Source of the DNA: Clostridia bacterium
GTDB taxonomy: Bacteria > Bacillota > Clostridia > Christensenellales > Aristaeellaceae
DNA length: 39,643 nucleotides
Reading direction: 5' to 3'
NCBI GenBank assembly: GCA_024404245.1
Contig: JAKSQH010000011.1
Location: forward strand, 1-39,643
Positions 1-39,643 of this stretch are shown here, in pieces (the first letter of the stretch is position 1; every line of letters begins with the position of its first letter). The notes beneath the pieces were generated by a model. The model was not told where the DNA came from. It searched no databases and worked only from the letters and a program-made list of their open reading frames with translations. Both the position numbers and the translations under genes were made by a program.

Positions 1-80
1 ATGCGAGTGACAAACGCCGCGAGCAGTTGGGTGTCAGGCGGAGAAATCTGTAACACCCTTAATGAGACAGTTCTCTTTAA

Positions 81-341
81 TTACCTTTGTATTGTTTCTA
101 TATCAATTTTTTGTGTCTTCGGATATTTAACATCAATGAAGTTATGTACAAGCAATTCCGTTGTACTTCCCTTTCGCGAATCTGCATTTCGGTTTATTAT
201 GCGATCCGCTGCAATTCTCTCAATTACGAAGTCACTATAAAGTTCATCAAAGAAGTTATCATCTGGATCCGTATTTTTTGAATCTGAATTGCTCAAAATG
301 ATATACGCGCCTTTATCCGACAATTTTCTCCGGATGTCTTT
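81..341 (-). pseudogene. 3' remnant of a D12-class (Dam-like) N6-adenine DNA methyltransferase
   Basis: The minus frame reads the C-terminal end of a D12-class adenine methylase. It has KGAYIILSNSD (the conserved SNS strand), then FFDELY, then an AADRIIN-type segment and an ELLVHNF end, in the order seen in phage and restriction-modification Dam proteins. An in-frame TAA lies at 342-344, and no DPPY catalytic motif or N-terminal AdoMet-binding motif is found upstream on this strand up to the next gene. About 85 residues remain of a protein that is normally 270-300 long, so it cannot be an active enzyme. The stop codon is intact. An internal TTG at 321-323 could start a short peptide, but I see no good ribosome site for it. 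The remnant sits in AT-richer sequence next to two unrecognised genes, which suggests the scar of a mobile or restriction-modification segment. The family assignment is firm; the history is inferred. Confidence 0.75.
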
Positions 342-568
342 TTATAGAAAGGGCATCTCATTGCGAGAGAGCCCCACTTTCATTTTACTGTTCAATCAGG
401 GAAAATCATGATATGATTGAGTGAAATGATCAACGCTCATTATCTTGATCATGAGACATAAATACGATACACATCACCTACTGACAATTCAGTAAATGAC
501 GGATAGTTACAGACATACAGTCACCGATTCATCAACAGGCTGATAAGTTGGTAAAGGAAGTGTTCATT

Positions 569-1231
569 GTGTGGTTTAGCTTCAGAAGAAAAAACGATCT
601 GCCGCGTCAGGATATAAAGCCGCATATCATTAAGGCAAAAGCGTATATCGAACAAAAGAAGACGGATCCGGCAAGCGCACATGATAAGGGCTACATTACC
701 CGGATTCATCTGAGTAATAACAGCAGATATCATTTTATTGTAGATCAGCCGCCTGTTGATACAGACGAATATGATCCGGATGACTTTACGGAAGCGCAAT
801 CTTATGAAGAGGCAATGATCAACAGAGCGCATTATCACGGTTTGTTCAGCCATCGCGTTGACGAAGCGGTGATCACTGAGTATGTCCACAACCATATTGA
901 CGAGTTGGTTTCTTCTATATCTGATATGGATCTGTCCGTTGAAACGGAAGATAACTTTGTCCTGGCATTTCTTGCCGGTGTTAAGCAGAGTAAGGTCTCT
1001 GATTATGATATTAATGATATCACGACAATCGGAGCACAATTCTGCAGGGATTTTTCAATGTATGCCGGGGAGAAAGCACCGGAAACGGTTCGGTCTGCAT
1101 TGTTGTTTACGGAAACTATGGGATTGTTTTACATGGGCCGTGTGGGAACATGGACCGAAGATAACGAATCAGGGATTAACGAGTCTGCTGTTTACAGCGC
1201 AAACGACAATGAGGAGGATGAACATGGTTAA
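569..1231 (+). CDS. Uncharacterised acidic protein, first gene of a coupled pair
   Basis: I do not recognise this protein of about 220 residues. GTG 569 is preferred as start because AAAGGAAG at 553-560 lies 8 bases upstream; TTG 548 and GTG 560 in the same frame lack such a site. The N-terminus is basic (FRRKNDLPR) and the rest is rich in Asp and Glu, with a cluster of acidic residues around residues 66-85. The C-terminal half is probably helical. There is no signal peptide, membrane segment or Cys cluster, so it is likely cytoplasmic. The stop overlaps the start of the next gene by 8 bases, so the two are translated together and may form a complex. The stretch is AT-richer than the housekeeping genes further on and lies beside a decayed DNA methylase, which hints at acquired DNA. 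No function is proposed. Confidence 0.65.
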   Translation: MWFSFRRKNDLPRQDIKPHIIKAKAYIEQKKTDPASAHDKGYITRIHLSNNSRYHFIVDQPPVDTDEYDPDDFTEAQSYEEAMINRAHYHGLFSHRVDEAVITEYVHNHIDELVSSISDMDLSVETEDNFVLAFLAGVKQSKVSDYDINDITTIGAQFCRDFSMYAGEKAPETVRSALLFTETMGLFYMGRVGTWTEDNESGINESAVYSANDNEEDEHG

Positions 1232-1502
1232 GGCACAATTCAAACTCGGTTGGTTTACCTTTGACTGCTCCGGTGATACTCCGTCTAAAGCTTTTCTGGC
1301 TATTGAAAAAGAGCAGGACATCTCCTGTCTGATCAATCAGGCATTTATGTTCGGCGAAGTTGAACAGGGTGAAGAATTGCTTAATGAATTTTACACACCT
1401 GCCCGTGACGGAGAATTGACCCTGGAAAAGTTGCGTACACTGAATATTAAGTTCGAGCCCGGTCAGTTCAGGTGTATCTCAGCGGAAGTCGTTGATCCTT
1501 GA
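1224..1502 (+). CDS. Uncharacterised 92-residue protein coupled to the preceding gene
   Basis: ATG 1224 is the start. A strong GAGGAGG at 1211-1217 lies 6 bases upstream, and the codon overlaps the previous gene's stop by 8 bases, which is typical of translational coupling. The 92-residue product begins MVKAQFKLGWFTFDC. It looks like a small compact alpha/beta protein with four acidic helical stretches and three Cys, without signal peptide or membrane segment. I do not recognise a family. An open frame continues upstream to 882, but that part is antisense-like shadow of the first gene in another frame, and the ribosome site argues for the short version. Partnership with the 569 gene is inferred from overlap alone. 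Confidence 0.65.
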   Translation: MVKAQFKLGWFTFDCSGDTPSKAFLAIEKEQDISCLINQAFMFGEVEQGEELLNEFYTPARDGELTLEKLRTLNIKFEPGQFRCISAEVVDP

Positions 1503-1597
1503 TTCTATTCTGCAACCGGTAACAGAGAATTATCTTTCAACAGAGCAACCATAAAGTGCCGCAGATAACTATCGCTGTTTAGTGACGAATATACGAA

Positions 1598-1623
1598 TCC
1601 CCTGCCCGGTCAAGGGCAGGGGA
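1598..1623. terminator. Hairpin between convergent genes
   Basis: A perfect 10-bp stem (1598-1607 with 1614-1623, core CCCCTGCCC/GGGCAGGGG) closes a 6-base loop. It lies between the plus-strand pair ending at 1502 and the minus-strand LRR gene ending at 1633. Neither side has a long T run, so it may serve both strands as a weak terminator or as a 3'-end stabiliser. Confidence 0.6.
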
Positions 1624-1632
1624 AAATTCATT

Positions 1633-4600
1633 TTACTGTACAGTCAGAGTCACCACTTTGGTTATTACGCTTGCTCCGGTGGAATCTTTGATGATGCAGC
1701 GGTACTGGTAACCGTTCTTCGTTACAGTTGCGGCTACAGTCAGCGTGGCTGTCTTGTTACCTGTAGCGGGTGAATTGCTCCATTCCGCTGTGGCGTTTTT
1801 TCTGTACTGCCACTGGTAGGTCAATCCGTTTCCGCCGGCGGTAACAGTGAATACCGCGTCCGTTCCAGCCGCTACAGCCTTATCGGCAGGCTGGGATTTT
1901 ATTTTCAACGGTACTGATACTGTCAGTGTTGCGGCATCAGAGGTCACGGAAGCACCGTATTTATCTTTCACAATACAGTGATACTGGTATCCATTCTTGG
2001 TTGCGGTTACGGCTACAGTCAATGAAGCCGTTGTGCATCCGGTGGCGGTTGTGTTCTTCCATGTTGCTGTGGATGAAGTTCTGTATTGCCACTGATAGGT
2101 CAAGCCGGCCCCGTTTGCCACCACAGTAAAGGTAGCGTTCGTTCCGTTGTCCGCTGTTTTCGAAACAGGCTGTGTTTTGATGCTCAGCGCAGGACCGACA
2201 GTCAGTGTCGCCGCGTTTGAGTTGATCGTAATGCCATACTGATCCTTAACAACACAACGATATTGGTATCCGTTACGGTTTGTTGTTCCGGATATGCTCA
2301 AGGTAGCTGTTTTGTTTCCGGTCGCTGGAGAGTTCTGCCAGGCATCACTTTTTGATATTCTGTACTGCCATTGGTACTTCACCCCGTCACCTTTGGCCAC
2401 CACGGTGAATTCTACATTCGTTCCGTTGCTGACAGACTTGCTCACGGGCTGAGTGGTGATTGCCAAACTGCTGACCGTCAGTGTCGCCACATTTGAAATG
2501 AGTTCATCCCCATCCTTGTTTCTGACTACACAACGGTACTTGTATCCGTTACGGTCCGCTGTCGCGGATACAGACAATGAAGCGGTGTTACTGCCGGTTG
2601 CGGGAGAGTTTTTCCATGCGCCTTCCGGTTGCATATATTGCCATTGATATGTAAGTTCAGTACCCTTTGCAGTCACTGTAAATTCGACCGTTGTTCCCTT
2701 TCTGACCGTCTGACTTGCAGGCTGTTTGGTTATGGAAAGGTCCATGACATCCAGTGTCGCCGCCGCCGAATTGATTTTTTCTCCGGCACTGTTTGTCAGC
2801 ACACAGCGGTATTGATAGCCGTCTTTATCCATGCTTGCCGTAATTGTCACCGTTGCTGTGGTATTCCCGGTCGCGGGAGAATTTTTCCACGCGGTGTCCG
2901 TTTTTTTGTATTGCCACTGATACTGCAGCCCGTCACCCTTGGCTGTTACTGTGAATTTTATGCTTGCACCGTTACTTACTTTCTGGCTCACAGGCTGCTT
3001 TGTAATAGTGATGTTTATGACTTTCAAGGTGACTGCTTTTGATGTGATCTGCTTTCCGTCATTGCCGGTGATCACACATCTGTACTGGTATCCGCTCCGG
3101 TCCAGTGTCGCGGGGATACTCAAAGTGGCAGTGGTACTACCGGTCGCGGGAGAGTTTTTCCAGTCTGTTCCCGGGATCTTGCACTGCCATTGATACTTAA
3201 CATCATCTCCGAGAACAGTTACGGTGAAATTGGCCTTGCCTCCGCAGCCAACAGTTTGGCCGGTCGGTTGTTCTGTAATCATAGCACTGACTACTGTAAG
3301 CGTGGCAGAATCAGAGATCAGTTCCTTTTTCTTTTGATTCATTACAACGCAGCGATACTGGTATCCGTCTCGGTCCGTTGTCACAGGAACAGTTAATGTT
3401 GCGGTGGTATTACCTGTAGCAGAAGTGTTTTGCCATGTTGCACCCGGTTTCTTGTACTGCCACTGATATGTCAGCCCGTCTCCGGTTGTTTCAACCGAAA
3501 ATTTTGTTTTTGTACCCGGAACTGCCTTTATACTTTGCGGCTGGCTCTTAATGGTAAAGTCAATAATCTCATATCCCTGTTCATTTGCCCATTGATACGC
3601 ATAACTGCCTTTGCTGCAGCATATTGTTGTGTTTAACGAGAATGCGTTACTACCAATGGATGTTACACTGTCTGGAATGGTTACTATTTTTAAAGCATTA
3701 CATCCAATAAACGCAGAGGAACCAATCAAATATACACTACTCGGAATTACTATGGACGTCAAAGAACTACAAGCATAGAAAGCATTGCCTCCAATAATGC
3801 TTACACTTCTAGGAATCTTAACAGATTTCAATGAACTACAGCCACTAAAAGTAGAGGTTTCAATGTCACATACACCGTCTGGGATCGTCACGGATGTCAA
3901 AGCGCTACAGTTACAAAAAGCACTATAACCAATGCTACAAACACTATTGGGAATCATCATGGATGTCAAGGAACTGCAACCGGAAAAAGTGTAATCGCCA
4001 ATGGTTGCTATACTGTTCGGAATCGTTACAGATGTCAACGATCTGCAACCGGCGAAGGCCTGACTGCCAAGAGTTGTTACACTGTCAGGAATCGTTACAG
4101 ACGACAAAGAAATGCAACCGGAAAAAGCATTATTACCAATGCTGGTTACACTTTCCGGAATCGTTATTGATGTCATCTCTTCGAAATAGCTAAAGGCGTC
4201 AGAACTTATGCTGGTTACATTTTTCAGCACGATTTTCCTAATAGCTGAGCGGTATCTTGTCCAAGGTGCATCAGTATTAGTTGGTACTTTTGTTCCCGAA
4301 ATAGTCAGTACTAAATCTTTACTGATACTCCAGGTCAATGTTCCATATTTCCCACCGGGTAAATCATCAAGCAGCAGACAAACATTCCCGTTCTCTTGCG
4401 CAAAATTTACAGCCGCTGACCCTGATGTCGTATATATTACACATTTGTAAGGAAACGCATTCTTTCCGAAGTTAATTACAGTATTTGGAATGGTCACGGT
4501 TTTTAGGGAATTGCAAATACTAAATGCAGACTCGCCAATACTGGTTACACTGTTTGGGATGGTCACAGATTTTAGCGAAACGCATTCAAAAAAAGTATAC

Positions 4601-5118
4601 TCAGCGATATTTGCTACGTTATTAGGAATCGTTACAGATGTCATTGACCTACACTCGTAAAATGCAGCAAATCCAATACTTGATACACTATCTGGTATTG
4701 TCACAGAAGTCATTGAACTACAACCATAAAAAGCATAATAGCCAATATCGGTTACACTACTTGGAATCGTCATGGATGTTAATGCACTGCATCCGTAAAA
4801 AGCAGAATCACCAATACTAGATACACTATTTGGTATTGTCACGGTTGTTAACGAACTGCAATTAAAAAAAGCATTTTTATCAATGGTTGCTACACCATCT
4901 TCTATAATTACTTTCTTGATAGCTTCCTTGTAATTGCTCCAGGAATCTATACCATATGTTAATGATTTAGATATCGTCAATGTCCCGGCATCGTCTAGTA
5001 TCCAAGCGTTATTAAGATAAACCCCACTTGCAATTTCAGCCTGTGCACTAATAATCAGCGCCAGCATTGTACACAGCACAACAATCAAGCACAGTAAAAG
5101 TTTCATAACTCTCTTCAT
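1633..5118 (-). CDS. Secreted BspA-type leucine-rich-repeat protein with seven Ig-like repeats
   Basis: The 1161-residue product has a lipid-rich signal peptide (MKRVMKLLLCLIVV through about AQA at 27). Two blocks of 23-residue BspA/LRR_5 repeats follow, seven in about residues 68-225 and nine in about 295-505, each with the pattern TSVTIPxSVxSIGxxAFxxC. A non-repeat linker separates the blocks. Seven Ig-like repeats of about 90 residues fill 519-1161, each with YQWQ, NSPATG and GYQYRCV landmarks. There is no LPXTG, SLH or C-terminal membrane segment, so attachment to the cell is not explained. The start at 5116-5118 has GGAGGTG at 5126-5132. BspA-type LRR proteins are known adhesins or host-interaction proteins, and the Ig repeats probably act as a stalk; both roles are inferred. 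Lengths of tandem repeats in such genes often vary between strains. It is a single gene with its own promoter. Confidence 0.9.
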   Translation of the reverse strand: MKRVMKLLLCLIVVLCTMLALIISAQAEIASGVYLNNAWILDDAGTLTISKSLTYGIDSWSNYKEAIKKVIIEDGVATIDKNAFFNCSSLTTVTIPNSVSSIGDSAFYGCSALTSMTIPSSVTDIGYYAFYGCSSMTSVTIPDSVSSIGFAAFYECRSMTSVTIPNNVANIAEYTFFECVSLKSVTIPNSVTSIGESAFSICNSLKTVTIPNTVINFGKNAFPYKCVIYTTSGSAAVNFAQENGNVCLLLDDLPGGKYGTLTWSISKDLVLTISGTKVPTNTDAPWTRYRSAIRKIVLKNVTSISSDAFSYFEEMTSITIPESVTSIGNNAFSGCISLSSVTIPDSVTTLGSQAFAGCRSLTSVTIPNSIATIGDYTFSGCSSLTSMMIPNSVCSIGYSAFCNCSALTSVTIPDGVCDIETSTFSGCSSLKSVKIPRSVSIIGGNAFYACSSLTSIVIPSSVYLIGSSAFIGCNALKIVTIPDSVTSIGSNAFSLNTTICCSKGSYAYQWANEQGYEIIDFTIKSQPQSIKAVPGTKTKFSVETTGDGLTYQWQYKKPGATWQNTSATGNTTATLTVPVTTDRDGYQYRCVVMNQKKKELISDSATLTVVSAMITEQPTGQTVGCGGKANFTVTVLGDDVKYQWQCKIPGTDWKNSPATGSTTATLSIPATLDRSGYQYRCVITGNDGKQITSKAVTLKVINITITKQPVSQKVSNGASIKFTVTAKGDGLQYQWQYKKTDTAWKNSPATGNTTATVTITASMDKDGYQYRCVLTNSAGEKINSAAATLDVMDLSITKQPASQTVRKGTTVEFTVTAKGTELTYQWQYMQPEGAWKNSPATGSNTASLSVSATADRNGYKYRCVVRNKDGDELISNVATLTVSSLAITTQPVSKSVSNGTNVEFTVVAKGDGVKYQWQYRISKSDAWQNSPATGNKTATLSISGTTNRNGYQYRCVVKDQYGITINSNAATLTVGPALSIKTQPVSKTADNGTNATFTVVANGAGLTYQWQYRTSSTATWKNTTATGCTTASLTVAVTATKNGYQYHCIVKDKYGASVTSDAATLTVSVPLKIKSQPADKAVAAGTDAVFTVTAGGNGLTYQWQYRKNATAEWSNSPATGNKTATLTVAATVTKNGYQYRCIIKDSTGASVITKVVTLTVQ
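1636..3560 (-). repeat. Seven tandem Ig-like coding repeats (about 270 nt each)
   Basis: Seven consecutive copies of a 90-residue module encode the C-terminal half of the LRR protein. The copies keep the W and C positions of an Ig fold (YQWQ and YRCV) but differ elsewhere, so they are older duplications, not a recent expansion. They are coding repeats, not a CRISPR or a mobile element. Confidence 0.85.
3640..4925 (-). repeat. Sixteen BspA-type LRR coding repeats (69-nt period), in two blocks
   Basis: The 23-residue motif gives a 69-base period in the DNA. The blocks are separated by a linker that contains an LTWSIS/LTISG sequence, which echoes the LTISK sequence before the first block, so a unit of 'cap plus LRR block' appears to have been duplicated. 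Base composition is more AT-rich here than in the Ig half. Confidence 0.8.
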
Positions 5119-5149
5119 TATTTAACACCTCCGCATTCGCTCTTCCTGT

Positions 5150-5182
5150 AAATTAGCATACAGTCCATCTAAAGTCAATCAA
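5150..5182 (-). promoter_or_regulatory. Candidate promoter of the LRR/Ig gene
   Basis: On the minus strand two overlapping solutions exist: TTGACT (5173-5178) with TAATTT (5150-5155) at 17 bases, or TTGATT (5177-5182) with TATGCT (5155-5160) at 16 bases. Either would start transcription roughly 15-30 bases before the GGAGGTG ribosome site of the LRR gene. Confidence 0.5.
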
Positions 5183-5265
5183 TCTAACAAGATTTGATTC
5201 ATATTAAGGTTCAAAGTGTAAGAAGTGACACATGCCTGTCAAACAAAACCAAAACAAGAGCGGGG

Positions 5266-5305
5266 TTCTGAATCGCTTTTCAGAATTCCGTATGTATTGT
5301 ATAAT
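5266..5305 (+). promoter_or_regulatory. Promoter with overlapping inverted repeat for the deacylase operon
   Basis: TTTTCA (5277-5282), 17 bases, then a perfect TATAAT (5300-5305) lie 50 bases before the 5355 gene. A 7-6-7 inverted repeat, TTCTGAA (5266-5272) and TTCAGAA (5279-5285), covers the -35 box and could be an operator. The promoter is well supported; the operator role is inference. Confidence 0.6.
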
Positions 5306-5354
5306 ACTTCTCAGTTACTCCTGCGGGAGATTCGGAATGTAGTAAGGTTAAGGT

Positions 5355-5606
5355 ATGATGACTGTATTGGATATTTTCTCATGGTTACCGGCAAATGAGA
5401 TCAGCCTGGCTGAGATTGAGGAGATCATTCTGGGGCTGAATGACGGAAAGAGCGGCTTTGACGGATTTACGCTTGAGAGGGCGCTTCCTTCCGGTGCGGA
5501 TGACTGTGTCCGCGAAGCGGTGGATGAGCTGCTCGGTGAGGGCAAAAAGGTGTGCTTCCTGATGAAAGGCGGCAGGCTGATCGCCGCGGCGGGTTACAGG
5601 GATTAA
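5355..5606 (+). CDS. Uncharacterised 83-residue protein upstream of the deacylase
   Basis: The product starts MMTVLDIFSWLPAN and is acidic and mostly helical, ending in a short strand-like segment (KKVCFLMKGGRLIAAAGYRD). No signal peptide or membrane segment is present, and I recognise no family with certainty. The ATG at 5355 is followed directly by a second ATG at 5358; TAAGG at 5343-5347 is a modest ribosome site. It lies 48 bases before the D-amino-acid deacylase on the same strand and behind the only clear promoter in the gap, so the two probably share a transcript. Coding character is supported by the GC-rich third positions like those of the next gene. A role with the deacylase is only suggested by position. 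Confidence 0.6.
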   Translation: MMTVLDIFSWLPANEISLAEIEEIILGLNDGKSGFDGFTLERALPSGADDCVREAVDELLGEGKKVCFLMKGGRLIAAAGYRD

Positions 5607-5654
5607 GCGAGAAAAAGACTGAAAAATAAATGCGGTGCAGGAGGGGAAAACGGT

Positions 5655-7238
5655 ATGAAAACACTGTTCAAAAACGGCATGCTGTATGACGGCAGCGGCG
5701 CGGTGCCCGTAAAGGGCGATCTGCTCATTGAGGACGGGCGCGTTGTTTCCGTGGGCGGTACGGTTGATACCCCGGCGGATGAAGTCATCGACGCGGAAGG
5801 TCTGATGGTCTGCCCCGGGCTGATTGACGCGCACTCCCACAATGATTTCTTTTATGACCGTGAAGACGCGGAAAAGTATTACCGGCCGTTCCTGCAGCAG
5901 GGCATTACCACGCAGGTCACCGGCAACTGCAGCTTCTCGCCCTTCGGCATGAAGGCGGATACCCCGCACGCGGACAAGCTGGCCGGAGGCCTGTTTGAAG
6001 TGAAGCATCCCGGCAGCTTTGCCGATTTCAAAAAGCGCGCGGAAGGCAACCTGTATGTGAACATGGTACCCCTCATCGGTCAGGGGTCCGTGCGTGCCGG
6101 CATCACGGGATACGATCCCGCGCCGCTTACCGACGCGCAGCTTGAGGAGGAGCTTTCCCATGTGCGTGAGGCCATGGAAGGCGGTGCCTTCGGCGGCTCG
6201 TTCGGCTTTATGTATGAGCCGGACCGCTATGCCGAAAAGAAGGAGATCTATGCCTTCGCCAAAGAGATCGCGAAGTACGGCGGCATCATTACCGTTCATC
6301 CCCGCGCCTGCTCGGCGATCAGCGCGGACTACCCGCTGCTGACGAAGAAGTCGCATCTGGAGCTCGGCCTGGATGAAGCGCTGGACATCATGCGGGAATC
6401 CGGCTGCCGGCTGGAATATTCGCACCTGATCTTCACCGGCCAGAGCAGCTGGAAGCTGAAGGACAAAATGCTGAATGTGTTCCATACCGAGCGGGATAAG
6501 GGCTCCCCTGTCGGCTTTGACAATTACGCGTTCCATTACGGCGCGTCCGTGATCACCGTGGTCTATCCGGAGTGGTACGCCTCGCTCACGCCGGAGCAGG
6601 CGAAGAAGCCGTTCAATAAGTTCAAGCTTTCCCTCACCATTCTCATGTACCGCAAGCTGCTCGGCATTGACTGGGACGATATCGTGGTCGCGTATATCTC
6701 GGACGAGCATCCCGAATACGAAGGGATGAAGCTGCCGGAGATCGCGGAAAAGGAAGGGCTTTCCTGCCTCGATACCTATCTGAAGCTCGTGGAACTGTCC
6801 GGGCGCAGCGGCAGCATTTATCTGGGCAAATATTACAACAGCGATATCGTGTCCACCCTGATGAAGGATGACATGTCCGTGTTCATGACGGACGCGTGGG
6901 TCGTGGATAAAGGCATGCAGAACATCGCCGCGTTCCAGACCTTCCCGCAGTTCTTCCTGCTGGCAAAGCGGGACGGGATTCCGTTTGAGAAGATCGTGCG
7001 CAAGATGACCGGCGCCACAGCGGACCGGTTCGGCATTGAAGGGCGCGGCTATCTGCGTGAGGGATATACCGCGGATATCACGGTGATCGACCCCGCGAAG
7101 CTCAGTGTGGACGAAAGCAAGCCCGACACAAGGCCGGGCGGCATCGAATATGTGTATGTGAACGGTAAACCCGTGATTGTCAGGGGCGAATATCTCGGCG
7201 GCAAAAACGGCGAAGTGATTCTGAAAAAGCGCGGATAA
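5655..7238 (+). CDS. N-acyl-D-amino-acid deacylase family amidohydrolase
   Basis: The 527-residue product is a metal-dependent amidohydrolase of the D-aminoacylase/N-acyl-D-glutamate deacylase group. These enzymes remove the acyl group from N-acyl-D-amino acids. The landmarks occur in the expected order: DAHSHND with H60 and H62, GNCSFSPFG with the bridging-type Cys at C92, H215 (TVHPR), H257 (EYSHLIF) and D413 (FMTDAW), and a C-terminal beta-sandwich return (YTADITVIDP near 475-485). These match the metal ligands and catalytic Asp known for D-aminoacylase. There is no signal peptide, so it is cytoplasmic. GGAGGGG at 5639-5646 supports ATG 5655. A likely job is recycling D-amino-acid derivatives from peptidoglycan or diet; the exact substrate cannot be read from sequence. 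A terminator follows directly. Confidence 0.9.
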   Translation: MKTLFKNGMLYDGSGAVPVKGDLLIEDGRVVSVGGTVDTPADEVIDAEGLMVCPGLIDAHSHNDFFYDREDAEKYYRPFLQQGITTQVTGNCSFSPFGMKADTPHADKLAGGLFEVKHPGSFADFKKRAEGNLYVNMVPLIGQGSVRAGITGYDPAPLTDAQLEEELSHVREAMEGGAFGGSFGFMYEPDRYAEKKEIYAFAKEIAKYGGIITVHPRACSAISADYPLLTKKSHLELGLDEALDIMRESGCRLEYSHLIFTGQSSWKLKDKMLNVFHTERDKGSPVGFDNYAFHYGASVITVVYPEWYASLTPEQAKKPFNKFKLSLTILMYRKLLGIDWDDIVVAYISDEHPEYEGMKLPEIAEKEGLSCLDTYLKLVELSGRSGSIYLGKYYNSDIVSTLMKDDMSVFMTDAWVVDKGMQNIAAFQTFPQFFLLAKRDGIPFEKIVRKMTGATADRFGIEGRGYLREGYTADITVIDPAKLSVDESKPDTRPGGIEYVYVNGKPVIVRGEYLGGKNGEVILKKRG

Positions 7239-7246
7239 GCGAAAAG

Positions 7247-7287
7247 AAAGACAGAGGAGCGGATTGATTTCAGCCTCTCTGTCTTTT
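7247..7287 (+). terminator. Rho-independent terminator of the deacylase operon
   Basis: AAAGACAGAG (7247-7256) pairs with CTCTGTCTTT (7277-7286) across a 20-base loop and runs into TTTT. It begins 9 bases after the deacylase stop. Confidence 0.75.
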
Positions 7288-7310
7288 CACGCTCAGGAAA
7301 AGCAATCGGA

Positions 7311-7339
7311 AAGCACAAATCTGCGCCGGGTCTGTGCTT
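7311..7339 (-). terminator. Candidate hairpin after the DUF4143 ATPase gene
   Basis: AAGCACA (7311-7317) and TGTGCTT (7333-7339) form a 7-bp stem just past the minus-strand stop at 7358. There is only a short T stretch, so it is a weak call. Confidence 0.4.
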
Positions 7340-7357
7340 CTTGTGTGAACAGGTTTT

Positions 7358-8581
7358 TCAGATCATCCATACAGGAACAATGAAATTACTCCTGTCGATT
7401 GCCCCAAGCGTCATTTTCATGCATACAATAGCTCCGTTACCTCTCGGTACACTCCCCTTGTCCAGAATTCCGAACACTCTTGTAAGCTCGGATCCGGGAT
7501 TGGAACTCTTCTTGATCTCAATCGGATTAAGAACGCCGTCATGTTCCAGGATAATGTCAATTTCCTTCGCGTCCTTATCCCTGTAATAATACATATACGG
7601 TTCCGCTCCGGCATTCAGATAGCTCTTTGCGATTTCGGAAACCACATAGTTTTCAAGCACGGCCCCGTTCATCGCGCCGCTTTCCAGTACATCCGCACTG
7701 CTCCATTTTGTAAGATAGCACACAAGCCCGGTATCATAGAAATACAGTTTCGGGGTTTTTACCAGTCGCTTCAGCAGATTATTGGAATACGGATGCAGAT
7801 AGAAAATGATACCGAGTGTTTCAAGAATCTGCAGCCATGATTTTGCCTGAGCCTGCGTAATCTCTGCATCCTGCGCGATGTCGGAAACATTCACCATGCA
7901 GGAGCATCTCGCGGCGACTGCCGTAATGAAATGAAGGAATTTCAATGAATCAATGGAATCTGAAAGCTGCCGCACATCACGCTCGATATATGTGCTTAAA
8001 TAACTGCTGTAAAAAATCTGTTGGTTGGAGTTACGGCCGCTTACGATAGCGGGCATCGAACCGCGGAATATGCGTTCAAAAACGGCGGGGGTATCCAATT
8101 CGCTCCTTCCCGTTTTTCTGGCGGCAAGTTTTTCAAGATCAATCACAAACGGTGACCCGTCCACACCGTCGATTTCCGCCTGGGACAGCGTGTTCATATA
8201 CAGCACGGCAACACGGCCCGCGAGAGACTCCTGCACACCGTTCATCAGCTTAAAAATCTGAGATCCGGTTAACCAGAAGGCACCGGGTTCCCGATGTGTG
8301 TCGGAATAGATTTTGATATAGGTAAATAACTCCGGAGCATATTGAACCTCGTCAATCAGGACCGGCGGCTTGTGGAGCTGAAGAAACATTTCCGGGTCCG
8401 TTCTGGCCAGACTTCTCTCATTCAGATCGTCCAGAGAAACATATCCTCTCCCGGTTCCATCCATCAGTTTCTGAAGCATGGTCGTCTTCCCAACCTGCCT
8501 CGGTCCTGTAACAAGAACAACCGGATATTCCTCCGTCACCTGCATAACAACCTTTTCAAGGCTGCGGGTAATATAGTTCAT
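7358..8581 (-). CDS. AAA_14/DUF4143 family ATP-binding protein
   Basis: This 407-residue protein has a Walker A motif GPRQVGKTT at 26-34 and a Walker B PPVLIDEVQ near 90, followed by the winged-helix/DUF4143 C-terminal part. An ExK-type, nuclease-fold-like strand pair (EIDIILEHDG, then PIEIKKS) lies near residues 355-375. The family is widespread and often mobile in gut bacteria and archaea; its cellular job is not established, though the C-terminal fold resembles PD-(D/E)XK nucleases. ATG 8581 is chosen over an upstream in-frame ATG at 8647 because AAGGAGGC (8588-8595) sits directly before it and the promoter lies in the longer extension. It is a single-gene unit. Whether the nuclease-like site is active is unknown. 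Confidence 0.88.
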   Translation of the reverse strand: MNYITRSLEKVVMQVTEEYPVVLVTGPRQVGKTTMLQKLMDGTGRGYVSLDDLNERSLARTDPEMFLQLHKPPVLIDEVQYAPELFTYIKIYSDTHREPGAFWLTGSQIFKLMNGVQESLAGRVAVLYMNTLSQAEIDGVDGSPFVIDLEKLAARKTGRSELDTPAVFERIFRGSMPAIVSGRNSNQQIFYSSYLSTYIERDVRQLSDSIDSLKFLHFITAVAARCSCMVNVSDIAQDAEITQAQAKSWLQILETLGIIFYLHPYSNNLLKRLVKTPKLYFYDTGLVCYLTKWSSADVLESGAMNGAVLENYVVSEIAKSYLNAGAEPYMYYYRDKDAKEIDIILEHDGVLNPIEIKKSSNPGSELTRVFGILDKGSVPRGNGAIVCMKMTLGAIDRSNFIVPVWMI

Positions 8582-8618
8582 AGGTACGCCTCCTTCGGCC
8601 ATTTCTCCGTCACTGATA

Positions 8619-8647
8619 ATAATAGCCGATTTCATTCTGCAGTGCAA
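8619..8647 (-). promoter_or_regulatory. Promoter of the DUF4143 ATPase gene
   Basis: On the minus strand TTGCAC (8642-8647), 17 bases, then TATTAT (8619-8624). The -10 box is good and the -35 weak. It lies inside the longer open frame, which supports the start at 8581. Confidence 0.55.
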
Positions 8648-8666
8648 CCGATATTTGGGGAGACAG

Positions 8667-8699
8667 AAAGGAGACAGGGGACGGTCCCCTGTCTCCTTT
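8667..8699. terminator. Perfect 15-bp palindrome, terminator abutting a stop codon
   Basis: A 15-bp perfect stem (8667-8681 with 8685-8699, core GGAGACAGGGGA/TCCCCTGTCTCC) with a 3-base loop ends in AAA/TTT on both sides. The stop of the Cys-rich gene (8699-8701) overlaps its edge. It can terminate in either direction. Its GGGGACGG core recalls the hairpin at 11228-11270 on the far side of the same gene. Confidence 0.75.
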
Positions 8700-11152
8700 T
8701 ATTCCTCCGCGTTATACAGTTCAAAAGGAGAAGATGTGAAGAGATAAGCGTCTGTATCCCGCGCGCCTTCCGGGGCATCGGGGTTGAGGCAGAAGAAGAT
8801 CAGCATCTCCTCCGTCCGCTGTTCCTCCATCCGGCTCAGCAGATCGGCGGTGTCTTTCAGCACAAGGATCTCATATCCGTTGATCTCCACCCGCAGTGAG
8901 CCGATACCGGACGCGACCATGTCCCGCGTCTGCTGAAGAGTCAACAGCATTTCATAGATACCGTCCTCCGGCACGTTTTCAGGGCGGAGCACGCATACGG
9001 CCGGCGCGTCATCTTCCGGTCGGGAGATATCGGGCACGCACTCCACAGCCTTGCCGTCTATGGCAAGCACATGCCACGGCAGCAGCATGGAGGCGCGCAG
9101 CGTGATTCCGCCGTTGTCTGTCTGCACGCTCACCTCGGCATCCGGGGCCGGCGCGCCGGCTATGGGCAGGGCGTCATTTTCCACCGGCACGGGTGTCCCC
9201 TGCGCGTATCCGCACGCTTCACACACGCCGTTTACAAACACATGATCCGCCGTGCTCCGTCCCTTCGCATCTCCGCAAATGACGCATTCATAGCGGTACT
9301 CGTGCTGCGTTTCACTCAGCACATGATACCGGGACTGAAGCTCACAGGGTGTGGTTTCCTCGCGGTCAATCTTTCCGCAGCGGCATTCCCAGTAATACAG
9401 GTGGGGATCAACAGCGCTGCGCCGTTCCTCAAAGCTGTGTACATGCACATGCATACCGCAATCGACGCATACATCGTTTTCCAGCTTGTGCGGTTCCTCA
9501 ATCATGGTTATTGAATTACACTTGACGCAGCAGAATTCGGCTTTATGTATCTTCTCGTCATACTGGATATATTTAACGTTTTCTCCCTTCTGGTGATCCG
9601 CCGGCTTGGAGAAGTCCAGGCCGCATTCGCTGCAGGTGTACACCCACAGGCACCGGTCCCGCTGCGACCGTGGAGGAATCGCGTGACTGTATACCAGCTG
9701 ATGCTCGTGCGGCGCCGTTTTCTCCCTTCTGTATTCGCAGGCTTCGCAGTACAGCTTGCCGTTCATCTCCGCATAAACATGCTTTGCTTCACGCATTTTC
9801 GTCATGCACATACGGCAATACTTCCAGTGTGTTTCATCGTCATATTCCAGGTTTTCATTAAGCCATTTATGTCGTGTTTTCTTTACCGATGTATGGCCGC
9901 ATCTGGTGCATATACCGGTTTCCAGATCGAACTCATCATCCAGATATTCATACTTGGCTGTCTTCACCGTGTGTTCTCCGGTTTCCATCACGGTCATTCC
10001 GCAGACTCTGCACACTCCGGACAGCACATGACGCTCATCATTGGAAAGGGTCTCATTATAAGTAAGTTCCACCTCGTGCGGATGTCCGTCCCGGGCATAG
10101 CCGCATTCCATGCATACGCCGGTGGCTGCATCATAGCGGTGAGGTCTCGTAATAATCGCTCCGCCCAGCAGCAGGCCGCAGATCCTGCACTTCTCGATAA
10201 CATAGTGTTCCGTGCTGCTTATGGCAGTATACTCATTGCTGTTCACACTGTCATGTTTATGGTCCGGCTTTGCCGTATAACCGCACACGGTACATACGCC
10301 CCATTCCATCTTGTGCGGTTCATTCTTCTGCACAATAGCGTAGGAGCAGCGGGAACACTGGAGAACTCTGTTATGGTATTCCTCTTTGGTTACTCCCCCC
10401 GTTACCCACTGCGCGGTTTTGTAAAGATGCTCTACGGGTTCCGTACGTATTTCTTTCCGGCACGCGGTACACTGCAGCACCTGTATGCACGTTTGGTTTT
10501 TCCCGCTCTCCCAGCGGGCCTCGCGGGTGTTGTGTTTCTCGCTTTTTTCCTCCAGCGCGCCGCATTGCGCGCAGTGCATCACCACAGTGTGGGTTTCTTC
10601 GCTGTCGGTGGCGTAGCAACCGATCTGCTCCCACTTATGCGATTCCGTTACGCTGTACTCCGTGCCGCAGAGGGAACAGACCAGGTTTTCCGTGTGTGAT
10701 ATTTTGTTTTCATTGATATAGCTGATGTGCACAGGGCTTGTGTGTTTCTGATGCAGCATCCTTTCTTCCCTGACCTCACGGCTCAGCTCCTGCCCGCAGG
10801 TTTCGCAGCAGGTGATCTTCAGCGCCGTATAGGTCAGATACGCCCCGTCCCATTTGTAATCGCTTTCTCCCTCCACGGGAATGCTCTCTGTGTGCTTACT
10901 GCTGTGTGGGCAGGCATAGCCGCACTTTGAGCAGGCGCCGGCTGAAAAGCTGTGTTCCTCTTCATGCATGTCCAGCACTTCGCCGCAGTCGGGATCCGCG
11001 CAGTATTTCGTTACCTCGTGCGTTCCCGCGTCGATGGGCGTATAAACCACGGCTTCCCGGTGAATATGATTGCTTTCCGCTGCCGCGAGGGTGCAGAAAA
11101 CAAGCAGCGCAAGCATAAGCAACAATGCCGGGAAAAGTCTGTTTCTTTTCAT
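8699..11152 (-). CDS. Secreted protein with about twenty CxxC zinc-knuckle-like repeats
   Basis: The 817-residue product starts at ATG 11152, with AGGAG at 11162-11166, and has a signal peptide (MKRNRLFPALLLMLALLVFC through about LAAAES). Residues about 30-645 are a long chain of modules that carry a CxxC knuckle (CSKCGY, CSLCGTE, CTACRKE, CTVCGYT and so on, about twenty in all). They alternate with His-containing turns (HKW, EPHK, HKH), at 25-40 residue spacing. The last 160 residues lack Cys and look like a separate globular domain (around RASMLLPWHVLAIDGKAVEC onward). Similar His/CxxC repeats occur in clostridial exported proteins of unknown role. Metal binding by the Cys/His sets is an inference; outside the cell they could instead form disulfides. 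A longer frame to 11182 exists but lacks a ribosome site. It is a single-gene unit bounded by hairpins. Confidence 0.85.
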   Translation of the reverse strand: MKRNRLFPALLLMLALLVFCTLAAAESNHIHREAVVYTPIDAGTHEVTKYCADPDCGEVLDMHEEEHSFSAGACSKCGYACPHSSKHTESIPVEGESDYKWDGAYLTYTALKITCCETCGQELSREVREERMLHQKHTSPVHISYINENKISHTENLVCSLCGTEYSVTESHKWEQIGCYATDSEETHTVVMHCAQCGALEEKSEKHNTREARWESGKNQTCIQVLQCTACRKEIRTEPVEHLYKTAQWVTGGVTKEEYHNRVLQCSRCSYAIVQKNEPHKMEWGVCTVCGYTAKPDHKHDSVNSNEYTAISSTEHYVIEKCRICGLLLGGAIITRPHRYDAATGVCMECGYARDGHPHEVELTYNETLSNDERHVLSGVCRVCGMTVMETGEHTVKTAKYEYLDDEFDLETGICTRCGHTSVKKTRHKWLNENLEYDDETHWKYCRMCMTKMREAKHVYAEMNGKLYCEACEYRREKTAPHEHQLVYSHAIPPRSQRDRCLWVYTCSECGLDFSKPADHQKGENVKYIQYDEKIHKAEFCCVKCNSITMIEEPHKLENDVCVDCGMHVHVHSFEERRSAVDPHLYYWECRCGKIDREETTPCELQSRYHVLSETQHEYRYECVICGDAKGRSTADHVFVNGVCEACGYAQGTPVPVENDALPIAGAPAPDAEVSVQTDNGGITLRASMLLPWHVLAIDGKAVECVPDISRPEDDAPAVCVLRPENVPEDGIYEMLLTLQQTRDMVASGIGSLRVEINGYEILVLKDTADLLSRMEEQRTEEMLIFFCLNPDAPEGARDTDAYLFTSSPFELYNAEE

Positions 11153-11184
11153 GATGTTTCTCTCCTTCCGGTAACGGATCACAC

Positions 11185-11217
11185 GGCGGGAAACAGCGCG
11201 GTCAGCGTATTCCCGCC
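11185..11217. other. Hairpin in the leader of the Cys-rich protein gene
   Basis: GGCGGGAA (11185-11192) and TTCCCGCC (11210-11217) form an 8-bp stem, followed by TTTTAAAA on the plus strand. It lies just upstream of the ribosome site of the minus-strand Cys-rich gene, so it could be a leader structure or part of the repeat-like element next to it. Confidence 0.45.
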
Positions 11218-11227
11218 TTTTAAAACA

Positions 11228-11270
11228 CGGGGCGGTTCTTTTGTCTCACGACACAGTAAGAACCGCCCCG
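11228..11270. terminator. Terminator of the ftsH/VanW operon
   Basis: A 13-bp perfect stem (11228-11240 with 11258-11270, core CGGGGCGGTTCTT) encloses a 17-base loop that itself holds a small TGTC/GACA pair. It starts 8 bases after the VanW-protein stop on the minus strand and is followed by TGTTTTA. Confidence 0.7.
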
Positions 11271-11277
11271 ACTGTTT

Positions 11278-12984
11278 CTATTCCTCCGGGCGCTTGGTTA
11301 CGCCGACGTAGATTCTTTCCGCCTTTGGCTCAAAGGTATCCGTATACAGCAGTTTTCTGCCGGTTTCCACCCCGTTGGTGTACTCAATGCGGTAGCTGTT
11401 GACCACATAACCTTCCTGGGCTTCGGATACGGTTTTCATCTGATCGTTATAGGTGACATACTCGGCGTTCTTATCCTTCACGTAGGTCGGCTCCACCGGT
11501 GCCGGAAGCACTTCCGCCACCTCGGTGATCATATCGTAGGTCACGCCGTTCATGTCCTTGCCGTACATTTCCACACGGGTGATGTACTTCTTGGTGCTCT
11601 TGGGCGCGAAGGTCACACACGCGGTGATGAAGATGTCGGAGTCCGTGTCATTCTTGAACACCAGGTCAATCTTGCGCTTGCCGACCCAGTAAACCGTGGC
11701 GTCCATGCCGTAATCGCAGTAGCCCACGGCGTCCGAGTGCGCCGAGCGCTTCACAATCTTCATGCCGGCGCGCACAGCCGCCTGATATATGGTGGTGCTG
11801 GCCTGGCACACGCCGCCGCCGATGCCCATCACATGCTCGCCGTAGACATATTCCACAGCTTCCTTGAAGCCGTTCTGCACCGTTCTTTCGCCCACCACGG
11901 TGTTGAAGGAGAACTGATCGCCCGGCTTCAGCACGGTTCCGTTGATCTTTTCAAAGGCTCTGCGGATGTTGTCGTTTCTTTCCTCGGTGGAGGATGTGGA
12001 GATATTGGTTTCCGCGGTGGACAGCAGCGTATAATTTTTCTTCAGCTGATCCATCGTCACATTCGGATAAAGGATATCCGGTATGATTTCAACCGTGCCG
12101 GACTCCATGGACGCCACCATGCCGTACAGCTTTTCCTTCAGCGGTTCGATATTCAGGCTCAGGCCCGTCGTTTCCGGCTGGAAAAGGAAGGGATAGCTGT
12201 AATCGGGGTTGAACGCGGTCAGATACGCGTCCTGCGCGGGCACATCCACCGAGTTTTTGATGTTCATCAGCAGCGTGTCAATCACGGACATATTCGCGCC
12301 CGCGGTCACCACATCCGCCGTCCAGGGTTCCGCCTTCAAGCGTTCCATATCGTCCGCGCGCTGCATGCTGTTGCCGGTGTGTCCCTGCAGCCACGCGTTG
12401 TTCAGCGTGATCTTCACCGCCTGGTCCATGTCCGCCGCGATGCCCAGATCCTCCGGGTGTATGGTGCACATGACCTGCCCGCCGTATGTCAGCTGCACGC
12501 TCCAATTGTCATGCTGCCGGCGTATCTGGGAGGTAACCATATTGTAGGCCTGCTCCGGCGTCATGCCGCCCAACGGGATGCCGTTCACATACACGCCGTC
12601 GCAGTACAGGCTGTTATACGGCTCCACGGTTCTGTTGATCTGGTCCGTTTTCAGTCTGGACAGGCCGTATACGGTAATGCCGGCGACAATGCCGAGCGCG
12701 ACCAGGATAATCAGCAGCGTGACCCAGATGCTCTTTCCGCGCGGTTTCTCATTCTTCGGCGGTTCGGGCACGGCGCCGCGGGCCGCGACCTGCGGCCACG
12801 CGTTCGTGTTCTGCCCGGGATACATGTTCGTATTCGGCGCGCCGGCCGTCGGCCGCGGTACATATCCCTGCTGCCGGCCCGTCCACGCCATATTGGGATT
12901 CACCGACGCGTTCGCGCGCGCCGTATCGGCAGCCTGTCCCACACGCTGCGGAACCTGCTGACCGTTCTTATTCCGATCCGCCAT
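11278..12984 (-). CDS. VanW-domain membrane protein with peptidoglycan-binding-type region
   Basis: This is a 568-residue protein. Residues 1-84 are a low-complexity Asn/Gln/Pro/Gly-rich cytoplasmic tail, about 85-107 form one membrane segment (SIWVTLLIILVALGIV), and the rest lies outside. The outer part begins with a region like PG_binding_4 (around residues 150-310). It ends in the VanW domain, with GVCQASTTIYQAA, HSDAVGYCDYGMDATVYW and DLVFKNDTDSDI. VanW-type proteins are common in clostridia and are linked to the cell wall; their biochemical role is not established and this is not evidence of vancomycin resistance. ATG 12984 is preferred over 12996, which directly abuts the GGAG site; spacing to 12984 is rather long (12 bases). 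It follows ftsH by about 40 bases as the last gene of the operon. Confidence 0.85.
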   Translation of the reverse strand: MADRNKNGQQVPQRVGQAADTARANASVNPNMAWTGRQQGYVPRPTAGAPNTNMYPGQNTNAWPQVAARGAVPEPPKNEKPRGKSIWVTLLIILVALGIVAGITVYGLSRLKTDQINRTVEPYNSLYCDGVYVNGIPLGGMTPEQAYNMVTSQIRRQHDNWSVQLTYGGQVMCTIHPEDLGIAADMDQAVKITLNNAWLQGHTGNSMQRADDMERLKAEPWTADVVTAGANMSVIDTLLMNIKNSVDVPAQDAYLTAFNPDYSYPFLFQPETTGLSLNIEPLKEKLYGMVASMESGTVEIIPDILYPNVTMDQLKKNYTLLSTAETNISTSSTEERNDNIRRAFEKINGTVLKPGDQFSFNTVVGERTVQNGFKEAVEYVYGEHVMGIGGGVCQASTTIYQAAVRAGMKIVKRSAHSDAVGYCDYGMDATVYWVGKRKIDLVFKNDTDSDIFITACVTFAPKSTKKYITRVEMYGKDMNGVTYDMITEVAEVLPAPVEPTYVKDKNAEYVTYNDQMKTVSEAQEGYVVNSYRIEYTNGVETGRKLLYTDTFEPKAERIYVGVTKRPEE

Positions 12985-13026
12985 CGAACACGTCATCTCC
13001 TTTCACGCTCCGTCCGGGGCGTGTCA

Positions 13027-15075
<2,049 letters not shown>

Positions 15076-15090
15076 AGCAGGGGTCCTCCT

Positions 15091-15657
15091 TTATTTTTCA
15101 GCCCCGTAGATCCGGGGATCAAGTATACCGATATCAGGCAGGTTGCGGTACTTCTCGTCATAGTCAAGCCCGTAACCCACAACAAACTCATCCGGGATAT
15201 TAAAACACCAGTAATCCACCTTCAGGTCATTGCCCCTTCTTCCGGCGGGCTTGTCCAGCAGCGCGGCGATCTTCAGCGATTTGGGGCCGCGGCCTTCAAG
15301 CATCTGCTTCAGGTAGCACAGGGTTGTACCGGAGTCAACAATGTCCTCCACAATGATAACATCCTTATCCAGGATATTGCGGTCCAGGTCCTTCAGCACG
15401 CGCACGACACCGGAGGATTTTGTGGAGCTGCCGTAGCTGGATATGGACATAAAGTCCGTTGTCAGCGGGAGCGCGATCTCGCGGATCAGATCCGTGAAAA
15501 ACACGGACGCGCCCTTCAGGATGCAGATCATAACAGGTTCCTTGCCCTGATAGTCTTCCGTAATCTTATTACCGATTTCCTTTACCTTCTCCGCGATCTG
15601 CTCCCGCGTCAGCAGGATACCGCAAAGGTCTTCATAGATAGCTTCATTTCTTTCCAT
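15091..15657 (-). CDS. hpt: Hypoxanthine phosphoribosyltransferase
   Basis: This 188-residue enzyme converts hypoxanthine or guanine plus PRPP to IMP or GMP in purine salvage. The PRPP-binding motif IIVEDIVDSGTT lies at 101-112, and the N-terminal ILKGASVF and the SYGSST loop are as in bacterial HPRTs; the C-terminal YDEKYRNLPDIG is also typical. GGAGGTAA lies before ATG 15657, and the start overlaps the tilS stop by 14 bases, so it is probably translationally coupled. In Bacillus the TilS-HPRT pair is adjacent and regulates ftsH, and the same neighbours appear here. Confidence 0.95.
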   Translation of the reverse strand: MERNEAIYEDLCGILLTREQIAEKVKEIGNKITEDYQGKEPVMICILKGASVFFTDLIREIALPLTTDFMSISSYGSSTKSSGVVRVLKDLDRNILDKDVIIVEDIVDSGTTLCYLKQMLEGRGPKSLKIAALLDKPAGRRGNDLKVDYWCFNIPDEFVVGYGLDYDEKYRNLPDIGILDPRIYGAEK

Positions 15658-17014
15658 TTTCCGTTACCTCCGGTTTATATGTCCAGGGCATTTCGCCCTG
15701 CCATAACAATGTGATCCGTTCCCCCGCGTCCTCATACCGCGGGATATTGCCCGCGCCGATGCCGGCGCACAACAGAACCTCGTTTCCTTTGCACAGCAGC
15801 GGAATTCTGTCCCGGAAAGGGGCATCCACCCGCCTGTCCGTCAGATAATCCTGCAGCTTCCGGCTGCCTTGCGCTCCGAAGGGCCGTATCCGGTCTCCCG
15901 GGCGCCTCAGGCGCAGCACGCAGCCCTCCGCCAGTTCCTTCGGTATGCTCTGCGTACGCGCGCCGTCTCCGGGTCCGCCCGCGTCGGGCAGCACACGCAG
16001 CGTAATGCCGCCCAGCGTAATATCGCTGCCGGTAAACGGTATCTCCGTTCTGTCCGGCGCGTCCCTGCCCGTGATGTGCAGGCACTGCCCGCACGCGCGC
16101 GCCGTGCGCCCGTCCGGCAGGTTCACCGTGCCGCCGTTTTCAGCAATCGCCGTAAGCGCCGCGGTCTGTGTGCTGCTCAGTGCCCGTTCATCCAGACCCT
16201 CAGCGAAGCTTTTCGCCCACCAGTGCCTGAGGATCACCGCGCGCAGCGCCTCGTTTGTTTTCAGCAGCGGTTCGCGCAGGATCCAGTTCCGCCCGGCGTA
16301 CCGGGCGATAAACCGTTCCGCTTCCTCCGTAAGGTAACCGGCCTGCCCGGCCAGCAGCCCCGCGGCGGTGCAGATGTGCCCGGCCGCGCCCGGAAAGCAG
16401 CGTTCTATTTCCGGCATGATCCGCGCGCGGATCATGTTCCGCGTATACCGCGTATCACCGTTGCTGGCGTCCTCACGCCATGTGATTCCGTCCGCTGTGA
16501 GCGCGTCCCGCAGCTCCTGCCTGCCGATTGACAGCAGCGGCCGCAGAATCCGGATGCCGTCTGTCACACTGTCCGGCCGCATGCCGGCAAGCCCTTCCGG
16601 CCCGGCCCCGCGGAAAAGGTGCATCAGCATCGTTTCCGCCTGATCGTCCCGGTGGTGCGCCAGCACCAGCGCCTTCGCGCCGCTTTCCGCCATCGCCTGC
16701 CGGAAAAAGCCGTAGCGCGCTTTTCTCGCGCTGTTTTCATCCGTCCGGTCCTTCAGGTCCGCCCGGTATACCAGCAGCGGAATTTTCTCCCGCGCGCACA
16801 GGTCGCGCGCGAACAGTTCGTCCCCGTCGGACGCCTCACCGCGCAGGCCGTGATTCACGTGCACCGCGGTCAGCGGTACCCCGCGTTCACGGCAGATCCG
16901 GTTCAGCATCAGCAGCAGTGCCGTGGAGTCCGCCCCGCCGGAAAAGCCCGCCGCCAGCGGGATCTCCGGTATCGCGGCCATCCGTGCCTCCAGCAGTGTC
17001 AGCGCGCCGCTCAT
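15644..17014 (-). CDS. tilS: tRNA(Ile)-lysidine synthase TilS
   Basis: This 456-residue enzyme attaches lysine to C34 of the CAU-anticodon isoleucine tRNA, which switches it to reading AUA. The PP-loop ATPase signature SGGADS is at 25-30, followed by AVHVNHGLRG and the LAHHRDDQAETML motif, all diagnostic. The C-terminal TilS domain carries the RRPGDRIRPFGAQGSRKLQDYL segment of the family near 375-395 (key residues R, G, D, K, L). ATG 17014 is chosen because it overlaps the upstream stop as ATGA and sits in a coupled operon; an in-frame ATG at 17032 would only add six residues. The gene is essential in most bacteria. Confidence 0.95.
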   Translation of the reverse strand: MSGALTLLEARMAAIPEIPLAAGFSGGADSTALLLMLNRICRERGVPLTAVHVNHGLRGEASDGDELFARDLCAREKIPLLVYRADLKDRTDENSARKARYGFFRQAMAESGAKALVLAHHRDDQAETMLMHLFRGAGPEGLAGMRPDSVTDGIRILRPLLSIGRQELRDALTADGITWREDASNGDTRYTRNMIRARIMPEIERCFPGAAGHICTAAGLLAGQAGYLTEEAERFIARYAGRNWILREPLLKTNEALRAVILRHWWAKSFAEGLDERALSSTQTAALTAIAENGGTVNLPDGRTARACGQCLHITGRDAPDRTEIPFTGSDITLGGITLRVLPDAGGPGDGARTQSIPKELAEGCVLRLRRPGDRIRPFGAQGSRKLQDYLTDRRVDAPFRDRIPLLCKGNEVLLCAGIGAGNIPRYEDAGERITLLWQGEMPWTYKPEVTENGKK

Positions 17015-18654
17015 CTCAGGGGCGCAGCGCACACATTGCAGGGCTGCAGCTTGTCATAGGGGGCATCGTTGATCTGGCTGTAGGTGAATTTTCCCTGCAG
17101 CGGAAGATACTTGCTGTGAATGTTCCTGCAGTTCTGATCCGCGTGATACTTTGTTCCGCCGCTCGGGTTGTAATACAGCACCGTTGAGGGAGCTGCCTCC
17201 GGCGCCGGGGTCGGCCCGGGTGTGGGTGACGGGGTCGGCGTTCCGGCTTCTTCATATGTCTTCAGCGAACGCGGATCCACATACCAGGTGTTGTTTTCCC
17301 GCGTCATGATAATGCTCATGCGGTACACGCCCGGATCCTTGTTGTTGTTTCTGCCGATGGTTGACGTCACCGTGACCGTGCGGCTCATATCGTCCTTTGT
17401 GCCGGTAATGCTGTCCACACGGTAGTCAAGCGGTGTCCTGTTCTGCAAATTATGGAACAGCTCGTTCTTCGCGTTTTCCTGCATGCTCTGCCAGCTGGGC
17501 ATGGTCAGGGCCAGCATCTCATCCAGCTTGTTGGCGCTCCAGAAGTAGAAGAAGCTCTGCAGCTGGGCGATCGCTTCCTCATTGATCTCCTGCTCGTTAT
17601 TCTCCGGCGGGGGCGTCGGGGTGATGCTTGTGCCGTTCACAACAACCACGTTGTCATTTCCGCCGGGCGCGGAAGTAACCTGACCGCCGGCGTACTGCGT
17701 CTGCACACCCTGCGCGCCGCCGTCCGGCGTAACTCTGTCCTCAGTTGCCTTGCCGGGTGCCAGCAGGCTCACAAGCGCAACAAGCGCGAGCACGCCGAAC
17801 ACCGCTGAATAGCACAGCCTGCTGTTGCCCGTGATCAGCGGTTTCACCCAGAACAGCACAATGGAGCCTGCCGCGAGCGCGATATAGATCCACTTGAATA
17901 CCGCGATGCCCGTAAGCATGCCCGCCGCGAAAAGCACCGCGAGCACGCCGCACAGGATGCTCAGCTTCATGGCGTCAAACACAAAGGGCTTTTTGCGCAG
18001 CGGTTTCTGGTCCGGCACATAGCCGCCGCCGTTGAGCGGAATCTGGCGCGCCGTGCGGAAATTGTACCCGTTCGCGTTCTGCCCGGCGCGGTTCTGCTGC
18101 CTGCCCATCTGACCGAGCGGGTCATAGCCCTGCGGCGCCTGGTTCGGCTGCGCGTAAGGCGTCTGGGTATAGCCCTGCGGCTGCGCGTTCTGCGCGAAAT
18201 ACGGGTTCTGCGGATACGGCATCCGGCTCTGGTCGGGCTGTTGGTACGCGTTCTGCGGGTACGGTGTCTGCTGGTAAGCCGTCTGTTGATATCCTGTCTG
18301 CTGATAGCCATGCATCTGGCCGGCCTGCGTGTACGCCGGCTGCTGCTCATACATCTGCCGGTTCTGCTGCGGCTGCGCGTACGGCTGTCCGTAGCCCGCG
18401 CTGTAAGGCGTCTGCGGGATATAGGACCCTGTCTGCCCGGTGGGGGCCGCGTTCTGCGGCATGCCCTGCTGCATATACGGATAAGGCGGGATGCCGGCCG
18501 CGTTCTGGCCGTTCATGGGCTGCATGCCTGCCTGGCCGCGCGGGTCCAGCCCGTTCTGCATTGTCTGGGGTGTATTGTACGCGTTGCCGGAATCATACGG
18601 ATAGGACACCTGCGGCGGGCGGTATCCGGTTTCCGGACCGTATTGATTGTTCAT
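17011..18654 (-). CDS. Membrane protein with Gln/Pro/Tyr-rich N-terminus and C-terminal Cys/His motif
   Basis: In this 547-residue protein, residues 1-205 are a disordered, repetitive Gln/Pro/Tyr/Ala/Asn-rich tail with units such as YQQT and PYPQN. Two to four hydrophobic segments (about 228-255, 257-270 and 282-303) place it in the membrane. A Thr/Pro linker and a mixed alpha/beta region (about 350-460, FFYFWSANKLDEML then a beta-rich part) follow. The C-terminus has H504, C509, C539 and C542 in a YHxxxxC...PCxxC arrangement, which is seen in other exported or nuclease-associated bacterial domains and may bind zinc. It is the first gene of the tilS-hpt-ftsH operon, with a clear promoter and an AGGA ribosome site; its TGA overlaps the tilS ATG. 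The function is not known. Confidence 0.8.
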   Translation of the reverse strand: MNNQYGPETGYRPPQVSYPYDSGNAYNTPQTMQNGLDPRGQAGMQPMNGQNAAGIPPYPYMQQGMPQNAAPTGQTGSYIPQTPYSAGYGQPYAQPQQNRQMYEQQPAYTQAGQMHGYQQTGYQQTAYQQTPYPQNAYQQPDQSRMPYPQNPYFAQNAQPQGYTQTPYAQPNQAPQGYDPLGQMGRQQNRAGQNANGYNFRTARQIPLNGGGYVPDQKPLRKKPFVFDAMKLSILCGVLAVLFAAGMLTGIAVFKWIYIALAAGSIVLFWVKPLITGNSRLCYSAVFGVLALVALVSLLAPGKATEDRVTPDGGAQGVQTQYAGGQVTSAPGGNDNVVVVNGTSITPTPPPENNEQEINEEAIAQLQSFFYFWSANKLDEMLALTMPSWQSMQENAKNELFHNLQNRTPLDYRVDSITGTKDDMSRTVTVTSTIGRNNNKDPGVYRMSIIMTRENNTWYVDPRSLKTYEEAGTPTPSPTPGPTPAPEAAPSTVLYYNPSGGTKYHADQNCRNIHSKYLPLQGKFTYSQINDAPYDKLQPCNVCAAPLR

Positions 18655-18710
18655 CCGTTTCCTGTCCTTTCGGCGGTCATAAAGGGAATCAATCCCTGAG
18701 CGTTTCGCGG

Positions 18711-18729
18711 TGAACGGTATAACCGTTCA
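18711..18729. promoter_or_regulatory. Inverted repeat at the start site of the tilS-hpt-ftsH operon
   Basis: TGAACGGT and ACCGTTCA form a perfect 8-3-8 inverted repeat. It lies right where transcription from the 18734-18762 promoter should begin (about 18727), so it could be a repressor operator or a 5' hairpin in the mRNA. Role inferred. Confidence 0.5.
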
Positions 18730-18733
18730 TTGT

Positions 18734-18762
18734 AGTATATCAATTTTCGGTTCTCTTGTAAA
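18734..18762 (-). promoter_or_regulatory. Promoter of the 18654/tilS/hpt/ftsH/VanW operon
   Basis: On the minus strand TTTACA (18757-18762), 17 bases, then TATACT (18734-18739). Each box matches the sigma-A consensus at five of six positions. The leader to ATG 18654 is about 70 bases. Confidence 0.8.
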
Positions 18763-18803
18763 CCGTACCGTGTGTGAAATGTACGTGACGGGCGCGTGTA
18801 TCA

Positions 18804-18818
18804 GGGCGCATAGCGCCC
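18804..18818. other. Small GC-rich palindrome between divergent promoters
   Basis: GGGCGC ATA GCGCCC, a 6-3-6 inverted repeat, lies between the two divergent promoters. It has no T run, so it is not a standard terminator. Possible regulator site or short repeat. Confidence 0.35.
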
Positions 18819-18858
18819 CGGTGTAACAGGTGTGAGAGGTGTCAGGTATCAGAGCGGC

Positions 18859-18887
18859 TTGACTTTTTAAGCGTTTCGTGGCACGAT
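18859..18887 (+). promoter_or_regulatory. Candidate promoter of the 60-residue membrane protein gene
   Basis: TTGACT (18859-18864), 17 bases, then CACGAT (18882-18887). The -35 is strong and the -10 weak. It lies 25 bases before the ATG at 18912. Confidence 0.45.
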
Positions 18888-18911
18888 GTTTCCGAACGGA
18901 GGTATGCCTTT

Positions 18912-19094
18912 ATGAAAAAACTGACTGTCACCGGATGCGCGGCCTGGATCCTCGGTCTGCTCACGTTCCTGGTCGGCCTGAATTTACCTGCCGGCACCGC
19001 GCGCGGCTGGCTGATCACAGCCGGCAGCATCGTGTTCCTCATCGGCCTGTTCTTTATGGGCATTGTCTGGTTCCGGAAAAAGCGGGATGAATGA
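18912..19094 (+). CDS. Small two-segment membrane protein
   Basis: This 60-residue protein has two hydrophobic helices, about residues 8-25 (GCAAWILGLLTFLVGLN) and 33-53 (LITAGSIVFLIGLFFMGIVW), separated by a short GTARGW turn. It ends in a basic tail RKKRDE. GGAGG at 18898-18902 with 9-base spacing supports the start. It has its own candidate promoter, and a second, stronger promoter lies between it and the sugar transferase, so it may be its own unit. No family is recognised beyond the general small-membrane-protein type. Confidence 0.7.
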   Translation: MKKLTVTGCAAWILGLLTFLVGLNLPAGTARGWLITAGSIVFLIGLFFMGIVWFRKKRDE

Positions 19095-19109
19095 CGCCTT
19101 CTGCTTTGA

Positions 19110-19138
19110 TTGACACCGTACCGCGCAGGTGGTATTAT
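19110..19138 (+). promoter_or_regulatory. Promoter of the sugar transferase-galE-giant protein operon
   Basis: TTGACA (19110-19115, perfect), 17 bases, then TATTAT (19133-19138). This is the best promoter in the window and starts just 34 bases before ATG 19172. Confidence 0.85.
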
Positions 19139-19171
19139 TTATAGAAGGAGTTTTTCCGGGGAGGAAGAGGC

Positions 19172-20545
19172 ATGAGTCGCGTTATGGACAGGATCCGCGA
19201 TAACCGGGCCGCGCTGCTGACCGGTTTTTTCCGCGTTCTGCTGTACCTTTTCCTGCTCGTCGCCTTCTTCTTTTTCATGTCCATCAACAACCCGTTTCTG
19301 CTGCACATCAACCGCACCATGGCCACCACGCTGCTGATCTACATCGTGCTGTCGGTCATGACGCACGCTGTTTACGGCGGGTATGACGTCGGCCGCAGAA
19401 AGTCAAAACCCGTTATCTCCTCCATGATCGGCGCGGCCGTGCTTACGGACGCGGTTACCTTCGTGCAGGTGCATATCATGAATATGCACGATGAAGGCAC
19501 ATGGTTCTCCACCGTCCTGCCGGACCTGCTGTGGCTCCTCGCCTGCTTCGTCACGCAGGCGCTGATGATTATCCTGATGGTGCGCGTCGGCAACACGCTG
19601 TATTTTCACCTGACCCCGCCGCGCAAGTGCCTGCTGATTCTCAGCACGCCCGCCGCGCATGACGCGCTCCACAGCAAAATCGGCCGGTATAAGCTGCAGT
19701 GGAATATCACGGACACGGTGCTGTACAACGTGCCGAACCTTGAGGAGCAGATCCGTGACGCGGAAGTTGTTTTTCTGGACAGGCTGCCCGCGCACGCGGA
19801 GCCGACGATACTCGGCATGTGCTACCGTTACGGGCGCGATGTGCTGTGTCTGGCGCAGCTGAGCGATATCATGCTGAGCAATGCCCGCACGGCCATCATT
19901 GATGACGCGCTTTTCCTGGAGATGAACAATACCCGCGCCACATTCAACCAGCGGCTGCTCAAGCGCGCGGGCGATATTTTCCTGTCCGGTCTGGCGATTC
20001 TGCTCACCCTGCCGCTTATGGCGGTCATCGCGGTGGCCATTCTGCTGGAGGACGGGCATAACCCCATCTTCACGCAGGAAAGGCTCACGCTGGACGGGCG
20101 CGCCTTCCGCATCCGCAAGTTCCGCACCATGACGCCGGACGCGTCCGTTGCCCCGGTGCAGTCCTCCATCACCACGGATGATCCGCGCATCACAAAGGTC
20201 GGCAGGGTTCTCCGCCGTTGGCGGCTGGATGAACTGCCCCAGTTTTTCAATATCTTCATCGGGGAGATGTCCCTGGTCGGTCCGCGGCCGGAGATGCTTT
20301 CCAATATCCGGCAGTATAAAGAGGAACTGCCCGATTTTGTCTACCGTGAGCGCATGAAGGCCGGCCTTACCGGCTACGCGCAGATTGAGGGGCGCTACAA
20401 CACCACGCCGGATGATAAGCTGATGATGGACCTGCAGTACATCGAAGGCTTCTCCGTGTGGCTGGATATCAAGCTGATTCTGCGCACCTTCACCGTTTTC
20501 ACAAAGAAGGACTCCACTCAGGGCTTCTCCGGCAAACAGGGTTAA
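19172..20545 (+). CDS. Polyprenyl-phosphate sugar-1-phosphate transferase (exopolysaccharide initiator)
   Basis: This 457-residue integral membrane protein is of the WbaP/WcaJ type. Such enzymes move a sugar-1-phosphate from a UDP-sugar to undecaprenyl phosphate, the first step of capsule, exopolysaccharide or glycan assembly. About four N-terminal membrane segments (residues 10-110) are followed by a soluble nucleotide-fold region. A fifth hydrophobic stretch (about 270-290) leads into the catalytic 'bacterial sugar transferase' domain, from KRAGDIF at 264 to the end. Its landmarks are IRKFRTM, a basic RRWRLDELPQ segment and SLVGPRPE with the catalytic-type motif. GGGAGG lies before ATG 19172. 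galE follows and may supply the UDP-sugar; the actual sugar is not determined by sequence. Confidence 0.92.
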   Translation: MSRVMDRIRDNRAALLTGFFRVLLYLFLLVAFFFFMSINNPFLLHINRTMATTLLIYIVLSVMTHAVYGGYDVGRRKSKPVISSMIGAAVLTDAVTFVQVHIMNMHDEGTWFSTVLPDLLWLLACFVTQALMIILMVRVGNTLYFHLTPPRKCLLILSTPAAHDALHSKIGRYKLQWNITDTVLYNVPNLEEQIRDAEVVFLDRLPAHAEPTILGMCYRYGRDVLCLAQLSDIMLSNARTAIIDDALFLEMNNTRATFNQRLLKRAGDIFLSGLAILLTLPLMAVIAVAILLEDGHNPIFTQERLTLDGRAFRIRKFRTMTPDASVAPVQSSITTDDPRITKVGRVLRRWRLDELPQFFNIFIGEMSLVGPRPEMLSNIRQYKEELPDFVYRERMKAGLTGYAQIEGRYNTTPDDKLMMDLQYIEGFSVWLDIKLILRTFTVFTKKDSTQGFSGKQG

Positions 20546-20602
20546 GGAAGCCGCCGGGTTCGCGATATTTGCTTCATCATGATTCAGGGAGGGTTATCTG
20601 CC

Positions 20603-21619
20603 ATGAACATCCTGCTTACCGGCGGTGCCGGTTTCATCGGATCACACACCTGTGTTGAGCTCATCCGCGCCGGTCACAAGCCGGTGATTGTCGATAATTA
20701 CAGTAACAGCTGCCCCGAGGCCGTACGCCGGGTGGAAAAGATCACCGGCGTTACCGTGCCCGTGTATGAGGCGAATGTCTGTGACCGCGCGGCCATGGAC
20801 CGGATTTTCGCGGAAAACAGCTTTGACGCCGTGATTCACTTCGCCGGTCTGAAGGCCGTCGGCGAAAGCGTAAGAAAGCCGCTGGAATACTACCGCAACA
20901 ATCTGGATTCCACGCTCACCCTGTGTGAAACCATGCGCGCGCACGGGGTCAAGCGCCTTGTTTTCTCCTCCTCCGCCACGGTTTACGGCGAGCAGCCCGA
21001 ATGCCCCTACAGGGAGGATATGGTTTCCACCGGCTGTTCCAACCCGTACGGCTGGACCAAGTATATGATCGAGCGCATTCTGGAAAGCGTATGCGTCGCG
21101 GATCCGGAATGGAGCGTTGTGCTGCTGCGCTATTTCAACCCCATCGGCGCGGATGAGTCCGGGCTGATCGGTGAAAACCCGAACGGCATCCCGAACAACC
21201 TCATGCCCTATATCGCCAAGGTTGCCGTCGGCGAGCTGGAAAAGCTCCACGTTTTCGGCAATGACTATCCCACGCCGGACGGCACCGGTGTGCGCGATTA
21301 TATCCACATCTCGGATCTGGCGCGCGGTCATCTGTGCGCCTGCGACTACGCCGCCGTTCACACCGGCTGCGAGATCGTGAACCTCGGCACCGGCAAGGGC
21401 GTTTCCGTGCTGGAGCTGGTACACGCGTTTGAAAAGGTCAACGGCATCCGGATTCCCTATCAAATCGACGCCCGCCGCCCCGGCGATATCGCCGAAAACT
21501 ACGCCGACCCTTCCAAAGCGCTGAAGCTCTTCGGCTGGAAAGCGGAGAAAAACATTGACGATATGTGCCGCGACACCTGGCATTTCCAGAAGAATAACCC
21601 CCACGGCTACGAAGGCTAA
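20603..21619 (+). CDS. galE: UDP-glucose 4-epimerase
   Basis: This 338-residue NAD-dependent enzyme interconverts UDP-glucose and UDP-galactose (or the N-acetyl forms). The Rossmann motif GGAGFIGSH lies at 7-15, the catalytic set S124 with Y149 and K153 in SSSATVYGE and YGWTKYMIE, and RDYIHISDLARGH further on, as in GalE. ATG 20603 is chosen because GGGAGGG at 20587-20593 precedes it and the length then equals the family norm; an upstream in-frame ATG at 20579 would add eight residues. It sits 57 bases after the sugar transferase, consistent with supply of precursors for polysaccharide synthesis. Confidence 0.95.
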   Translation: MNILLTGGAGFIGSHTCVELIRAGHKPVIVDNYSNSCPEAVRRVEKITGVTVPVYEANVCDRAAMDRIFAENSFDAVIHFAGLKAVGESVRKPLEYYRNNLDSTLTLCETMRAHGVKRLVFSSSATVYGEQPECPYREDMVSTGCSNPYGWTKYMIERILESVCVADPEWSVVLLRYFNPIGADESGLIGENPNGIPNNLMPYIAKVAVGELEKLHVFGNDYPTPDGTGVRDYIHISDLARGHLCACDYAAVHTGCEIVNLGTGKGVSVLELVHAFEKVNGIRIPYQIDARRPGDIAENYADPSKALKLFGWKAEKNIDDMCRDTWHFQKNNPHGYEG

Positions 21620-21631
21620 GGAGGCACCATA

Positions 21632-24600
21632 TTGAAATCCTATCTGCTGACTGTCGGCTCCTTCGGTAGCCGGCTTCTGTCCACGCTGATGAACGTAACC
21701 GTTTCCGGTACCGCCGCTTCCTTTCCGGAAGCGGTGGTTCTGCATATCGGTGATGAACCGCTGCCGGAAAGCACGCTTGATTTCAGTGAGGACCTGAACC
21801 TCGTGCGCGGTCAGTTCGGCGACGCGTGTCCCGGGCCTTATTTCGCGACCGGTTTTTCAATCTCCTCATGGCGGACGGAGCTGCCCAACCGGCAGGAGCT
21901 TACGGCGTCCGATCCGCAGAGCGACCTGCTGCTCACGGCGCTGCGCGGCCGCGGGCGTGACGGCGGCTTCGGCAATGACGCCGGCACCACCGGCCTGGCG
22001 ATGTCCGCGCTGCTGTCCGATACCGATCACCTGCCGGGCGCCTTTCAGGCGTTTTTCGGCGGCATCCGCGAAACGCTGGACGCGGGAGAGCATGTCCGCG
22101 TCGCTCTTGTGTGCGATCTGGCCGCGCAGGCGGACGCGGGGCTGGCCGCGGCCGTGGCTGTGGCTTTGCGTTCCCTGTGCCCGGGTGACGGGCTGACAAT
22201 CGCTTTCGCGCTCACCTTTGAGGATGTGAACGCCATCCGTGACGGGCATAACGATATTCCGCAGGAGATCCTGAAGGACTGGATCGCCCGCCGCCTGATC
22301 CGCGTTTCGGATAACCGGCCGACCCGCGGCGCGGACGCCGCGTATCTCGTATCCCTGCCGGCCGGGCTGGTATCCGGTGAAAACGCGTTCGCGCTGAGCC
22401 GGTTTGAGCTCGCGCGCGCCGTATGCGGTTTCTTTGCCGGTGAACGTGAGCCGTCCGCCGGGCTGCATCTCTGCTTTGTGCCCGCTGTGTATACGTGGAA
22501 GGCGCTCGGCTCCCGCGGCACGGACACGGCGGTTTTCCTTACCTCCGCCGTGTGGGCGCTTACGGATCTGCTGCCCGCAATGCAGGATAACATCAACCGC
22601 CCCGCGATCCTGCGCTCCATCACACCGGTATCCCGCGGCGCGCTGTTCCGCCGGCTGCTGCGCAACACGCGTGATGACGCGCTCACCGATACCGCGCCGC
22701 TGACCCGCGTGCTGGAAACCGTGCTGCACGGCTGGTACACACTCATCTGCGGCATGCCGGATCTGCTGCGTGACGCGGAAAAAACGGTTGCCGACTGGAA
22801 TACCGCTGTCGCCGTATGCGGCAAAGCCGTTACGCTCGGCGCCGCCTATGACGTGCTGAAAGCAAAGGCCGAAGCCACCGGTCTGGATAAGGTTGAGCCT
22901 GTTCACCGTGTTTCCATGACGGACACGGAGGAGGAAGCCGCCCGCCGCAGAATCGATGACGCGGGCAGCGAGCTGAATCAGGTGCTCGCGGAACGGAAAG
23001 CCGTGTTTGACAAAAGCGGCGCGGTGATCGCGCGCCTCGCGCTGGAGGACTGCCTCCGCAAGTGCGAAAAGGCGCTGTCCTCCGCGCGTGAAAAGCTGTC
23101 CCGCGCGGCCGGTGACACGGCTGACAGCAAAGATGAATACTGGCGGCTTGAGGAGCGCGTTATCCGGCTGAAGGCGGCTGTAGCCCGCAGCCGTGAGGAT
23201 CTTGCGCGGTTCTGCGTCTTCCCCGGCCTTGCCGCCCTTCCCTCGCCGCGTATTTCCCTCAAGGAGCCGTATTCCGGTCAGTTGCTTGCCCCGGAGGCGG
23301 TTTCCGCGCTCGGTGAGATCGCGGATCACCCGGGCGATCCGGACAGCTTCCGCGCGCTTCGCGACGGTTTGCCCGGGCTGATTGCCGGCAGAACCGGCAG
23401 TGACGGCAAACAACTGCTCAAAAACCTGCTCGGCGCGTGCGTCGAAACCGGCAACCCCGCGGCGGATCTGATCAACGGCATCATCAAAGTGATCCGTGAG
23501 GATTTCAGGCTTTCGCCTTTCGCGCAGACGCTTTCCCTGCCCGATATCACACTGGGGCCGGACCTTACCCCGGGCGAGATATACCCGCTTCTTTCCGCGC
23601 TGCCGGGGCGCCTGATCACGGACAGCCCGGCGGACGACACTGCCGGTATCCGCGGTGTCCTGGCCATGCTGCTGCTGCGCCAGTACCGCAAAACCGGCTG
23701 GGCGGACGCGTCTCTGTCCGTTGTCGCCATCCGTCCGGATCAGTCCGTGCTGAACAGTGTATGGCTGGATTCCGTTGACGCGAAGCGCGGCTGGATTGTG
23801 TCACTGACGGACGGAACCGCGCGCTGGCCTTTCGCCGTTGTGCTGCCCGGCCGCAGGCTGATTCCGGCAAAGCTCTCCGCGCGCCATGCCGCGCTGATTC
23901 CCGCCTGGGTCACCTGGTTTGACCCGGCGCTGCTCACTTTCCGCGATCCGTGCCATCACCTGTGTGAGCAGGACAGGCTGCTGCTCACGCAGCAGCTGAC
24001 ACGGCTGAGAACGCTGCTGTCGGATCCCGCCGCGAAGCCGTTTGCCGATCTGCTTTCCCAGTTTCACCGGGATATCACCGTTGCCGGGAAGCAGAACGCG
24101 GACGAAAGCGATCCGCTGCTGCGGCTGAGGCTCACCGCGGCGTTCGGTCTGCTGCCGCTCAATGCCTATTCCGACCTCACCCGCACCGTGAATGAATATG
24201 ACCGCGCCATCACGCAGGACAGGCTGTGCGCCTGTCTGGCGGATAAGCCGGCCGTGGAGCCCCCGGCCTTCACCTTTGAGGATGAGATCATCTACGCGCG
24301 CGGCGACCGCCCGTTCGCGCGGGAAAGCCGGATTCATCTGCTGGAAAGCACCAATCACCATGATGAAAAAGAAATACTGGAATCGCTGAAGAGTGACTGC
24401 GAGCGGCTGTTTGACGCCTCCGACGACTACCGCGATACCCTGCAGCGGGAGCTGACCGCCCTGCTCGCGCGTTATCCGGACGCGCGTGAGGAGGATACCG
24501 AAACCGCAACGCGCCTGCTGAACGGCGCCGCGGAACCGCTTCCCGCCGAAACGGCCGAGCTGACCGCGCCGTGGGATCCCGCCGATCCGGCGATCCTGAC

Positions 24601-26773
24601 CATTGTCAATGAGTGCGTCGGAGCCGAAAACTCCGCTGTTTTCCTCTCCCCCTTCACCGATAAGCTGGCGGTGATCCCGCGGCAGGGCGGGCAGATCCTC
24701 GGTGATCGCCTGATGTCGGCCATGTGCCGCGTGTCCGCCGTGCAGGGAGAAAACCCCGATACGTCGATTCCGGATGACGCGGTGCTTCCCCCTGTTCTGC
24801 CCGCCGCCATGGATCAGCTGTGCGCGCTCGGCCTGATGCGGGAGGGCACGCTGTCATTTACCCGCGTGGCGGAAGGCATCCGCGCCTGCCTCACCGTGTT
24901 CGGCCGCTTTGAGCTGCGCCTGTACCGGGTGTATACGGATACCGAGCTGCTGCTGATGTACGCGAAGGACATCCCCACCGTGGCGGTATGGCCGTCCGTG
25001 CCTTTCGCGGAGAATGACTGGCACGCGTACTTTGTATACGCGAAACTGCCGGAAGGGTATGATATCGCCTCCCCGGGTACGGTACACACCGTGACGGATA
25101 ACCGCCATATCCTGCGCTCCGCGAAGTTCCCGAAGTATCTCTGCCTGTCAAAGGACGGGGCGGTCGCCGCGTCACTGCCGCATCTGCTGCCCGCGCCCGA
25201 TCTTCCCGCCGCGGGAAACATCACGGCGTGTGTTGACTTCGGCACTTCCGCTTCCGCGGTTGTGTTCACAGGGCCGGAAGGCACGGGCCCGCTCTCCGGC
25301 GGCACGCTGGTGCGCACGCTGCTGCATCATCCGTCCGCCTCGGCGGATCTGCTCCGGCGGGAGTTTATCCCGCAGCTGCCGTTCTCCGCGCTGCTGCCCT
25401 CCACAGTCTGCATTTTCCGCAATGAAGCGAACGCGCAGCCGGTTCCCTTCGCTGACGGAATCATCCTCATGCCCTCCGGCATGGATGACCTTGCCGCGAT
25501 GAATGACCTGCATGTGTATACTTCCCTCACCTGGGATCCCGATAAGAGCCGCGCGGCGTCGCTGTATCTGCATCAGCTGATGCTGATGACCGCGCTGCAG
25601 GCGCGCGTGCGCGGCGCTTCCACGCTCACATGGCGCTTTTCCGTGCCGGACGCGATGACGGATTCCGCGCGCGCCGGGCTTTGCAAACGGATCACACAGC
25701 TCGCGCAGACCGTTTCGGAGGAAAGCGGGCTTCCCGGCGCGGCCTTCCTGCCGCAGGTTGCCTTCCTTTCCGGCAGTGACGCGCTCGGCGCCTACTTCCG
25801 CTTCTGCGCGCCGGAGGAAGTGCGCGGCACGTTCCTTACGATGGATATCGGGTCCGATACGGCTGACTTTTCCTTCTTCCTGCGCGGCTCGGACACCGCT
25901 GCCGTGACCGTTCATCTGCCGCTCGGCATCCACTATATGCTGCTGCCTTTCCTGCTGGGCGAACCTCTGCTGCCGGAGCGGGATCTGCAGGCCGCCGCCT
26001 CCCCCGCGCTGCGTGAAGCGCTGCATACACTGAAGCGCAGCGTAACGGACGCGAGAACGGATCCCTCCGGTTTCCGCTGCGCTCGCCTGGCGCTGGATAC
26101 CTTTATCGCGGATCACGGCAATGAAGCCGCGGGCATTATGTTCAATTCCATCTGCGCGGGCGTGCCCACCTGCTGCGGCGCGCTGTTGCTGCTTTACCTC
26201 TCGTTCCTGTTCACAATCTCGGGGCTGATCACAAAGCAGATCGCCGATGATCCCCGTGTGAATGATCTGCTGCCGAACAGCATGCCGGTCTGCCTCGCGG
26301 GGCGCGGCGGAAAGCTCCTTGATCTTGTGCCGGACAGCGAACGCGCCGCGCTGTGGCGCTTCCAGTCCCTTGTGAGGAACGACCGCGTGAACGCGCCTTT
26401 CCTGCTGCGCTCCGCGGAGCCGAAGCTGGAGCTCGCCGTCGGGCTGAGCACTGTGGAATCGCCTTCCGCCCTTGTGCCGTCCGGCCCGCGGATGAACAGT
26501 TTCCTGCCGGTTGACCCGGCCGCGCTGCTCATCAACTTCCTCATTCTGTATCAGCGTGAATTCCCGGCCGAGGCACAGCTCCTTTTCCCCGGCTGGTTCG
26601 TGGATGACCCGCGCGCGCCGCTCACAACCCCCGCGGAGAACGCCGTGCACTCCGCGATCGCCGGTGCCTTCGGAAACGGCAATGACGTATATGACTGTCT
26701 GGCGGACAGCTTTGCCACGCTCGCCGAACAGATTGACCTGCACAAGAGAGGTGAACATCCTTGGAACGCCTGA
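21632..26773 (+). CDS. Giant 1713-residue protein with C-terminal actin/Hsp70-type ATPase domain
   Basis: I do not recognise a named family. TTG 21632 is the start, with AAGGAGG directly upstream and 12 bases after galE. The C-terminal third has the three ATPase motifs of the actin/Hsp70 superfamily: VDFGTSASAV (D1202), MDIGSDTADF (D1405) and LAGRGGKLLDL (G1557-G1560). Residues about 429-525 form a coiled coil (charged heptads, EEEAARRR through EDLARFC). The N-terminus has VGSFGSRLL at 8-16, GNDAGTTG at 114-121 and a VRVALVCDLAAQ strand at 155, then helix and strand. That order resembles tubulin/FtsZ-like (Tubulin_2) proteins, but without a clean GGGTGTG loop, so this is a tentative inference. 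No signal peptide or membrane segment is present. The stop overlaps the next gene by 13 bases. A scaffold or force-generating role tied to envelope polysaccharide is a guess from its neighbours. Confidence 0.85.
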   Translation: MKSYLLTVGSFGSRLLSTLMNVTVSGTAASFPEAVVLHIGDEPLPESTLDFSEDLNLVRGQFGDACPGPYFATGFSISSWRTELPNRQELTASDPQSDLLLTALRGRGRDGGFGNDAGTTGLAMSALLSDTDHLPGAFQAFFGGIRETLDAGEHVRVALVCDLAAQADAGLAAAVAVALRSLCPGDGLTIAFALTFEDVNAIRDGHNDIPQEILKDWIARRLIRVSDNRPTRGADAAYLVSLPAGLVSGENAFALSRFELARAVCGFFAGEREPSAGLHLCFVPAVYTWKALGSRGTDTAVFLTSAVWALTDLLPAMQDNINRPAILRSITPVSRGALFRRLLRNTRDDALTDTAPLTRVLETVLHGWYTLICGMPDLLRDAEKTVADWNTAVAVCGKAVTLGAAYDVLKAKAEATGLDKVEPVHRVSMTDTEEEAARRRIDDAGSELNQVLAERKAVFDKSGAVIARLALEDCLRKCEKALSSAREKLSRAAGDTADSKDEYWRLEERVIRLKAAVARSREDLARFCVFPGLAALPSPRISLKEPYSGQLLAPEAVSALGEIADHPGDPDSFRALRDGLPGLIAGRTGSDGKQLLKNLLGACVETGNPAADLINGIIKVIREDFRLSPFAQTLSLPDITLGPDLTPGEIYPLLSALPGRLITDSPADDTAGIRGVLAMLLLRQYRKTGWADASLSVVAIRPDQSVLNSVWLDSVDAKRGWIVSLTDGTARWPFAVVLPGRRLIPAKLSARHAALIPAWVTWFDPALLTFRDPCHHLCEQDRLLLTQQLTRLRTLLSDPAAKPFADLLSQFHRDITVAGKQNADESDPLLRLRLTAAFGLLPLNAYSDLTRTVNEYDRAITQDRLCACLADKPAVEPPAFTFEDEIIYARGDRPFARESRIHLLESTNHHDEKEILESLKSDCERLFDASDDYRDTLQRELTALLARYPDAREEDTETATRLLNGAAEPLPAETAELTAPWDPADPAILTIVNECVGAENSAVFLSPFTDKLAVIPRQGGQILGDRLMSAMCRVSAVQGENPDTSIPDDAVLPPVLPAAMDQLCALGLMREGTLSFTRVAEGIRACLTVFGRFELRLYRVYTDTELLLMYAKDIPTVAVWPSVPFAENDWHAYFVYAKLPEGYDIASPGTVHTVTDNRHILRSAKFPKYLCLSKDGAVAASLPHLLPAPDLPAAGNITACVDFGTSASAVVFTGPEGTGPLSGGTLVRTLLHHPSASADLLRREFIPQLPFSALLPSTVCIFRNEANAQPVPFADGIILMPSGMDDLAAMNDLHVYTSLTWDPDKSRAASLYLHQLMLMTALQARVRGASTLTWRFSVPDAMTDSARAGLCKRITQLAQTVSEESGLPGAAFLPQVAFLSGSDALGAYFRFCAPEEVRGTFLTMDIGSDTADFSFFLRGSDTAAVTVHLPLGIHYMLLPFLLGEPLLPERDLQAAASPALREALHTLKRSVTDARTDPSGFRCARLALDTFIADHGNEAAGIMFNSICAGVPTCCGALLLLYLSFLFTISGLITKQIADDPRVNDLLPNSMPVCLAGRGGKLLDLVPDSERAALWRFQSLVRNDRVNAPFLLRSAEPKLELAVGLSTVESPSALVPSGPRMNSFLPVDPAALLINFLILYQREFPAEAQLLFPGWFVDDPRAPLTTPAENAVHSAIAGAFGNGNDVYDCLADSFATLAEQIDLHKRGEHPWNA

Positions 26774-27519
26774 CCTCCCTGAAAAACCCGAAAGTCCTGT
26801 TCTGGCGTTCGCTCGCGGACAGGAAGGCCCGCAAGGAAAGCGGCTGCTTTATTGTGGAAGGCTGGAAAATGGTCACAGAAGCCCTTGCTTCCGCCTTCGC
26901 GATTGAGGCCGTGCTGGTCCGTGAGGATATGGAAAGCGAGATTTCCCCGGAGCTTACGCGTTATCCGGTTTATCTGCTGCCCGCTGCCGTGTTTGACGCG
27001 GTATGCGATACCAGAACACCGCAGGGAATCGCCGCCGTGCTCCGCTTTACCCGCACCGAGGCAAGCGGTAGCAGGCTCATCGCGCTGGATGACGTGCAGG
27101 ACCCCGGAAACGTGGGCACCATTATCCGTACGGCGGACGCCGCCGGCTTTACCGGTGTGCTCCTCGGCAGCGCGTGCGCCGATGTGTTTTCGCCGAAGGT
27201 GCTTCGCGCCACCATGGGCAGCATCTTCCGCATGGGTATTTCCCGCCCGGATGATCTGGCCGCGGAACTCGGCCGCCTCCGCGAATCCGGCTTTTCCGTG
27301 CTTTCCTCACAGCTGGACGGAACCCCGTTCTATGAGCGTACCGGCGTGTCGGACCGTTTCTGCCTGATTATCGGCAATGAAGGGAACGGCGTGTCACCGG
27401 CCGTGAGCGCGCAGGCGACGCACCGGCTGAAGCTGCCGATGCGCGGCGGCGCGGAATCGCTGAACGCGGCGATCGCGGCCGGCATTATGATGTATGATCT
27501 CACACGTGATCTGGACTGA
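26761..27519 (+). CDS. SpoU/TrmH family RNA 2'-O-methyltransferase
   Basis: This 252-residue protein is a knotted SPOUT methyltransferase with an N-terminal RNA-binding region (FIVEGWKMV near 30-38) and the three family motifs: DPGNVGTIIRTADAAGF at 114-130, IIGNEGNGVS around 203-212 and a PMRGGAESLNAAIAAGIMMYDL-type end at 226-246 (key P, S, L, N, A). Such proteins methylate a ribose 2'-O in rRNA or tRNA; the target here is not clear (RlmB-like or TsnR/TrmH-like). TTG 26761 is the start, with GAGAGGTGA a few bases before. It overlaps the end of the giant protein gene by 13 bases, so translation is coupled. Confidence 0.92.
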   Translation: MERLTSLKNPKVLFWRSLADRKARKESGCFIVEGWKMVTEALASAFAIEAVLVREDMESEISPELTRYPVYLLPAAVFDAVCDTRTPQGIAAVLRFTRTEASGSRLIALDDVQDPGNVGTIIRTADAAGFTGVLLGSACADVFSPKVLRATMGSIFRMGISRPDDLAAELGRLRESGFSVLSSQLDGTPFYERTGVSDRFCLIIGNEGNGVSPAVSAQATHRLKLPMRGGAESLNAAIAAGIMMYDLTRDLD

Positions 27520-27531
27520 CAGGTGAATTGA

Positions 27532-28545
27532 ATGAGCAACCTTTTTAATCCTTATAACGCAAATTGTCTGATTGACCTGCATCTGCATCTGGACGGCGCG
27601 CTGGATACGGACATTGTACGCGAGCTGGCCGCGGTGCAGCACATTCCGCTGCCTGAGGATGACAATGAACTGAGAGCGATGATCAGCGTGTCCTCCGGGT
27701 GCCGGTCTCTCACGGATTACCTGGAAAAATTCGACTTCACAACCTCCCTGCTCCGTAACGGGCCCGCGCTCACGCTGGCCGTGCGCCGCGTGCTGGAGCG
27801 GCAGTGGGAGCAGGGCGTGATGTACACGGAAATCCGTTTTGCTCCCCTGCTGTCCGTCCGCGAAGGGTTTTCACAGGAGGACGCGGTGCTTGCCGCCATA
27901 CAGGGGCTGAAGGAAGCGGGTGACCGTCATACCGGGCTGATCCTGTGCTGCATGCGCAGCAGGTCCGGAGACGATAACCTTGAAACCCTGGAGATCGCGA
28001 AGCGTTATCTCGGCAAAGGGGTATGCGGTGTCGACCTCGCGGGCAACGAAGCCATTTGGCCGAACGCGCTGTTCAGTTCCCTGCTCCTCAAAGCCGGTGA
28101 GTTGGGGCTCCCGTTTACCGTGCACGCGGGCGAAGCCGCCGGGCCCGAAAGCGTTGAAGCGGCCGTTTCCTGCGGCGCGCGCAGAATCGGTCACGGTGTG
28201 CGCAGCATATCCGACCCCGCCCTGATGCGCAGGCTCGCCGAATCCCGCGTAACGCTTGAGCTGTGTCCCACCAGCAACCTGGACACCAAAGCCGTCAGCG
28301 ACCTGAGCCATTATCCGCTCCGTACCTTTATGGAGCACGGGATCCCGGTCACCGTAAACACGGACGACCCGGTGATCTCCGCCACCGACATCCGCCGTGA
28401 ATGGCAGCTGCTGACGGATGAGTTCTCCGTAACAAACGACGAAGCCCGCGCGATCCTGCTGAACGCGGCGGACGCCGCCTTCTGCGATGATACCGAAAAA
28501 GCCCGCCTCCGCGACAAAATCCACGCGCATTTCGACAATAAATAA
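27532..28545 (+). CDS. add: Adenosine deaminase family protein
   Basis: This 337-residue metal-dependent hydrolase of the adenosine/adenine/AMP deaminase family has all its catalytic residues: H17 and H19 (DLHLHLDGA), H198 and E201 (VHAGEAAGPES), H221 (RIGHGVR), and D278-D279 (NTDDP), plus the CPTSN motif. Adenosine (to inosine) is the most likely substrate, but adenine deaminase-like members share these motifs. AGGTGA lies 5 bases before ATG 27532, 12 bases after the methyltransferase. With hpt and purC elsewhere in the window it fits purine salvage and synthesis. A strong terminator follows. Confidence 0.9.
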   Translation: MSNLFNPYNANCLIDLHLHLDGALDTDIVRELAAVQHIPLPEDDNELRAMISVSSGCRSLTDYLEKFDFTTSLLRNGPALTLAVRRVLERQWEQGVMYTEIRFAPLLSVREGFSQEDAVLAAIQGLKEAGDRHTGLILCCMRSRSGDDNLETLEIAKRYLGKGVCGVDLAGNEAIWPNALFSSLLLKAGELGLPFTVHAGEAAGPESVEAAVSCGARRIGHGVRSISDPALMRRLAESRVTLELCPTSNLDTKAVSDLSHYPLRTFMEHGIPVTVNTDDPVISATDIRREWQLLTDEFSVTNDEARAILLNAADAAFCDDTEKARLRDKIHAHFDNK

Positions 28546-28549
28546 TAAA

Positions 28550-28586
28550 GGGGAAAGACCAGCCGGTCTTTCCCCAAATTCTTTTT
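28550..28586 (+). terminator. Strong terminator of the plus-strand operon
   Basis: An 11-bp perfect stem GGGGAAAGACC (28550-28560) and GGTCTTTCCCC (28565-28575) with a 4-base loop is followed by AAATTCTTTTT. Confidence 0.9.
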
Positions 28587-28613
28587 GCAAAGTCCCAAAA
28601 GTCAGACAGTATG

Positions 28614-28823
28614 CATGCGAAGGTTTCCGAGGGAAATCTCATTCACGACCGCCGGTGGCGGGAATCTCGTGAATGAGTTTCTCAAGCGAAAAGGAGCAGT
28701 CTCAACGGTGTTGAGCTGCGACTATTGAGCTTGCGGGGGATCGCAAAGCCCCAAGAGTGGGGACATGCGAAGGTTTCCAAAGGGCGATCGCAAAGCCCTT
28801 TGGTCGGCCGCAGGCCGAAACCT
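28614..28823. repeat. Non-coding cluster of nested hairpins with direct repeats
   Basis: This convergent gap between add and clpX has no gene. A 15-bp direct repeat CATGCGAAGGTTTCC occurs at 28614-28628 and 28764-28778. Four large hairpins follow one another: CTCATTCACGA (28638-28648) with TCGTGAATGAG (28667-28677), which encloses CCGCC/GGCGG; GCAG-CTCAA with TTGAG-CTGC (28696-28719); CCAAAGGGC with GCCCTTTGG (28777-28803); and TCGGCC with GGCCGA (28804-28818). AGGTTTC/GAAACCT (28771-28777, 28817-28823) encloses the last two like a clover leaf. It could be a structured RNA, a dispersed repeat element or a decayed mobile element end; see findings. Confidence 0.6.
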
Positions 28824-28826
28824 CCC

Positions 28827-30119
28827 TTACGCACTCTCCTCCGGATCCTTTTCCTTCTTCCTCGTGTTCCTCCTGCGTGTGCCGCTGATCAGCTTCGGCT
28901 TGCCGCCGTTCACAGCATCGGCATCCATCACGCACTCGTTTACATCCTTCATATCCGGAAGCTCAAACATCGTATCCAGCATCGCGTCCTCGATAATGGC
29001 TCTCAGGCCTCTGGCGCCGCACTTGCGTTCCATGGCCTGCTTCGCGATGGCGCGCACCGCGTCATCCGAGAAGGTCAGCTTCACGCCGTCCAGGTCAAGC
29101 AGTTTCTGATACTGCCTGCACAGCGCGTTCTTCGGCTCGGTCAGAATCCGCACAAGCGCGTCCTCATCCAGCCCGTCCAGCGTCACCACGATCGGCAGAC
29201 GGCCGACAAACTCGGGAATCAGGCCGTACTTCGTCAGGTCCTCCGGCCGCACGTCCTTCAGCGCGTCGGTTCTGGACGGATCCTGCTTACTCTGCAATTC
29301 GGCGCCGAAGCCGAGCGCTTTCTTGCCGATGCGGCTTTCAATGATCGGAACCAGCCCGTCAAAAGCGCCGCCGCAGATAAACAGGATGTTGGTCGTGTCG
29401 ATCTGGATCATTTCCTGATGCGGATGCTTTCTGCCGCCCTGCGGCGGTACATTGGCAACCGTTCCCTCCAGGATCTTCAGCAGCGCCTGCTGCACGCCTT
29501 CACCGCTGACATCGCGCGTGATCGACATATTCTCAGCCTTGCGGGCGATCTTGTCAATCTCATCAATATACACAATACCGCGCTGCGCCTTTTCAATGTC
29601 GTAATCCGCCGCCTGAATCAGCCGCAGCAGAATGTTTTCAACGTCGTCACCGACATAGCCGGCCTCCGTTACACTCGTCGCGTCGGCAATGGTAAAAGGC
29701 ACCTCAAGCACCCGTGCCAGCGTCTGCGCCAGATAAGTCTTGCCGGAACCGGTCGGGCCGAGCATCAGGATATTGCTCTTCTGCAGCTCGGCATCCTCCC
29801 TGCCTGCTCTGTTGCCGATGCGCTTGTAGTGGTTGTACACGGCAACGCTCAGCGCGCGCTTCGCGCGTTCCTGACCGATCACATAATCATCCAGCGTCTT
29901 CTTCATTTCGGAAGGCGTCGGAAGCTTTTTGCCGGTGTCGAATCCGCCGCTCTTCGCGGTATGGGCGGATTCATCCTCCATGATATCCATGCACAGCTCC
30001 ACGCACTCATTGCAGATGTACACATTCGGTCCGGCAATCAGCCGCTCCACCATGGACTGATCTTTTCCGCAGAAAGAGCACCTGTGTCCCGCGGGGCGTC
30101 CGTAATTATTGTTGGCCAT
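28827..30119 (-). CDS. clpX: ATP-dependent Clp protease ATP-binding subunit ClpX
   Basis: This 430-residue AAA+ unfoldase feeds substrates to ClpP. The N-terminal zinc-binding domain has C14, C17, C36 and C39. Walker A GPTGSGKT is at 121-128, the pore loop GYVGDDVE at 154-161 and Walker B IVYIDEID at 182-189. [10 protein letters not shown] loop later provides the LGFG-type ClpP contact (IGF loop), so it should dock to the ClpP encoded just upstream. GAGGAT with 6-base spacing precedes ATG 30119, 9 bases after clpP. The tail after the last helix is Arg/Lys/Glu-rich. Confidence 0.97.
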
Positions 30120-30128
30120 GCTTTATCC

Positions 30129-30725
30129 TCACTTTTTCTCATCCCGGCGGGGCTGATAAATCTCATCAATAATATGATATTCAAGCGCTTCCGCCGCGTC
30201 CATGAAATAGTCGCGTTCAACATCCTGCTGAACCTTCTTCAGCGGCTGTCCGGTCATTTCCGCCATCATGGCGGTCATTTTCTTTTTGGTCTTCATCAGC
30301 CATTCCGCGCGGATCGCGACGTCGGTCGCCTGGCCCTGCGCGCCGCCGAGCGGCTGGTGAATCATCACTTCGGCATTCGGCAGCGCCAGCCGCTTGCCCT
30401 TTTCGCCGGCCATCAGCAGGAATGCGCCCATGGACGCGGCCATGCCGACGCACACCGTGCGCACCTGCGGCTTGATATACTGCATGGTGTCATAAATCGC
30501 CATGCCCGCGGTTACGGAGCCGCCGGGGCTGTTGATGTACAGGCTGATATCGCTGTCCGGATCCTCCATTTCGAGGAACAGCATCTGCGCGACAACCAGA
30601 TTCGCCACATCGTCATCAATCTCGCCGCCCAGGAAAATGATGCGGTCCTTCAGCAGGCGGGAATAAATATCGTAGCTTCTTTCGCCGCGGTTCGTCTGTT
30701 CAATAACATAAGGTACCAATGCCAT
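30129..30725 (-). CDS. clpP: ATP-dependent Clp protease proteolytic subunit ClpP
   Basis: This 198-residue serine protease is the double-ring partner of ClpX. The triad residues S98 ([10 protein letters not shown]), H123 (MIHQPLGG) and D172 (ERDYFMDA) are in place, and [12 protein letters not shown] marks the oligomer interface and oxyanion region. The length is typical. It lies between tig and clpX, the standard operon, with a hairpin in the gap after tig. Confidence 0.97.
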
Positions 30726-30750
30726 TTACGTTTTCTCCTTTCGTGAAACA

Positions 30751-30782
30751 AAGAGGCAGCCTCGTTCCGAAAGCCGCCTCTT
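30751..30782 (-). terminator. Weak intra-operon hairpin between tig and clpP
   Basis: AAGAGGC (30751-30757) pairs with GCCTCTT (30776-30782) and is followed on the minus strand by TGTTTC. It could lower clpPX expression relative to tig or mark a processing site. Confidence 0.4.
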
Positions 30783-30799
30783 CTGTATGTCGCCTGTTA

Positions 30800-32128
30800 T
30801 CAGGCTTCCTCATTTTCTTCCTTGGTTTCTTCCGCCTTGTCGGTCACAACGGCATCCGCCTTGAGCAGATCGACAACCTTGCGGATCGCGGCACTGTCGC
30901 TCAGGTATTCCTTCTGCTCATCAGTCAGGGACGCCTTGAATTCTTCGACATCACGGCCCATTTCCTTCGCCTGCTCGGCGATCTGCGCTTCAACTTCCTC
31001 TTCGGAAGGCTCAATCGCTTCAGCCTTGCGGATCGCTTCCAGCACCAGCTCGATCTTTACGCGCTTTTCAGCTTCGGGCTTGTACATGTTCTTCAGGTCA
31101 TCCATGGTCTGGCCGGTGTACTTCATGTAGTCTTCCATTTTCAGGCCCTGATACGCCATACGCATGGACATTTCACGTACCATGTAGGAAGCCTGATCAT
31201 CGATCATCGCGGCGGGGATGTCGGTCTGCGCGTTTTCAACGGCCTTTTCAACCAGCGCGTTCTCAACGGCGACATCATGGTTCCTGTCGGCGCGGTCGGT
31301 CAGTTCCTTTTCAATGGAAGCCTTGTATTCGGCAAAGGTGTCAAAATCGCTCACGTCCGCGGCGAAATCATCATCCAGCTCGGGAGCTTCGGTCGCCTGA
31401 ATGCCGTTGACCTTCACATGGAACACAGCGGCTTTGCCCGCCAGCTCCTCAGCGTGGTATTCTTCCGGGAAGGTCACATCCAGATCCTTCTCTTCGCCGA
31501 TCTGCATGCCGACCATCTGCTCCTCGAAGCCGGGGATGAACTGATGGCTGCCGATCTTCAGGGTCTGGCCCTCAGCGGTGCCGCCGTCAAAGGCAACGCC
31601 GTCCACGGTGCCGGCATAGTCCAGGTTCACGGTGTCGCCGTCCTGCACGGGGCGGTCTTCCACATCCACGGTACGGGAAACCTTTTCGACATCCTGGTTG
31701 ATGCGGGCGTCGATTTCTTCAGCCGTCACTTCATGCTTCTTTTCGACCTCAACGGTCAGCGCTTTATAGTCACCCAGGGTGACGTCAGGACGCACAAACA
31801 CTTCGGCGGTAAACTGCAGATCCTTGCCGGCGCCGATTTCCTGCACATCCACATCGGGACGGTCCACAACCTTCAGGTCAAACTCTTTCACGGCAGCTTC
31901 ATAAGCATCCGGGAAGATCATTTCGAACGCGTCATCATAGAAAACGCCTTCGCCGTACATATTCTCAATGAACTTGCGGGGAGCCTTGCCCTTGCGGAAG
32001 CCGGGCACATTGATCTTCGCGCGGGTCTTCAGATAAGCCTTCTGCATCGCTTCGTCAAACTGCTCGGCGGGGATGGTAAAGGTCAGCTTTGCTTTGTTGC
32101 CGGAGATCTTCTCATAGGTATGACTCAT
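30800..32128 (-). CDS. tig: Trigger factor
   Basis: This 442-residue ribosome-associated chaperone and peptidyl-prolyl isomerase has a ribosome-binding signature GFRKGKAP at 43-50, a FKBP-type domain at about 150-235 (DGDTVNLDYAGTVDG region), and a long helical C-terminal chaperone domain with an acidic tail. ATG 32128 is chosen over an upstream in-frame start because GGAGGG lies about 8 bases before it and MSHTYEKIS matches the normal N-terminus. It is first in tig-clpP-clpX, with a clear promoter about 75 bases upstream. Confidence 0.97.
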   Translation of the reverse strand: MSHTYEKISGNKAKLTFTIPAEQFDEAMQKAYLKTRAKINVPGFRKGKAPRKFIENMYGEGVFYDDAFEMIFPDAYEAAVKEFDLKVVDRPDVDVQEIGAGKDLQFTAEVFVRPDVTLGDYKALTVEVEKKHEVTAEEIDARINQDVEKVSRTVDVEDRPVQDGDTVNLDYAGTVDGVAFDGGTAEGQTLKIGSHQFIPGFEEQMVGMQIGEEKDLDVTFPEEYHAEELAGKAAVFHVKVNGIQATEAPELDDDFAADVSDFDTFAEYKASIEKELTDRADRNHDVAVENALVEKAVENAQTDIPAAMIDDQASYMVREMSMRMAYQGLKMEDYMKYTGQTMDDLKNMYKPEAEKRVKIELVLEAIRKAEAIEPSEEEVEAQIAEQAKEMGRDVEEFKASLTDEQKEYLSDSAAIRKVVDLLKADAVVTDKAEETKEENEEA

Positions 32129-32203
32129 GGAATACGTCCCTCCTGCCCTCTGTCGGGCGAAAATCACAAACTAAGTGCTTTCTCGCGAAAAACACCGTTG
32201 GTT

Positions 32204-32232
32204 AGTATATCACGTTTGCTTAAGCATTGCAA
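32204..32232 (-). promoter_or_regulatory. Promoter of tig-clpP-clpX
   Basis: On the minus strand TTGCAA (32227-32232), 17 bases, then TATACT (32204-32209). No CIRCE or CtsR box was seen around it, so heat-shock control is not apparent from sequence. Confidence 0.7.
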
Positions 32233-32290
32233 CCGTTGTATTACAATGTCGCGGAGAAGAATTATGTCCTTTCCGGGAAACACCCGTCCG

Positions 32291-33244
32291 TCAGAACGGA
32301 TCGCCGGTTTCGCGCACGTATTCCGATGTGCCGATGCCCAGGATATCGGCCGTCCGCCGCGAGGCAAGGTTGCCGGTACCGTTTTTCATTCTGCACAGCT
32401 GGTGTCCCATAAACACGATGGACGAGGTTTGTCCCCCATCCAGATTCATCGCCGTTACGCAGCCCTTTTCAAGCAGCTTCTCCGCCAGAAAAGCGCATGT
32501 GTCGCCCTTGCTCCGCGTGATTCTGCCCTCAAGCATCATCAGAAAATAATGGCCTTTTTCAACCATGCCGACCGCGGTGCGCTGGGCTTTGCTCGTGCCG
32601 TATTTCTTAAGCCCTGTCTCATTCAGTTCGCCGTCGCGGATCAGCCACGGGCCGAACGCGAGCACATCATAAGCGCCGTCCTCAAGGTATTCCTCAGCCG
32701 TTTTCTCATCGGACCAGAATACTTTCATGTCCCCGTCCGGATACAGCGCCATGCAGTCCAGGTTCGGAAAGGTGCCCTTATTCTTCGCCCGGGTTTTCTG
32801 CCCGTAAATCACGCCGCCGCGGATAATGATACCCGTCCGCTGTTTTTTCTGTATTCTTAGGTGCGCGTAGTCACTGCTGACCGCGAGCACGGTGCGGTTC
32901 TTCCGCGCGATTTTGTACGGGTAGTCCGTGCTCTTCATCCATTTTCCGGCATCGTTCGGAATCATGCGCAAAGTTTCACCTTCGGCAGCCCAGACCTCCG
33001 CCTCGTACCATACACGGGCGGGTTTTGCCTGTTCTCTGCGGAAGATTTCCACTTTCAGCGTATCCGAACAGTAGCGCCATACGCCGTCTTTTTCATTTTC
33101 ATAGACAAATTCATCTTTATCAATGAACCCGGCTTCATTCAGCGCCGGGAAAGCGCCGTCCTCTGTGGTGAACAGCAGCGCGGTGGAAGATACCGGAATA
33201 AACAGCAGCAACGCGAGCAGCAAAGCCGTCAGTCTTTTCAGCAT
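32291..33244 (-). CDS. Secreted phosphodiester glycosidase (NAGPA-type) family protein
   Basis: This 317-residue protein starts at ATG 33244 (GGAGG just upstream) with a signal peptide MLKRLTALLLALLLFIP through about STA. The second half carries the NAGPA-domain landmarks: RTAVGM, GRITRSKG-type turn, the MNLDGGQTSSIVF core and the closing R-TADILGIG. Members cleave sugar-phosphodiester or related glycosidic bonds in the envelope, or are of unknown substrate. The start overlaps the purC end in a longer version (ATG 33262 within ATGA), and both lie on one transcript. Link to purC function is not expected; this is probably only operon sharing. Confidence 0.82.
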   Translation of the reverse strand: MLKRLTALLLALLLFIPVSSTALLFTTEDGAFPALNEAGFIDKDEFVYENEKDGVWRYCSDTLKVEIFRREQAKPARVWYEAEVWAAEGETLRMIPNDAGKWMKSTDYPYKIARKNRTVLAVSSDYAHLRIQKKQRTGIIIRGGVIYGQKTRAKNKGTFPNLDCMALYPDGDMKVFWSDEKTAEEYLEDGAYDVLAFGPWLIRDGELNETGLKKYGTSKAQRTAVGMVEKGHYFLMMLEGRITRSKGDTCAFLAEKLLEKGCVTAMNLDGGQTSSIVFMGHQLCRMKNGTGNLASRRTADILGIGTSEYVRETGDPF

Positions 33245-33258
33245 GTTTCCGCCTCCGG

Positions 33259-33978
33259 TCATTGTTCGTCCATACCCATCATGCGGTGCAGAACCTCCTG
33301 ATACGCTTCGGCGGCGTTCCCCAGGTCCCTGCGGAAGCGGTCAAAATCAAGCGGTTCGTGTGTTTTCGCGTCCCAGAAGCGGGCTGTATCCGGGCTGATC
33401 TCGTCCGCCACGATCACTTTGCCGTGATACCGGCCGAATTCCAGCTTGAAGTCAATCAGGTCAATACCGATCTCCGCGAGATACGCGGTCAGGATGCTGT
33501 TCACCTTCATGGCCACGGCTTCCATTTCGCTCAGCTCTTCATCCGTCGCCAGCTTCATGGCTCTGATATGCCACGCGTTCAGCAGCGGCGCGGTTTCATC
33601 CTCATCGCGGTAATACATTTCCAGCACGCAGGGTTCCATCTTCTGCCCTACCGGTAACCCGAACCTCTCGGACAGGCTGCCGGCCGCGCGGTTCCTCACT
33701 TTGAAGGCGATCGGGATCATCTCGCACTTCCGCACAAGGCTCTGCCGGCGGTCAAGCTGCTCCACAAAATGCGTGCCGATTCCGTTCCGCTCCAGCAGCG
33801 GATAAATATGCGCGCATACAGCGTTGTTCACTTCACCTTTTCCGAGAATGCGCCCGCGTTTCAGGCCATGGTACGCCATTGCTTCATCCTTGAAATAAAC
33901 GATCGCGTAATCCGGATCATCCGTCTCATAGATCCGCTTACCCTTACCCTCACTGAACAGTTTCCCGGGTTCCGGCAT
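33259..33978 (-). CDS. purC: Phosphoribosylaminoimidazole-succinocarboxamide synthase (SAICAR synthetase)
   Basis: This 239-residue enzyme joins CAIR and aspartate in step 8 of purine synthesis. SEGKGKRIYET near the N-terminus (ATP-binding), KGEVNNAV, a NRAAGSL segment, LIDFKLEFGR and DEISPDTARFWD are all diagnostic. ATG 33978 is preferred because AAAGGAAG precedes it by 8 bases and the promoter at 34018-34046 would leave only about nine bases before the longer start at 34002. No other pur gene is adjacent, so it is a stand-alone copy with a glycosidase-family gene behind it. Confidence 0.95.
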   Translation of the reverse strand: MPEPGKLFSEGKGKRIYETDDPDYAIVYFKDEAMAYHGLKRGRILGKGEVNNAVCAHIYPLLERNGIGTHFVEQLDRRQSLVRKCEMIPIAFKVRNRAAGSLSERFGLPVGQKMEPCVLEMYYRDEDETAPLLNAWHIRAMKLATDEELSEMEAVAMKVNSILTAYLAEIGIDLIDFKLEFGRYHGKVIVADEISPDTARFWDAKTHEPLDFDRFRRDLGNAAEAYQEVLHRMMGMDEQ

Positions 33979-34017
33979 CCTCACGGCTTCCTTTCCGCCC
34001 ATGCGTATGATTTTATT

Positions 34018-34046
34018 ACTTTATCAGAAATCGTTCGTTTTTTCAA
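34018..34046 (-). promoter_or_regulatory. Promoter of purC
   Basis: On the minus strand TTGAAA (34041-34046), 17 bases, then TAAAGT (34018-34023). It gives a start near 34011 and a 30-base leader to ATG 33978. No purine-riboswitch-length leader exists. Confidence 0.65.
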
Positions 34047-34156
34047 CCGTCCATTCGTCATTTCTTCACGGCCAATTCGGACATGTGGAGGAAAAATCCG
34101 AAGAACAGTTAAATGAGGAAACGCGTTTTTCCGTCATAAAACGGTTCAATCCGGCA

Positions 34157-34185
34157 TTGACCGCGGGCGCGTCAGGGTGTATTCT
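34157..34185 (+). promoter_or_regulatory. Promoter of the MATE remnant and MIF-like gene
   Basis: TTGACC (34157-34162), 17 bases, then TATTCT (34180-34185). Both boxes are close to consensus. It probably was the promoter of the transporter before deletion and now drives the tautomerase. Confidence 0.65.
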
Positions 34186-34222
34186 TCCATAGGTTATTTT
34201 TAATCGCGTGAGAGGCAGACTT

Positions 34223-34402
34223 ATGCGCAGGGACACCACCATGAATATGACGGAAGGCAAGCCGATGGTCCTTCTGACCGTCTTCGCCGTTCCGCTTCTG
34301 ATCGGTAATATATTCCAGCAGGCTTATAACCTGGCCGACTCCATGATCGTCGGCCGCCGGAAAGAAGAAAAAACAGCCGCGGCAACGCCGCAGCACAAAT
34401 AA
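34223..34402 (+). pseudogene. MATE-family transporter reduced to its two ends
   Basis: The start (ATG 34223 with GAGAGG at 34210-34215) reads MRRDTTMNMTEGKPM, then LLIGNIFQQ and YNLADSMIVGR, the first 45 residues of a MATE multidrug/sodium antiporter, which is normally about 450 residues. Right after VGR the frame continues as a short basic tail (RKEEKTAAATPQHK) that resembles the C-terminal tail of such proteins, then stops. The simplest reading is an in-frame internal deletion of some 400 codons. The product would have about one and a half membrane helices and no transport function. GGCCG-type short repeats at the junction could have mediated the loss. The MIF-like gene follows 14 bases later, probably on the same transcript. 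Confidence 0.7.
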
Positions 34403-34416
34403 AGGAGGTACCTGTA

Positions 34417-34758
34417 ATGCCGTTTATTGATTCCAAAGTGACCGTAAAAATGACCGACGCGCAGAAGGAGGAAGTCAAGTCCGCCCTCGGCGCCGCGCTT
34501 CCCGTTCTGCACAAGCCGGAGAGCTATCTCATGGTCGGCATAGAGGACGGGTACGACCTCTGGTTTGCCGGAAAACGGCTTGAAAAGGGCGCGTATGTTT
34601 CCGTCAGCCTCTTCGGCGAAGCCGGAAGCGACGCTTACAACCGCATGACAGCCGAAATCTGCCGGATCTACGGCGAGGTGCTCGGCATCCCGGGTAACCG
34701 GATTTATGTCACCTATCACGGCGTGAATGACTGGGGCTGGAACGGCAGCAATTTCTGA
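34417..34758 (+). CDS. MIF-like tautomerase family protein
   Basis: This 113-residue protein starts MPFIDSKVTV, so Pro2 becomes the N-terminal catalytic proline after Met removal. K33 lies in the position of the MIF active-site Lys (LHKPESYLMV), and the C-terminus (RIYVTYHGVNDWGWNGSNF) closely follows the YINYYDMNAANVGWNNSTF-type end of macrophage migration inhibitory factor. MIF-family enzymes tautomerise phenylpyruvate or dopachrome; the CxxC thiol-oxidoreductase motif of animal MIF is absent. AAAGGAGG at about 34402-34409 is a near-perfect ribosome site. MIF-type proteins form trimers. Any effect on a host is speculative. It ends at a bidirectional terminator. Confidence 0.85.
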   Translation: MPFIDSKVTVKMTDAQKEEVKSALGAALPVLHKPESYLMVGIEDGYDLWFAGKRLEKGAYVSVSLFGEAGSDAYNRMTAEICRIYGEVLGIPGNRIYVTYHGVNDWGWNGSNF

Positions 34759-34790
34759 CGCGAAAGTCTCCGGAAACCGTATTCGCGCAA

Positions 34791-34847
34791 AAGACCCCGT
34801 CCAGGATCACGGGAACAACACCCGTGATCCTGAACGGGGTTTTCTTT
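34791..34847. terminator. Bidirectional terminator between MIF-like and CE15-like genes
   Basis: The stem is ACCCCGT plus CAGGATCACGGG (34794-34813) against CCCGTGATCCTG plus ACGGGGT (34821-34840), interrupted by one mismatch, with a 7-base loop. It is flanked by TTTCTTT on the plus side and CTTTT on the minus side. Two convergent genes end here. Confidence 0.9.
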
Positions 34848-34868
34848 GCCTTTAAAGCATTAACCGGG

Positions 34869-36188
34869 TCACTTGAATAAAGGGCATTCAAATCCGGGCA
34901 GATCAAAGGCGGGATCAAGCCGGTCGCGGTTGTATTGCAGAAAGAGATTGCCTTTCATAAGCGAAAAATCTGTTTCCGCTTCCGCCGGGTCCGCGCCGCG
35001 AAGATGCACATCGCAGTAGTCAAGGATCATTTTCATATCGGAGTTCAGGATCGCGTGACCGTCCGGGTGGATGATCATATTCTTCTGCTCCCCGCAGCCC
35101 AGCAGCTCCCATACCGGCTGGGATCCGAGCCAGGCAAGGCACTGGCCTTCGGTGTTGTTCCAGCCCTCTGAGGTAATGCCGGTCACCACAATCAGGTGCC
35201 GGTCCGGAGCGGCAGCCAGCGCGCAGAGCATATACTGCTCCACAGGGATCGATTCCGCGTCCGGAATCTTCCGGAAGTTTTCACAGAACCAGTATCCTTC
35301 GCCGCCCTGCAGGTTGGAAAGCGGCTCGTTGATGGAATCGTTTACCCAGCTTTCACTTCCGCCCAGAGAGGAAAGGTCGTATTCCTTGCCGTGGTTGTCC
35401 GTGCGGTAAACAGCCACACCGCCGGCACCGGAGCAGGACGGAACCGTAACACGGATGCGGGAGTCGTACGCGCCGGCAACCGCGGCGCTCTTTCCGTATC
35501 TGGATACGCCGGCAACGATGCAGCCGCGCGGATCAATTCCGAGTGCTTCACCCGCGCCGTTTTCCAGCGCGTCGATCACTTTGGACGCGCCCCATGCCCA
35601 GGCCGCCAGAACACCGGGAAAATCACCCGCTTCCCCGTCAAAAGGATACAGCCTGTAGAACGCGCCCGTATGTCGCTCGTTATCCGAAGCGACATCCGTC
35701 GGGATATAGGTGATGCCGGCATATCCGCGGGACGCGGCATATTTGCAGTTATCCGAGATGAACACGCCGCCGCCCCATGAAAAACCGTATTCCAGATAGC
35801 AGGGCCGGCCGCCTTCGGGCGCGGGTTCCTCCGGCAGATTGACAACAACGCTGAACGATGTTTCCTTTTCATCACGCGCGATATGGATCGTCAGCTTCTG
35901 TCCGGGCAGCTTTTCATGCGGAGCAATCTCCCATGTGACTGTCTCCGCGGACGGGTCCGGCATTTTCCCGTACATCCATACGGAATAAAGGTCCAGCAAT
36001 TCAGCGCGCCGAAGCGCCCAGTCCTCTGCCGTCCGCACCGGCATACCGTTTTCCAGCGTCATCAGCGGCGGCATTCCGTCCCGCTTCGGCAGTTCCTCCG
36101 GCGAGCGGACCGTATCCGCCTCCGCGACGGTACAGAATGACAATACAGCAACCAGCGCCAGAATCAAAAAGAGCAGATCACAATTCAT
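34869..36188 (-). CDS. Secreted CE15-like (glucuronoyl) esterase
   Basis: This 439-residue protein starts at ATG 36188 (GAGGTG just upstream) with a signal peptide MNCDLLFLILALVAVLSFC through about AEA. The alpha/beta-hydrolase core has AGVSRYGKSAAVAGAYDSRI, with nucleophile S229 in a GVSRxGK motif, SCSGAGGVAVYR downstream of it, and HPDGHAIL with H378 as probable catalytic His. These match CE15 4-O-methyl-glucuronoyl esterases, which cut the ester between lignin and glucuronoxylan. That suits a plant-fibre environment, though substrate use is not proven by sequence. A longer frame to 36302 lacks a ribosome site and is ignored. It is a single gene; no other xylan gene is next to it. Confidence 0.85.
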   Translation of the reverse strand: MNCDLLFLILALVAVLSFCTVAEADTVRSPEELPKRDGMPPLMTLENGMPVRTAEDWALRRAELLDLYSVWMYGKMPDPSAETVTWEIAPHEKLPGQKLTIHIARDEKETSFSVVVNLPEEPAPEGGRPCYLEYGFSWGGGVFISDNCKYAASRGYAGITYIPTDVASDNERHTGAFYRLYPFDGEAGDFPGVLAAWAWGASKVIDALENGAGEALGIDPRGCIVAGVSRYGKSAAVAGAYDSRIRVTVPSCSGAGGVAVYRTDNHGKEYDLSSLGGSESWVNDSINEPLSNLQGGEGYWFCENFRKIPDAESIPVEQYMLCALAAAPDRHLIVVTGITSEGWNNTEGQCLAWLGSQPVWELLGCGEQKNMIIHPDGHAILNSDMKMILDYCDVHLRGADPAEAETDFSLMKGNLFLQYNRDRLDPAFDLPGFECPLFK

Positions 36189-36314
36189 AAACGCACCTCT
36201 GAGTATATCATCACCCGGCAAACGGTTCCACCGGACCTTCATTGTGTCGCGCGGTTTCACTTCCGCGTTGGTGAACAGCTGATATGTGTCAGTCCGGAGC
36301 ATCTTTGCGGCACA

Positions 36315-36522
36315 TCAGTAATACATATCAAATCCGTTTTCCAGTCTCTCCGCGTAGGTTTCCCCGGCAAGCTCCAGCGCGGCAGTGTTCTATGTGCATG
36401 CTGTTGAGATGGATCTCGTCCACCTCGACCCCGGCTTTTTTCAGTCCCGCGATCATCCGGTCCTTCGCGGCCGCGGTCAGTCCGTCCCGATTGGGGCTGG
36501 ACCAGAGTACTGCTGTTTTCAT
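36315..36522 (-). pseudogene. NADPH-dependent flavin reductase-like gene with the middle deleted and a frameshift
   Basis: The start (ATG 36522) reads MKTAVLWSSPNRDGLT, then KKAGVEVDEIHLNSMHIEHCRA, the first 48 residues of a flavodoxin-like NAD(P)H-dependent FMN reductase. After the HCRA position the frame continues briefly and stops. In the next frame from the same point the sequence reads LELAGETYAERLENGFDMYY and stops at 36315-36317, which looks like the family C-terminus. So about 100 codons were lost between the halves and the reading frame slipped. The usual Cys-rich or FMN-phosphate loop and the GxxxxTPVYW-type middle are gone. It lies 39 bases after gph on the same strand. Confidence 0.72.
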
Positions 36523-36561
36523 ATTGTCTCCTCCTTATTCCGATCCGGACCCGATGTCCGT

Positions 36562-37209
36562 TTATTGCATCAGCAGGATCAGTTCCTCCGGGTGACCGAT
36601 AATCGTCTTCGCGCCGTGCGCCAGCAGGAAATCAACGTTCCTAAAGCCCCAGCTGACGGAAACGCAACGAATTCCGGCGTTCTCCGCCGTCCTGATATCC
36701 ACGTCCGAATCTCCCACATACAGCGTTTCCTCCGTTCCGCGTCCCATCTCTTCCATGATCATCCGCACACCGTCCGGCGCCGGTTTGTTCGGTATTCCCT
36801 TCCGTGATCCCAGCACATAATCCGTAAGTCCCGGAAACATCCGGCTGCAAAGCGCCCTTGTCGCTTCGTCCGCCTTATTGGAGCTCACCGCGATTCCGAT
36901 CCCGTTGCTCTTCAACTTCTCCAGCAGTGAAAGGATCCCGTCATAGGGCGCTGTCGCGTCTTTGCAATGCTCCAGATAATATCCCATAAATTCACGGCAG
37001 ACCGGTTCGCGCTGTTCCGGAGTATATTCAGGCGGGCACGCCCGCTCGATCAGCTTCGGAATTCCGTTACCCACAAAGCCCCGCACTTCGTCCGTACTGT
37101 GTTCCGGCAGGCCGAAATGTCTCATGGTATGGTTCAGCGAGGCTGTCAGATCCGTGAGCGTCTCCAGCAGTGTTCCGTCCAGATCAAAAATCACCAGCGT
37201 GTATTTCAT
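36562..37209 (-). CDS. gph: HAD-superfamily phosphatase, phosphoglycolate phosphatase type
   Basis: This 215-residue HAD hydrolase has motif I DLDGT at 9-13, motif II in AVSSNK, a conserved Lys in NKPAPDG and motif IV in GDSDVDIRTAENAG. An alpha-helical C1 cap (about residues 15-80) is as in Gph/PGP enzymes that dephosphorylate phosphoglycolate or small sugar phosphates. The exact substrate is uncertain, so the symbol is tentative. CGGAGG precedes ATG 37209. Confidence 0.85.
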   Translation of the reverse strand: MKYTLVIFDLDGTLLETLTDLTASLNHTMRHFGLPEHSTDEVRGFVGNGIPKLIERACPPEYTPEQREPVCREFMGYYLEHCKDATAPYDGILSLLEKLKSNGIGIAVSSNKADEATRALCSRMFPGLTDYVLGSRKGIPNKPAPDGVRMIMEEMGRGTEETLYVGDSDVDIRTAENAGIRCVSVSWGFRNVDFLLAHGAKTIIGHPEELILLMQ

Positions 37210-37331
37210 CCGCGCGTTTCCTCCGTTTCTCCGCCGGTTATCCCGCGGTTTTTCCCGGTGCTGTTAACCGTTACCTGTCATTCCACCGGGCGCTCCGCCG
37301 GCCGGCAGTCGTTACTTTACTGTCTTTCCGG

Positions 37332-37541
37332 CTACTTCGCGTCATATTCAGCCCGCATGATAAATACATTGATGATTCCGTTCCCGGCGGTTGCCAGAAT
37401 TCTGATCGGATACGGCAATGTATTGCTGAATACAAAGTCTGAATGCCTGCCGACCGCGGCATCAAAGAACTGCGGCACATATGATATCCCGGTGTATTTG
37501 TGAATACTCCACTCTTCAATTTTCAGCGGAAGTATCAGCAC
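37332..37541 (-). pseudogene. C-terminal remnant of a VanW-family protein
   Basis: This minus-frame stretch reads IEEWSIHKYTG, then SYVPQFFDAAVG, DFVFSNTLPYPIRI and ends INVFIMRAEYDAK. It follows the end of the VanW domain, where SYVPxxxDAxV and DFxFxN...YPI are conserved. The N-terminal domain and the GGGVCQ motif are missing. The remnant begins inside the 3' end of the secreted gene (overlap to 37541, GTG-like start only), so it is not an independent gene. It is likely the tail left by a deletion or gene replacement. Compare with the intact VanW protein at 11278-12984. Confidence 0.65.
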
Positions 37542-39030
37542 CGATCATGGCATTCTCAACATCAGGGAACCCCGTTACAGGCGCGTAGCCGCCGCTCCCT
37601 TCATAGGTGTAGAAATTGATGCTGTTGTTTTCCGCGATTTCAAGTCCGTAATACCGGTACACTTTATTCCCGGCATCCTCCGTGAATTCGGCGCACAGGA
37701 TGTAAGGCACATCGGCCCAATACAACCCCCATGACCGGTTGTAAGGATACAGCTGATACCTGTAGCTTCTTTGATTGAACAGAAAAGGCAATGAAGCAGC
37801 ATTGTCAAACGCGACATCCGTATACCACGATCCGTCTTGCCCTTCATAATCCGTACAGATGAATGCACTTTCGTTGATGTCATAGGCTTCCATCGTGCCG
37901 TCCGCGTGAAAATCCAGCAGCGTGCCGAAAAAGCCTCCGCCCGCGGTGTTGAAGTACGCGCCGTCAAGGCGGGTTTCCGATGCCTCGGGAAGATCGGGTG
38001 TCAGCTGACCTGCCGGCACAAAGCCCCGCGTTTTCTGACCGTCCGGTTCTGCTTCAACATAAGCGTAATAGTAATCCGCCATACCGAGAACCGTTACCGC
38101 GGTCCCCGCCGGAAGCGTAAAGCTGTGATATTCACTGACCCACGGATCGTCCGTCAGATAAGTACCGCCAGTAACGTGCATCGGGATACGCGCAAAGTTC
38201 TCCTGCTGCCGGCGGTCATCCACATAACCTTTTTGAATATATCCGACCCGGTGCGTACGTACGGACACCTCATATTCTATGAGATCCCAGTCCCCGTCTG
38301 ACCGGAGATAGCGGAAACCGCCCCTGGGATTGACTGAAGCTTTCCCGTTACCCGCGCGGTAGCTCGCCTTGTCCGGTGCCGAATAGACCGGAACGTTTTC
38401 TTTCTTCCCCTTTATTTCAGTGCCGGTCCCGCCAAAGAGAACATCCCTGCCGGTCAGTGAGCAGCATATGTTCGTTGCTTCAGCTGAATACCCGGAGAAC
38501 GGAAGCCGCGCGTGGAACTGACCGACCGGAATCGGTGAAACAGTGTTCCACCAAAGATCATCACACACATAACCGTATCTCTGCGCGTCATATTCCCAGA
38601 TGTCATCCCACTGATATGAAATCAGGGAATATCCGGCAGCGAATTCCGAAGTGTCATAGTCAAAAGTATATTCGGACCCGATGCCCGGATACGATACGGT
38701 CAAAGCGGTTCCGTCGACGGAAAGTTTCGGGGGTTTCTCCGTATCTTCAGGCTGCCATACCGCTGTATGCAGCACCTGCACTTCACCTTTGTTCAGGCTG
38801 AGCAGCAGCACATTATGATAACGCGAGCCGAGCACGGCGGCTTCAATTCCGTTTTTGCTGACGCAGTTGCTGATCGCGGAATAGTCATCATAGTCATGGG
38901 TACTGCTGACGAATTTATACAGCGTTCCGGCGGACAGGCCCCATGAATTGGCCATCGCCGCCGGGATGCAGCAGGCGGTAAAAACAGTAAGCATGATGAG
39001 CAGAAGGGCAATACAGGTCCTCAGTTTCAT
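37516..39030 (-). CDS. Secreted protein with SH3-like domains, otherwise uncharacterised
   Basis: This 504-residue protein has a signal peptide (MKLRTCIALLLIMLTVFTACCIP through about AMA). The CC may be an accidental lipobox-like pair, not a clear lipoprotein site. The N-terminal 200 residues are unrecognised and aromatic-rich. Two SH3-like segments follow: about 215-275 (VPVYSAPDKASYRAG to VGYIQKGYV) and about 285-335 (TYLTDDPWVS to KTRGFVPAGQL). The C-terminal 160 residues are again unrecognised, Tyr-rich and mostly beta. GGAGG precedes ATG 39030. The C-terminus may have been altered by fusion with the VanW remnant that overlaps its end. SH3-like domains often bind cell-wall peptides; nothing more can be claimed. 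Confidence 0.75.
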   Translation of the reverse strand: MKLRTCIALLLIMLTVFTACCIPAAMANSWGLSAGTLYKFVSSTHDYDDYSAISNCVSKNGIEAAVLGSRYHNVLLLSLNKGEVQVLHTAVWQPEDTEKPPKLSVDGTALTVSYPGIGSEYTFDYDTSEFAAGYSLISYQWDDIWEYDAQRYGYVCDDLWWNTVSPIPVGQFHARLPFSGYSAEATNICCSLTGRDVLFGGTGTEIKGKKENVPVYSAPDKASYRAGNGKASVNPRGGFRYLRSDGDWDLIEYEVSVRTHRVGYIQKGYVDDRRQQENFARIPMHVTGGTYLTDDPWVSEYHSFTLPAGTAVTVLGMADYYYAYVEAEPDGQKTRGFVPAGQLTPDLPEASETRLDGAYFNTAGGGFFGTLLDFHADGTMEAYDINESAFICTDYEGQDGSWYTDVAFDNAASLPFLFNQRSYRYQLYPYNRSWGLYWADVPYILCAEFTEDAGNKVYRYYGLEIAENNSINFYTYEGSGGYAPVTGFPDVENAMIGADTSAEN

Positions 39031-39297
39031 TTTCAGCCTCCTGAAGCGGTAATATTGAACGCACGTGAATTTTCACGTATTGCGCCGGCTTCCATATCAA
39101 TCAACGAAGTGATATGGAGGAATATTCCCTGTCAGTGCATTTTTGTTTTTCCGGCGCGGATATCGCGCGGAACGGTTGAAAATCAACATGATTTCTGAAA
39201 CAGATTCCGGATTGAGCAACACCGGCGCTGCCTTTTCCCCTGGCAAAACAGTTATATCACAAAAATTAAGTAAGTTGAATACGATTCTGTACATAAA
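39031..39297. promoter_or_regulatory. Intergenic region with three palindromes upstream of the secreted SH3 gene
   Basis: No gene is seen. The region holds ACGTGAA-TT-TTCACGT (39063-39078), TCCATATCA/TGATATGGA (39091-39099 and 39110-39118), and the palindrome GGAATATTCC (39119-39128). They lie within 100 bases of the ATG at 39030 and could be operators or mRNA leader structures. I found no convincing -35/-10 pair. Confidence 0.45.
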
Positions 39298-39324
39298 CGC
39301 GCCCGTCAGCACACGGCGGGCGCG
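39298..39324 (-). terminator. Terminator of the gene at the window end
   Basis: CGCGCCCG (39298-39305) pairs with CGGGCGCG (39317-39324). On the minus strand it follows the stop at 39343 and runs into TTTATG. Confidence 0.65.
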
Positions 39325-39342
39325 AATGGCTATGGCAGGCTG

Positions 39343-39643
39343 TCAGCCGTTGATATTTTCCGTTGTCTCTTCAAAGTGAATGATATTGAGATCCATGTCA
39401 AACTGCATATCCCACCGGATTCCCGCGTTATCACCGTTATCAAGTATCACCAGCAGTGTGGGGTGGATCCTGTGCTGATCCGGATTGACCGGATCATCAA
39501 ACATGGTTCCGACAATGAAAGCGGCCTGCTTCAGTTCATCTTCGCTACAGGATGTATGCGCAAGGATATATTCCCTGCCTTTTTCAATGACGGCCTCTTC
39601 GGTCAGATTGTGTTCATACAGGAACTGATCCAGCGTGTAAACG
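39343..39643 (-). CDS. 3' end of an uncharacterised gene, 5' part outside the window
   Basis: The minus strand is open from the window edge to a TGA at 39343-39345, giving 99 residues that begin VYTLDQFLYEHNLTEEAV and end ETTENING. The piece is acidic with a helical start and a beta-rich centre (HPTLLVILDNGDN). No start codon lies in the window, and the hairpin right after the stop is a good sign that it is a true 3' end. Family not recognised. Confidence 0.6.
   Translation of the reverse strand, partial: VYTLDQFLYEHNLTEEAVIEKGREYILAHTSCSEDELKQAAFIVGTMFDDPVNPDQHRIHPTLLVILDNGDNAGIRWDMQFDMDLNIIHFEETTENING

Follow-up and report, generated by a model that had tools for sequence, protein, structure and literature searches.

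A 1713-residue chain joining a probable degenerate tubulin-like domain to a predicted actin-type ATPase beside exopolysaccharide genes of a Clostridia bacterium

The window, the whole 39,643-nucleotide stretch of Clostridia bacterium DNA that was analysed, encodes a fused tubulin-like/actin-like protein of 1713 residues (positions 21,632–26,773, forward strand), as indicated by its open reading frame, profile searches, and comparison with split loci. The most far-reaching reading, which we consider on balance likely, is that the single chain combines a tubulin-superfamily domain devoid of GTPase loops with an actin-superfamily ATPase serving as the nucleotide switch, and that it stems from a so far unrecognised two-protein envelope module recruited to polysaccharide initiation. 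Labels such as L077 and G449 are our own handles for loci and genomes.

Results

Fused gene and its conservation

The open reading frame (21,632–26,773, +) has 1713 codons and begins with TTG, preceded by the Shine-Dalgarno sequence GGAGG (21,620–21,624, +). The galE gene ends at position 21,619, which leaves a gap of 12 bases, and the stop codon of the fusion lies 13 bases within the next open reading frame, that of a SpoU methylase, the longest form of which starts with TTG at 26,761. This agrees with the first-pass annotation of the sequence, which had the gene begin 12 bases after galE and overlap its downstream neighbour. TTG instead of ATG starts the longest open reading frame in six fused genes: those of the window (21,632), L002, L051, L052, L055, and L056.

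The full-length protein has three matches in Pfam at E ≤ 1, all of them below threshold, no match in NCBIfam, and two chance-level matches among PDB sequences. A copy with 86% identity is present in L002, and at least ten further genomes of the same genus carry the fused gene with 36–42% identity; the copy in G449 is interrupted by a contig end. Twelve of the 297 genomes of the order match the window protein. The count is 12 instead of 14 because the matches of L014 and L015 (597–701) were rejected, both being subtilase-LRR surface proteins. Of 200 genomes sampled from the family, 59 match, and loci were fetched for part of them. Two matches from this sample, G298:C27 and G428:C45, hold three TAG and four TGA codons, which might mean that they are pseudogenes, contain errors of assembly, or follow another genetic code.

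Calculated with a Nei-Gojobori script of our own, the dN/dS ratio between the window and L002 comes to 0.15 over the whole protein, 0.21 in residues 1–420, and 0.09 in residues 1191–1713. The gene is genuine and conserved and evolves under purifying selection, and from these ratios every part of the fused protein is kept by selection.

Neighbouring genes in relatives correspond to the two halves

The protein is one chain in the genus of the window, and two adjacent co-directional genes in other genera. In other genera, almost every best match starts at residue 642 or beyond; with an iterated profile, the N-terminal part was located there as a gene of its own immediately upstream. The N and C genes are adjacent and co-directional in all 31 split genomes in which both are visible, with their longest open reading frames overlapping or standing at most 157 bases apart. 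L077, which shares only the phylum with the window, provides a 32nd adjacent pair; only the C part is visible in L013, the locus of which is short. Since relatives carry both halves as neighbouring genes, the fusion is seen directly, and the earlier proposal of one chain joining two halves is upheld by these 31 pairs and L077. That two neighbouring genes were fused is, from the comparison of loci, virtually beyond doubt. The ten fused rows form one clade with an SH-aLRT value of 100 in a tree computed by a quick method from 42 sequences of the C part; it contains several long branches and was rooted on L077 by our choice.

Predicted actin-type ATPase of the C-terminal half

The ATPase domain proper spans approximately residues 1191–1713 (25,202–26,770, +) and is preceded by a third region, residues 641–1190. 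Conserved columns, profile comparisons, and the Pfam match of a relative assign it to the actin/MreB/FtsA/Hsp70 type. Alignment located three motif regions: phosphate 1 (25,217–25,267, +; VDFGTSAS with D1202), phosphate 2 (25,823–25,885, +; MDIGSDTADFS with D1405), and adenosine (26,276–26,323, +; CLAGRGGKL with G1557 and G1559). Among 43 sequences, conservation reaches at least 90% in the columns of D1202, G1204, D1405, G1407, and G1559 and is complete for G1557. The first-pass annotation had placed the ATPase motifs at D1202, D1405, and the G1557 region, and there they were found, in intact order and in near-invariant columns. All six ATPase residues (DGDGGG) are present in 10 of 10 fused proteins, 8 of 11 galE-linked split proteins, 8 of 8 lipoprotein-type proteins, and 12 of 14 other rows. 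The three exceptions in the galE-linked split set are C proteins without one or more of the residues; L049 has lost five of the six. Shortly before the adenosine motif, residues 1515–1533 (26,174–26,230) are very hydrophobic, with a mean hydropathy of 2.16, and may form a buried helix or a membrane contact.

An alignment of the ATPase domain (A3, 16 rows) was compared with reference families by hhalign. The FtsZ, FtsA, and MreB seeds were chosen by eye and then confirmed against annotated Escherichia coli K-12 proteins, and the hhalign E-values are those of single comparisons. A3 matched FtsA with a probability of 94 (E 1.5e-7, 177 columns, score 65), a clean MreB set consisting of six MreB rows and E. 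coli MreB with a probability of 93 (E 3.4e-7, 84 columns, score 59.5; reversed control 14.9), and DnaK with a probability of 61 (E 7.9e-5, score 46). Unrelated and reversed controls for A3 scored at most 20.8. The alignment of fused C parts only gave a probability of 66 with FtsA (E 5.6e-5, 65 columns) and of 33 with clean MreB (E 4.5e-4). When A3 was used as a profile against the PDB, 39 chains were returned at E ≤ 10, 37 of which are exopolyphosphatase, MreB, actin-like, FtsA, or Hsp70 chains; the two from outside the superfamily are 3lw8 (IpgB2) and 3a6m (GrpE). A profile of the whole C part (A2) matched 4 of 398 sampled genomes of the phylum: the window's own, G721, and two with FtsA genes, which were confirmed as such against E. 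coli FtsA and one of which adjoins FtsZ.

The resemblance to MreB is strong at the profile level, and the C protein of L077 locally clears the Pfam MreB_Mbl cut-off (28.4 against 27 bits over 65 residues), whereas the window protein does not match the Pfam MreB model (PF06723) and has about 550 residues preceding its ATPase domain. SrfB and Hsp70 share the motifs of the ATPase superfamily; the SrfB profile matched neither the window protein at E ≤ 1 nor any of the 43 C members at E ≤ 0.1. The assignment of the C-terminal half to the actin/Hsp70 superfamily, which the first-pass annotation had made from the motifs, is strongly reinforced: at the level of sequence it is firm because the FtsA, PDB, and Pfam results carry it, and the half is almost certainly actin-like.

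It is conceivable, although unlikely, that the ATPase is an Hsp70-like or reactivase-like chaperone for a membrane transferase complex, with the N-terminal part docking substrates and with no filament or scaffold involved. A3 does match DnaK, Hsp70 chains are among its PDB matches, and the Ppx-GppA and EutA models are weakly matched by 6 and 1 of the 43 C members, respectively. However, FtsA and MreB match better than DnaK, and the consistent partner of the C part is a probable tubulin relative.

Probable tubulin-like N-terminal half without GTP-binding loops

Residues 1–420 (21,632–22,891, +; boundary approximate) form a putative degenerate tubulin-like domain of Tubulin_2/FtsZl1 derivation, which is homologous to the split N genes. 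The loop names T1 and T4 broadly follow the usage for the tubulin superfamily in PMC2875224. The N proteins of lipoprotein-type relatives start like GCYVLAIGGTGNK and carry GSIFGGTGAS further on, corresponding to the T1 and T4 loops. According to the alignment, GSFG replaces GGTG in the former T1 loop of the window protein (residues 6–15; 21,647–21,676, +), and the former T4 loop (residues 158–178; 22,103–22,165, +) has CDLAAQADAG, without GGTG. The phosphate loop is thus degenerate, as had been noted earlier. Each of the two GTP-binding loops is absent from all 11 fused proteins; the loops remain in 1 of 11 galE-linked split proteins and 8 of 8 lipoprotein-type proteins. On the tree of the C part, the T4 state requires at least two changes.

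The N-terminus of the window protein matched no family at E ≤ 0.05, and the link to tubulin comes from its relatives. Split N proteins were scored against Tubulin_2 in sets of 10 and 4 (L042 in both) together with L077, and L040 alone passes the cut-off, with 29.9 against 27 bits over residues 8–238, a stretch that holds both loops. L066 (26.9) and L039 (26.6) miss the cut-off by less than half a bit, and L077 reaches 25.3. At E ≤ 0.05, Tubulin_2 is matched by 11 and Tubulin by 7 of 39 N members. The profile of the whole N set aligned with FtsZ over 118 columns with a score of 35 and with Tubulin_2 with a score of 26.5, other targets scoring at most 20.2; the hhalign probabilities are low: for FtsZ, 16 with the whole N set, 12 with split proteins only, and 10 with a focused N alignment (A4), and for Tubulin_2, 1 to 7. 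The fused-only N alignment matched neither FtsZ (score 14.7) nor Tubulin_2 (15.7). Hence the earlier reading of a tubulin-type N-terminus stands by way of relatives with GTP loops and of the alignment of the whole set with FtsZ, but the window sequence and the fused set, taken alone, gave no such match.

The low probabilities with FtsZ and Tubulin_2 would also be expected if the N-terminal half were another glycine-rich nucleotide fold resembling Tubulin_2 by convergence of its loops only. A4 scored 24.7 with DnaK, against 30.5 with FtsZ, and its PDB search is headed by a lipocalin, with tubulin only sixth at E 1.5. Nevertheless, such an origin is improbable: the Tubulin_2 match of L040 includes both loops, the FtsZ match extends over 118 columns, FtsZ 4b45 is listed with E 0.047 in the PDB search with the whole N profile, where a designed protein ranks ahead of it with E 4.8e-5, and clean MreB gives A4 only 14.9. 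We regard a tubulin derivation of the N-terminal half as probable, at good confidence; its support comes from relatives and is much weaker than that for the actin-like half. In the galE-linked branch, this half may mostly have become a non-GTPase structural or docking domain.

Coiled coil and middle region

The tubulin-like domain is followed by a coiled-coil-like region at residues 428–525 (22,913–23,206, +), clearest at 456–525, which is indicated by heptad periodicity and by coiled-coil chains among the PDB profile matches. According to a simple test of our own design, used in place of a trained predictor, heptad periodicity exceeds that of shuffled sequences (p ≤ 0.05, few Pro/Gly) in 6 of 239 windows of the test, all inside 428–525. 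Test windows starting at residues 435, 442, and 449 fail, with p values of 0.125, 0.825, and 0.24. Therefore, of the coiled coil previously placed at 429–525, the solid part runs from about 456 to 525.

The middle region (residues 641–1190; 23,552–25,201, +) belongs to the C gene in split relatives, as seen in 35 aligned sequences, and matches no PDB sequence at E ≤ 5. An 896-residue protein at L047:8087–10777 consists of a tubulin-like part with intact loops and about 300 residues of the middle region; it lacks the ATPase, from which the middle region can thus be separated.

Gene neighbourhood

Upstream of the fused gene in the window are a polyprenyl glycosylphosphotransferase gene of exopolysaccharide initiation (19,172–20,545, +; Bac_transf 2.6e-58; NCBIfam TIGR03025 EPS_sugtrans passed with 299 against 295.55 bits) and galE, of the UDP-glucose 4-epimerase type (20,579–21,619, +; Epimerase 9.5e-55). 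The SpoU-type rRNA methylase gene (26,761–27,519, +), with its overlap of 13 bases, is the downstream neighbour in all nine fused loci examined. Elsewhere in the window, 1636–5118 (−) encodes a surface-type protein of 1161 residues that has both BspA leucine-rich repeats and immunoglobulin-like domains, and the product of 34,872–36,302 (−) matches PF22244, a model of fungal glucuronyl esterase.

Two gene contexts recur: lipoprotein, tubulin-like, actin-like; and sugar transferase, (galU), galE, tubulin-like, actin-like. In 17 of the 33 loci examined, the tubulin-like part is preceded on the same strand by a galE homologue, at most 60 bases away in 12 of them and furthest, 873 bases, in L055. 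The glycosylphosphotransferase gene accompanies galE in 16 of these 17 loci and a galU-like gene in 12; galU is absent there in the window and L002, and L059 is cut by a contig end. Eight loci have a lipoprotein gene in place of galE, six of these with a small transmembrane gene detected by profile, and L077 has a similar lipoprotein and transmembrane gene by inspection. Seven have neither galE nor lipoprotein: the fused L051, L053, and L054, and L046, L047, L048, and L061, of which L048 and L061 are near contig ends. Six of the nine fused loci thus keep galE. The link to polysaccharide genes drawn in the first-pass annotation consequently applies to about half of the loci, and not to the others, including three of the nine fused ones. 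If galE and lipoprotein are treated as two states, the tree requires one change, and four if "neither" counts as a third state; the co-occurrence of galE linkage with loop loss catches the eye, but it amounts to a single event and is without statistical weight.

Inspection by eye shows a lipobox in the secreted lipoprotein partner, some members of which have a D-x-T-x-S-M-like (MIDAS-like) motif; its hhalign score with two vWA proteins is 22.3, against 23.8 for controls, which lends no support to a vWA identity. No vWA match was found among the four immediate neighbours scanned in the window. A role in a defence system was rejected, with no PADLOC family matched at E ≤ 0.1 by eight proteins. 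A gene near L046 looked Wzz-like from its sequence; it had no PDB match, and the identification was not used.

The gene might merely travel with galE and the transferase gene in a stable neighbourhood, without joint function. Three of the nine fused loci and L046 are without galE nearby, and the gene for SpoU, a plain rRNA methylase, is even steadier downstream of the fused genes. However, this is rather improbable given that the order transferase, (galU), galE, N, C recurs in genera whose C parts are just 16–29% identical to that of the window. UgtP and OpgH link UDP-glucose to FtsZ. The adjacency of a tubulin relative to galU and galE would also fit a UDP-sugar sensor that ties sugar-nucleotide supply to cell size, as UgtP and OpgH do through FtsZ, in place of a polysaccharide scaffold, but this is very unlikely, as the window protein matches no sugar-nucleotide-binding family and the genome has its own FtsZ with an adjacent FtsA gene. 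Effects of UgtP and OpgH on cell size are described in PMC3723540 and PMC5889556.

Discussion

Relation to known systems

The FtsZ-FtsA pair likewise places a tubulin-like and an actin-like partner side by side, and in profile comparisons the C-terminal half has FtsA among its best matches. The pair described here differs in that the tubulin-like gene comes first, that it is fused in one genus, and that the window's genome, which is 65% complete, has a separate FtsZ and two matches to the FtsA model, one directly upstream of FtsZ. Because of these genes, ordinary division is not a likely task of the fused protein.

The FtsZl1/Tubulin_2 (PF13809) systems resemble the present one in their tubulin-type N-terminus, in the glycine-rich loops (seen here in split relatives), in the coiled coil that follows, and in operons with predicted envelope proteins, here those of lipoprotein-type loci. 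They differ from it by the actin-like ATPase partner found here, and the window protein differs further by its lost loops and fused halves. Makarova and Koonin 2010 (PMC2875224) name vWA, GTPase, kinase, and OmpA proteins as partners of FtsZl1, describe a coiled coil behind its tubulin domain, and give the role of the system as a prediction only; a term search of the main text found no Hsp70, MreB, or FtsA. Six Tubulin_2 loci, from 13 genomes with a match, contained no match at E 0.05 to the C, FtsA, DnaK, or mixed MreB profiles, the last of which combines MreB rows with DnaK and FtsA rows. One Tubulin_2 operon (L132:5665–13393) consists of genes for a vWA protein, a Tubulin_2 protein, and a 788-residue protein without Pfam match at E ≤ 0.05, and L137:1056–4334 has two tandem genes (496 and 548 residues) at its Tubulin_2 matches, in a locus without actin-like profile match. 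Neither a tubulin-actin fusion nor a Tubulin_2 protein with an actin-like partner is described among the literature matches listed, which cover open-licence papers. As judged from sequence, what appears to be new is a system of Tubulin_2 derivation whose partner is actin-like, the two being fused and the GTP loops lost.

Proposed role

Our best explanation as a whole, to which we give slightly less than even confidence, is that the chain arose when two adjacent genes of a cytoskeleton-like, envelope-associated module were fused, and that it has the role of an ATP-switched scaffold. The ancestral module would have paired a protein of the Tubulin_2/FtsZl1 kind with an actin/MreB/FtsA-like ATPase possessing a large middle region. 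In the lipoprotein-linked form, both subunits would bind nucleotide and be paired on the inner face of the membrane, like FtsZ and FtsA. In the branch linked to the sugar transferase, galU, and galE, the tubulin partner would mostly have lost its GTP loops, probably serving as a structural arm, and the main switch would lie in the actin-like half, which would bind and hydrolyse ATP. In one genus, the tubulin partner would then have been welded onto the ATPase. The most likely task of the ATP-switched scaffold would be to place or gate the glycosylphosphotransferase and its UDP-sugar supply at the inner membrane; given the recurrence of the neighbourhood, exopolysaccharide initiation may be organised or gated by the ATPase cycle. 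A polysaccharide scaffold function is possible but somewhat doubtful. Architecture and neighbourhood are what the sequences show; that the protein polymerises, touches the membrane, and acts in polysaccharide initiation is inferred.

In the systems known to us, relatives of tubulin and of actin operate as individual proteins. A fused chain holds them in fixed proportion and contact and therefore indicates that the two partners cooperate. Those split relatives whose loops are intact would be tractable pairs for studying the joint action of tubulin-like and actin-like proteins in processes other than cell division, and the fused form, lacking GTP loops, raises the question of what use a cell makes of a tubulin unable to bind GTP. 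The proposed module offers a hypothesis for FtsZl1-type systems and for how the initiation of sugar polymers may be placed in the cell.
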